Origin: Rhodosporidiobolus odoratus
Lineage: Eukaryota > Basidiomycota > Microbotryomycetes > Sporidiobolales > Sporidiobolaceae
Reading direction: 5' to 3'
DNA length: 64,000 bases
Assembly (NCBI GenBank): GCA_034387635.1
Contig: JAOANU010000004.1
Span: 1,426,001-1,490,000 of the forward strand
Part shown: piece after piece, positions 1-64,000 of the stretch
How the letters are laid out: the number at the start of each line of letters is the position of its first letter
How positions within the stretch are numbered: position 1 is the stretch's first letter
Program-made: the position numbers and the translations under genes
Notes under the pieces: model-generated
The model's database searches: none
Told to the model about the DNA's origin: nothing
What the model saw: only the letters and a program-made list of their open reading frames with translations

Positions 1-1644
1 TCGATGGCCTATGCGGGATAACGATGAGAGCGAACGGGGGAAAGTATGGCAGCACACCCTAGGGGGTACTAGGTAACAGGGATCAAGACATACCTCGGCC
101 AGCCCGGCTGTCAGGCCGTTCACGATCACGAGAGTCTCGATCGCAAGGGTGCTGTACGTGCGAATGATGGGTCCGGATCAGCTGTCAGCTCATGCGTCCG
201 ATTCGTCGAACCGCAACGAGCAGAAGGGAGCGTAGTGGCAAGAAGAATTCGCCAGCGCCAGAAGCGAAAGAAAGAAACGCACCTCTGGGGATTCGGCAAC
301 CTCCAGTCCCCATACGTCCCCCACGGGTTCTCACTAATCTTGCCCATCCAAAGACTCCCCCGTCTCGCCTCAACCCAACTAACATCCCCCTCATCCCCTC
401 TCATCGCAAACCTACTCCAAAACACCCAACTCGCAAACGTTCCAGTGATGATGGCAGCGAGGGTACCTGCGAGGGATTTTTTAGAGCCAAAGAGGGTACC
501 GGCGAAGGGGAGTTTGGGGGTGTAGCGACCGAAAAGTCGGCCGAAGATGGAGGCGGTCGTGTCGCAGAGGGAAAGTTGAATGATTGAGAGGACGGCGATG
601 TCTGTATATGCGACCAGTGTTGGTGCACGTATGATCCGCGGGTGAGTGTAGGTTATCGGGATTGGGCGGGAAGCAACATGGATCGTTTTGGGGCAGACGT
701 CAGTTGGGGACGAGGTGCGTAGAGGAGTAAAACGGGTATGCGTACCTCGAGGGTAGAAGGAAAGGCAAATCAAGACACCGACGAGATAATATAGAGTGCC
801 ATTGACCGCATGTCGTTCCGATTCTCGCTGCGCCCCGCAAAAGAAAACAAAGCAGAGTCGGCAAGGCACAGGAAGCCACGTTTCCTCGTAGCCCGAGTGA
901 CAAGATCTCACGGCGACCGGCGAGATCTGACGGTAGAACAACAAGAGCAAAAAAGGACACTCACCATAAACCACCCTACCAATCCCTCATACGCTTTCTC
1001 AACCCTCCGGCTCCTAAACCTCAACACATCCGCTGTCCCAATAATAAGAGTCGTGATGCCGAGATACCGCAAGATGAGAGGCACGGAGATGTGGTTGACC
1101 CAGAGGTAGAGGACGAGAAGCGAGATGGACGAGTGAAGGAGTTTGCGGGGGATCTGCGAGCGAGAGTAGACGGGAAAGGTATGTGTAGGAGAGTATGGAG
1201 AATGGGGTGGCGGCAGTAGAGAGGGAGTGAAGACAGGAAAAGGCAGGAAAGAAAAGAGACAAGGAGGAGGAACTGGTCAGTTGTCGCTTTCTAATGGGCC
1301 CAACGAAAGGACGTGGTGCGCGATACTCCGACCCTCGTCGCAAGCATGAGAGAGGACTGACTTCGAGTCTGCAAGGCAACGAGTAAGTGATCAACCTCAG
1401 AGACTCGCCAACCGACGCGAGTCGCACGACACCTCAACCCAGGCAGAACAGCAAAGACGTACCCGGATCTCCACCTCCCGCCATCCACTCTATTCTGCAC
1501 CCCCTTACTCCCCTTTGATCGCGTGTTTAACCGTGTTGAGGTTTCAGAAGGGTCGAGACGGGGTTGTCGGTCCTTGTCTTCTGCTGTGCTTTGACCATTT
1601 TGAGTAGCTCGTAGTGCAGAGGTGGCGCGTTGTGTGATTGCCAT
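1..1644 (-). CDS. DGK1: CTP-dependent diacylglycerol kinase (DGK1-like), 3' end off window
   Basis: Phosphorylates diacylglycerol to phosphatidate using CTP at the ER/nuclear membrane (known for yeast Dgk1). The spliced reading gives the family's core: IPRKLLHSSISLLVLYLWV in exon 1153..965, FMRESERHAVNGTLYYLVG in exon 827..746, and RDIAVLSIIQLSLCDTTASI followed by FGR...GSKKSLAGTLAA in exon 601..283. Short exons then follow at 151..94 (TLAIETLVIVNGLTAGLAE) and 8..1 (AID), so the gene continues past position 1. All listed junctions have GT/AG ends and keep frame. The N-terminus is less sure: I propose ATG at 1644 (MAITQRATSALRATQ, basic and disordered), with a donor near 1463; the join from there to the 1153 exon is not resolved. 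Several hydrophobic segments fit an integral membrane enzyme. SEC59-type dolichol kinase is the nearest alternative, but the FMRE..HAVNG block favours DGK1. Confidence 0.85.
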
Positions 1645-2284
1645 GTTATCTGCTACTACGCCGGTGGTTTTTATGAAGGATGAGAGGCAACGGAGTCGAG
1701 ACGAGGAGGAGACAGAGACAGCGGACGCAAGCACCTCGCTTTGTCCAGTCCTGTGCAGTGATCGCAGCACTCACACAAGAGCTACAAGCCGCGCTACAGG
1801 CAGTCGCGACCTCCCCGATTCTGGCGACGCGGTCCCGCCCACGTCGTTTTCTATTCTTCGAATCTTTACAATCCCAGAGTCGTCGTCTACAGTTAAATGT
1901 TTCTGGACCTCGTTCTCCAGCTCACCAGGATGGGTCAGCATCCAGCGGTCAAAAGGGGCGTCCGAAAGGTTGGATTAGGCAAGAAAGCTGTCTGCAGAAA
2001 AGCACGAAACTCTGCAAGCTCGGGCTGAATAGTGGGAAGAGCCGCCAGCGCCACACACCGTCCTCCGGACGAGATCAAGTCGGACAGAACAAAAGAGTGA
2101 GCGTCCCAAGAGCAAATGATGGAGCGCTGAGAGGTAGAGAATGGTGAAAAATGCACGACAAGTCAAGACAGACCAAAAGACCCCATGAAGAACCCCCCCT
2201 TCCCTTATGCTAACCCACCCTGCTTACAGCAAACTGTTACCCTTGCTCTCCTACATCATCACAAAGAGTCGAGAACTGTGCGGT
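1645..2284. other. Intergenic, no supported gene
   Basis: Lies between the proposed DGK1 start and the HSP10 stop. Open frames occur on both strands (for example 1680..2147 plus), but none has recognisable motifs or a matching exon structure. It may contain DGK1 upstream sequence and the HSP10 3' end. Confidence 0.4.
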
Positions 2285-2987
2285 CTATTCGCGAAGGATG
2301 GCGAGGATTTCAGAGTCGCGGAAGAGGGTGAATTCCTGCGCAGAACTCGTGTTAACGACAGGGACCACCGGGCATAGTACAGAAAGGGGCGGAGGGCACG
2401 AATGACCCGAATGCGGGGAGAGAGAAAAGGGAACAGAACAGAACAGAAAAGAGAAAAGGGAAAAAAAAAAAAAAAAAAAACCAAAAAAAACCAAAAAAAA
2501 AAAGAACGCACCTCCTCCCCAACCTTGACCACCTGACCTCCGAACGCCGGCAACAAGACCTTGTCACCCTCCTTGACGCCCATCTGACTCAACTTGCCAT
2601 CCTTGAGGGGCACACCGGGACCGACGGCGAGGACGGTACCTTCGGGAGGAGGAGCAGAGGATGAGGCAGAGGGGAGGTAAAGTCCTGAGGCGGTTTTCTG
2701 CGAGCCGGGGGGGGGAGGGGGGGGGTGCGCGCGAGGGGACGGGAGCTGTCAGCGAGGGAGGAGGAGAGGGAGGGCAGGAGGAAAGGGAAGAGCGGCGCTC
2801 ACCTCGACGACCTTGGCACGCTGGATGAGGACGCGGTCGAGGAGGGGAGCGAGGGACTTGATGTTACGGATAGAGAGGGACTGTGGACGAATATTGCAGG
2901 CGGAGAGTGGGGTCAGCAAGCGAGCAGAGGGACCAAAGAGGGGAAGTAGGGTGCAGCACTGGGAGACAGCGAGAGGAAGCGTACCAT
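2285..2987 (-). CDS. HSP10: Mitochondrial co-chaperonin Hsp10 (GroES family)
   Basis: Caps the Hsp60 folding chamber in the mitochondrial matrix. Four exons: 2987..2985 (ATG alone), 2880..2803, 2697..2512 and 2335..2285, giving about 105 residues, the normal family length. Visible family blocks are SIRNIKSLAPLLDRVLIQRA at the N-terminus, the mobile-loop region KTASGLYLPSSASSSAPPEG, then GTVLAVGPG, GVKEGDKVLLPAFGGQVVKV and the C-terminal FTLFRDSEILA. The start codon is its own exon, followed at once by a GTACGC donor. The intron at 2336..2511 carries a run of about 20 A on the plus strand (T on the coding strand). It is transcribed away from HSP60 across a 254-bp gap, which suggests stoichiometric co-regulation of the two chaperonin partners. 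Identification is firm. Confidence 0.96.
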
Positions 2988-3241
2988 GGCGAGAGTGAGT
3001 GAAGGGACCGGGTGGCTTAGCGAGTAGTAGAGCAGGGTGGTTGCAGAGGATGGAACGCTTCGGAACGGAGAAAAAACTTTCAGAATTTCTCATCCCGCTT
3101 CCCTCTTGCCTCTCCCCTGTACTGCTCTCGCTTCTGTTTCAGAGACTACTTGCACTAGCTTTACACTCATCCAGCTACTCTCTCCCTTCAGCACCTCGTT
3201 CAGTCCGTCACTCGGTTCTCCCTTGGTACTCATCCTCGACT
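2988..3241. promoter_or_regulatory. Shared divergent promoter of HSP10 and HSP60
   Basis: Only 254 bp separate the two start codons, so both core promoters must lie here. Around 3052-3066 GAA, TTC and GAA units occur close together, but the spacing (GAA-3-TTC-1-GAA) is not that of a canonical heat-shock element. Heat-shock control is likely from family knowledge, not proven by the sequence. Confidence 0.7.
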
Positions 3242-6301
<3,060 letters not shown>

Positions 6302-7199
6302 GCATAGTCTCCCCGTTTGTCTTCCCCCTCTCTGCCATCCACACCATATCTCACGCTCTTACGCTTCCCCACTCTTTGCATTGATGTCTTTCCTTTCCTT
6401 TCGCACTTTGTTTTCATTTCTTTCCTGTCTTTCCTTGATTCAGGCTGTATGGATACCTCTCACTCACACTTCTCCCCGAAGCAAAAGTCACAAGGCATCA
6501 CAAGTGTTTCTCCTCAGTCCCTACTGTTGCCGTTAGGAACTAACTTGAAGTGGAGAGGGGAAGAACTGGCAGACTTGGAAGAACCCGAGCCGATGAGCGC
6601 ACTTACGGCGGCCTTGTCAATGTGCTCTCTCGCCTCTTTTGAGGAGGCTATAGACGCCCTCTGTCACTGTGAAGCAAAGTCGACATTAAGGAAAAAGTGG
6701 TGGAGGTGGCCATATGACCTTCTCAGAAAGAGAAAGGAGCAAGGGCCAGCGGCACCCAAATCGTTTGCCGTACACTGCCAACGCGGCGGAAGACGGACAT
6801 GCTGGGATAATTCTTGTATACATATGCTTCGCACAAACGAACCGGCTTGGGAAACACCCGAGAGGAGGCAACTCAGTCAACAGACTGATTGCAGCCGCTC
6901 CTTATCTTCTGTCTTCCTCCCTCTACTACTCACACTTCAAGTACTCAGAATGGACACCGCGACCCCGCCACCTAACGCCTTTAAGTGTGCTACTGCTCTG
7001 TTCCCCCTCCTGAAGACATGCCTTCGGATTGAGGAGCGCTATACTATGGGGTCGGATGGGCCAGAAGCCTGGCCTCTCGAGGGTTCGGTAGTGAGGAGCA
7101 GAGGAAGGACTAGGGAACGCAATGGATGAGCAAAGACAAGTTAGCGAGGTCAGGAGCGGAAGTGAGCCTGGCAAGGCGGATTCCCCTTCTTGTTCTTCA

Positions 7200-7304
7200 G
7201 TTGCTCACATATCTCTCACCTCGCTACTAGGTCTGTTGTAGTATCCTTGACAATAGTCTACACTGCATCAGAGTTGCTCAGATGTCTCTCACCTCTCTAC
7301 CAGG
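7200..7304. repeat. Imperfect 32-bp direct repeat, 73-bp period
   Basis: The unit starting GTTGCTCACATATCTCTCAC near 7200 recurs as GTTGCTCAGATGTCTCTCAC near 7273; both end in CTACTAGG/CTACCAGG. The role is unknown. Confidence 0.6.
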
Positions 7305-8072
7305 GAAGAGTCGGGACTGTACCAGTAGTTAACTGCGACACTCTTCCTTTTGTACAGCAGTGGTCAAAGGTACTGACCTGAGTGACCTTACCAGGGTTTT
7401 CAACTGCTGCAGCCTGAATCACACAGGTGGAATCTCAAGGAGAGCCCCTTGCAGCGGAATTCCTCTGCAGCATTGAATGGCCCGCCAATGCCCAGGGTCT
7501 GTCTTTCTTTGGTCAACTGCTTGCAGCTACTGATGCCCTTGCTTTTTGCATCCAGTTGCCGTTGAAGCCTGCGGAGGTGGCAGATATGATATGGAAATGT
7601 TGGTGACTATTGGGTCTTGTTAACCTCTGAAGCAGGTTATACCTTTCAAACCTGGCCAGAACAAACCATACTCACGCTCATTACCCCAGAGGGCACAGGG
7701 ACTCAACCTGATGAGGATATTCCGCCCAGGAACAAGGTGTGTTCCTTCAGTTTTCTGGCACCCAGTTCCAGCAACAGTTACCCTGCATGAATCTCGCAAC
7801 GTCTTGTATGGACTGCATGCTGGCCACTGCACATTAACCCTCTTGTTTCGCCGTATGTGTTAGCTACACTGACCAATACCTTTGTTTGAACTTTGCAGAT
7901 CCCACCTGATCAAGTTTGGCGGCACTCACCGTTATGTCCATGAGTCGAATGGCTGAGGCTATTACAGAAGTTGACAAGGAGAGTCTAGGTCAAAGACGGC
8001 AGGTCTGTTGTTCACCCTGGAGTAGGCATGTGTAGCATTGCGGAGGGGCTGAACGGCAAGTCCTTATGTCAC

Positions 8073-8083
8073 TTGAGAAGGTC
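8073..8083 (-). repeat. Recurring word GACCTTCTCAA, palindromic context
   Basis: An exact copy on the minus strand, embedded in ACTTGAGAAGGTCAAGT (8071-8087): 6-bp inverted arms around GAAGG. It lies about 250 bp upstream of the HSP60 partial copy. Confidence 0.6.
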
Positions 8084-8333
8084 AAGTTTAGCCTGATTTT
8101 CCTGTACATCGTGATCAGGTCAATAGTCAAGGCCACATATGGCTATATCAGGCCAGACAAGCCCATCAAGCGCTTTCCCTGCCTTGACTGGACTGAAAAA
8201 GAGAGGGCATCCTGCCTTGAGTCCCTGGTCTTCCATCTCCCGCAAGCCAGGGTCAGCTCTATTGCCACCCACTGCTGATGTCCCCTGTCACGCTGTGCTT
8301 GATCCACTGTATATCTTGAACCCCTGGCCGTGA

Positions 8334-8890
8334 TGTCTCTTCAACCCTTTCTCCACCCTTGGCAGGTATGGATCCGACTTCAACACCGGTTTCAACGCCG
8401 CTACCGGTGAATATGTTGACATGGTCGGGGCAGGCATCCTTGATCTGCTAAAGTGTGTCTTGACCCTGAAAAGGCTGCTCTATTGGCTAGTACTAACCTG
8501 TACTTGCTGATTTCTGCAGGATTGTCAAGGGTTCGCTCGTCAACGCCTCGGGTGTTGCCTCTCTCCTCTTCACTACTGAGGCATGTGTTGTAGATGCTCC
8601 GGAAGAGAAGGGACCAGCTGGGGGAATGGGTGGTATGCCCGGTGGCGGTATGGGCGGCATGGGTGGAATGGACTTCTAGGCATAGTCTCCCAGTTTCACA
8701 TTCCCTTCTGCCTTATTGTGACAGAGCATCTCACACTCTTACACTTCACCACTCTTTGCATTGTTTCCATGTCATCTCTTTCGTGTCTTTTCTCGAGTCA
8801 GGCTGTATGGATACCTCTCACTCACACTTCTTCCCCACTCGAACGTCACAGGGCAATCACACGAGTCTCTTGCCAGTCTAGGTTGCCATC
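8334..8890 (+). pseudogene. Partial duplicate of the HSP60 3' end
   Basis: Copies the parent from about 5956 to about 6536: the end of intron 6, exon 7 (here 8366-8452), intron 7 with its TACTAAC branch point, exon 8 (8520-8679) and part of the 3' UTR. Exons are nearly identical. Seen changes are one Pro-to-Leu, one Gly-to-Asp in the tail (MGGMDF), three silent changes, and TAA to TAG. The intron differs at only about three sites, so this is a DNA-level, not retroposed, copy. The upstream chaperonin domains are absent, so it cannot make Hsp60. The preserved frame, stop and splice sites suggest recent origin or gene conversion. It could serve as a conversion donor, an alternative terminal exon pair, or simply be debris. 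Confidence 0.9.
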
Positions 8891-9487
8891 AGGCTGCAGA
8901 CCGGTTCAGCAGAGTCGACCTACTTCGCCCCGCTACTGTTACCCTGCCAGAACTTTGTCGTTTCTTGATCGTCCTTGTCTCTAGCGTGTTCATCACAATG
9001 TCGGCCGTAAAGGAGATGACACAGAGTGCTCGGTCTCTAGCAAAGCAGTGAGGCAAGGGGAAGAGGACTCAGGCAGTGGAAAAGAAAATTGACCTTCTCA
9101 AGGGTGGCAAGAGACAAGGCGAATATGTGTCCTCCCTGCTCCACCACCCCAGCATACACAAGTAGGCAATCTCGAAGGGCTGAAGTTACACCGCTGGATG
9201 ACAGCTTAAAGGAGACAGGATAGGGTCAAGTACAACGGTTTGGGAGCCGGACAAAAGCGGTTTGATTGGCAATACCGACTCTTAGACTGACCTAGCTCAA
9301 GGAATCGTGACCCGCAGATAGCTGGACAAGACAGTAGAGTGGTATAAAGTCACACAACACGGCGAAGCACAAGAGGGACCGCTGAAAAGACCTTCGTAAT
9401 ACATCTGCAGCGTCTACAGCAAGAAAGGACCACCGCGTCCCGTCCAAGCTCGGGAAGCGCTCAGAGCGGATTCAAGCCCTACTCGTC
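8891..9487. other. Intergenic, no supported gene
   Basis: Between the HSP60 partial copy and the RING gene stop. It contains one exact GACCTTCTCAA word at 9091-9101. No exon-like frame or RNA gene was recognised. Confidence 0.4.
9091..9101 (+). repeat. Recurring word GACCTTCTCAA
   Basis: An exact copy, in the longer form TTGACCTTCTCAAG, about 200 bp downstream of the HSP60 partial copy. Confidence 0.55.
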
Positions 9488-11576
9488 TTATAGGAATACT
9501 GGTCTCCCATCTCTCATCCCAATCCCTATAGGCGGCGGTCCCCCATCGCGCTCTGCGACCCACTCTCGCTCCCTTTCAGGGTTCATGGGTGGTCTTGCCC
9601 TGGTTGATGCAGCAGGGAGTCTGGGAGACCCGGAAAGAAGGTCAGATGCGGAGACTACTTCTGTTGTGGCGGAAGTGACAGTCGGCCGGGTAGACAGACG
9701 AGAAGTACCGGGGGCGGAAGAAGGTGAAGGTCGAGGACGGGAAACCCGACGGCGGATGTCGTGATGACAAGTGGGACAGAAGTGCTGCGTCGAGAGCCAG
9801 GCGGCGAGGTGAGAAGCGTGGACTGCAAAAGTCAAGAACACGGGAAGAAGGGAGCAGAGGTGAGTATCGAAGTGCTGTTACTTTGTCCCCGCGTACACGG
9901 AATCTGAGACATGCAGGATGACACGAAAAGAGGGAGAGGAAGACCCCTGAGCCGTGAAGGTCGAAGAAGAGTGGATACGCACAGGAATGACGACAAGGAA
10001 GAACACATCGACTATCCCAGTTCTTCCAGCCCTTCTTGTCCCAAGCTTTCTCTTGTTCATCCCGACAATCCCCCTCGAAGCATATAGAGCATCTCTCATC
10101 TTCCGCATCCTTCTGCAGTCTATACTCCCACGGGAGCCCAAAGTCAGCTATAACTCTGAGCACCTTTTCCACCTCGCTCATGGCCTCCTCTCTCCTCGTC
10201 TGTATCGCCTTGAACGGACTCAGAAAGGCGATGATTGAAACGAAGGTGTCGAGACTGAGCCACCGGCGCCAGATTGGCGTGTCGGGGTTTGGAAAGCGGG
10301 CCAGGAAGACGACGAGGAATTGGATTAGGGTGCTGAGTGGGAGGATGATGCGGAAGAGATGGGCGGCAAGGACTGTCAAAGGGAGTCTGAGACGAAGTGA
10401 GGAAGCGTTTGGCTGGAGTAGGGCAGGGAGAGCAGCTGTTGGGGGTACGAGTCGCAAGGCGAGGAGGAGAGGAAGGGCCGAGGAGAAAAGCTGCAAGAAT
10501 ACCACGAACATCTGCCCCACGTCAGAGGTCAGTCAGTGCGAGGCTTGTGTACCTGAATCACAGATTGTAAAGCTGAAAGAGCACACCTGTATTCCTATCA
10601 CCCACCGGAAAGGCCCGCCAATCTGCCCTATAACCCTAGCTCCTTGCTCTGTCCCTGCAAAGCCCTCCGCCATGCGCAGTCCTCCCGGCGCGAAGATGAC
10701 AAGTGGTGCAGCGTTCCACCCCCCTGCCGTCGATTTCATCTCAACGACGAAAGAATAAGATACCTCTCCGAGGATCCAAGTCACAATCGCAGCCACCACC
10801 CCAAGAAGACCCAAGACCGGCTCACCACAGCACTTCCAGACAGCACGAGTGTACCACACGAGTCTCGACCACGTCTTGTCTTGGGAAGTTGCTGCTGAAA
10901 ATGCTGGCGGAAGCGGGTTGGCCAGCAGCGCTTGGTTCAGTGCTGTCCCAGCTAGAATGACGAGGTATTCCAGAAGGAATATAACTTGAAAGAGAAGGAG
11001 GGTGTAGGCGAGAGGGGTAAGGAGCGGTCTGCGCTCAGAGGTAGGAAGCGATTCTGTTTTGGTGGAGGGCGTGTAAATTGGCAAGACCTGGGCCGGATCC
11101 GACGAGGGGCTTGGGACGGGAGAAAGAGGAATGTTCGAGTTGATGTCGCCCGCAACGCAAGAAGGGGTTCGCTCCAGGACAGGGAGGGCGGTAGTCCGAG
11201 AGTCCCCTTCACGCGGCGGCACGGGAGAAAAAAGAGGTGAGGCGGCTTCGAATGGTGGTGTCACGAGACTCGATCCTGGCCGCAACGGCACTGGTACAGC
11301 TTCAGTACTTCCACTTGCAATCCCGCCTGCTTCGCTGCAGCCATACATCGTAGGACTCGAGGGCAAAGGCGAATCACTTGTAGAAGAAAAACCCGTCGTC
11401 GCAGCTGACGAGGCGGAAGTGCGCGAAGGGAATGGTGGAGAGTATGCCCACAGAAGGTAGAAGAGGCAGAGCTTGGAGGAGAAGCGGCGAAAGGTCTGGG
11501 ACATCGCCTGTACAGGGAGAGAAATGAAAGAATTAGCACGACGGGCGAAGGAGGACCCTCGGACCCTCGACGACAA
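9488..11576 (-). CDS. Multi-pass membrane RING-type E3 ubiquitin ligase
   Basis: N-terminal half is Ser/Pro-rich and disordered, followed by several hydrophobic segments (LLTPLAYTLLLFQVIFLLEY, LGLLGVVAAIVTWILG, and a pair around VFLQLFSSALPLLLALRL and LPLTVLAAHLFRIILP). The C-terminal RING starts at CSICFEGDC and, after a splice between about 9946 and 9820, ends with CRHSFHASHLAAWLSTQHFC then PTC. The joined order is CxxC ... C-R-H-S-F-H-A-S-H ... CxxC. The position normally holding the sixth zinc ligand (Cys in xFHxxCLxxWL) is His. The topology suggests an ER or Golgi ubiquitin ligase of the HRD1/RNF-membrane class, but I cannot name an orthologue. ATG at 11576 is the longest start; 11507 (MSQTFRRFSSK) is an alternative. 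The tail after the RING is short and disordered. Confidence 0.8.
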
Positions 11577-11913
11577 TGACGGTCAAGTGCGCCGCGCCCT
11601 GAGAGCCTCATGCATCCGTTGCGGCGAAGCTTGAGGGTGTTGCATGCCATGCTGACGGTACCCGGGCGGAACACCGCGCTGAACTGATGAAGAATGGGGA
11701 AGACGTCAAACTGCTCAAACTAACCTCACGGTCCATCAGGACGGTTCTGACCATCATGACTACCCTCCTATCAGTCCAGTCAAGCAGTCTTTATGTGTAG
11801 CGATGTTTGTACGGTGACCATCCTTCGCACTCGTCCGAGGTCTTGGCTTCTGCTGGTTCAACAATCGCTTCTGTATTGCTCTTGCATAGTCAGAACCGTT
11901 CCGATTACGTATC
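11577..11913. other. Divergent intergenic region
   Basis: Separates the RING gene from the Zn2Cys6 regulator. It presumably holds both promoters. No specific element was recognised. Confidence 0.4.
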
Positions 11914-14900
11914 ATGAGCTACCCCGCCCCGTCCGAACCCTACCCGCCAGGCCCATCAGCTCGTCCGTCTCTTCCGACGGCACCTCTCTCAACTTCGATA
12001 ACTCGGTCACCGACTGCCTCGCACAGTGTGCGAGTGGGAGGCGAGCATGGAGCTTCAGCCGCACGAGCCAAAGGTTACCAGCCGACTCGGGTGCACGAGG
12101 CCAACGGAGTGAACCGCCGGTCTGCCAAAGTGGGTCTTTTCTTTTTCTCCTTGTGTTTGGCCTCGCGCTCTACAGCTGCGAGTCAGCCTCTCGAGGCTCA
12201 AACTTACAATCCTCACCATCGGCTTCAGGCCTGTCAGTACTGCCGGAAAGCCAAGTCCCGCTGCGACGGACTGGAGAACTATCCATGTCGGAGGTGCAGG
12301 TACGTTCGAGCGCACCCTTTACTAAGCTGAGCAGGTGAATTGCTCATATGAGACTCTCATCTACAGGGAGAGCGGAGTTGAATGTGTCTTCGAGGGCATG
12401 ACAGTCGATGAGCTGGAACGGCGTTCAGCGAGACTGCAGCAGGCAAAGCAGCGCGCAGATCCGTACGTTCACTCTTTCCTTTCTTCTGTCAGAGTATCTG
12501 CTACTACCTGACACTCGTATACTGAACACGAAGTGCCGGGCTTCTGCCCACTGCGGACATGTCGCTCCTCGAACTCCGTCTCAAGAAGATGGAAAAGGAG
12601 CTAGACGAGCTGAGGACAAGGGCGGACAAGCACGAAGACCGGCTGGATCGATTAGACGTTGATGCTGAGAGCAGAGAGACCGACTCGAGATCGAACTCGG
12701 AGGAAGGTGCGTCCACTTATCGCTTGTGCTCGTCTCTCGTTCAACTGCATTTCTGAAAGTCATACTAACAACCCCAGCGGTTATAGGTCCGGACGACCAG
12801 CCAAAGTCGGCTTTGAACAGTCGCGGTGCCACTGAGGCACTCGAGAAGGAAGCTTTCAACCTGTGCGTATGCGGTAGAAGCCACTCCCTTTCCTGAAACT
12901 AATCAATCCCCATCTGATCCACCGGACGCTAAGCCCTCGACGGAGACTGACCCGATGCTCACTCTCATTTTACAGCTTCTGGGAGATGTACGCTCCACTT
13001 GCGCCGCACATCGACCCCGTTGCCGATACCTGGGAGAACCTGAAAGGCCGATCTCCTCTACTTTCGCACTGCATCATGTAAGCCATCTTTTTCTCTAGAC
13101 CACGTATGTATCACTGTTCCTGATGTCTACTTTCCCGCCAGAGCGATCGCCTCCCGCTTCAACGAGAACCGTGGCTTTTTCGGTCATCATCGGAACAGCG
13201 CTTTGCGATTGCTGCGCGAAACCCTCTACCCCGAACGTCCTCTCACGCTTGACGACCTCAAAGGCGCTGTGATATACAGCGCCTGGATGGGTAAAGGCGC
13301 GCCACCGGGTCATAGCGTTTCCCTCGCGTTACAGCTAGATCTTCCTAAGGTAAGCTTCTCCTTACCTCGTGCGCTGGAGGCCGAGCGCTGATGACCCCAA
13401 ATGCCCATAGTCACTCGAACGCATACTTGAGAGCGTATCAGGCCCTCCTACTGAAGCTGCCCAGGCTTTCGAACAGCACATGCCGGCCGTTCGGACCTAC
13501 CTCACCCTCTATGCGCAAGACCTCTGGTACGCTTTCCCTTCCATCTACGTGTTTCATCCGAAGTTAACTCTTCACTCTGCGTATTCGCAGGCTTTCCTTT
13601 GCAATGGGTCGTCGTCCGCTCGTAACTATCGACCTTTCCGTCACCTCGGCCCGCCTTCTCCTCCAGTTTGCCTCGCTTCGCCCCGTCGACGGCCGCGTCG
13701 TTGCGCAGAGCGAGCTCGTCACCATCCTTGGTGTCGTGCAAGAGTCGTTCCTGAAGCGGGAGGCGGCTCAAACGATTCAGCTTGTACAGCAGGGGAATGC
13801 GCATCTCGACACTTGGATGCAGACTTGGAAAGCCTGGGCCGGTATGTGTTGCCCCATGCTTCATCCTCTCTCGGTGACAGCGTAGCTAACTACTGTGCGC
13901 GCAGACTCGCAAGATCCGACCACGGCCCGCTACATTCTCGCCTCGCTCAGCATTATGCTGCAATCAGGTCGGTTCTACATGAACTCGATGGGCTTGCGAG
14001 ATATCACGAGACCGGAGGAGCTCCTGCCGCATCATCTCGGCTTTCTTCGTACTGCGTTGGACGGCGCTGTACGCATACAGAGTGCGCGATTTCTTTCTCA
14101 CCCAGCGGCTGGGGCTCAGCTGACTTCTCCCTCCCCTCAGGCATTCACCCCGCGCAGAAGATCGCACACTCATCCGAGCTCACATATATCAGCCTTTCTG
14201 TATGTCTTTCTTTCTCGCTACCTCTTCTCGCTCGTCAATGGCCCACTTCGATTGTGCTGCACAGACGTCGGCTCTCTTCCTACTCAAGATGGTCAAGCTC
14301 GCCCCGCACGTGTTCTCGCCCGAACATTGCCCGTCGTACCCTTCTCTTCCTCTCCTCGCGACTACTCCCTCAAATCTCCCTTACGACGTCGCCGCTTCCT
14401 CTCCCGATACTTCAGCTTCTCCACTCTCTGTTTCCGTGCCATCTATCGCGCAAGCCCTTGATGCCGCTCGATACTCTGCCCAACTGCTCAGCCACGCTCC
14501 GGCAAAACAACGAACATACTCACAAGCGATCGAAGCTGCGCTGCTCAAACTCGAGGGAGAACTCGTGGCAACGCCTTCTGCCCGTCTCGTAGCGGTTCCA
14601 CGAGAGCCAGGAGCAAGCGCATCTTCGGGAAATGGGAAACGCTCACGCGACGCAGTCGATGGAGACAGTGAACAAGCTCATCGCCCTCCACCTCCGCCTC
14701 TACTTCCTGCTTCGACTTCCCAGCTCACACCCCTCTCTTCCCTTTCCTCACTCTTTCCAGCCCCCTCTTTCGCTCAATCCGACGCTGTCGCGCTCGCAAC
14801 CGTTCCTTCGCAAAGGAGCGACCCCTATCTACCGCAACAACCTCGCCTGGACCTTCCTCCGCAGTCGTCGCAAGGACTAGATTGTTGGGCGCCGGTTGCA

Positions 14901-15143
14901 CCGCCGCAAGGCAGTGACCTCGCTGTAGCTGGCTTGGGTACGGATGGGTTCGGAGGCGAGTTGGACGAGCTTAGCATTGCATCGCTAATCGGGACGGATA
15001 GGTGCGTTTTTTTGCCCTGCTGGTTTCGGTCCGCATGTTGTCGTTTAGTCATCGGGATTGACCTCACTGTCACTTTGCGTTGCAGCTTCTGGAGCTGGAC
15101 GTCGAGTCTGCCAGGGGAGACGATTCAGCCCTTTGTTTCGTAG
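11914..15143 (+). CDS. Zn(II)2Cys6 fungal transcription factor
   Basis: Nuclear regulator with the fungal binuclear zinc cluster: ACQYCRKAKSRCDG, then YPCRRC, then after an intron ESGVECVF, giving all six cysteines in canonical spacing. A short coiled coil follows (LELRLKKMEKELDELRTRAD near 12565-12630), typical of dimerising members. The middle holds the fungal-specific regulatory domain (FWEMYAPLAPHIDPVADTW, LLSHCIIAIASRF, ERPLTLDDLKGAVIYSAWMG). The Ser/Pro-rich C-terminus ends in an acidic patch near 14950-15000 that could activate transcription. There are about ten exons. The target is unknown; its closest neighbours are a DAL5-type permease and a YwrD-type amidohydrolase, which hints at nitrogen-source control. 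ATG 11914 is chosen because the frame runs straight into the cluster exon. Confidence 0.88.
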
Positions 15144-15530
15144 ATATCGCGGCGAGGTCAAGCAGTGACTTTACAAATGCTGTCTTCTTCCCTGCTCACC
15201 TACACGTCATCGCACTTCTCCAGACGCTGCGCTGCGGACGTGGGCGAGCTGCTACTGGGCCTATCATCGTCAGCCCGACTACAAGCACTATACAAGTGAG
15301 AGGGAGAGAAAACAGGGGTGCAGTGCAGGAGCGGCACGGACATCTTGCATTGAGTTGTGCTCAACCGTATCAAGCCGATAGAAGTGACCAGGCTACGGCA
15401 CCTCTGGTACTGATAATGCAAGAGAACGACAATGAAGAAAACAAATAAGACGGAAGGCACTACAGAACAGAACAACTAACGAGATCCATCTATTCTAGCC
15501 CATACACAACCAAATAACAACGACCATTGT
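15144..15530. other. Convergent 3' intergenic region
   Basis: About 390 bp between the stop codons of the regulator and the permease. It holds 3' UTRs only as far as I can see. Confidence 0.5.
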
Positions 15531-17694
15531 CTAGTTCAAGTACTGATAGAAAGGGTTCTGCCTATCCGTCAGGTCAGCAAACGCATACTTATCCTTCTCC
15601 CTCTGCAAATCCTCCTCACTCCACCCATTCTCCTGAACCAACCTGGCGACCTCATTTGCCTTCTTCTTGTTCAAGCTAGCAGTGGAGAGGTGCATGATGA
15701 TGGCGCCAACAATGACGAGGAAGAGGGCAATGAAGAGGGCGATCTTGCCTGGGAGGTAACGGGGGGCGTCGGTCGCTTGGAAAGCTTGAGATCCGGCTAG
15801 GTTGCCTCCGCCGAAGGCAATCAGCATGAGACCGTTGACGATGGCTGAAGGAGGGGCGAGCGAGAGAATAGGACATAGGTTAGAACGAGGCTCAGGTGAG
15901 AAGGTAGAAAGTCGATGATGAATGGGTGAGGTGCTTACCTTTCTTAGTGCTTCCTCCGATGTTGGCAGCGGACCAACTGTAGATGGGGGCGATACCGGAA
16001 ACGAAGGTCTGCGAGAGGAGAATGCCGACGAGGAGAGGGCCCTTGTGGCCGCCGTGAGCTCCATTCTTCGAGTAAGCAATGAGGATGGCCATGCCGACGA
16101 CGGACTGTACCGTTCGAAGGAAGAGAATGTTAGATACGAGGGCTGTGAGAGCTGCGGGAACGGAGAAGGAAACGCACGGGAATGACAGAGAGGATGAGCG
16201 GGATCATGCGCCAGTTCTTCTTGTCGGCGAGGTAGGAAATCGAGAGAGTGGTCACGATGGCGACGGCACCGCAGGGCATGTCTAGCACAAGGAGATGTGA
16301 GGTCAGCAAACGGAACGGACGGAACAGAGAAGAACTTGGCGCACTCATGAGAAGCGCTTCTTGCGAGGTGTAACCTGCAGAGAAAAGAAAAGAGTCATCA
16401 GCAGAGTCAACACACTGTAGCAATAAGTCACCACGTACCGAAGCTCTTTATGAGGATGCTAGTGAAGGAAGTGATAGCCGCGTTGGGTACCGAGATCATT
16501 GCCATGACAGCGACGAGAAGGTAGACCTTGGGGTCGGTGAACGCTTCTCGCATCTGCTCCTTCTTGAAGACACGCGAGACGGTACCGGACTGGTTGGCGC
16601 GGACACGCTCAAGAGCGATTTGCTTCTCGCGCTGCGTGAGGAAGGAAGCGGTGGCAGGCGAGCTGGGGAGGAAGAGGAGAACGACGGCGCCGACAATGAA
16701 AGCGAGACCACCGAGGATGAAGTAGATCTGCGATAAGACTAGGTCAAGCTCCGACTCACATGCCACGATACAGAGGACAAGGACAACATACAATGCGCCA
16801 AGGTGCCGGCTCTTCGCCCTTGTAGTGCGTGACGCCCCACGCGAGAAGCCCACCGAGAATCTGGGTGCAACCGTTCATGACTGCGGAGACGAACTCACTC
16901 GTCAAGATCACAGCCAGGGGAAGGCAAGAGGGAAGAGGCAGAGAGACGTACCGTAGAAGCTACCAATCCGCTTTGCCTGTTCGTTTTTCCGGTAAAAGCT
17001 TGCAATGAGGGCGATAAGGATAGGCGAGACGATGGATTCGAAGACTCCCAACAATACACGCCAAAGGAAGAAGACGCCCCAATTGGCGGAGGAACTGTGA
17101 AGGATGAGTGCGGTCGCCCAGCAGATGATGGAGCAGCCGAGGAACTTGGCGAGAGGAAAGCGCTGGGCAAGGGTTGACATGGGCATCTCGGCGATGAGGA
17201 AGCCGATGTAGAAGGCCATGACCACTGTCGAAGCAGAAGTAGGTCAGACCCGATATGTAGGAGGAGCGAGAAAAGGAAGAACAGAAAAGGAAGTGAACGC
17301 ACCAAGGTTGTAGTGCAGACCCTTGATCGGAAGACCCATGACACTCGAGTAGTTGACAGATTGCTTGTCGAGGAACTGAGAGAAGTAGGTGAGAGCCAGA
17401 CACGGGATGACCTGTCAACACAGGGAAAAAATCAGTAGCGGCACAAGGAGAGGAGCGGGAGTGGCAACGTACCCGCTTGTCGATCTTCCATCGAACAGCT
17501 CTCATCTCCTCTTCAGTAAACTGCTGAGCCACCTCACCGGCAATCTTGGCGCCTTCGTCGAGTTCATCTTCCGAGATTGCCGGCAGGTTAGAATCGACCG
17601 CGGCAGCAACGCCCGTGCGACCCGTTCCTTCTTCAAGCTTCTTGTTAAAAGTTGCATCGGACGTGCAGGATGAAGAGGTGGAGAGTGTAGGCAT
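15531..17694 (-). CDS. MFS permease, allantoate/DAL5 (anion:cation symporter) family
   Basis: Plasma-membrane proton symporter with about twelve transmembrane segments encoded over about nine exons. The N-terminus is cytosolic and acidic (EEEMRAVRWKIDKR), then the family's QFLDKQSVNYSSVMGL loop, FLIAEMPMSTLAQRFPLAKF after TM2, WRVLLGVFESIVSPILI, the central loop with LTQREKQIALERVRANQSG, SFTSILIKSFGYTSQEALLM, SAANIGGSTKK, and a charged tail ending NPFYQYLN. These match DAL5, which carries allantoate, ureidosuccinate and dipeptides, and related vitamin and organic-anion carriers. The substrate cannot be read from sequence. It is divergent from the YwrD-type amidohydrolase across 695 bp. Confidence 0.9.
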
Positions 17695-18389
17695 GGGTGC
17701 GGAGTGGGAAAGAAGCGATAGAAGATAGAAGGAAAGAAAAGCGAGCTAGAGACGGAGGGGAAGGGCGGGCGGCCGCAGATTTCAATCTGGTGGGTGCCGA
17801 CGGCTAGAGATAGGCGATACTCGATTAAAGGCGGAGGCAGACAGGGCGTCCACCGATCGTGGAGAAGGGACGGAAGAGATCTGGTGGAAGCGGCGGCTAG
17901 ATTGTAGAAGCCGACGGAAGCGTGTGTCGGTTCCGTCGGGGGTCGAGCCTATTCCGAGGTAGCCGAAGTTCTTGTGGGAAGTCTGGAGAAAGAGTGGAGC
18001 CGCTTGTAGAAGCGGCAGCAGTCGTTTGTCTCGAGTGCTTATCTGTAGCAGCTTAAGAAGGTCCGGGAGTCGATCCGACCTCAGCGCCTCGGGCGTTGCT
18101 TGGGCGGACCACAGGCCTCACGGGCGCCGCGAATCGTGTTCAGCCTGTTAGGGCAGGCAGCACCTGCCTCGCCCCGAGAGCTGGCGGACAGAGATTGAGC
18201 GTCGTATCTTGAAATTTGCGGGGTAGCAGAAAACGTCCGGCTGTTCCGATCGCGGCCAAAAGGTCAGCCGTCGGATCCGACGGCACCGTCGGCAACCTAG
18301 ACCGGACGGATGGAGGGAAGAGGGGAGTGCGAGAGAAGGACAGACTGCTCTCACCACTACTCTAATCATATACCTACACCTGCTGCGCC
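17695..18389. promoter_or_regulatory. Divergent promoter region, permease / amidohydrolase
   Basis: A 695-bp region with both genes pointing away from it. Inverted CGG-type words, such as CGGAT...TCCG near 18260-18310, are the kind bound by Zn2Cys6 factors. I cannot show they are functional. Confidence 0.45.
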
Positions 18390-20889
18390 ATGGATCAGAC
18401 CGACCTCTACCTGCACAGTGACTTTGGCCTCGCTCCGGACTTCGCTCCGTTCGCATCACGGCGTTCGGTGGTTTATGGTGCGCTCCCTCTGTTGCGCCAA
18501 CTCGGGACAGAAGCGGTCTTAGCTGACGAGGATGTATGAGCAGGTACAAAGGGAATGGTGGCGGCGTCGCAACCTTTGGCGGTTGAAGCGGGATTGGAAA
18601 TTATCAGGAAAGGTGGAAACTGCGTCGACGCTGGTGAGTTTCCTCTTTCTTCTTCCACCGTTGAGCATGCGCAAGCTCACGATAGGTCTGCTGCAGCGGT
18701 CGCCGTCTCTGCTACCCTCAACCTGACTGAACCGGGTTCCTGCGGTATCGGAGGAGACGGTTTTTGCCTCTTCTTCGACGCAAAGACCAAGGAAGTCAAG
18801 GCTCTCAACGGGTCTGGTCGAGCTCCAGCCGCTCTCACCCTCGAGAAGGTTCGCGAGTTGGGCATCGAGGGCCCCGAGATCGACTTTCTCAACATCAACG
18901 CCGCGACGGTTCCCGGCTGCGCTGCGGTGTGGTGCGACTCTATCGAGCAGTTGGGAAGCGGGAAGATCAGCGTTGCTGAGGCGCTCGAGCCGGCAATCCG
19001 GTTGGCAGAAGCAGGGTGCGCATTTGCTGCTCCTTTCCTGCCTTTTTTCCCTGTCCTTACCTTTTCTCTGTGGCCAGTGTCCCCATCTCCGAGGTTTCTT
19101 CCTACTCCTGGGTCAAGAATGAGGAGGTCTTCGCGAAACAGTCACCAAACTATCGCGAGTTGCTCATCGTTGACCCTCAGACGGGTGAAGCCCACGGTCC
19201 TCGACCTGGCGAGATCTTCAAGAACCCCTACCTGGCTCAGACGTTTCGAGAAGTGGCTGAGAAGGGCAAAGCTGGTTTCTACGAGGGACGAGTAGCAGAG
19301 GCGATCGTTGACTGTGCGCTTATCCCCTTGCTATTTCTCTCACCTTCTTCCTCCCGGCTGACTGACTTCGCTATCGTATCTCGCTCGATAGTGATCCAGT
19401 CACAAGGCGGCGTCATGACTCTCGAAGACCTCAAAGCGCACACCACAACCCCAGTCACCCCTATCTCCATCAACTACGGCGGCGAGAACGGTGTTACCCT
19501 TCACGAGACTCCTCCAAACGGACAGGGTTTGACTGCTCTTATCGGTGCGCATCCCTCGCTTCGCATACCCTCTCTCGTACGAGAAAGCCTGACGCTCTAT
19601 CATGTCCATAGCTCTCGGCATCATCGAAGAGCTGCAAAAGCAGGGCAAGGTCAATCTGAGCAAGACTGAACATCTTTCCGCAACTTGGTTCCACACCCTC
19701 ATCTCTGCCATTCGTCTTGCTTTTGCCGACACCCGGCGCTTCATTGCTGATCCGGAACATGTCCGGGTACCGGTCGAAGAGCTTCTTTCGCCTGTACTTT
19801 GGTCTCCTCTCTTTCGCCCGCACGAAGTTTCGTTTACTGAGCCGTTCTGCCACGCTTGTCCGTGCCTACAGGAATACCTTTCCAAGCGAGCCGCTCTCTT
19901 CGACCCTCTAAAATCCACCCCCGTGATCAACTCTGGCAACCCGATCGCTTCATCCGATACCGTCCTCTTCACCGTAACCGATCAATACGGCAACGGCTGC
20001 TCGTACATCCAATCTAATTATGCCGGGTTTGGGACGTACGCGATTCCGAAAGGATGTGGGTTTACCCTGCAGAACCGGGGATGTAATTTTACGCTCGAAG
20101 AGGGACATCCGAATTGCATTGCTGTGAGTCCCCGTTGCTCTTTTTCTTCGTCTCGCTCTCGAGATTCCTGCACAGTCGCGTCTCTGCTCTCTCTCTCTCT
20201 CTCTACGTCCTGGATCTGACATGCTTTGCCTACTTCTCTTCGCAGCCCAATAAGCGCCCTTACCATACCATCATCCCAGCACTCGTCACTCGCGGCACAA
20301 AAGAGAGCAAAGGCGATCTGTTCATGGTCTACGGAGTCATGGGCGGCTTCATGCAGCCGCAGGGTCATGTACAGGTACGCTCTTTTCGCTTGTTAGCACC
20401 TAGCAACCTTTTCATGAGAACCTGTTTCTGACTTCATCTTCCTGCCTCTTCCGTATTTTAAACTGTCTCTTCCCGTTCCTCTTACTCCGACCGCTTCAAT
20501 CGACCCTCGTCCACTCTTCTCCCTTCCTGCCTTCCCGTTCCCTCTGTCCCATACATGCCTACAATATGCAGGTCCTGCTAAACATGCTCCACCACGCCCA
20601 CACCGCCCAATCCACCCTCGACGCCCCACGATTCTGCATCTCCGCCGACGTTCCCCACCCCTCCACCCGTTCAACCCAAGGCGACATCGGTACCAAAGTC
20701 TACCTCGAAGAAGGGATCAAGGACGAAGTGGTGGAGGAACTGAAGAGGATGGGACACGAGGTCGAGGTGCTGAGGGGGCATGAGAGGGCTATGTTTGGGA
20801 GGGGTCAGGTTATACAGAAGACGGTTGGGGGGGTTTGGGCTGGGGGGAGTGATCCGAGAGGGGATGGTCATGCTTCGGGTCACATCTAG
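18390..20889 (+). CDS. Gamma-glutamyltransferase-fold amidohydrolase, YwrD/HpxW type
   Basis: Ntn-hydrolase that should self-cleave into two chains. Exons join cleanly: exon 1 from ATG 18390 ([16 protein letters not shown]), then [77 protein letters not shown], and [20 protein letters not shown]. The small-chain start is [17 protein letters not shown], whose Thr is the likely nucleophile. [30 protein letters not shown] and [14 protein letters not shown] follow. The NYAGFG and FMQPQGH blocks mark the YwrD/HpxW branch (HpxW is oxamate amidohydrolase) rather than secreted glutathione-degrading GGT. No signal peptide or anchor is seen, so it is probably cytosolic. Substrate candidates are gamma-glutamyl compounds or oxamate-like amides. 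Confidence 0.92.
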
Positions 20890-21165
20890 ACCCTCTCTAC
20901 TTTGGTGCATATATACCCTTCACGCTGTCATACTTTGCATTGCTTCACAGGATTATCAGACAACGAGAACAGCGAGAGAGAGTGTGCGCAGAGCAGTTCA
21001 GACGAGAAAGATCGAGCAACCTTCTCAAGTCACTTGTGCGCCCCAATTGTGGTGAGCAATTCAAGTGACCTCTTTACCTTACCCCAACATTTGAAAAAAA
21101 CTACGTTACAACCGACATTCGTTGTACTGTTCAGTCCCCTCACGTCCCGTGCCCGATTTCCCACC
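20890..21165. other. Convergent 3' intergenic region
   Basis: Between the stop codons of the amidohydrolase and CDC37. It contains AACCTTCTCAA at 21018-21028, one mismatch from the recurring word. Confidence 0.5.
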
Positions 21166-23946
21166 CTAATCAAGCTCATCCGCCAACTCTACCTCCCCGA
21201 CCTTTTCCTCCAATGCCTTCTCCGGAGTCGACGACGAAGAAGAAGCTGAGACCGGGATAGGTACCGTCTCGTTTGCGGTTCCACCCTCGGTAGTGGTAGT
21301 GTCGGGGGTTCGACCGGTTTGGTCAATCACACCGGAGGATTCAAACTGCCGTCGGAGTCATCGCACCGGCCGACATGTCGAAGGGAGGGAGGGCGAATGG
21401 GCGTGTGTGTGAGAGAATACGAGGGAAGAGGGGTTGAGGGAGGCGAGAAATGCAAGGCGAGTGAGTGCGCGCGCGAGAGAGGCACAGGGCAGCGAGTCAG
21501 CGCCACGCTGCTGCAAAGAGGGGAGGAGAAAGAGGGGAGAGAAAGGGAGCTCGGAAAAAGGGGGGAGAGAGAGAGAGAGACATGTGCGGAACGGAAAGGA
21601 CGGGCAAAAAGACGACAAGGAGAAAAACGTACCGACAGAATTCCCGCTTCCTGCAATTTCTCCACCACCTCCTCCGCCTCCCCAACCTCCATCTTCCCAA
21701 GTACCTTGTTAACCTTCTCCAAACTCTTCTCCTTCAGCGCCTTCTTCAAACCTTTGGGGAAAGCTTCAAAAATCTCCCAACGTTTTTGTAGAAACTCTTT
21801 AACGAGAACTGGATCGAGTTCTTCAAATCCTTCTCCCGTGATTTCAAGAGTTTCGGGAGGAGGTCCGTCGGGGATTTCGAACGAGATCGAGATTGAGGGG
21901 TCGGTGGCTACTAGTTGGATTTGTTCGACGCCCTCGGGTTCGTTAGTTGACGAGGCAGACTTGGAGGCGGTTCGTTCAGAGGCGAGAACGGCAGCTCGAT
22001 CGAGCAGTCGGGTTGAAGTTCGGTCGACGTCGTCCAAGAAGAGTTTGAGGGCGGCAGGGTTTTCTCCAGCCATCCTGTTGTGATTCAGACAACAAGATGA
22101 GCTCAAAAGGCAGCTCCGGGCTTCTTCGAAACACCAGGGCGAGAGAGGAGGCGGAGAAGTAGAAGGAGGACGAAGACGATGAAGAAGAAGAAGCGAAAAA
22201 CGGGGAGCCAGGAGAAACTCCCTTACCTCTGGAAAAACAACCTGACCCCATCCCTCCCCAAACTCCTACAATACTGCCCCACCAGCGCCTTCTCCACACA
22301 ATTCTTCGCCCGTTCCTTCCCCTGAGTAGTCTGTTTCATTCCCTGATTGAACGCTTCTACCATGAGTGCATCGGAGGTTTCTTCGGTCAAGAGGGTTGGG
22401 TCGGAGGAGATTGCTGAGAAGAGGGAGGGCCAGGAGAGGGGGGGAAGGAGGGAGAAACGGTGGGCGGAGGGAGTTAGGGTGGGGAGGTCTTCTTCTTCTT
22501 CTTCCGAGTCTGAGTCTGAAGCCTGCGAGAGAAGTTTCAGCTGCTGGGCAAGGTGAGTCGTCGCCTAGTGGTCGTGGCCACACGATGCAAAGACGAAAAA
22601 TGAGAGGGAAAGCGTACGGCTTGCTGAGCAGCTGCTGCGTCCACTGCAGGAGAATTGAGGGTTTCGACAACCGTCTCCGTCTTCTTTTGCTTGCTCTTGG
22701 CCGAGGCCGAGGCCGAGGTCGGAGGGGCGCTTTGCGGCTGGGCGGTAGGGGTGGAGGAAACGATCTGTGCGGCCCATCACCGTCCAGCGTCAGTCTACAT
22801 GACCGGGCTCGGGCGAAAGAGACCAGACGAGGCAAAGGGGGTGACGAGGGGAAAACAAGGAAGACTGACCGTCTTACTATCCCATCCCATTTTGAGATCC
22901 TCACTCGTAATATACTTTGCCTGGTCCCTCTCAATCTCCTTGGTCTCCTTCTTGATCTCCTCCTGCCTATCCACCAACCTCTGCCTATGCCATTCCAACT
23001 CTTTCACCAACGCCTCTGTCCTGTGCCCCCCGGGAGGTTTACCCGCCTCTTGTTCCTTCTTCCCTACGCCCGCTACGACCTGCATCAACAGACTAACCAT
23101 CATATGATCCTCACTCGGTCCTTCACCCCCCTTCTCCGCCTCGTCAAACCTCTTCTCCTCATAAACGTACCCCAACCCTCCTTTCAACCTGAGAATCTCT
23201 CGGGCGAGGTATGATTGACTTTCATCGCGGAGGTTGGACAGGATTGTATCGATTCGCGAGAGGAGAGAGGTGTTTAGGGCGGTTTCGAGAGGGAAAGAGG
23301 AGAGTTTTTGTTTGGCTTGGTGACGCTTCTCGTGAATGTCTCGTTGTTTCCAGCTGCAGGAAAGCGATCGTGGGTTCAGTACGGTGGAGACAGAGAGAGA
23401 GGAGGAGTAGAAGGAAGTCGCTCGCGCTTGGCTCGCGGAACGCTCATCTAGCGCTTTTCGCACTCGACAACGCCGAGTAGAGATTGCCGCACGCGCCAGT
23501 CACCCGCCTGACCCGGCGAGAGGGACCTGAACTCGCTCTCTAGCGCTCGCTCGCGAAAAGCTCACCCGCTGCGGCGCAGATCACTGTATATGATGCCGCA
23601 GGCGCCAGCAGGAACTGTGCCTCGCTTGTTCGCGCTTCGCTCGGAGAAATCTCATCGAGCGCTACGCGCGCTCGACAACGCGAGGGCACCCCTCGCTCAC
23701 TGACTGCTGGCGCAGTCGACGACGCTCGTAAAGGCTAGAGCGCCAGAGACGGGAAGAGGGGGAAAGAAAAAAAAAGTGTGTACCGGATCATGGATTTCTT
23801 GTCGACGTTGGGGTGGACTTCAATGTCCGAGTCGTCCGAGAGCTGTGCAGGTACCAGAATGGCGTGTCAGAGCCGTGTCAGGGTGTACACTGGGTCAGAG
23901 GATTGCTGACCTGGAGGTTGTCCCACTTGTTGTAGTTGAGAGGCAT
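21166..23946 (-). CDS. CDC37: Hsp90 co-chaperone Cdc37
   Basis: Loads protein kinases onto Hsp90 in the cytosol. The start MPLNYNKWDNLQ at 23946, then LSDDSDIEVHPNVDKKSMIR and WKQRDIHEKRHQAKQKL, is the near-invariant Cdc37 kinase-binding N-terminus, including the conserved Ser in SDDSD phosphorylated by CK2 in other species. The middle holds the coiled coil (TEALVKELEWHRQRLVDRQE, EEIKKETKEIERDQAKYI). The Hsp90-binding part reads FNQGMKQTTQGKERAKNCVE, VGQYCRSLGRDGVRLFFQR and the C-terminal VLVKEFLQKRWEIFEAFPKG. The ATG context and intron layout are normal except for an unusually long GC-rich intron around 23380-23780. The acidic, Ser-rich final exon ends ELADELD. The start faces the LIM gene across 556 bp. 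Confidence 0.96.
23425..23690. repeat. GC-rich imperfect repeat inside a CDC37 intron
   Basis: Two related blocks about 190 bp apart share GCTCATCTAGCGCTTTTCGC-like and ACTCGACAACGCCGAG-like strings (first near 23444-23480, second near 23648-23683). Both are rich in GCGC and CTCGCG palindromes. This makes the intron about 400 bp, against 50-150 bp for its neighbours. Confidence 0.5.
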
Positions 23947-24502
23947 GACGGCTGGCTGTGGATATTTGAGGGTCAGTGAAGCGATTCCGGACACGGCGAG
24001 CGAACGCGACGTACGCTCGTGTCTAGTTTCAAGGGGTGTATGAGAGACTTTTTGAATGTGGTGCGATCGAGGTCGAAGTGGAATCAACCGCTTTTGAGAC
24101 GGAAGGTTGCAGCAGTTGTATGCAGGTGTGGTTTGACTGTATCTGTAGCTATCTAGCTGGGTTGCTACGTCGCTGATTGTGTTTCGAAGCTGAGCAAGAG
24201 TGCAACTTGAAGATCTAGCAAGGAATCGAGAGTTGGTCCTCCACCACGTCTTGGCCTCGACCTGCGAGCTTGGTTACAGTGTCATTGGGTCAATCAGTAC
24301 GCCTGTAACTGGCGTATCTTGTACTGGACTCGCCCTGTGAGGTTGTTGGGTTGATCTCGTCGTGACGGACAGTGTCATCCAACGGTTCGTGCCCTCGCTT
24401 TCCTTTTCTCTTGCCACCTTGACTGACTTGGGTTCACTCCAGATCCTACAAGCACACCACCGTGACCCCGACCTCGACCTCGAGAGAAGCGACTGCACCG
24501 CC

Positions 24503-25664
24503 ATGACCCAACTGCCTCACTTTCCCTCTTCCTCTTCTCATTCCACCTCACCTTACCCTGTACCAACCCATCCACCTCACTCACAGCATCCCTATCAACC
24601 CCACCCACCCCACCCGAGAGCACCCCTTCCCGTCTCGACCTCTTCCCCCTCATCCTTTCCTCAACCTCTACAAGACCCCCTCACCCTCGCACTCGAAACC
24701 CACCACCGCTCCCTCGTCTCTCACTACTGGCAGTACGCTCAACAGGGCTACTCTGCGCCCCTCACCGCCCAACTCGGAAGCGAAGAGCGGGAGAGACAGA
24801 ACATCGCGAGGAGGGAAGCCGTCGAATGGGCCAGGGCATGTGGGATTGCCGTCAGAGAGGCAGACGGGGAGCATGTGCACAGAGAACCGACTGGGAGCCT
24901 GTCTTCTTCAGTCTCGTCCAGCCTCAATCAGAGTCTCGGTCGAGCTCCTCTCCCGGAGCCGCCAACACGTTCGGGCACGTCGACCGAGTCAAGTCGAGAG
25001 CGACCAGTTTCGCGACCACCGCTGCCCGTCGCTCCTTCGGGTGCAACAGCTCCGCCACCCGTTCCCTCCTCCATCCACTCACCCCATTCCTCGCTTCACT
25101 CTCATCCATCTCGTCCGGCCCTCCCAGCTCATGCCCATCCTCATCCCCATACACCTCAACAAGCTCTCGGTCGATCCGTTTCGCTCGCCAATCCAGCTAT
25201 TACCGCCCACACGACTGTCTTGCCGAGGTCCGTGAGCGAGGCCATTCCTCGACCTCCTCCTTCTCCTTTCAAAACCTCCATGCAGGCGCAGTCGCAGTCG
25301 CAAAGCAAACGACCTCTTCCGGTCCCACCCATCGCGCGGGCTGTACCTTGTCCTTCAGTATCGTCCTCGTCCTCTGCTTGGGCAGCCGGAAACGCACTCG
25401 CCGATTCGCTAGGTCGGATCAGCGTCAGTTCGAACGCTCCTTCGCCTGCGCCGGCAGTGCCTGTTATCTCTCTACCTTCCATCGTGACCGGCGTCGGCGG
25501 TGGCGGGTCTGATTCCCGTCCTTCCTCACCTTCACCTGCACCCTCACCTGCGGCAACACCGATCCCAACTTTCTCTTTCCCCGACTCGTCGTCAACCTCT
25601 CCGATCTCCTCTGCTCCTCCTTTACCAGCACCGCCGAGTTTCTCCTTTTCTCTCAACGACGATG

Positions 25665-25708
<44 letters not shown>

Positions 25709-26298
25709 ACGGAGGAAGCACCTCCCTCGCCTGCTCCTGCTAAACCGCGCCTCCATCCCCGATACGACCCGACCCATCCCTCTCACACACTCTACCATCC
25801 CACCTCGGTTTCTTCCCCCCTTCCTGCCCCCTCCTCCCTCTCTTCCCTCACCTCTCCCTCTCAAACCCAAACCCAAACCCTCGCCCAAATTCCCGACTCA
25901 GGGACTCTGATATGTACCTCGTGCCACACCCCAATCTACGGTCGAGTCCTCCTTGCCCTCGAGAGGAAGTGGCATCCCGGTTGTTTCAGATGTGCCGAGA
26001 GGGGGTGTGGGGTTGGGTTGGAGGTTATGGAGTTTGAGGGAACTCCGGGGGATTGCGAGAGTGGGAGTGGGACTGAGGAGGAAGAAGAAGAAGAAGAAGA
26101 TGGGGATGGGGATGGGGAGGAGGATGGGGAGGTCAGGGATGGGTGGGAGAGCTCGGAGGAGGAGGGGGAGGGAGAGGAGGAGGAGGGGGGGTCCAAGACT
26201 AGGAAACCTGGGCAACAAGAAGGAAAGAAGGAGAAGAAGGAGAGGAAGGAAAGTTTGAAGGGCAAGGCTTGGTGTATGGTTCATTTCGAGGAGGTACG

Positions 26299-26333
<35 letters not shown>

Positions 26334-27324
26334 CTTTTCCCTTTTCCCTCTCCTTATCTCTCCCGGGCTATTCTGTTTTTGCCGGCATCAAGTCACGTCC
26401 CGTCTCGTTGACACATGACCCCCACTTACGGTTTTGACTCGAGCAGCGCTTCGCCCTCTACTGTCACCACTGTCACACCCCGATTTCAGGAGCCGATTAT
26501 CTCCCAATCACCGATCCACTCTTACCTCCTTCCTCTTCCTCTTCCTCCTCCTCTCTAACCTCCTCTGCCTCATCTGAAAGCCGCAAGAGCAAGAGCAAGA
26601 AAGGACAAACTCGAACCCGCACGAGGTACTACCACCCTCTGCATTTCTTCTGTTCCGGCTGCGGAGATCCGTTTATCGATCCCGTCTTGTTTGAGAAATC
26701 CCATTCCCACTCTCACTCGAATCCTCTAGTGCAACAGCAAGAGGCGGCGGAATTGGAAGTGAAACCCTATTTCGCCCATTCCGGTCACCCGTATTGCAAA
26801 GAGTGTGAATTGAGGATTTATAGACCCAAGTGTCCGGGGTGTAGAGGGGGGATTTGGGAGGAGGAGGGGTTTTTGGAGGTTCCTGTTTCTTCGATCTCGA
26901 AGGTCAGCAAGGGGAAAAAGGATCAGGAGGGGAAGGAAGGAGAGGATGGAGGAGGAAAGGAAGAGGATGAGGGCGAGGAGAAACAGATGTGGCATGTTGA
27001 ATGTTTCAAGTGTACTGTACGTCCGTTCTTTCTTTTTCTTTTTCTTTCTTTCCCATCTCCCCGTTTTCTTCTTTCTTCTAGTCTTCTTTCTTCTTGACCC
27101 CCTCGTCCAACCTGCTGATCCACTCCTCCTGCTGCTCCTCCTCCTCCTCCTCCTCCTCCTCCTTCTCCTCCTTTTCTTTGAAACAGCGCTGTCAAACCCC
27201 TCTCTCGTCGCACTACCTTCTCCGACTCGAGTCTACCCTGGTTCCGTTGACTAGGAAACAGGGAGGAGGGTTTGAGGAGGTTGTGGAGGAGAGACCTTAT
27301 TGTAGGGAGTGTTATGATTTGTGA
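24503..27324 (+). CDS. Paxillin-like protein with three LIM domains
   Basis: The N-terminal 400 or so residues are Ser/Pro-rich and disordered, with a run of 14 Asn. LIM1 starts ICTSCHTPIYGRVLLALERK and WHPGCFRCAERGC. It is then interrupted by about 80 acidic/basic low-complexity residues before CMVHFEE. After the poly-C intron, LIM2 begins RFALYCHHCHTPISGADYL and closes with HPLHFFCSGC and HPYCKECELRIY. LIM3 runs from CPGCRGGIWEEEGF through WHVECFKC to RPYCRECYDL at the stop. Three C-terminal LIM domains after a long disordered arm match fungal Pxl1, which acts at the cytokinetic ring with Rho/Cdc42 signalling; orthology is inferred. An upstream in-frame ATG at 24362 would add 47 residues. 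Confidence 0.82.
25667..25708 (+). repeat. AAC trinucleotide run encoding poly-Asn
   Basis: Thirteen AAC codons and a final AAT give 14 consecutive Asn after an Asp stretch in the disordered arm of the LIM protein. Length polymorphism between strains is likely. Confidence 0.9.
26299..26330 (+). repeat. Poly-C tract in LIM-gene intron
   Basis: Thirty-two consecutive C lie 5 bp inside the donor of the intron at 26294-26446. The flanking exons splice in frame (MVHFEE to RFALYC), so the tract is intronic. Its exact length is uncertain because of homopolymer sequencing error. Confidence 0.85.
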
Positions 27325-27524
27325 GGAGTTGTGCAAGGTGGAGAGGGGTGGGGGGTGGGGGGGAGGAGCGACATGGACACTTTTGGATCGGTTTCGGTTT
27401 TTGTATCGATTGGCATGCACGGTTCGAGACTGATTGTGTTTGTTGATTTTTCGATGCATCATTCGTCTCCCAAGCGTGTCTGATCCTTTCGGTCATCTTG
27501 ACGCAGTCTACCGGAGTCCGGGGA

Positions 27525-27685
27525 CGCCCAACCAGGTCAAGAAGACCACCTACGCTCAGTCGGCGCAGGTTAGGGATGTTCGATTGCGTCCCGTCTTGTT
27601 TTCTCTCTTTCCTTTCTCCCCCTCTTGCATACTGACGAGTGTCGACGTGACAACAGGGTCATCCAGCGCGACGCTGAACAAGCGA
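27525..27685 (+). pseudogene. Broken fragment of ribosomal protein S3a gene
   Basis: Matches the RPS3a gene of this window (minus strand, about 31460-31615). It carries the codons for [16 protein letters not shown], a piece of the following intron and the next exon start (VIQRDA, parent IIQREA). Compared with the parent it has a 14-nt deletion just after QVR and a donor GT changed to TT, so it can be neither spliced nor read through. The intron is retained, so it was copied at DNA level. It lies on the opposite strand from the parent, about 4 kb away. Confidence 0.85.
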
Positions 27686-27769
27686 TTCCAAGGATGCTAG
27701 TGGCATGTGAGTCACACTGAGTGCTATCAGAGCAAAGGAACGGAGGAAAGTGTATCGTTCTGGTTGGAT

Positions 27770-27780
27770 GACCTTCTCAA
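27770..27780 (+). repeat. Recurring word GACCTTCTCAA
   Basis: An exact copy less than 100 bp from the RPS3a fragment, in the context GGATGACCTTCTCAAATAGG. Confidence 0.55.
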
Positions 27781-28686
27781 ATAGGCGCTGGTTATCGCTT
27801 TCTTTCCATTTTGGCAGACTTTGCCATGGCCATGCGCCGGGTCCCGTGAAGTCGTGCAGCTCTTCTTTGAGCAACCCTAGCCGAGACATCCGCTGTCTTG
27901 CTAACCAGCTGTCGCCTGAGCTTTTCAACCCGTCCAATGTCTGGAAGCTCTCTGCCACAGCGCGCCAGTTGCTCAGCTGCAACTGGACAGACGGGACAGG
28001 CTGGACCACTAAGGACGCTGCCACACAAAGTGGAAGTATAGGACTACAAGCAGCGGGTCTTGCCTCCGCAAAGCCGAGCGAAACTGATCGATGTTCTTGA
28101 TCAAGTCGGCGCGAAACCTGCCGCATCGAAGAGTGAAGTCAGTACGCAGGGACACATTGGCATAAGTCAGGATGACGTACATTCGAGACCATAAAACAGA
28201 TGTACTCTTGCGCTCGCCGAGACTTGGAATGGGTGCGGCGGGTGACGAGGTGACCGAGGGGACGTCCGGACTTGCAGATGATGCTGCTGGAGGCAGAAAG
28301 CAGGGGCAGCGCCATTACGGGAGCACCACGAGTAGCTGTTGGTGGTGGTAGGAGAGGCGAGGTCTGTACGGTAATGGAGAGCAGGAAGGGAGATGCATCG
28401 GTCTGCGTGCCCTCGTCAACCCCTTTACCCTGCTCCGGCTGGAGAGTTAGATCCGCCGCGATCTCGATAGAGTTGTCCACGAGGGTCGTATCTCCATCCT
28501 CACCGCCATAGTCCTCCCAACCGCCGCCATACTCCTCGCCGTCTTCGCCGCCGTAAACCTCGGCACGAGTCAACGAACGGGTCGGAGGGCATGTCGTCGA
28601 AGATGTGCAGAGTTTCAAGCAGCAGTAGCTGGGAATTACCAAGGGGAGAAGCGGAATCGGGAGGGACATGCGATACTCGAGTAAAG
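27781..28686. other. Unexplained intergenic stretch
   Basis: Downstream of the RPS3a fragment. A 186-codon minus-strand frame (28139..28699) encodes an acidic Gly/Tyr-rich segment (EVYGGEDGEEYGGGWEDYGG), but no domain or splice pattern supports it. It would overlap the proposed start of the gene at 28687. I see nothing else supportable. Confidence 0.3.
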
Positions 28687-29708
28687 ATGAGAGCTGCAAC
28701 TCGCCTTTCAGCTTGCGCCGGTCTCATCTTGACCAGACGCAGCTACCAGAGTCTTGCGACCGCTCTTCTGAGGCCCTCCCGCCCTCAATCGCCCGTCGTC
28801 GGCCACCTACGCCCGCCGCCTGCTGACCTCGACTCCGGTCAAACTCAATCCTCGTGGTCCGCCAGCTGCTCAGGTTGATACCGGGACAACTTGAGCGAAT
28901 CAAAAGTCTTCAAGTAACGTCGACTGCGCCCTCTGATCCAATGTTCGCGGCGGACTCACTCGTGCGGTTCGAGGAATCGAGACTTGACCTCGGCTGCGAC
29001 AAAGGCGGAAGAGGCGCCGGAGCAGGGATGCGGTCGAATGGTGTTGTAGGGACTTGGCTGTTAGGCACAGCGTATTAGACCAGAATGAACAACGAAGACT
29101 GATCAAGCCCCTCCCTCCCTAAATTCAGAATCCAATCGCTCTTCTGCCGCCTCGAATACCCCCATCCCTACCTTCGAGTCGCCCGCCGGCGAGTACCCTC
29201 CGTTCGCTCTCAATGACCCTCGCCGCCTCATCCGCGAGTCCACCCTTTCCGCCCGGTTCCCCGTGCACGAATCCGGCGGAGGGAGCCAAGTTCTGAGCAA
29301 TCTATCGAGGGCACAGCAAGAGAAAGCGCTCGCAGGACGTCTTAACCCGTAACCGCGCCGACCAAGGGAACTTCTCGCCCGTACTTGCCGCTCCTCCACC
29401 CGTCCGCCGCTTCGGCTCTGTCGGTCTTCTCACCTATCATCCCCGTGTCGCTCGTCGAAACCCCTCCGATCAATCAGTACGCGCTGCAGCCTCTACCCGG
29501 CACGCCGCTCAACATTGCAATCGGAACCGCCGTCGTCGCTTGCCTCTCGTATCTATCGTTCTACTTGATCGAAGGTTTTGCTCCGCGTCACGTGGCGGAG
29601 GCGTGGCTCAAGTGGATGCATGGCGAGGCGCACGAAGGCCGCGCTGAGGCAGTGGGGCAGGCGACGATGTTTAAGCGGTGGAAGAAGGGTATTGATCGAT
29701 TCATCTAG
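28687..29708 (+). CDS. Putative small mitochondrial membrane protein, unrecognised
   Basis: Tentative multi-exon gene. The first exon starts MRAATRLSACAGLILTRRSY, an Arg-rich amphipathic leader lacking acids, as in mitochondrial presequences. A middle block near 29100-29350 reads TPIPTFESPAGEYPPFALND and RRLIRESTLSARFPVHESGG, with LSRAQQEKALAGRLNP before a GTAACC donor. The last exon, from about 29478, reads YALQPLPGTPLNIAIGTAVV with a transmembrane segment, and ends FKRWKKGIDRFI. The exon connecting the leader to the middle block is not resolved. I recognise no family. The leader and the middle/last exons could belong to different genes. Confidence 0.35.
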
Positions 29709-31086
29709 AAGGGCGGTTGGGACGGGCTTCTGTGCTCCCTCATCCGCTACGGATAGGAGAGCGACGGTAACCATCACCTCCCGGCGAGTGGACGGATTCA
29801 GATGCGCCCGTTCGATCACTTCAAAAGTCCGTCTGCCGTCGGCCACCTCTCCCTCAACGCCTTCCTCCTTCGCTCTCTCAGTTCGTGCTTTCCCCCATCT
29901 CGAGTCCGAGATTGACGTCACCATCAGCTTCGTCTCTAGCGCCGCCCACCCTCCCCACCACCCTCTCTCGCAGCGAGATGAAGCGCCTCGAAGCGCTCAT
30001 CAATTCCTGGAGGTGGACGGACGTAGATCACGGTGGAGCAAACGTCAAAGGAGGGGGACGCTTCTGCGCCACGACTCACCAGACGCGCACCCTGTCTCGC
30101 CTTCCCGCCACGATGACGCTCGGCGACTTGGACCCGCTTGTCCAACCGGGAATTGGTCCAGCCGGAGTTTGGACTATCCTGCTCATTGGCTTCGGTGAGG
30201 ACGCCACGGTCATGGACGTTCTGGCTGTATTGTCGGGGTTGGAGCGGGAAGGGGAAGAGCTTGACGAGGTGGAGGACAAGGAGGAGGAGGGGGAAAAGGC
30301 GGATCAGCCCAAGTCCTCAATCTCGAAGCCTCGTTTCGGCGTAGGAGCGATTAAGAACTGTCGTCGCACCTCCCTCCGCGGCTAGTCTGGCCCAGCTCCA
30401 GGCAGCTTTTCCTTCCCCCTTCGATTTCTCAACTTCCTTCTAGGCATAAGGGAGTGGTGCCGCCCCTTCCTTCCGCCACCTCTCCTTCTTGCCCGCTACT
30501 CATCGACATCGGGCGCCGCACCCAGCGTGAAACCCTTTCCGGCGTCTGGACGAGGGAGACGATTCGTAGCGGGGACGGTTGTGGACCTTTCCCTGAGTGA
30601 GGCGACGACGAGGGGCCGCATTCATGTCGTCCCTTGCGAACGGGAGCGACGCCATCCGCGTTGCTTTCGATGTCTCGCCCCAGACGGCCTCGGTGGTGAC
30701 GTAATCACTCGATGGAATGGCAAGCTCTTCACGGTGCGTCGGAAGGACGGGCGCAGCGGTGATCTTGAGGTTTAATCGGGCGCGAGGTGGGCCGGGGGGG
30801 TTCGACGACCCAGTTTGCGGAATGGGTTTGGAGTAGGGAGGAGCTGGCTGAGCGAGTCACGGCGTTCTCTGCGCCGGGCTGCGTCCGCGGCAAGAAGGGC
30901 GAGACTAAGGCGGATAAGCAGCGGAGGAAAGCAAACAACGCGGTGTTGAATGAGCGAGAGCGGCAAAAGGGTCAGTCTGGTGTTGAAGCGCATTCTCGAG
31001 TGAAACCAAGACGCTTCGATCCGCTTGTCTTTGCTTCAGAAGGTCTCCCACACAGAGTGCTACATAGTGAAAAGCGTTGTTGCATT
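29709..31086. other. Unexplained intergenic stretch with unassigned frames
   Basis: Several open frames alternate here: 29885..30385 plus (GPAGVWTILLIGFGEDATVM, then an acidic tail), 30527..30775 plus (FVAGTVVDLSLSEATTRGRI), and a basic segment near 30890-30970 (GKKGETKADKQRRKANNAVL). They might be exons of a diverged gene or remains of a mobile element. No domain was recognised and splicing could not be settled. Confidence 0.3.
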
Positions 31087-32762
31087 CTAGACAGACGCAA
31101 GTACCTCAGGCTCCTTGAAGTCGCGGACGACCTTGGTGCCGGTCTCCTCCTCGGTCGTGGCACCGCTGTGGAGCTCGAGGAGCTTGGACATGTCGACTGT
31201 CGATAGGGATGAGAAAGAAGAGGGGTCGGTGCAGCGAGCGGGGGTGTGCAGAAACATACAGGCAAGTCAGCAAAGGGATCACTGCACATGACGAGCGGGG
31301 AAAGACTGACACTTGGGAGCCTTCATGATCTTGACCTTGCGGACGTAGCAGTTCTGGAGGGGGTAGATGCCCTGCGACGCCTTCTCAATCTCGCGGCCAA
31401 TGACTTCGGGAACAAGCTTCGAGACGAGCTGCTTGAGGTCTCCCGAAGAGGCCTCGCGCTGGATGATCCTGTTGTTCCATCGACCCTTGATCATCAGCAT
31501 GTAAAGCGGGAGAGAGGGAAAAACGAGACGGGACGCACTCGAACATCTTCTTCCTGATCTCCCTAACCTGCGCCGACTGGGCGTAGGTGGTCTTCTTGAC
31601 CTGGTTGGGCCTCTTCTTACTGAACCCGATGGTGAAGAGACGGACGAGGTAACCGTCCGTGGTCTTGACATCCATCTGGGCCTCGATGCTGTTGAGCAGG
31701 AACAGAGTAGCAACGACGCAGTAACGAAGGAGAAGAGACGGAAGGGAAGTAGAACGGCAAAGGACGTAAGGTGGGGCGCAAGAGGGCCTGGTCAACACCA
31801 ACGATGGGCGGAAACGGCGAGAAAGGCAACGTACAGGGTCTGCCACTTCCTGACGAGCGAGCGGAGCTTGTCGGAGGTGAAGTCCATGCCGTGGAAGTTG
31901 GTGAGGCAGTTCTTGCCCTGCAGGGAGGAAATGCAAATGGGCAAGGTCAGTCTCGTCAAGCCACCTCACGCACATCTGTCCTTGCTCGACACCTGATCAC
32001 GCTGCCCTCATCTCGAGATTCCGAGCAACGACATACGGCCGGCGAGAGGGAGGAATAGAATGGAGGAGCAACTCACCTGAACCTCGTCAACACGGAGCTT
32101 GATCTTCCTGAACGTGTTCTCGTCGTCCTTGTTCAGGTCACCGAGCGACAGCTCAAGGATGCGACCCTTGAGCGAGTCGTTGGCGTTCTTGAGACCCGAC
32201 GAACGGTTGACGAGGGTCTTGCCAACGTTGCGGGTGTCGAACATGGACGGAGCCTTGATGTCGTACCAGTCTGTTTCGAGCGAGCAAGCATGCTGTCAGC
32301 TACGGCAAGGTGTGGAGCGGGAGAGGGGAGATAGACGGACCCTTGCGGGTGAAGGGGTCGACCACGCGCTTCTTGATGCCCTTCTTTCCCTTGGAAAGGC
32401 GCTTGTTTTTACCGACAGCTGCAACACATTGACCGCACAGTTGAACCCGTCAGCCACTTGTCCTGAAAGTTGACTGTCGCGAGGTGTTGTCATTGTCGCC
32501 CTGTGTGAGCCGTCAAAGCTTCATCCGTCCGTCGGGCAATTCCCCGTCTCGCCACAGCCCTGCCATTCTGCCCGCCTGTCTAGCCTGTCCTACTCGCACT
32601 ACTGCCCGTTATAGCCTTCCCTCTGCTCGACTGATGCGAGTTATGGCGAGATGTTGGTGTGGGTAGACCAAGTTCTCAAAATCGGCTGAACAAAGTCGTG
32701 ACTGGTTGAGGGGACAGGTGGAGGGTAGTAGAGTGTAGCTGTAGGGTGTAAGACTGACCCAT
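31087..32762 (-). CDS. RPS1: 40S ribosomal protein S3a (eS1)
   Basis: Small-subunit ribosomal protein near the mRNA exit. Exon 1 is only ATGG (32762-32759), followed by a 340-bp intron to 32418, where [20 protein letters not shown] begins; this is the classic S3a N-terminus. Later exons give [125 protein letters not shown] and [20 protein letters not shown]. The C-terminus is [17 protein letters not shown]. At about 255 residues it has normal length. Long first introns after a minimal coding exon are common in fungal ribosomal protein genes. A broken copy of one exon-intron junction lies at 27525-27685. Confidence 0.97.
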
Positions 32763-34838
32763 GATTGCAGTTGGTGGTGAAAAACGCGAAGCACGAAGAG
32801 CACAAAGAAGAAAGAGAAGTCGAGCCCAAATTCAACTCGAGTGGAACCAACTCAGTTTACTCGGCTCCTTCCACCGCATTCGCTGGCCTGTGCTGCTCCG
32901 TACAGCGTTTATTCACTCAGCTGCGCGCCCTTTCAGCTCCGAACTCCCAACGATGCGCCGTCATCGAGGTGTCGATGTCGCCCTTCCGCCTCATCAATTC
33001 ACCACCCGCCCCGCACTCTCGCAAGCTATGTGGACCTACTGCCGTCTTTACATAGCCTATGCTACACTGCTCGACCACGCTCAGGCCGCAGGGAAGCCTC
33101 CTACGAGCCGCCGTCGCACCGGTTCAACCACTCGCTTCACCACCTCCGCCACGCGTCGCTCTCCAGACTAGACGGCTCAAAGATCCGTAATTTCGGTTCA
33201 ACCTCAAAGCCAAGACAGCGCAGCTCATTGCACTTAGGTGCCAGCTCCTCCGCGAATATGCCCTTTGCATCTCGGCCGTTTCACTTGCTCTTCCTTCTTT
33301 AATAGACCGAGATCTCGCCTACGAGGCACCGTCTCGACGTGACGACAGGTTGACTCCGCGAGCATGTTAGAGTTCCACACACTTGTCTATTCACGCGTCG
33401 ACAAACCTGTGCTGTCGTTGTGGTTTTGACTCCTGCTCAGGCTCAGTCTTCTTCGCCTACTCGCTGAGAGACAAACGCGTTGAAGGTTGGTCGGAGGCCT
33501 AGACGAGCTTCAGTCTCTTGACGAGCATTCGCTCCCTGAAGGCATGGGTTGTAAGGATGCGGCAGAACCGGAGCGAGGCAGACATGGGGTTTTTCTCGAG
33601 CCATAGCGTGAGGTGATTGATAAAAAGGGGAGTCGGGACGTGGCGCGCTATTCTCGATACATAGCGACATTAATGAGTTACACGCCGAGGAGGTGGAAAG
33701 ACAAGCTTCGCCCCTGAAAAAGTCTGAATGAACTCGAGGCGATCAGAGAGCGGAGAGGAGAAAAAAACGACTCCCCTCATTACCGACGGACAGCTTGACA
33801 AGCCTATCATCCGTGCCAACTTTGACACTACCGGCCGCACCGCAACTGATCTCGCTACCCCACGCCGTTGTACACCTCGACCACCACCTCCAGATTGAGC
33901 GAAGGAAGGGTGCCGGCGCTAATTCACCTCGAACACCTCAAAGAGCTGTGTGAGCGCTACTGGTGGACTGGTGAGCTCATTCTTCACGGAAATGGAGCAA
34001 TTGCAAGCCTACAACGGAACCGAGGAGCCTGGTAGGAAACGAGGAGGAAATGAGGGGGACACCGGTGGGGAACGGCAGCGCACCATCGAGGAGGACTGTC
34101 CGGCCACGATAGGACAATCACGAGGGCTGTTTGGACAACCACGCCCCGCCCAGTCAACACCAGGAGACAGGTGGGAGCCTTCTACGGATTCCGCTTTCTT
34201 CCAGCGTGAAGCGCTGCCTCCGCCAAACGCGAGGCGCTGAAGGCCCTTCTCCGAAATCCTGGACAATCAGTCGGCGGTGCCCCCCCGTCGAGAAGAAGTA
34301 CTTGATCACCCTTGATGAGGGCTTTCCTCCCCAAGTTTTCCTCGCCTTTCCCCCCTCTCCTTTTCTTCCCATTCTCTCCGCCGTACAACTCCTGAGGTCA
34401 ATTCGTGTCCGGAGGCACCCAGCCTCGTGCATGTGCTTGGCGCTGCATAAGTACCTCTACAGGCGTACGCCCTTGTTTGGTCCTTCTCTTCGCCCACCAC
34501 CAAGAAAAGAGTGGTCTGACCGCGGAGTCACCGCCTCTCGCTCGCCGCACGAGCCTCTTCAGCCTCTTGGACTCGACGTAGTTATCGATCAAGCAAAAGA
34601 GAACCGGTGTGCGGTTATTACGACTGCGGTGTGGCTTACGCGTTCTTGTTATCCCTCTTCTCTTCCCCTCCTTTCTCCCCAACCGCCGTCCTTCTTACAA
34701 CCCGCTCGCAAACAGGCCTGAAACTCTTATCGCCTTTCCCATCCTCCCTGATTCCGGCGTCCGTCGTCTTCTTCCGCCCCTCCATCCTTACACCGCCAAA
34801 CACCTCTCGCGCCTTTCCCCAAAGCCCCCTCATTGATC
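32763..34838. other. Long intergenic region, no confident gene
   Basis: About 2.1 kb between RPS3a and the kelch gene, both starting outward. It presumably contains two promoters. A 75-codon minus frame at 33443..33670 (MSLCIENSAPRPDSPFYQSP) and a plus stretch near 33190-33290 (AKTAQLIALRCQLLREYALC) look mildly coding-like but have no support. No RNA gene was recognised. Confidence 0.4.
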
Positions 34839-37800
34839 ATGCTCCCCTTCAATCCTACTGCCGTCTCCGGCGCCGCCAGTCGAGCTTCCATCGCTTCCTC
34901 CTCGAACTCTTCTTCCCCCAGCTCGCGGGCTCAGCAAGTCTCGAGTGCGGCAGACTTGACGGCAGCTGTTCGGAGAACAGGTGGAGAGAGACCTCCACCT
35001 TTGGTGCGTGGGGATTTTCTCGCGTCTTCCTGTCTCTCAATGCCCTTGCCTGTTCTACCTTTGACCTGCTATGCTAATGCGTAATGTCGGCTGTACAACG
35101 CAGGTCGGCTGTTCCACCACCCTCCTCCAAGACACCCTCTACGTCTTCGGCGGTCGTCTAGTCCCTACCCGGACCATGGTCAACACTCTCTACGCGCTCG
35201 ATCTAAAAACCCTTACGTGGACCTGTTTATGGCCCTACGAAAACCCTTCTTCAGTCTCTACCCCGGCAGGTTCGCCCACTCGCGGCGAGTTTCAGGGACA
35301 GGGAGGTACAAAAGGTGGAGGACCTCAGGCGAGGTATTTTCACTCGGCTTGTGCTTGGGGGGACAAGTTGGTAGTGTTTGGTGGGGAGGGGTATGAGGAA
35401 ACTCCGGCATCGGCTTCGTCGCCTGCTTCACCAGCAAATGCTGAAGGTGAGGATCAAGGCCCGGTGCTCAAAACTCTCGACGATATTGCGATATGGGATA
35501 CGGTGGAGAAGAGGTGGACTATGCCGCAGACGGAGGTGAAGGAGGGAGTGCAGAGACCGCAGGCTAGGTATGCGCATTTGGGCGTTGTGACGAGCTGCGT
35601 GGAGGTAGTTGAGGTGGAGGCGAAGGATGGGAGGAAGAGAAAGGAGAGGAGGGAGAGGAGTGTGATGGTTGTTATGGGAGGTCAGGATATTCGGAATACT
35701 TGTGCGGTTTTTCTACTCCATCCAGCCATCCATTCGCAATACGTCTCGCCCTTCTTTTCGGTCCTGCTGAACTAGTCGTATGCTTTGTCGCTTTGCAGAC
35801 CTACACTCGCTGTCCGTCCTCGACCTCTCGACCCTGACCTGGATCCAGTCTACCACTTGGGACCGTCACATCGGTACCTACCGTGCCGTCCTCACTGCTC
35901 CCACTTATACCGTCGTCCCGCCGTCTATCATCCCTTCTTCCGAGAACGAACGGGAAAAGCTTGGCATGAAGGAAGGGGAGGAGAAGATTCAGTTGGGGTA
36001 TTCGGAGAAACCGACGGCGGAACAGCCAGAACCGCTGTTGTTGTTCTCGAATTTCAACTTCACTCAGTGCGTGCCACTCTTTCATCTTCTTTCGGACTCG
36101 GGAATCAGCTCATTCTTGTCCTCTCGTGCTCAGAGTCCGTCGCGACCTCGACCTTCTGTCCTCACCTCTCTCCTCGACTTCCCCCCTGTCAGCGACTTCA
36201 CTCTCCTCCTCCATGTCCGGCCCTTCCCTCCCTCCCGGTCTGCGTTTCCCGACGGGTACCATCATAGGCCGGCATCTCCTAGTCTTCGGAACCTTCCTCT
36301 CCCAGTCCGTCAACTCGTTCTCGATCTGGGCTCTCGATCTCGGTCCTGCCGGAGCTGGAGGAGTCAAAGGTAGGATTGAAAGGGGTGAGAAGGTCGAGTG
36401 GCTGAGGATTGATCCTGGGGCGGGATTAGGCAGGGGAAGCTGGAATAGGGCGGTTGGGTGGGGGAATACGGTAGTCGTCTTGGGTGATCGAGGTGAGTTT
36501 GCCTCCCTTCCCCCTCGCTAGGCTTAGACGAGCTGTCTGAGCTGTTCTCGATATCCTCGCAGAACGAGACATTGCTGCTGATTACGATCACCGTCAAGCA
36601 AATTGGCATCATGTTGTCTTCGTCGATATGGAGTACGTGGCCGTTCCTCCTTTGTCTGCCTTGTCATCCGCAGTTGACACCTGAAGTACAGGTGCTTCGG
36701 CGTCTACCAACCCCCTCCACGCTCTCTCCCTCCTCAAGCCCAAACCTTCGGTCTCCTCACCCTCTCCCAACCCTTCCTCTCCGACTTTGAAATAGTCTGT
36801 TCAGACAGCAAACGTCTCGCGTGCTCGCGAAAGATGCTCGTTGACCGGTGGAGCTGGCTTCGTGCGAAGATGGACGAGTTCAAGGAGAAGGCTAGTGGAG
36901 TAAAAGCGGCTCAACAGCGGAGGGAGGAGGAGAAGGAGATGAATGAGGTGGCGGTGATTACGGAGGAGGGCGTCGGAGATGACGCAGTTGAGCAGGACTC
37001 GACTTCGTCTCAAGCTGTGACCCCTGCAGCATCGGCAGCAGCGGCAGATGACCTCCGCCTCACGCCTCGCACCCTCTCCCTCCCCACACCGTCTTCCGTC
37101 GTTCAAGCCTTCCTTCAGTACCTGTACTCCCTTTCCCTCTCGACCCCGTTGCAGCTTCACCCTCCAATCCTCGCCGCCCTCCTCGTCTTCGCGAAGACTT
37201 ACGGCGATGCCCCGCTGAGGGGACTTTGCGTTCATGCCCTCCACGGGGTGTTGGAGAGAGACTCGGCGGCCGCACCGCTGGTGTATGAGGCGGCGACTGT
37301 GAGTGGATGTACGGCGCTGCAGGTCAGGGCTTTGAGGTCGATGCTGGTAAAGTCGCATTTCTCTTCTCCTTGTTGGCTTTATCCCAGCTTCTCCTTCTAT
37401 ACTGACCTAGGCGTCTCGATACATTTCGCAGGGCAACCCAACGACTCGGTCTCGGACTAGTCAACCTCCTACCGGTCAAGGTAGGCCCATCGCCGCTTGA
37501 CCCTACCTTCCTTTTTTCCCCTGCGCATTCCTTCGATCTTTCGCTTGCCCTGATCCGTTCCCGCCGTCGTTCCTTTATTTCGTGTCATGTTGTGTCCTGT
37601 CGTGTCTAGTCCAACAGTAACTCAAGAGTAGGTGGCTCCCTTCTATACAAGCGGCGGCCCCGCTCTCGAGAGACCTGTTGGCTGGATCTCTCGAGGGAAG
37701 AAAATCGGGGCTGACCCTCTGGCTCGCTTTCGTCCGTCCCATCCAGATGAGGCTATCGTATCGTCTGCACCAACCTCGTTTGCGGCAACTAGTGCTCGTG

Positions 37801-40067
37801 GCGCCACTGCCGCCGTCGCCACTGCAAACTCGACCTTCTCAAACCACCGCTCTACCCGCCCCGCGGATTTGGGCAACACTCGTTCTCTAGCCGTCCCAGA
37901 CAGCTCACCCAGAACTCCCCGCTCACCACGCCTACCAAGCTACGATCCTCCATACTCCCCTCCCCCAACTTCACCTCTACCGCCAACCCCACCTGCTTCG
38001 CCTCGTCCTACTCGCTCAGCTCCCGCGATCCACACTCTCCCATGCGAGTCTCCCAAGCTCCGCCGTCGTTCTATCAAGCCTGCGTCTGACAGCGTTGCCG
38101 AACCCACGCCCGACGAGGTCCCTCCTCAACCCGTTCCGCTTTGGTCTCCGTTCCTCTCCCCAGATAAGGAGTTACCTCCTGCCCCAGTAGGACGTCGTCC
38201 TCGCTCATCCAAGAGCTCTTCGTCTCGCTCTTCGCATCGCTCGAGTCGAAGCGGGGTTTACTTTGATACCCTCCCTCCCCTGCTCGCCGATGCCGAAACT
38301 GAAGATTCAGCTACGAGCGATACAGACCTCGCCACAGCTCAGGAATTAGACAGTGTGTTCAATTCTCCTACAAAGACGGTACATAGTATCAGTAGTACCA
38401 GAGCTACTTCGGTTAGGTCGAGGTCTTCGTCGGTCGGGTCGTCGTCGCTGTCGCATAGGAATGGGGGGAAAGACTCGTTTGGACCGATGGGGATACAGAT
38501 GGGTTGGACGCCGGCTTTGGAAGCTCAGATGGAGGAGGAGGAACCGAGTGGATCGATGCCTGCTTCGCCGGTCAAGGAGGGGGCGGCTACGATTATCGAG
38601 GAGGATGGGAGGAGCAGCTTGAGTCATTCTTCTCATGATGGAATGGGAAGCAGTGAAGGTCATGGCGGACAGGGAGGGGTCGAGCCGTCCTCCAGCGGAT
38701 TTACAACGCTCGAGCGTCGGACTATACCTCGGCTTTCTCTCCCCACGTCGATTGGCAGCAAATCTCGTGGAAAGCGCCGGGAATCGAAGAACTCGACCAA
38801 GCACGAGGTTTCACTCGAGGAACATTGGGCTCCTTCGTTCTTCGACACTGTCAAGGGAGGGAATGGATCGGTGCGGAACCCTCATTCGACGAGGAAGGCG
38901 ACGAGTTTGACACCCGCGTTGTTGGCTTCGTTCGACTTCGAGGCGATGACAGCGGGGAGGCATGTTCCGTCATCAGCGAGCGTCTCGGAACCTGCTCCTA
39001 TGGTCGCTACGACTGAGGCAGAAGCTCTGTTCGACCATCCTCGTCCCGCTCCTGCTCCTGCTCCGCGCCTTTCTTTCCTCTCCCCCGCGGCAGCAACCTC
39101 CACAGTGTCTCTCGTTTCCAAGCGGCCCTCGACCGCCGACTCGGCCCGGTCCACCGCCTCTCACTCAGCCGCCGAATCCCGCCGTCACTCCTTAGACCCC
39201 TCCGCCTTCAGCCTTCTCACCCCCCGCCCTCCTCGCCGCCCCTTACACCGTCCTTCCCCTCTCTCCTCCTCGCCCGCATCTGTGTCCAGGTCTATCTCAG
39301 CAACCTCCGCCTCGACGCGTTCTTCAGTCTCTTCCGCTGGATCTCTTGGTCTCGTTGTGGGAGGTACAGGATTCTCTTCCTCCTTGGGACCGAGCGCCGG
39401 GTCTTGCAGTCCTGGTCTGACGGGCGGTGATGGGGCAGATGTGCTCATTTTCGATCCAGCCGCGAACGAGACTATCCCCCTCCTGGCGGCATCGTCGACC
39501 AGTCCGCAGCTCGACCGTCGCGGATTGCCCGTCCCTTCCGCCTCGGTACTGGATCACCTCGGCACCTCGTCCGTGAGGCAGCAAGGGGACGAGTTTGGCC
39601 GCCGACCTCCTTCGCAGGCAATTCGAGACCTTTGTCAGCATCGTCCTGAGGCTTCGGTCGCTTCTCTCGCTTTGTCCACAGCTCCCGCCACCGTTCCCAC
39701 TTTGCCGCGCACTCACTCTCAGTCCCACTCTGGTTCTCACTCCTCCAACCTCTCTCTTTCCCCCATGCCCGGTCCCGCTGCAGCGCTGAACCCAAACCCG
39801 AATTCGAAACAAACCCTTCACGCCCTCCAAACGACCCTCGGCACGCGACTCCTGCGAGCGGCCGGAGCCTCTCAAGCCGAAATTCGACTGAGAGCGAGGA
39901 GTGTGGGGTATCAAGTGTTGAAGAAGCATGAGGAGGAGGTCAAGAAGGCTAAAAAGGCGGGACGGGAGGCACCTAGTTTGGGCTCGGGGGCGATTGGGAC
40001 GGCCACGGGGGCGTTGGGGGAGTATACGGGGGGAGGGGAGTTGAGGAGCAAGTTTAGTTGGGATTAG
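34839..40067 (+). CDS. Kelch-BTB protein, RAL2-like
   Basis: Large multi-domain protein. After a Ser-rich leader (MLPFNPTAVSGAASRAS), kelch blades are seen: TTLLQDTLYVFGGRLVPTRT, LYALDLKTLTWTCLWP, ARYFHSACAWGDKLVVFGGE, VMVVMGGQDIRNT, LHSLSVLDLSTLTWIQST, GTIIGRHLLVFGTFLSQSVN and WNRAVGWGNTVVVLGDR. A BTB-type region follows (LSDFEIVCSDSKRLACSRKM, a charged insert, then SSVVQAFLQYLYSLSLSTPL and DAPLRGLCVHALHGVLERDS). The last exon (37632-40067) is one open frame of about 810 residues, Ser/Pro-rich and disordered, ending in a basic helix (AEIRLRARSVGYQVLKKHEE). This order matches S. pombe Ral2, a Ras1 pathway factor. The junction into 37632 is the weak point: I could not find a donor in matching phase, so the long last exon could also be a separate gene. 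Confidence 0.75.
37832..37842 (+). repeat. GACCTTCTCAA word inside the kelch-BTB last exon
   Basis: An exact match, but in coding sequence (codons for TFSN), so probably coincidental or coding-constrained. Confidence 0.3.
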
Positions 40068-40489
40068 ACTGGGGAAGAAGGGGGGAGGGGGGTCGTTCGT
40101 TTGTGTCCAGTATAGACATGATTTTGGTGTCGTTGTTTCATTGTTTCCCTTGGGGGTTCAGTGCTGTTTTTGTAGAGGATCCGTAGCGTCGTTATCGCGT
40201 TATCAGTTCTGGGCAAAGCGTCAGTGTTGCAGTATACAGAGCTTTGACGGCGAACGGGAGAAAAGGAGAAGGAGAAGGAAATAACGCTGCAACATGAGAA
40301 CTCTGACTCTGAATCCGAGGAGGAGGCTCACGTCGATGAGATGGGCCAGGCTCAGACTCGGTGGGGTAATTATGCGACTGGAGTCCAGGGTTGCAAAGCC
40401 ACAGCGAGCGTGGCGTAGACAATCAACCTCGTCCCGCCGTCGTCACTTCGCTTCTTTCCAGTCTCTTATCACCCGTCGTTCTAACCAAG

Positions 40490-42129
40490 ATGAACATTCC
40501 ACCGATGCAGAACCCTCGTAGACCTCCAAAGCTTGACCTACGCGGCTTTCAGTCCCCTCCCTCTGCCCCGACTCGCCGCACACATCCCACCGCCATCATC
40601 GACTCGCACATTCACCTTTGGACACAACACCAACTAGAGCAGCGGAAAATCACTTGGCCGAAGCAAGGTGCACATGAACAGCTGAGCGGGCCGCATGAGA
40701 TGGAGGGGTTTGGAAAGGTTGTGCACGAGGGAATGAGGGGAATAGGTGGGGGGAAGAGTAAGTGGGAAGGGGTCGTCTATGTACAGGCAGAGTCAGTCCG
40801 TGGTTCCCATTCATACCTCACGAGAGAGCTGACATACGTTGCGCAGAGCCGTCCACGATGATACAGACGAGGACGGCAGTAAGGGAGGATGGGACGCGGC
40901 TCTCGATGAGGTCGAATGGTACGCCCGCGCCTCTGATCCCCTGCGGCTTCGCTGTGGCTGATGCCTGCATTCCCATCCCATCTAGTGTATGTGCGGCTGC
41001 CCTGCGCAACCCCAACGTCAAGCTACTTGCCCTCGTACCCTGGGTTCGTCGCTCTTCTCCCCTTCTGCCGGTCGCTTGCCTCTGTCGCCCCTGCTTCGCA
41101 ACCATACTGACCCCTACGCTCTCCAGGCCCCAGTACACCAAGGCTCCTCCGCCCTCTCTGCCTACTTCACCCGTCTTTTCGCCCTACCCTCTCTTATCCA
41201 GCTCACCTCGACCCTAGGCTACCCTCCCGTCACCTCCGTCCGGTACCTCCTCCAATCCTCTCCCCGCGGCTTTTTCCTACAGCCGCAATTCATCGATGGG
41301 CTGAAGCACTTGGGTGAGCGAGGTATTGCGTTTGATTTGACGCTGGATGTGAGGAGTGAGAAGACGGGTGGGGTGGGCGTACTGGAGGATGCGCAGGAGA
41401 TGATCGCCAGGGTTCGGGAAGGGCAAGGGCCGGGGAAAGAGACGGTCTTCATCTTCGGTAGGCTCGATTCCATCAGCTTTTCTCGCCGTCCCGTCCCTGC
41501 ACTGGACTAGACTAACCGGGTTGCCTCGGGTTAGACCACTTTGCAAAGCCATCCCTCGCAGACGACGCCTTCTCGACCTCCTCCACTCGCCCGTCTCCCT
41601 TCCGAACCTCCTACATCTCCTCCCTCCAACCCCTCTCCCTCTTCCCCAAAACCTACCTGAAACTCTCCGCCTTCCTCGATTTCGCTCCTCCCCAACTCGT
41701 CGCCGACGCGTTTGAGGATTACAAGAAGACAGAGAAGGGGAGGGAGAGTAGGTATGGGCAGTTGAGGGAGAGGATTTTGGGGTACTTGGAACCGGCTTTG
41801 GAAGCCTGGGGCTGTGGGAGGATTTTGGTTGGTTCGGGTGCGTGTGTTGACCTCTTTTGCTCCCGAGACTCTTTTCACCTCCCCCTTCCCTTCCCTCTCC
41901 TCCACAGACTGGCCCATGTTCCGACCCCTCCTCCTGCCCCCCTCCCATACCTCTCCGTGTCTCTCTCCACACTCGGACACGGTCGAAGAAGGTCTCGCCT
42001 GGGCCTTCGGATTCGAGCTCTACCTAGATTGCTTCCGACAACTGGGGGTGGAGGGGGAGGAGTTGGATGGGGTTTTTGCGAGGAATTCGAGGGGGGTTTA
42101 TGGGATTGGGAGAGGGAGAGGGGAGGCGT

Positions 42130-42131
<2 letters not shown>
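40490..42131 (+). CDS. Metal-dependent amidohydrolase (amidohydrolase-2 / TIM-barrel lactonase-like)
   Basis: Starts MNIPPMQNPRRPPKLDLRGF, then AIIDSHIHLWTQHQLEQRKI: the D-x-H-x-H metal motif that opens this TIM-barrel superfamily. Later exons give GVVYVQAE, ALRNPNVKLLALVPW, a conserved YLLQSSPRGFFLQPQFIDGL, GLKHLGERGIAFDLTLDV, FIFDHFAKPS (third metal His after strand 5), YLKLSAFLDFAP, and GCGRILVGSDWPMFRP (catalytic Asp after the last strand). These are the marks of the 2-pyrone-4,6-dicarboxylate / L-fuconolactonase-like hydrolase branch. The substrate is unknown. No signal peptide was seen, so it is probably cytosolic. There are about seven exons, and the stop is followed at once by a poly-G tract. 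Confidence 0.85.

Positions 42132-42160
<29 letters not shown>
42132..42160 (+). repeat. Poly-G tract abutting a stop codon
   Basis: Twenty-nine G directly follow the TGA of the amidohydrolase, then CGGGGCGGG. Such G-runs can form quadruplexes in the 3' UTR RNA. Assembly length error is possible. Confidence 0.85.
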
Positions 42161-42161
<1 letters not shown>

Positions 42162-42511
42162 GGGGCGGGTCGGTGTAGAGATAGATTGTCCTGTTCGCAG
42201 GTCAGTCGGTTTGATACGAAGAAGCGGTATCCGGGACGAGCTTGGGGATTTCGGTGAGTGAGTGAAGCGACACGCGGAGTGAGCTTGCTGGGTGAGGTAC
42301 ACGGGAGGAGGTCTCGGACTGGAGGGGGAGCGGAAAACGCGGAGAACGCGGAAAACGCAGGTTGCGTGCGGAACCTACAGCGACTCGCTATGCAGCCACT
42401 TCGCAGTCGGCAGCGGATCACTCCCGACGGATTCGGAGCGGAACGCGGAACCGAGGACGATACTTGCGGGTTTATACTGGAGCAGGATCAGGGGAGGCGG
42501 GATTGAGAAGG
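42161..42511. other. Short convergent intergenic region
   Basis: Between the poly-G tract and the DUF7918-like stop. It includes a tandem-like GCGGAAAACGCGGAGAACGC string near 42330-42360. No gene is called. Confidence 0.45.
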
Positions 42512-42513
42512 TC
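42503..42513 (-). repeat. Recurring word GACCTTCTCAA at a gene end
   Basis: An exact copy on the minus strand, in the form TTTTGACCTTCTCAATC. Its TGA coincides with the proposed stop codon of the neighbouring gene. Confidence 0.5.
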
Positions 42514-44208
42514 AAAACCGCCTCTTCTCGCTTGTCTCTGCACGGAATGTAGGGCCAGGCGCTCTGACAAAGATGCAGTGATGTGGCACAAGGATCTCAC
42601 TACGCCCTTTTTTACTTGCCGGAACCGGACACCGGTCCATACATGTCTGCAAGCGAATCCACCGAACCCACCGAACCCTTCCCTGTTGCTCGCCTTCCTG
42701 AGACGACCCAGCTACCTCCCCTTCAGCGACGAGCTCGTCATCATGAGAGATGTGGCACTGCGGGGAGAGGGTGACCGAAAAGGCGCCACTGCCCCCGTTG
42801 GACAGATGGGAAGGGTAACCAACGGCGTTGCCGGCAGAGCCTGGGCCAGAGTCAGACCAGAAGCCGCCCTGAGAGCTGGTTGACGTCTCCTGCTGCTTCA
42901 TGCTGAGCTGACGGTCGTCCAGGCTGCGACGCTTTGCGGAAGGTTCTCCATTGTTCTCCTGCTGGTCTTGCGGGTCGGTCGGGAGAGGGTGTCTCGCTCC
43001 ACCCTTGCTGGTATGGGCCAGATCGGCTTGAGCCTCTTCGATCGAGGTGTCGAGATAGAGTGCGTCTCCAACGTGTACAGGAGGAGTAACAGGACGGGAA
43101 GGGACTTCGGCGAGATCTGCGGGACAGCAATGGACTTCAGCCGGTTGCCAGGGGACGGGGCAACTGGACGTTCGTACCCGCGGTGAGGAAATTCTCGACC
43201 CGGGCTTCGTGTATGTGGATGTGGCTTCATCAGCCAGAGCATTGCAGGTCGCCAACAGCCGAAAAAGATGACGCACGTTGCGCGCAAATGCGGAAAATGA
43301 AAGTCATGCCAACCTCGTCCTTGTTGACCAAGACAAACTTCCAGCTCGAGCCATTGCTGTCTACTCGTTTGTCGACGATGAGGTCGCCAAAGCTGCCCAG
43401 GGGTGCGGCCCAGAATGTTGCAGGCTTGGCTTGGTAGGTTTGGTACGGCTTGGTAACAGGAGGTACTTGGGCGAAACGTACGAGGGGTCCAGCGCAAACT
43501 GTCCCTTGTCCGTTTTCTCGTCGAGGAGCCTGTCGTCCTTGTCCGCGAGCGAATCGTACGAATCCTCGGTACTCGTAACAGTCTTCTTCTTCTTCTCGTT
43601 TGTCTCTTTCTCGTCTTTCGCCTTTGGCGCCTGTTTGACGAGCCTGTATTCGATCTCGACGACGCTAATATTACTGAGGAACTCCTCGTCGGTGCAGGCT
43701 TGACCGCGCTCTTGCGTAGTCGAGACTTTGGCAAATTGGAAGCGGCGGAACATGATCCTGGCACACAATAGTCAAGGGTGCTGTATTAGCTTTGAACAGC
43801 TCGCGTGAGACAAGCGGTTAATGAGTACCTTGTTGATACGGTAAGACTTCCAGATGTCAAAGCGATAGTCGTCGTCGAGCGCTTGCGTTGTCGGTAATTC
43901 GCCAGGCTTGCAGCATCTGCCATCGATACCGCGCGCAGGACACGTAAGCGCGAAATTCACGGGCAGACAAATTGTAAACGCTTACTAGTCATCACCGAAG
44001 CGCAAGGTCGCTTCGAACCCCTTGTCCGCTTTCTTCTGCCTCTCCTCGTAAAGCCTCACCTCGAAGTCAGCCCCCTGCGCCTCCCTGAACAAAGCCCGAG
44101 ACCACTTTTCTCGACTCCTCCTGACCAAAGATCTGGAGAGGGCGATCCTTTACGGCAATGTAGGCTTTGAGGCCGTGGGCGACTTTGTTGGAGGGGGAGA
44201 TGGAGAAA
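42512..44208 (-). CDS. DUF7918-like protein (start unresolved)
   Basis: I assign this tentatively to the basidiomycete DUF7918 family, of unknown function. The clearest exons are one from 44208 (FSISPSNKVAHGLKAYIAVK, then RPLQIFGQEESRKVVSGFVQ), one near 43920-43850 (ELPTTQALDDDYRFDIWKSY), and one near 43752-43490 (IMFRRFQFAKVSTTQERGQA, LSNISVVEIEYRLVKQAPKA, then a KETNEKKKKT basic patch). Further 3', PATFWAAPLGSFGDLIVDKR and KFVLVNKDEVGMTFIF suggest a compact beta-rich fold. The last frame to 42512 (EPSAKRRSLDDRQLSMKQQE) is disordered and nuclear-like. The first coding exon upstream of 44208 was not identified, so the true start lies between about 44208 and 44600. Family assignment rests on domain order and the short beta-strand pattern only. 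Confidence 0.45.
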
Positions 44209-44691
44209 CTAGATGGCAGCAGGAAGTGAGGAAGAGCGAGGTCAACAGGAGCCGCGTTGAGACTGACATGAGTGAACCCACAGGCACTGAGACTGGCCAG
44301 GGGTACGCATGCTCGAGTCGAGAGCGGTCTGAGAAAGAGGGAAACATCCGGAGGAGGAGAAGAACGACGGCGCGAGACGACGGGTCCCGAATCGCCGGCT
44401 CGAACACGCCCCGAACCTTCAATTTGCGACCTGCTCACGTTACTCAACTGCTATGCAAGCAGCTACAAGAGCAGACGCCATATGGCAGCCCTCCCACAGG
44501 ATCACACGGTAGCGGATCAACCTTCCCAATTGTCTGCCTCCATCGTAATCGACGGCGACGTTTTAGTCAATGCCGGAATTGAGGGGGAATCATAAACACA
44601 GAACTCGTATCGAGGCAAAGGGAAGAAGGGAACAACAATGCACACCAAAGTAACACTCCTCGTCTCCGCCAATGATTGGCCAAAAAGACCT

Positions 44692-46713
44692 CTACTGCCT
44701 TCGACTCTTGCCCAACCTCTTCGGCCCTCCCCGACCTCCACCTGCACCACCACCCCTACCTCCTCGTGCGCCTCCACGTCCCCTGCTTCCTCCCCTTCCC
44801 CTCCCCCCACCACCTCCCCCACGTCCCCCTCCGCCCTCCTCATCCATCTTGAGGTTGTTCTGTTTTCCCCTCCGTCCCGCCCCCTCGCCCCCTCCAAACC
44901 CAAACTTCTTATCCCTCGAGTTCCGGGATAAGCCACGACGAGCCGAACCGGGTCGTTCCGACTCTTTCGTCTTTTGCCGTTTTTGAGGTTGCGAGGAAAG
45001 GGCGTCTTCGAGGGCTACTTCGAAGTCTTCACCACCGAAGGCCGAGTCGTTCTTGCGTTCTGTGGAGGGTGGAGGGCGGGGGACGAGGTGACGGAGTGGA
45101 GAGGGGAGAGATGCAGAGGATAGTAAGGCGAGAGGGCGGAGAGGAAGGAAGAGTCGGGTGGAAACATTGGGTCGACAGGCCAGTGGAGAGGGCGGTAATA
45201 GGGAGCGAGCAGAAAAGTAGTTCGGGAGAGGCACGCAAAAGGATACGGTCAGTACAAGAGGCTCATCAAGATCAAGAAAGCATGATCAGAAAACGCGGTC
45301 GAGACGCACTCTTCTTCAACCCCTCGACTCCCTCCTTCATCCTCTTCTTCTCCACCTCCCTCTCCCTCAACCGTTCCTGCTGAACCTTCTTTCCAAACTT
45401 CTTAGCATCCCTCAGCCGCCTTGCCTCTTCACTCGCCTTCATGCCCGCTTGTTCATCCAACATGCCTTGACGGAGCTTGGCCATATGCGCATCGGTCTTG
45501 ACCATCTCGGCAAAGTAGTCCGAGGGACGGTGGAAGGGAACGGAGGATTGGTCGTGCAGGCTTTCGGCGCGGAGGGCAGCCCACAAGGACTGCTTGTAGC
45601 TGTAGAGAGGGCGTTGGGTCAGTCTGAGGAACTTGGAAGGGGGGACGGGGTCGAGACGTACAAAGCCAACTCGCGCTGCAAGTCGTCCTCAGCATTCACA
45701 CCTTGTTCTCCGCCCAGCGGTTCGGGGTTCGTCAGGGTGAGGGTGTCGAAGAAAGTGGTCGAGGCAGGAAGGGCGATGGAGGAGAGGACGCGAAGCAGGG
45801 CGGTCTGTGCGAACACGCAAGAATCAGAGATCGGGGAATGCGGGTGAAGGGTTGAACGGCCCGAAGGTAGGAGTTTGTTCAAAGCGGCAATGTAAAGAAG
45901 CAAGGCAGGAATGAGTCTGAGCATCAACACGTGCGGCTTCGCGGAGAAGCGAGACGAAGACGCACCTGATCGTTCGTCGTAGTCTTCTCCACCGGCACCA
46001 TGTCCTCCGCATCTGCGTCCACGTCGCTAGCATCCTCGAGCTCTTGCAAAGCAGCCGCAATTTCCTCCTCGTCTTCCTCATCCTCATCGCTGTCGTCCTC
46101 ATCGTCCTCGTCGTCCTCATCGTCAGAGCCTTCGCCCTTCATCTGCTTGAGCAGGGCGATGTCGGAGGCGGAAACGTCGTCGCCCAAAAGCTGTAACCGC
46201 GGACAGAAAAAGTCCGGGAGGAAAACGGGAAATTAGTACACGTAGGATAGGTTCGCCGGTAGAAAGCTTGAAAGAACGCACAGCCATCATTCTCTCAAGC
46301 GCTTGCGGGCTCACGTCCTCGCTTTCCTCTCCCGCTTCTTCCTCGTCGTCTCTTTCGCTCTCGCCATCGAGCGCAGCTCCCTCGCCCAGCCCAAGAGCTT
46401 CCATCATCTCTTCATCATCGCTCCCAGCAAGGACATCGTCGTCGCTGTCGTCGCCTTCACCGGCTTGAGCCTGTTGAACCAGTTTCATGAACGCGTCCTC
46501 ATCGAAGTCTTCAGCGCCCGACAGGTCCTCTTCGTCTTCAGAGGCAGTAGGAGCCTTGTCTTCAAGGTCGGGCGAAGATTCACGGGGCAGAGGGACTTGC
46601 TTGGCTTTGGATAGTTTAGTTGCGGGTGAAGCGGTGGATTTGGATGATTTGGGTTTCGGGGTAGGCCTGGTGTTGGGTTGTTTGCCCTTGGCGGTAGTAG
46701 ACTTCTTTCCCAT
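44692..46713 (-). CDS. EBP2: rRNA-processing protein Ebp2
   Basis: Nucleolar 60S assembly factor needed for 27S pre-rRNA processing. The N-terminus MGKKSTTAKGKQPNTRPTPK is basic. It is followed by long acidic tracts (DDEDDEDDEDDSDEDEEDEE) and then the conserved core: LRVLSSIALPASTTFFDTLT, LYKQSLWAALRAESLHDQSS, RPSDYFAEMVKTDAHMAKLR and ARRLRDAKKFGKKVQQERLR. The C-terminus is an RGG-like Gly/Arg-rich tail (GRGRGGSRGRGGARGGRGGG, then PKRLGKSRRQ), basic and suited to RNA binding. Core order and length match Ebp2 of yeasts and animals. The start at 46713 faces the LLP-type gene only 146 bp away, which points to shared ribosome-biogenesis control. Confidence 0.93.
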
Positions 46714-46859
46714 TGCTGTGTGCTGTATAGCTAACTAGCCAAGTGAGAGTGAGAGAGTGAGAGAGCGAGTCGAGCTTTGGGAGAATTGAGGACGAGCTGG
46801 ATCTGAGTCTAACCTTCCAATATCTCAGCTACCGCACCGCAGAACTCTGCCAGAACAAC
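46714..46859. promoter_or_regulatory. Shared divergent promoter, EBP2 / LLP-type gene
   Basis: Only 146 bp between two ribosome-assembly genes. It contains a GAGAGTGAGAGAGCGAG purine run at 46745-46765. No RRPE or PAC box was recognised. Confidence 0.65.
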
Positions 46860-47834
46860 ATGGTACGCTCCCAGTCTCTCTACAACAGCTCTTATGGGGT
46901 CACCTACCCTCCCCAGCGAGATCGACGGCTTTCCCGCATTCCAATCTCCCTCTCGCCGCTTGCGGCTGCCTCGTCTGCGCCTGGTCGAGTCTACTAACTA
47001 AACACGCTACTTGTTCAGGCCAAGTCACTCCGATCCAAGGGACAGCGAAAGAACCGGGCAATCAAGCGGGACGATCCCAAGTAAGCCGCTCTCTTTGCCC
47101 CACTTGAATCCTAGGTTGGCTTCCGCTTTACACGCGGCTTACTTCCTTCTTACGACGTTACAGATCTGCCTTCCACATGGCTGAGCAACTCCGTCTCCAG
47201 CGCCTCGCCACTTCGCTCAAGCAGTCGTCGTTGAAGCCTCGCGCCTTGACTGACAAGGAAGAGTGGGAAAGGAAGCAGGAGGGCTTCGAGACTGAGAGCG
47301 AGAACGGTGAGGAGGATGTTACCGAGGGCGCGGAGAAGGCGGAGGGAGAGGAAGGTGGTGCGTTTCTTTCTTTCTCCCATCCTGCGTTAATCTTCCTTTC
47401 CTTTCCGTTCCTTCTCAACTTCCCAGTTTTCGTCTCTTCTTCGTCGTGGCAACAGCCTATCTTCGCTCGGACTATGCCTGCCCTTACCCGTGCTGACCCT
47501 CCTTTCGCAAACAGCTATGGAAACCGACGCCCCTGCCGCCTCAGCTTCTACCTCCTCTGAACCCGGGAAGAAACCCTCTACCTCCGGCCCTCGCATGTCC
47601 CGTCGCGAAGCGTACCGCGCTTCGAAGGGCTTTACGGTGAAGCAAACGCCGAGGACTCAGTTCCCGGCTAAGGGCGAGAGTGCGTTGCTTTTCCATTTCC
47701 TCTTCCTCCGGCTCACGAATTCGCAGGGGCTGCGCGGCCTCTCGCTGTAGTTAGCCTGTATCCTAGGCAAAATACTGATTGCTCGTTTCCACGCAGAGTC
47801 ACGAAGGGGTTGCAAACCCCACCGTCGGCGCTAA
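46860..47834 (+). CDS. LLP/YBL028C-type nucleolar protein (UPF0642)
   Basis: Small basic nucleolar protein. The start codon alone forms exon 1 (46860-46862), followed by a 156-bp intron with a TACTAAC branch point. Exon 2 from 47019 reads AKSLRSKGQRKNRAIKRDDP, the diagnostic N-terminus of the LLP / YBL028C family. Then come SAFHMAEQLRLQRLATSLKQ, an acidic Glu-rich middle, KPSTSGPRMSRREAYRASKG and, after a last intron, a basic end KSRRGCKPHRRR. About 145 residues is normal for the family. The yeast member co-sediments with pre-60S particles (known), which matches its divergent partner EBP2. The final exon phase (GA-A/AG) was checked and gives TAA at 47832-47834. Confidence 0.85.
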
Positions 47835-48374
47835 AACCCTCCCATCTTCTGTTCCTTCACCTGCATTCGGACGGGGAACTCCTATCTCACTCCACGCTTA
47901 CTCTCCATCTCGATTTGACTCGACTCTAGGTTGTTTGTGACTATCCCTTCGAGCGCGCCCTACGTGTTTGTATACTGGATTATGCCTTGTCCTTTTCTCA
48001 CTTTCTCGTGGTAGACCTCGTTGACCCCCCTGCATTGTATGTACTCCTGGCGGACACCCTTGCCTTTCCCTTTGGCCTGTGCTACTTTCTCAGGGGGCTC
48101 GGCATGGGGATGTTGTCGTCGGAGGAGGTCGAGGAACCGCCTCTTGACTGGCACGTACACTGACACCTGAGGTCACTTGGCACCGCAGAGAGCACGGCAA
48201 GATTACATAGTTAGGTACCATGGCTGCGAGGTGGCATCGGGGGAAGGCCGTGCGGAAACGTCGCCAAGGCTGTGTCCGAGAGGGGTCTCCAACGTCTCCG
48301 TGGCTAGTCCGGCGTTTGCCGCCTTCTGGATTTCTTCCTCTCTTCGCCTTTCGCCCTCTGCTGGTACCACACAC
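47835..48374. other. Intergenic, no supported gene
   Basis: Between the LLP-type stop and the unrecognised family member. A 68-codon minus frame (47960..48166) has no motif. It probably holds a 3' UTR and a promoter. Confidence 0.4.
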
Positions 48375-49768
48375 ATGCTCTCGCATACTCCGACAACTGC
48401 GCAGTTCGGTGAAGCCGGCCTATGGGCCCTTCAGGAATTTGAGGAATATGAGGACACCAGCGAGGACCCGACGCTTTTCGAGTTTGCCTTGACGGGTACG
48501 TCGTACCCCCCTCACCCTGCGGTCACCTTCAGTACAACGCAGCTGACGCGTCCTGTCTCCAGGTATGGCGGCCTTGGCAGCTTGGGTCAAGAAATTGGAT
48601 GATACGGGTCCAGGTCCAGTGCTTACCTTGGTTCAGCATGTCAGGCTACCGTCGCAAGTGATCGTAAGTCGTTCTTACTACGCAGTGCAACGTACATTTG
48701 ATCCTGACGCATGTTTGCTGCAGAAACTTACCATCGTCCCTCTTCGACTTCGTCGCGAACCCCCTATAAGTGTATCAAGGGTCGACCAGAGGCTTGCAGA
48801 GCTATTGAGGATGGTCCGTGACTCGCAAAGTGATCCCCACGAGGTATGTCTGCGTTGATAATACGGCAGCGACTTTACTGAAGCCTTTCCCAACAGCATC
48901 CCGATGACCCAAGGCTGATTGCGCTGCCGGACTGCTCATTCTCAACCGGATCGTGCGGCCCTTCCTTTCACGTGTTGTGCATTACGCTGAGGTCCGACGC
49001 TTACGCTTTCCCCACAGGAAAGAACAGATGTCTTGGTTCAGGCTTCTCTTGGCCCCTGCAGAAACCTATCCCGAGGGAGACAATCGAGATGTTTTCTTCC
49101 CACATGTCACATTGCCAAAGGCCAGTCATGGAGGAGAAGTCCCTGTCCACATTGCGTCGGGCCCCAGGATTCTCTACGAAGCCATTGAAACTGTGCAGCA
49201 GCAGACTAGCACCGACAATGCGGCCGCCGTCTGTTCGGTTTTTGAGCTCCTCCTCCTTTACTTTCTCGCCCTACGCCGAGGCGCCGAGCGACTACACCTG
49301 AATCACCAGAGTTGGCGCCGATTCATCCAAAGCAAAGATCTCCAAACCTACAGAGCACACCAGCGATGGGTTATATTGCACCTTACTCAGCAATATGCGC
49401 TGCGAATGGCACACCACCTGAGCGCCTTGACCGGTGTCGACGAGGCTTGTGCGCCGAAGGGAGTTCGCCGTCATCTGGAGGAAGCGTTCCAGTTCTTCAC
49501 CAGCTACTATGGTGTGAGCATATTTCTTTTCTTGCTGCTTATGCTTCCCAGAAAGTAAGCTGATTGATTCATGAGCATTCATATGGGCTTGCAGATCGAC
49601 CACATATCGGTGGGCCTTCATTTGATCACTGTTCGTGCAAGCATTGTGTCAAGCTTATGCTTTTTTCCGCATCAGGGGATGCAAGCTCCACCAGCTTTGC
49701 AGTTCATGTCCCTGAGCAAGCACAGTGTTTACTTCCCGTCCGACCGCCGTAGAGTGAGCGGTGTGTAG
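48375..49768 (+). CDS. Unrecognised protein family, copy A (intact)
   Basis: I do not recognise this protein. Proposed exons give about 330 residues: MLSHTPTTAQFGEAGLWALQ with an acidic stretch, GMAALAAWVKKLDDTGPGPV, KLTIVPLRLRREPPISVSRV with RLAELLRMV, then HPDDPRLIALPDCSFSTGS joined across about 48951-49018 to KEQMSWFRLLLAPAETYPEG. A helical core follows: SVFELLLLYFLALRRGAERL, WRRFIQSKDLQTYRAHQRWV, HLTQQYALRMAHHLSALTGV, EACAPKGVRRHLEEAFQFFT. The last exon, from about 49597, ends SLSKHSVYFPSDRRRVSGV. No signal peptide or membrane span was seen. A decayed paralogue at the right edge of the window keeps the same blocks, which supports a real protein-coding family. It may be lineage-specific and expanded. 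Confidence 0.65.
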
Positions 49769-50269
49769 GCTTATGAATCAACTACATCAGAGGGGCTCTG
49801 CTAGGGGTGGGGTAACCCGTCCCTGCAAAGGCATAGAGCTGCATCTCATCCCCTGCCACCTTATAGATGGGTCTAGGGAGCCGTCAGAGTGTACCCATGC
49901 GTCTGCTGGTTCCTCCAGCGAGACCCGTCGATATTGCTTGACCTTCTCAACTCGCCTTCGCTGACTGGCGCTTACACATCCTGTGCGCCTTCAGCTCGAA
50001 AAGTGAGACTTGAGCTCTTCCGAGCCAGAATCGCCAGATGTTCAGCCACCAAAAGCGAGATCTGCCTGGCGTTTTTGCGGACCACAGCAATCATAACTGT
50101 CAAGGAGTGCCTCTCTTACATGCTACCGCTCTTCTCCTACTCCACCTGACGTGAAACTCCAGCCGAACTTGTCTACTGACTGCAGGTTATATCGACCTAC
50201 GCCCACTTCCCAAGGACCGACTGCAAAGAATCAAAGAGAGAGGCAATTTTGTCAGTCTTGTCGGTGCAG
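49769..50269. other. Intergenic holding repeat R1
   Basis: Lies between family copy A and the ZIP stop. It is largely occupied by direct repeat R1 (49938-50150). Confidence 0.5.
49938..50150 (+). repeat. Direct repeat R1 flanking the ZIP gene
   Basis: Begins TTGACCTTCTCAACTCGCCTT and ends CTCTTCTCCTACTCCACCTGA. It is related to R2 (52668-52805), from which it differs by an extra block of about 85 bp after TTCGCTG. Shared stretches include TTGCGGACCACAGCA and ATGCTACCGCTCTTC. It carries the recurring word at 49940-49950. Confidence 0.75.
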
Positions 50270-52356
50270 CTACGGCATGAATGAACCGCTCACCATGCAC
50301 AAAGAGCCCGACAGAAGGCAGAACATGGCAGCCAATACCCGGGGCCAACGAGCTGTCGCCAAGTGGCCATGCATGAACTGGACAAGGAAAATGGAAAATA
50401 TCGAGTAAGCCTGCGTGTATTTCTGTACGAAGCGAGGGGAGCGAGCTGAACATACGTCGTGGTACAGCATCTCGACCAGACCGGCGTAGATGAGTATGCC
50501 CGCGCTAATTGAGTCGAGCACCCCAATGGAAAGCAAAGCCGCGCCTGAGTTGGGGTTGTAGGACGAGTGCACCGCGATTCCAATTGCGACCCCGATGGGC
50601 GTAATGAGCTGCGGTATACCATGAGAGGTGATCAGCGCAGGACTGGGGAAGGCAGAGAGAAGGTATCGCACAGTAAAAGCGCCGGCCATGACCCATTTCT
50701 TCCAAGCAAACCCAACAGGCCAAATCAGCTGCCCGACGCGGCTCCCAAGCGACAGACCCTCAAAGAACTGGTGGAAGACGACGGCTATGAAAAGCGGCTT
50801 CCATTGGTCGCCGCCAGAGGCGCCTAGACTGACACCTATCATGATCCTGTTTGACCCCATGAAGTGCGAAAGAAGGTCAACGTACGCTGGCTGCCACCCG
50901 AGATCAGTACGAGGACATTTACGAGTGGAAGATGATACCCGCCTCGAGTATCAATACGTCAAAGTGAGCTTGCGGCGAAGAAAAATCGGTGTGCTCGTTT
51001 GGCGTCGGTCCATGAGAGTGACCGAAAGCCTCGTTTGATTTGCTATGTGGGGAACGAGTCAGTACATACATAGAAGACGAGTCGATGAAGTGTGTAGCAC
51101 TCACGTGGCACTACGCGGAGTACTAGCGCCGTCGGCATCGGCGAGAAAAGCGGCGGCGGTACGATTGTTGCCCCGGCTCTTCAGCCACCGCATGACAAAG
51201 AAGTCGACCGCGAATACAACGTAGCTGCAGAGGAGGTCACTGTGAGGTAAGGCTCAGTACTAGGAGGCAGCAGCACGCACGTTCCTGCCATGCTGATTGC
51301 AGCGGCAGCTGGCTCGAAAGCCAGCTCACCCAAGCAGGCATTACCGAACATGACAAAAGCGTGGTAAAGCAGGTGTACAAAGGCGGTGCTGATGATGACA
51401 CCTGTGCCACTTCGGGTAGAAGAGCGGGAACGGTCAGAAAGTAAGGAATCAGCGTCGAAAGAAAAGTAGAACATACAAGTGTTTTGCGGCGAAAAAAAGA
51501 TTGCCGAAGAACGCCTTTGACATGTAGGAAGACGAAACTAGCGGAAGCGTAACGCCGAAGAAGGACGAAAGCAGGACAATGCTACCGAACTCAAAGTCAG
51601 CATGCTGGATATTTTGGAGGAGAAGTGGATCCGGCGTACAAGAGCGCAACGATGTGCAGATCCAGGTTGTAGCTGCCTAGGTCGATGTTGTTGCACTGTC
51701 CAGAGCTGGAAATAGGGCCAAACGCATCAATAGGAAAAGGGGACGAGACGGAAGGAACATCGCACCAGTCACCGTGAGTGTGCCCGCCGTGCACGATACA
51801 CTGTCAGAAAGGACGGTGTAAGTCTTACCGTGCATGCCGTACCGCTAGCAGAAACAGGAACGATGGAGACACATGGCAGGATGGGCAGAACAGGCTGATA
51901 AGCTGATAAGCGGGAAAGGTGACTTGCCGTGCTGTCCGAGGCTGCCTCGCTCGCCGACGTTTCACATACCCATACGCTATCCGTGAGCTCGCACAAGGAG
52001 CCATCGTCACAGTCCCAGTGGTCGAGGTGCGAAGTGCAGGTTCGTCCCGGTGGTCCGCCACTCGAAGACTGCGCTTCTTCGACTGCAGTTCCGCCCACAC
52101 AGTCAAAGTGCGATACGGACTGTTCCCAGGTACAGAATGCGCCGTTAGAGCAAAGGAAGGTGTCGGTCTGCGGGGCGGGTACTCGTGAGTGCGCTAATCC
52201 AGTGAGGAAAAGAGGAAAGAAACTGACCCCACTTGAGCTGCACACGCCTTGTCCTACTGGACCTCCCACTAACGAGCCTTCCACGTGCTCTTCTTGCGCT
52301 AGTACAGCTTGTGCAACGCACAGCAGCACCAGCAGAACACTCGAGGCGATGCGCAT
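50270..52356 (-). CDS. ZIP-family metal transporter with Cys/His-rich ectodomain
   Basis: Plasma-membrane ZIP (SLC39) importer, most likely for zinc or iron. ATG 52356 gives a signal peptide (MRIASSVLLVLLCVAQAVLA). An extracellular Cys-rich segment with repeated C-x-(N/D)-G-x-x-C units follows (CSNGAFCTWEQ, DCDDGSLCELTD), then CIVHGGHTHGDWC. TM1 follows YNLDLHIVALL. The TM4/TM5 signatures are GTGVIISTAFVHLLYHAF and FIAVVFHQFFEGLSLGSRVG, with the metal-binding His and Glu. The long cytosolic loop holds His (FGHSHGPTPNEH). The end reads ITPIGVAIGIAVHSSYNPNS, then ILIYAGLVEMLYHD and LLSGSLCMV. One intron (51927-51801) uses a GC donor. The gene lies between direct repeats R1 and R2 and is divergent from the BIM1-like gene. 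Confidence 0.93.
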
Positions 52357-52822
52357 GGTAGCTGAATGAAGATCCGGTAGGGCGCGGGATAGGACGTCGT
52401 TTGCGCCAGAACACGACCTTCAGTAAGCTCAACCTTTGGGGTCCTCGTCCGTGGGAGCGACCCAGAAGTAGATGCTTGGGTGTGTCTGCCAAGAAAGAAA
52501 AGCAGAAAAGCGCCGCGAGTCAAAACATCCTCCCAGTTGGAGTGAATAGCGCCTCCCGCCTGATACCGACTGGAAGGGACACGCTTACGCTATCTTGCAG
52601 TATTGCAGAGCTCTGCAGCGCCCTACGGATGGGTATCATTGGCTAATCTCTTCAGTTTTTGCGCTGGACGACCTTCTCAACTCGCTTTCGCTGGCAAAAC
52701 CTATGCTTGCTTGGCGTTTTCGCGGACCACAGCAGTCACGGCTGTCGCAAAAAGAGTGCATGTTCTGCATGCTGCCTCTTTTCCTCTATCCTACTCCACT
52801 TGAGCAGCTACCTAGCCACATC
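52357..52822. promoter_or_regulatory. Divergent promoter region, ZIP / BIM1-like pair
   Basis: 466 bp between start codons. It holds ACCTT-type words near 52420 (GACCTTCAGTAAGC, CAACCTTTGGGG), which are half-sites of the ascomycete Zap1 element but not a full palindrome. It also contains repeat R2 with its GACCTTCTCAA. Metal control is inferred. Confidence 0.55.
52668..52805 (+). repeat. Direct repeat R2, upstream of the BIM1-like gene
   Basis: Begins CGACCTTCTCAACTCGCTTTC and ends TCCTCTATCCTACTCCACTTGA, 18 bp before the BIM1-like ATG. It is the counterpart of R1 on the far side of the ZIP gene, in the same orientation. It carries the recurring word at 52670-52680. Confidence 0.75.
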
Positions 52823-53940
52823 ATGTCCACTTTTTCGCGCCTCGCCGTTTGCTGCGCACTTTTCTCGTGCGCTCTCGCACACCTCGACATCAACTACCCC
52901 GTCGTACGTTGCACCTCCCACTCGAGACTGCATGGACGCTGTGCTGACGACTTTCATCCAGTCATCGTGGACTCACTCGGAAGAACAGCAAGAAGAAGGC
53001 GGGGTGTGCGGCGGCGGTACTCGCAGTCAAGCGGTTGCCTGGGGTACAGAGAACGCTTTCTTGAGCTTATCTGGGGACGAGGGCCATACCGGTGCGTCTT
53101 CCGCCGCCGTTCTAGTCCGAGACTAGCTTCTGACAGATCCTTTTAGTCCGTGTCCTCATGGTGTCGTCGAACTCGAGCAATGCCGATACCGAAATCTCCG
53201 GCTCTTCGAGCTTTGTAAGTCTGCTGTGCGGATGTACGACCTGACAGAAAGCGCTGATCACGTCTACGCCCGACGTAGCCCCTTACCCTCGTGCAGAACA
53301 CTACCTTTCCTTCTTCCGGCAACCTCTGCCTGCCCCTTACGCTTCCGGCGGACTACATAGTGGGCAGTAAAGCTACCCTATATGTCGAGGCCAGCGGAGA
53401 CGGAGAGACCGTGTCTTCGTGTGCCGGCAAGTCCTGCTGCTTTTCCTTTTCCAGGTGATCTGACAATGACATACGGCTTCTCTACGCAGAGGTGCTGCTT
53501 GTGCCCGCCGATACCAGTGTAACCGTCGTAGTTGAGCACGATGCGCCAATCGTCAATCCTGCTACGGGAGGAAACTACACCTGTTTGCCTTGTCTTCTCA
53601 TTCTGCTCTGCAAGTCCTCTCGAACTAACCCTTTGCCCCTACAGCTTACGACTACTACTGCTCAAACTCTACTATACCCGCCCTCGAGAGTTGCAGCTGC
53701 CATTGCCACGGCGATCACGAGCACTGCGACGAGTCCTGTTCCGCAGAGCGAGTTCAAGCGGCAGCTGAAGAGTGCGCCGCTGTGGCCGGCGGATCGGCTG
53801 ACGCGAGCGCGAGTGGTCCGAGTGCCACAGGGTCGATTGGAGGAACGCAGGATTCCGGAGACTCGAGCGGCGCTGGTGTGCTGAGTTTGTCAGGCGGAGC
53901 GGTGGTTCTGGCTGCGGTGGGCGCGGTGATCATGGCGTAG
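52823..53940 (+). CDS. Secreted GPI-anchored BIM1/X325-like copper-binding protein
   Basis: LPMO-like (X325) extracellular protein; relatives such as Cryptococcus Bim1 bind copper through an N-terminal histidine brace and aid metal uptake. ATG 52823 encodes a 19-residue signal peptide (MSTFSRLAVCCALFSCALA), so His20 becomes the mature N-terminus: HLDINYP, the family's hallmark. The domain continues WTHSEEQQEEGGVCGGG, VRVLMVSSNSSNADTEISGS, GNLCLPLTLPADYIVGSKAT and GETVSSCAEVLLVPADTSVT. It ends with GGNYT joined to YDYYCSNST. A His/Cys cluster (CSCHCHGDHEHCDESC), a Ser/Gly spacer and a hydrophobic C-terminus (LSLSGGAVVLAAVGAVIMA) follow, typical of a GPI signal. One intron (from 53427) uses a GC donor. 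The neighbour ZIP transporter suggests delivery of metal to an importer. Confidence 0.85.
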
Positions 53941-54225
53941 GGTTTCTGGGTTGAGAGAAGGAAGGTCAGTCGTATCAGCATGCAACTGCATGTCGTGAAC
54001 GGAGACATAGCTGGTCAGCGGGTCAGGAGCCACACTTTCGGCGGTCGAGAGAGAGAGCGAGTGAAAAGAGGTTGATGGGTGTTCTGAGTCGAGCCTGTCC
54101 CAGACTCGCACGCTGGACATGACTGTTGAACAAGAGGTCTTCAAGCATCCGCGCCGAACCCTGATGCCTCGATGACCAACACACAGAGCAGAACCTCCTC
54201 ATTGCCCCTCGGGTCGTCACACCAA

Positions 54226-57200
54226 CTACACCTCCATCTCCTCAACCCACTCAACCCTCCCCCAACCCCCCGCTCCTCCAATGGCCAACAACCCCGCCCT
54301 CTCCAAAGCAGGATGCCAAGTCGCCTTCAAGATGGCCTGAGCTTCTGGCCAAGCTGGGGTTCGCAGTTCTTCTTCGTCGAGTTGGGAATCGATCGTTTTT
54401 TGTTTTTGTTTCAGAGAGATGAAGTTGGTGGGGTCGAGGGCTTGTCGATACTGTGTTTTTTTGGAGGGCGAAGAAGCGGAAATGGGCGAGGAGGCAGGGA
54501 AATGGAGGTAGAGGATAGTAGCAGAGCAAGGGACGAGAAGCGAGAGAGCCGCGAATCACGAAGATGAGCACGCTGTCCGGACATGACTCCACACAAGGAA
54601 AAGGAGATGAGAAAGAGAAGAGTAAAGGGCGCACCTCAACATCCAACCCCTCCCACACCCTGATCCCCTCCCTCTCGCCTGCTCCTCCCCCCTCTTGTCC
54701 ATCCTCACCTCCCTTCTCCCCCTCCCTATTCCGATTGATCTCGACCCTGCACAATTTTTGCGTAAAATGGCCCCGGACCCTCCTCTTCCTCATAGCTCTC
54801 ATCCCATTCGTAAGACTAGCGGACCCATCCGTCGAAGTCGAGATGATGAATGGGTGATGAGGTGAAGTGGCGATAGACTGCGTTGGGAGCGAGTAGCGCA
54901 TCGTCAGCTCCCCGTAAGACGTCATACGAGAGAGCGCAAGAGAGAGAGAAAGACCCAAACCCAAATCGAAAGAGGGACTCAGCTCACCAATACAGCCCCG
55001 CGGTGAGGGGCAATCCTCTTAACACTTCCCATGTCTCCCGGTTTGAGATACAACGCTTTGACGCGGTCGTCCGAGTCGGAGATGTAGACACATCCGGTGT
55101 GAGGGCAGAAAGCGACGGCATAGGAGGGAGCTGCGCGAGCGAGAAGGCGTCAAGTCAAAAGTGCGACGTCTTCGAGCGAAGCAGAGAACGGCAAGATGCA
55201 AGAGGCGAAAGCCAGAAGGGAAGAAAGAGGGAGAGAAAGAAGACGAACATCGCTCATGATCCAGAACGACCGCGCCGCCCATCCCAGCCGGGTTTCGTAG
55301 GTCGCTGAGTACGGTACTACCATCGTAGCCGGTACTTACGAGACCAGTCGGTTCGGCATCATGATCGTAGTCTTTGGCGGATTCGGGGAAAGAAATGGAT
55401 GGAGGGGGAGTGGGGACGAAGGTAAGGGAGCGGATGACGGAAGAGTGAGCGGGGAAGTAGTGAGTTGGACGGGGAGGGGGATCTGTAACATCACAATGCG
55501 AGGAAGCGAAGAAAAGGTCAGTCAGTCAGGTCTTTTCTAGTGGAACAAGCCTTCGAGGCAAGTTATCGAGACGGACCTGATTCCTTCCACGCCGATTCAA
55601 AAGCAGCTGCAACGTCCCAGACTGCGATCCAGCCATTGCTACACCCTCCTGCAATGGTTCGATGTGACGCCCAGGAGAGGGAGAAAAGGGACGTATTGGG
55701 TAGGCGAAGCTTGAGAAGCGGTGTGGTCGTGACTGTTGCCAGCGAGGGAGAGACAGCGCGGACAGCAGAGCAAGGATTGTGAGCCCGGCAAGGTAGGAAA
55801 ACGCAACTAAGGTCGTCAGGACCTTTCTGTAGAAGAAGGTGATAGCTCGCTCTCGAAAGCAGCACATACCGAATACCTTCTTTCCTTCCCCCTTCCCCAA
55901 CCTCTTCCTCTCCTCCCTCGGTCTCGGAACCTCAAACAAAGCAATACTCCCGTCCCTGAATACCCCGGCCAAAATTCCCAACCTCCCCTTTTCCTCCCCC
56001 TCCCCCTCCCCCTCTTGCGCTTTCTGATCGATATCCATCGCATCCTGTAGCGAAATTGGCGGATCTTCAAGTCCTCCCTTCTTCTCCTCCCTCTTCCCAG
56101 TACCTCCGAATGGGCACCACTGCAAATCCCAAGCATCTCCTTCTCGTCCCTCTCCAATAACAAGTCCCATCTCGAACCTCATTCCCCTGATTTCCTTGCT
56201 CGGTTCCGAGTCTTCCGCCATCGCACCCTCCGGAAGAGTCGTCTCGATCGACAACTCTTCCTCGACGTTGCCGGAGGAAGGAAGGTTTAGAGACCATATT
56301 TGGATCATTGTTCCGGGAAGTGGAGGGGTCGGGAGTGTATCGCCGGTAGAGGCAGACGTAGAGGAAGATGAGAAGAGATGACCGTGAAATGCGGGACTGG
56401 CAGCAAGAGCGGGGGAGAAGGGAGAAGGGGTGTGTTGCAGGGGTGAATCGAGGGTCGTGAGGGTCGAAAGGGCGAGATATTCTGCAATGTAAACGAGATG
56501 AGACAAGGTGATCCGTTGATTCGAGAACGTAGAGCGGGAGAGGAAGAAATCGTGGGAGCGAACCTTCCTTGACCCCTCCCTTCTGAGCAGATCGCGGTCG
56601 AGGTGCCCAAGCGAGTGAGTTGACGGGCCCACCGGCATTGAAGATATGGGCAGGCTTGCGAGGATAGTACGCATCTGTGTTTGCGAGCGAAAGAAACAGG
56701 AGATTCAGCATCTAGGCTCGGCCGCGCAAACGAGGAGACAAAGACTTGACTTACCCATTTGAACCGCTTCAAACCTTTCCAACTCTACCTTGGCTTCTTC
56801 TCGTTCCTGCTCTTGGTCCTCCACGCCTTTTATACCTCCAAGGAGGAGAGTCAATCTCCCCTGAAGTCCGGATTCTACGGAACCTGCAGCGCCCGAGCCA
56901 GTGCCATTAGCGGTAGCAGCGGAACCTGAGGCGATAGGGAGGTCTTCCTCGTCTTCGACGACCGCGTCTGCTTGTACTTGCGACGAAGAAAGGCCGAGAG
57001 CGGTTTGGGCGATGGAGGAACCGGGCAGAGGTGCCGAGATTGAGAAAGGCTCGGACGGCTGGTAGAGGGATGGGAGTTGTCGTGGCATTGAGCGGTAGAG
57101 ATCGCTAATTGACGCCACAGAAAAACGTCAGGAGGTTGCAGTCGTTGGAGGTCGACTGAGAGAGCTTGAACGTACGCCTCGGTAACCTCTTCCCCCTCTT

Positions 57201-58200
57201 TCCCTTCGATGCCCTCGTACCATCCTCCCCATTTCTCCGCCTCTCTCCACACCGTACCCTGCTCCTCATCGCCATCGCCTTGAGCGACCTTGACCCATCT
57301 GCCAGGCGCCCATGCCAAATCCCGCGCAGATCCTCTCCCAGGCCCCAAGAAAGGGTGGCCCGTCCAATGCTCCATCTCCCTCCCAGCCTGCGCATCGCTG
57401 GTCCCCACTTCTCCTTCACTCTTCTCTTTACCTTTACCCTTGTCCTGCTTCTTCCCTACTCTCCCAGCTCCATAGAGAACCTGTTCGGCCCCCGCAAGCC
57501 CGCCTCTCCCCTTGCTAAACACCATAGAAGGAAGCGCGGTCGCCAGAGGTCCACACGAGGGGTATTGAGTATCCCAACCACTTTCGGGCCAGTTGCGGGG
57601 AGGACAGGCTCGAGTGGGGGGATCCCTGCCGGGTCGATTGGGTCGAGCGGCAGAGGATGAAGGGGCAAAGACGACTTCTTCCCTTTTTCTCCCTCCGCCC
57701 CCGCCCCCTCCTCCTCTACCTCTGCCCCCGCCTCCTCGCCCTCGTCGATTGTATCCCCTCGAAGAAGTCGCAAACGGCATGGGCTCGTCCTCTGATTCGG
57801 CGATTGAACCAGAAAGATCACTGTCCCTGCCTCCTCCCTCGCCTTGTCCATCCGAAGCCGAAGCATCATCGTCGTCCTCCTCAGTCCCCGCATGATCCGA
57901 CTCGCTTGTAGAGTGGTTGCCAGCGTCGAACTCGGACCCGGATGAACCGGAGGGGATGTACATTGCCCTTGTTTTCTTACGTTTCTTCTTCTTCTTGTCG
58001 TCTTTGATGCTCTTGCTCGACGGTGAGGAGGCCTTCCCCTTACCGGTATCAGCATTGGGTGCGCTTGTCGAGGGCTGCGGCTGGTCATGGTCGTCGTCGT
58101 CGGAGGAATTGGAGGAATCGCTGGAGGAGAGGGGAGGTTTCATGAATTGACTATAGTCGAACGGGGCGGCGGTAGAGCGGCGTGGTCGGAGTGGTGCCAT
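54226..58200 (-). CDS. TFC6: TFIIIC WD40 subunit, TFC6/Sfc6-like
   Basis: WD40 subunit of the RNA polymerase III factor TFIIIC (B-box-binding tau-B side). It starts MAPLRPRRSTAAPFDYSQFM with a long acidic/basic disordered N-arm and an RGG-like run (YNRRGRGGGGRGRGGGGGGG). The WD40 part follows: PAHIFNAGGPVNSLAWAPRP, EEYLALSTLTTLDSPL, PGTMIQIWSLNL, GDAWDLQWCPFGGTGKREEK, LGILAGVFRDGSIALFEVPR, SLFSLSWASHRTIAGGCSNG with WIAVWDVAAAF, GLVSTGYDGSTVLSDLRNP, CVYISDSDDRVKALYLKPGD and TSPHHPFIISTSTDGSASLT. The C-terminus, ATWHPALERAGLLAIGGAGG, matches the family ending. Many introns interrupt it. Alternative explanations are weak; the blade order and start motif fit fungal TFC6. Confidence 0.82.
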
Positions 58201-59086
58201 GTCTGCTAGCGTTTATTTGATGTTACAGGCCGAATCTGGAGAATACCCTGACAATAGAGTGAAGGAGTAACAAGATGGAGCATATTGAGACGTCGATCGT
58301 TGATAGCTCCTTACCTCGCACTCTGACGGCTTAGAATTGCCTGGCGTCTGCTCCTGACACTACTACAGATAATCTACACCTATAACGCATGCCCCACCAG
58401 ACAGTCGACGTTCTTTACACCTTCATCAGTTCCAGCAAACACGATCGGTTGATCAACGCTGCAACCACCCTGAACAGCCAGTACAGCACTTGCAGCACCA
58501 GGGAGAGGTATCGAAGGATGAGCAGAGCAGAGTCCCTGGTCGGTCCGGCGATGTCAGCAGCACGTTGTCCTCGAAGGTGCTGTCAAAGTGCTGATCCACT
58601 TGCCATTCGCCTCGTTCTGTCCAAGCGTGGCCTGAAGCTGAGACGAGTCATAACAAGCGGTGGGTATGCGGCTAGTAGCTGCCTGACCACCCACGATGGC
58701 CGGCCTTCAAATTCTCAAGCTTCACCTGACCGTCCGGCTCCCTCCTACCACGGCACGACGGCCAGATTTGATGGCCACTTGTCTTTCTCCCTTTTCTCGC
58801 CCGACACCTCGCTATGCTGCCGTATCGAGCTCGAGCTGCGGTCAAGATGCAGGCGAGAAAGACCGGATCAATCGAACAAGATATGCAAGGACGTGACGGT
58901 CTGAGGAAACCCCTAACCGCACGGGTCGGACCCAAGTCTATCTCAGTCGACAAGTTGCCGCAAACCCTTTGCAGAGTGCGTAGTCCGGACGTCGACGCGA
59001 GTTGAGGGTAACGTAGCAAGCTTGCAGTGACTTGCTCACATGGTTCCCTAGATCCACCCAGGTCGAGCTTGTGCCCGTCGTACCTC
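58201..59086. other. Intergenic, no supported gene
   Basis: Upstream of TFC6 and downstream of ARP4. A 171-codon plus frame (58389..58904) has no motif and mixed composition. It presumably holds the TFC6 promoter and the ARP4 3' UTR. Confidence 0.4.
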
Positions 59087-61051
59087 CTATTTCGACCTTC
59101 TGTGCACGACCGATGCGCCCACTTCCTGGTACTCGTCTTTGCCGATCCAGAGCTGCAGTGAGAAGGCGAGCGGAAAGAGGTTCCCGGGGATAGGTTGGAG
59201 TCAGCCCAGCGGTTTCGGCACATTGCGGCCTGGCACAGAGAGCTTCAAATAAGGGAGACGGAGGAAGACGGAAGCGCACCTGGTGGAATGTTCCGAGTGA
59301 GGCGAGGATCGATCCGCCCAGCCAGGAGGAGTGGCACCGTTCTGCCGCAGTAGAAGCAGCATCTGCGGTAAGATACGAAGCGACATACGCCGGCGTAGGC
59401 TTCGTAAGTACCGCAACGCCACGAACAACGTCACTGCACAAAGAGGGAAACCCAACATACGAATCTTGACCTTCATACTCGGCGCGAACAACTGCAACTC
59501 ATTCTGCAATCGGTCCACGAAGCCCGTGAGCAAGGTCGTTCCTCCAGTAACGACAACGTTTCCAAGGAGGGTTGCTTGTAGGTCGGGATCGATTTGAACG
59601 AGCGAGGAGCGGATGAGGGCGATAAGACCTTGTAGGTCGGAGTAAGGTTTCGACGGAATCGTTGAGGCTGAGGGCGGGAGGGGGCGAGCAGCAATCTGAA
59701 TATGTAAGGAGGAGAACGCAGCTCGTCAGTGGCTGTAAGCCGCATCGAGCCTCGAGGGGGGAAGAAGAGGAAGAGGGAAGAGCGTACCTCCTTCGGCAGA
59801 AATCGACCGGGGTCAAAGAGCACCTCCGGTGCCGCCAGCCTCTGCAGCCCAACGTAGGTGTTGAAGCCGTCCGGAAACTCGAAAGGTCGCGTTGGCTTTC
59901 CCTGAGCAGCGGTGTCGTTCCAGTTCGGCGCGAGGACTTCGCAAGTAGACTCTTTGAGCTCGTGCATGACTCGCATTTGCTCCAAGTTGTGGTAAGAGGG
60001 GGTGGTTTGTGAGGAAGGTGAGGTGGGGAGGCGGTCCTCGCTGCGAGATCGGATAAGCATAGTGAGCCTCGGCAACCATGTTAGGTACAAGAAGGCACGA
60101 GACTGACCGGAGGACGGCCTTCGAGGGCTGATTGGGCTCGACAGCTTCTTTCGTCTTAACAAGGTAATGCGGCGCGATGGTTATGGGAGGTTGAGCGTTT
60201 TGTAGGGTAGAAAGGAGGATTTCGGACAGAAGGGCGCCGCCGGTTGGCTGTTTTTGAATGGCTTCAGGATATGAGTGGGGTCAATATCGACTAGATGAAG
60301 CCAAAGAGCGACAAGAAACACCTTTTCGCAGAACAAAGCCATCGTATATCGGTGTCACCGTCGCGAGTTCTTCTCCGATGTCGATAATCAGCGCCGAGCC
60401 CTTACCAGCGGCGAAGCTATCGTGAAGATAAGATGGAAGAGAGTATGCTTGTCAGTACTATGCACGGGGCCGGGGTACGGCTCGAAAAAAAGTAGAAAGC
60501 AACGCACGCGCTCATCACCGCTTTGTCCACAGCATAATACGCCGGCGTTTGCCATTTCTCAAAAGCCAACTCAGCCATCTTCTCCTTGTTCTCTTTCGGA
60601 TTCCAGCTTGGCTCCGTTGCCAAGAACGGGTACTCCTCCAGGCTTTTCATCCGCATCCGATCAGTGAACGCATGTTCGATAGCCCGTTCTGCGGCATCCC
60701 AGTCGGTTACGATACCGTCGGAGACGAAAGAGTGCACGGTAGCGTTTGGTCGATAGAGATGGATTGCGTTGCCGTGTATATGTGAAGGTGAAGAGGATGG
60801 ATCCGATGAGGGGATGGAGACGTAGGGAGAGGGGAAGACGCATTTGGGCGAGTCCTCGCCGGCGTACCTGTACGATGAGCGTGTCAGTACGAAGTACGCG
60901 CGGCTCTTGGGGCTCTGACGGTAGCGTTGAGGTGAACAAAGCAATGAGACTGAGCGAAAACAGAAACTCACCCAGCACGTACTGAAGAGCTGCCGATGTC
61001 AAGGACGACTGCACCGACCTCATCTCCACCATACTGCACGGGTGGGACCAT
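59087..61051 (-). CDS. ARP4: Actin-related protein 4 (chromatin remodelling)
   Basis: Nuclear actin-fold subunit shared by NuA4, SWR1 and INO80 (known). It starts MVPPVQYGGDEVGAVVLDIG, SSSVRAGYAGEDSPKCVFPS. Then come VHSFVSDGIVTDWDAAERAI, YPFLATEPSWNPKENKEKMA, ELAFEKWQTPAYYAVDKAVM, GSALIIDIGEELATVTPIYD, YHNLEQMRVMHELKESTCEV, ATLLGNVVVTGGTTLLTGFV and [20 protein letters not shown]. It ends EVGASVVHRRSK, the Arp4-type terminus. Compared with canonical Arp4, the insertions after EVLAPNWNDTA are typical. The nucleotide-site motifs (DIGSSS, DIGEE, TGGTT) are partly degenerate relative to actin, as in this family. About eight exons; the stop is at 59087-59089. Confidence 0.93.
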
Positions 61052-61540
61052 CTTATAGTTAGCGGGCGGCGACTTAGCGGGGGTGGGAGGAAGTAGACGT
61101 GTCTTTGGCGAGTTCCCGCTTCCCTGTTCACTCACACAGGCTTTAAAGCCTGACTGAGCTATTCAGAGACCTTCCTGTACATCTAGCGAGTGTACTGACA
61201 CGTCCGCAGAGTTGTTTGACCTGATTGACGTCGACTCGCCATGCAACTCGTCTGGCGCTTTACTTCGACCCAGAATGGTCAACGCGGTAGACGTGAGCGT
61301 TCCGTGCTCAGTTGTAGGTGCACTTGAACGCCAATGCGCCGCTCGTACTAGCTGTTTGACATCGCGCCGCTCTATTCTCCCTCAGCTTTTTCTGCTTTTC
61401 CGCTACGATTCTCTCCAGTTCTGTCCTCCTACTTGCTCAGTCGTACCGGAGGATAACCCGCAAGAAGTGGAAAAGACTGCCTTTGTTTCGATACAATATC
61501 GTACAAGCGTCGGGAGAGACAGACTACAATCCTTCACTCT

Positions 61541-61910
61541 TTACTTCTCCTCAGGGCCGACCGCCTCGTGACCGTGCGCGAACTCCTCCACGCCGGCCTT
61601 TCCACCCTTCTGCCCAGCCTCCGAGGCGAGCTCCTTGTTGCCGCCGAAGCCCTACACAAGAATGAGTAGAGGTAAGTGCGCGTCGACTTCGCCTTGGGCA
61701 GAGAATCCCTTCGACTTACATGCTCAGAACTCATGCGCTGATCGGGCTTTCCATCCTTGCGAAGACCATCGTGCTCCGAAGGCTCTGTGAGGGGAATCTG
61801 GTCGATCAGCTCGCGTCGGGGTGTATGAAGGAGAGAGAGAGAGACGGACTGTACTGCTTGGCGCCCTCAGCCTCAGCGTGCTCAGTCATCTCGTTCGAGG
61901 CGGTGGCCAT
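61541..61910 (-). CDS. CON-10 / KGG-type stress hydrophilin
   Basis: Small hydrophilic protein. Exon 1 from ATG 61910 reads MATASNEMTEHAEAEGAK. A middle exon gives IPLTEPSEHDGLRKDGKPDQ with RMSSEH before a GTAAGT donor, and the last exon reads GFGGNKELASEAGQKGGKAG then VEEFAHGHEAVGPEEK. The AGQKGGKAG unit is the KGG repeat of conidiation protein 10 / GsiB stress proteins, LEA-like protectants made during sporulation, desiccation or light response. The junction between exons 1 and 2 is not phase-resolved. ARP4 begins 490 bp downstream on the same strand. Confidence 0.75.
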
Positions 61911-62727
61911 GGTAGCGTCGGACTGTGAGGCGTGTCGAGAGAATTGGCAAGACGGGGTTGAGCAGGAGATGGCCGACAGACAGCAGGTGAGGAGGATGAG
62001 AGGAAGAAAGATTAGCTTGCCGAGCGCCCCGCATACAGCAGGAGAGAACTGACCATCTTGTCTTGTGGTTGTGTGGGTGTGTGAGTGTGGTGAAGGACTG
62101 TGGGAGAGAAGCAGAAGACGAGCGGACCTCTAGGGATCTGCGACGAAACTGCAATGACGGCGATCTCAACGTTCAACCCCGAACCCTTTCCTATCTGAAC
62201 CGGCGATGATGTCGGCGGCTGTTGGGCGCGATGGCAACATCGCGAGCGGCGATGAAATGCCGTCGTGACACTGTTGCAGCTGTAGTAGCCACGTCTATCA
62301 AGCGGATGCTGAGGGGCGCAAGAACGCAGAGGAGAAACGAACGGCCGACGCGATAAGAATCCGCTCTTAACCGCGGCTGTTGTTCCCAGCGCTCTACAGC
62401 AACTCGCTACGCGGTAGCAATCTCCAGCGAGCTTTGCCCTCCATTGTGCAGAAGCCCCCTCACAAGCAAGCGGAGTGGGCGGTGAGCGGCGAAGGGAGTT
62501 TGCCCCATTTGAGAAGGTCACGCTATTAGACGGTACTTGCCCCTTGTCGGGCTTGCATCGGTTAGACAGTAGGCATTGACTTCAGACAAATAGTTGTAGT
62601 CGCACCCTACGCGGCCGGATCCATCAATTCATTCAAGGGTCATGTCTCAAGCATCAGACCGGGCTGAGAGTCGACACTCCTTGCACACCCCCTGCAAAAC
62701 TCCTCATGCTGCAGATCACATAATCCC
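61911..62727. other. Intergenic, probable CON-10-like promoter and accessory DNA
   Basis: About 800 bp. A CT/GA-rich repeat-like run sits upstream of the stress gene. An exact recurring word lies at 62509-62519 (minus strand). Beyond 62550 the composition becomes AT-richer and merges into the decayed family copy. Confidence 0.45.
62509..62519 (-). repeat. Recurring word GACCTTCTCAA
   Basis: An exact copy on the minus strand, in the context GCGTGACCTTCTCAAATGGG, about 200 bp beyond the 3' end of family copy B. Confidence 0.55.
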
Positions 62728-63842
62728 CTATATCCCACTCGTTTTGCAGCAATCAGACGGGAAGTAGATGGCGTGCTTGCTCAGGGATCTGAGCTGTTAT
62801 AGCTGGCAGAGCTTGACGCTGCAGAAAACAAGCAAGTCAATGTACAGCATCTTGTGCTTGCTGAGGGGAAAGTCAGTGTACCTCCATATGACCTATCTGT
62901 AGATGACACGTATGAAGGACAAGCACGAGTTAGTACTTGTGACAATGGTTAAGAAGCATTGAGAGGAAGCAACCTACCTCGTAGTAGCTCACAACAAAGC
63001 GGAAGACTTCAAGCAGAGGACCATGAACACCTTTGTCAACACATGCCTCATTGACTCCATCCAGGCGGCTCAGGTGCAATGCCATTTGGTGGCCAAACTG
63101 CTGGTTCAGGTTCCGCCTCGCCCACTCTTGATGCAATTGGTATGTTGCAAGAGGCTTGCTGAGGATGAAGGAGAACCAATCCCGACGACACAGATGCAGC
63201 AAGTTTAGACTTCGACATGTGGCAAGGAAATGGAGGAGGAGGAGCTCGAAGACGGAAGAAATGGAGGATTTCTTGATGGTGTTTTGACATAATAGGTTGT
63301 TGACGGCCTGGTAAAGGTTTGTTGAATCCCGAGGCGACGGCCCGAGGCAATATGCAGAGAGACACCTGAGGCATGGCGCTCTGTAGGTAGATCTACCTGG
63401 GAGAAAGATACTTCTGGGCCGCCACCCTGGGGGTATTGTTCTGCTGGTGCAAGTTCAAGCTTGAAACATGACTCGTGGGGTTGACTGTGTGGGATCAAAC
63501 CCCTGCAGTATCAACACAGCAGTACAGGTATGAGAAGAAGAGCCTGGGTATAGACGAGGAAAGACAGCTTCCTAGAGCGTGCAATGGACGGTTGACTCTC
63601 TTAAGAAGGTAAGCACAGGTCCCGGACCAGGGTCGTCCAGTTTTTTGACACATGCTGCCAAAGCCGCCAGTCCTTGAGCAGACAAAGTTCAGCCTTGGCA
63701 CTGCGCAGGGCGAGGAGGAGCAGGACAAGGCACACCTGTCAACGCTGGTGTCCTCATATCCCTTAAATTCCCGAAGGGCCCACATGCCGGCTTTACCAAA
63801 CTGCTCAGGTGTTCAAGTAAGCGAGACCATGTGTGCGGTATC
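62728..63842 (-). pseudogene. Unrecognised protein family, copy B (decayed)
   Basis: Paralogue of the gene at 48375-49768. Shared blocks are GKAGMWALREFKGYEDTS (A: GEAGLWALQEFEEYEDTS), LELAPAEQYPQGG, SVFELLLLHFLATCRSLNLL, FILSKPLATYQLHQEWARRN, LNQQFGHQMALHLSRLDGVN, EACVDKGVHGPLLEVFRFVV and SLSKHAIYFPSD before TAG at 62728. Relative to A, the aligned ATG is followed by a TGA at codon 6, the first exon end is deleted and altered, and the last exon has an in-frame TGA near its start. The conserved middle still reads open. An alternative start cannot be excluded, and part may lie beyond the window edge. Confidence 0.7.
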
Positions 63843-64000
63843 AGTAGTGGTCTACAAATGAACAGAGAAGGAGAGAAAGTGCCGCGGACTGGCCACGGGC
63901 CACCACAGCAGCCCCCATAGCGCCGCACGCTTGCAGTGCTCTCGCTATACTCTCTGCAGTCTTTGAGGCGTAAGTACCAGTGCGGGGGAGAAACTCGGTA

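What the first reader, a model, noticed from the sequence alone, without database searches (positions are those of the whole stretch)
50270..53940. Divergent ZIP transporter / secreted BIM1-like copper protein pair: a possible metal-capture and uptake module
A ZIP importer and a GPI-anchored X325/BIM1-like protein with an N-terminal His brace start 466 bp apart and point away from each other. Candida keeps its zincophore gene PRA1 divergent from the ZIP gene ZRT1. Here the same architecture appears with an unrelated LPMO-like scaffold. It suggests a surface protein that hands metal to the adjacent importer, perhaps zinc or both zinc and copper.
Basis: partly seen in the sequence, partly recalled or inferred. 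Interest (0 to 1): 0.88.

Follow-up and report, generated by a model that had tools for sequence, protein, structure and literature searches.

The report
Zinc importer paired with substitute zinc catcher
In a group of red yeasts a zinc importer gene shares its promoter region with a gene for a cell-surface protein that looks like a copper-binding protein with its copper site altered and a zinc-type tail added; in sister species the known zinc-catching protein Pra1 is linked to that same importer, which suggests that two unrelated proteins may do the same job.

Summary
The divergent pair is real: a 12-exon ZIP importer (50197-52356, minus) and a 6-exon secreted protein "XL" (52823-53940, plus), 466 bp apart. 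The window is from a yeast close to Rhodosporidiobolus odoratus. XL has the X325/BIM1 fold by profile and by predicted structure but no Pfam match.

The second brace His is Asp in 18 of 18 aligned rows, and the axial Asp is mostly Glu. XL instead has a conserved tail, CxCHCHx4HCx3C, resembling Pra1's CHTHxxGxxHC.

Of 15 XL proteins from named Microbotryomycetes, 11 have the related ZIP as the next tag, 2 share only a contig length with it, and 2 cannot be decided. Of 30 listed ZIP rows none is linked to both.

Best reading: a PRA1-ZRT1-like zinc-capture locus built on an unrelated scaffold. Metal binding, docking and regulation are untested.

The parts
50197..52356 (-). ZIP importer gene, 12 exons, 459 aa: signal peptide, Cys/His-containing ectodomain, ZIP membrane domain
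   Evidence: spliced model; Pfam Zip 1.7e-54; homologues 55-71% identical over 95-100% of the query (queried with the earlier 479-aa model)
51706..51800 (-). ZIP exon 3 and the following 60-base intron: start of the ectodomain motif CIVHGGHTHGD-CSGQC, which is finished in exon 4 (51705-51640)
   Evidence: gene model; HGGHTHGDC kept in most homologues aligned
52357..52822 (.). shared 466-bp region between the two start codons
   Evidence: sequence; one ZRE-like site with 2 mismatches, no exact zinc or copper element among those scanned
52823..53940 (+). XL: divergent X325/BIM1-fold secreted protein, 6 exons, 265 aa, signal peptide and GPI-like tail by eye
   Evidence: spliced model; hhalign 96.7%; LaX325 best structural match
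52880..52882 (+). codon of His20, expected first residue of the mature protein
   Evidence: His in 17 of 17 rows that have the position, 1 of 18 rows gapped
53076..53078 (+). codon of Asp66, which takes the place of the second brace His
   Evidence: Asp in 18 of 18 rows; aligned with the His shared by own BIM1 and LaX325
53692..53739 (+). Cys/His tail CSCHCHGDHEHCDESC, proposed zinc site
   Evidence: seven of its eight Cys/His columns invariant in 18 of 18 rows, the eighth in 17

Best explanation
The pair is a surface zinc-acquisition cassette that works like PRA1-ZRT1 with an unrelated capture protein. XL is secreted and probably GPI-anchored. It captures Zn(II) with its Cys/His tail (CxCHCHx4HCx3C, doubled in some species) and perhaps also with a remodelled site on the X325 domain made of His1, Asp and Glu in place of the copper ligands His, His and Asp. 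It then passes zinc to the Cys/His ectodomain of the neighbouring Zrt1-type ZIP, which imports it. The shared promoter region would let both genes rise together when zinc is short. Shown: gene structures, fold, loss of the brace His, conserved tail, conserved linkage, and PRA1 in the partner position in sister lineages. Inferred: zinc as the metal, hand-over, docking, co-regulation.
For: Published PRA1-ZRT1 pairs are adjacent and divergent, and Zrt1 docks Pra1 (passages of PMC3386192 and PMC11185503). Metal site: second brace His to Asp 18/18, axial Asp to Glu in 13 of the 15 rows with that stretch intact. Tail: conserved in 18 of 18 rows with one His changed in one row; it resembles Pra1's CHTHXXGXXHC, a peptide of which binds zinc (passages of PMC12663325), alignment score reached by 2 of 2000 shuffles for one pair chosen after the fact. 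Cargo contrast: the brace-bearing BIM1 of the same genome lies beside a Ctr copper importer.
Against: No binding or expression data. In 12 of 13 XL-group species with a listed Pra1 that Pra1 keeps both HRxxH and the tail, so XL does not replace a lost zincophore. Linkage could be inertia of gene order within one class. 11 of 30 Microbotryomycete ZIP rows are linked to neither gene or undecided. In Auricularia, XL and ZIP sit on contigs of different length. No exact zinc-responsive element was found between the genes. The tail cysteines may be disulphides. The models have low mean confidence (60.2 and 56.8) and the His1 region is under 50.
Confidence: 0.6

Rival explanations
1. XL is still a copper-capture protein like Bim1; its position by a ZIP is either chance or serves cross-talk between copper and zinc.
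For: X325 fold and mature N-terminal His kept; Cys/His tails can also bind Cu(I); Bim1 is a copper-uptake factor working with Ctr1 (passages of PMC7924993).
Against: Second brace His lost in 18 of 18 rows. The same genome has a separate BIM1 with the brace residues beside a Ctr. The conserved neighbour is a ZIP, not a Ctr, in 13 of 15 named cases, 2 undecided.
Confidence: 0.15
2. The adjacency is phylogenetic inertia without functional link; XL is a structural cell-wall protein and the tail cysteines are disulphides.
For: All linked cases lie in one fungal class; Cbi1/Bim1 is also reported to take part in cell-wall integrity (passage of PMC12113139); no shared regulatory motif was shown.
Against: PRA1 linkage at the same ZIP clade changed within that class, so the order is not frozen. 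The alternative partner is the one fungal zincophore known. The tail keeps His as well as Cys, three His columns at 17-18 of 18, and four rows double the motif.
Confidence: 0.2
3. XL buffers or detoxifies surface zinc (or another soft metal) instead of supplying it.
For: His-rich linkers in several homologues (alignment) would suit buffering.
Against: Its linked neighbour is an importer, not an exporter.
Confidence: 0.05

Closest known systems
PRA1-ZRT1 (aspf2-zrfC) zincophore locus of fungi
   Same: Divergent pair of a Zrt1-type ZIP and a secreted protein with a Cys/His tail; the same ZIP clade is linked to PRA1 in 6 Microbotryomycetes and, by tag, in Kwoniella heveanensis.
   Different: The partner has the X325 fold, not the HRXXH deuterolysin-like fold; it has a GPI-like C-terminus (by eye); Pra1 persists elsewhere in this genome.
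BIM1/Cbi1 and X325 copper proteins (PF20238; LaX325, PDB 6ibh/6ibi/6ibj)
   Same: Fold, secretion, N-terminal His, matching CGG and CA(D/E) stretches.
   Different: Second brace His is Asp, axial Asp mostly Glu, extra Cys/His tail, no PF20238 match, ZIP and not Ctr as neighbour.
Bacterial ZnuA-ZnuB type binding protein plus permease loci
   Same: Extracellular metal binder encoded beside an importer (comparison made in PMC3386192, passages).
   Different: Unrelated proteins; ABC transport instead of ZIP.

Membership tests
X325/BIM1-like | X325 immunoglobulin-like fold | tested here: met
X325/BIM1-like | Pfam PF20238 match | tested here: not met
   no match at E<=1 for the window protein or any of 20 family members; the genome's other BIM1 scores 9.3e-30
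X325/BIM1-like | mature N-terminal His | tested here: met
   17 of 17 rows with the position; cleavage site read by eye
X325/BIM1-like | second His of the copper brace | tested here: not met
   Asp in 18 of 18 rows, aligned with the only other His shared by own BIM1 and LaX325
X325/BIM1-like | axial Asp ligand | tested here: not met
   Glu in 13, Asp in 1 (Auricularia), Ala in 1 of the 15 rows with the stretch intact; 3 rows lack it
X325/BIM1-like | copper binding and delivery to Ctr1 | not testable with these tools
   no assay; neighbour in the window is ZIP
PRA1 zincophore family | PF13933 domain with HRxxH | tested here: not met
   no match in XL at E<=1; no HRxxH in the window protein
PRA1 zincophore family | C-terminal CHTHXXGXXHC motif | tested here: inconclusive
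   similar, not identical, motif CSCHCHGDHEHC
PRA1-ZRT1 type locus | divergent adjacency to a Zrt1-type ZIP | tested here: met
   window; tags in relatives show adjacency, not orientation; ZIP in the clade whose members are linked to PRA1
PRA1-ZRT1 type locus | induction by zinc shortage and docking on the ZIP | not testable with these tools
   no expression or interaction data
ZIP family | Pfam Zip domain over the membrane part | tested here: met
   PF02535 E 1.7e-54, residues 150-455

The most novel reading that the evidence does not exclude
XL is a second fungal zincophore: an X325 copper protein converted to zinc by exchanging the brace His for Asp and the axial Asp for Glu and by gaining a Pra1-like Cys/His tail, which took over the position beside the Zrt1-type ZIP that PRA1 holds in other lineages.
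Probability: 0.45. Interest if true: 0.85.

Novelty: new variant of a known kind. Interest (0 to 1): 0.74.

Why it matters
Pra1 has been described as an entirely unique proteinaceous zincophore (PMC12663325, passage). If XL does the same job from a copper-protein scaffold, extracellular zinc capture evolved at least twice in fungi, at the same transporter, and the X325/BIM1 fold is an adaptable metal platform, not a copper-only one. It offers a natural experiment: one ZIP clade with two alternative partners, and one genome with a brace-bearing X325 protein beside a copper importer and a brace-less one beside a zinc importer.

Tried and rejected
Copper His brace: rejected by the alignment. The His of 'GDEGH', which looks like a brace His by eye, is H, Q, N, A or D across the 18 rows and is not the aligned position.

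First ZIP gene models were wrong: one search lost the frame; one search kept a 20-residue insert that homologues lack, corrected. The ZIP homologue search and the ZIP tree used the protein.

Promoter motifs: ACCTTNAAGGT with at most 2 mismatches found once between the genes (palindromic, so on both strands), not upstream of PRA1 or BIM1; CAAGGT absent between the genes and present once upstream of each of PRA1 and BIM1; TTTGCTC absent in all three; nine-base words shared with the PRA1 upstream region (10, counting both strands) were not tested against chance. No regulatory claim is made.

Second structure model from 13 curated rows was less confident (56.8 against 60.2) but gave the same best match. 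phmmer of XL against solved structures gave only a weak, unrelated hit. Rfam and tRNA scans of the window were empty.

Limits of the survey: the three homologue searches score at most about 8,000 candidates, and one search lists 120 of 384 proteins, so absences are provisional. Alignment A1 uses 17 of the 20 XL proteins plus the window's (three short fragments dropped); A4 uses 13 of 20. Rhodotorula babjevae and R. paludigena could not be decided: no ZIP row of the same strain is listed. Table S1 of PMC5751234 could not be read.

Full report
What is there. The minus-strand gene is a ZIP importer of 12 exons, 52356 to 50197, 459 aa (Pfam Zip 1.7e-54). The plus-strand gene, called XL here, has 6 exons, 52823-53940, 265 aa. 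Their start codons are 466 bp apart. Both carry an N-terminal signal peptide by eye, and XL ends in a GPI-like hydrophobic tail by eye. The closest named relatives are those of Rhodosporidiobolus odoratus (XL 86%; ZIP 96% over 62% of the query; PRA1 92%), so the window comes from a close relative of that red yeast. It lies on contig C4 of a 24.8-Mb assembly in 45 contigs.

The copper site is altered. Own BIM1 and LaX325 share only two His in the alignment, His1 and one internal His. In XL, His1 is kept in 17 of 17 rows that have it (1 of 18 gapped). The internal His is Asp in 18 of 18. The axial Asp is Glu in 13, Asp in 1 and Ala in 1 of 15 rows with that stretch; three rows lack it through annotation gaps. 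That the fourth ligand in X325 is an Asp comes from passages of PMC10952591.

The tail. All 18 rows have the Cys/His segment: seven of its eight Cys/His columns are invariant, and the eighth has one exception. A strict pattern C.CHCH.{2,4}.HC...C matches 16 of 18 rows, and four rows have it twice. Own BIM1 has no such tail (sequence). Own Pra1 ends SCHTHSDGEVHCE. The local alignment score of the two tails is reached by 2 of 2000 shuffles (one pair chosen after the fact). In Candida Pra1 the motif CHTHXXGXXHC is C-terminal and a peptide of it binds zinc (passages of PMC12663325).

Linkage in relatives. Locus tags (XL/ZIP): R. odoratus JCM11641 6205/6204, R. microsporus JCM6882 3046/3047, R. nylandii JCM10213 3881/3880, R. 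graminis JCM3775 2880/2881, R. kratochvilovae JCM10450v2 6653/6652, R. glutinis JCM8208 4239/4240, R. azoricus JCM11251 423/422, R. lusitaniae JCM8547 4775/4776, R. poonsookiae JCM10207 2867/2868, R. ruineniae JCM8097 5351/5350, Microbotryomycetes sp. JL221 5243/5242: 11 of 15 named Microbotryomycete XL proteins. R. diobovata and Leucosporidium creatinivorum share the contig length only. R. babjevae and R. paludigena are undecided. Auricularia subglabra has both genes on contigs of different length. Four further XL proteins are unnamed and on short contigs. Tags show adjacency, not orientation.

The alternative partner. PRA1/ZIP tags are consecutive in Sporobolomyces blumeae (5132/5133), S. 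pararoseus (3545/3546) and Rhodotorula pacifica (5591/5592). S. koalae, S. salmoneus and R. mucilaginosa share the contig length. None of these six species has a listed XL. Of 30 Microbotryomycete ZIP rows listed, 13 are linked to XL, 6 to PRA1, 11 to neither or undecided, and none to both. In 12 of 12 XL species with a Pra1 and an XL row, the Pra1 contig length differs from that of XL. In this genome PRA1 is on C3 (C3:1507053-1508454) and no ZIP match lies on C3. Pra1 keeps HRxxH and tail in 12 of 13 XL-group species; R. paludigena lacks HRxxH. So XL stands where PRA1 stands elsewhere, but it does not compensate for a missing PRA1.

Trees. In a tree of 49 ZIPs the Microbotryomycete ZIPs plus one of Auricularia form one clade (99/99). 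The PRA1-linked ones lie in one subclade of 11 rows (99/96). The labels need one change, with weak support for the dividing branch (72/49; one change in 77% of bootstrap trees). In the Pra1 tree the ZIP-linked Pra1s also form one clade (100/100), with R. mucilaginosa and R. pacifica among Sporobolomyces, although NCBI places R. mucilaginosa in Rhodotorula. The cassette may thus have moved or been retained as a unit; partner swap, reciprocal retention of two old cassettes and transfer are not told apart here. Kwoniella heveanensis has PRA1/ZIP tags 07495/07494, and PRA1-ZRT1 pairing is reported to predate the ascomycete-basidiomycete split (passages of PMC3386192 and PMC11185503), so PRA1 linkage is probably the older state.

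The copper counterpart. This genome's only PF20238 match is a BIM1 with both brace His and the Asp, at about C1:1179957-1180866, 1.6 kb from a Ctr copper importer (C1:1182480-1182971, minus) with a dynactin subunit 5 gene between. XL has no further match in the genome beyond its own five exon hits. One genome thus shows a brace-bearing X325 protein near a copper importer and a brace-less one beside a zinc importer.

Mechanism. Best supported: XL captures zinc at the cell surface through its tail, possibly with a His1/Asp/Glu site, and hands it to the ZIP ectodomain (CIVHGGHTHGDCSGQC). Steps shown: structure, linkage, residue changes. Steps inferred: metal identity, hand-over, co-regulation. 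The promoter scan gives no support.

Novelty. The searches (listings, with passages of seven papers: PMC11185503, PMC10952591, PMC12663325, PMC7924993, PMC3386192, PMC5751234, PMC12113139) showed no paper that pairs an X325/BIM1-type protein with a ZIP gene. The library lacks most subscription papers, and supplements were not readable.

Noticed in passing
window 49940-50177 and 52670-52831: The region upstream of XL up to its start codon has a degenerate direct copy just beyond the 3' end of the ZIP gene (69% over 138 columns plus a 23/24 match); a search of the own genome found no other copy.
   Followed up: partly
G000:C1:1179957-1182971 (L014): Canonical BIM1, dynactin subunit 5 and a Ctr copper importer lie together within about 3 kb.
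   Followed up: yes
Pra1 rows P0159, P0164 and ZIP rows P0039, P0042: Rhodotorula pacifica and R. mucilaginosa Pra1 and ZIP both fall among Sporobolomyces sequences, a possible transfer of the cassette.
   Followed up: partly
P0168 (Rhodotorula paludigena Pra1): This Pra1 lacks the HRxxH motif but keeps the Cys/His tail.
   Followed up: no
P0144, P0150, P0152, P0172, P0188: Pra1 zincophore homologues are named 'Prenylated Rab acceptor protein 1' in public records, an apparent mix-up of two proteins called PRA1.
   Followed up: no
P0017 and P0050 (Auricularia subglabra): An XL protein and a close ZIP both occur in this distant basidiomycete, on contigs of different length.
   Followed up: no
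window 45275-45688 and 59204-59725 (minus): Neighbouring genes include EBP2 (rRNA processing) and an actin-family protein.
   Followed up: no
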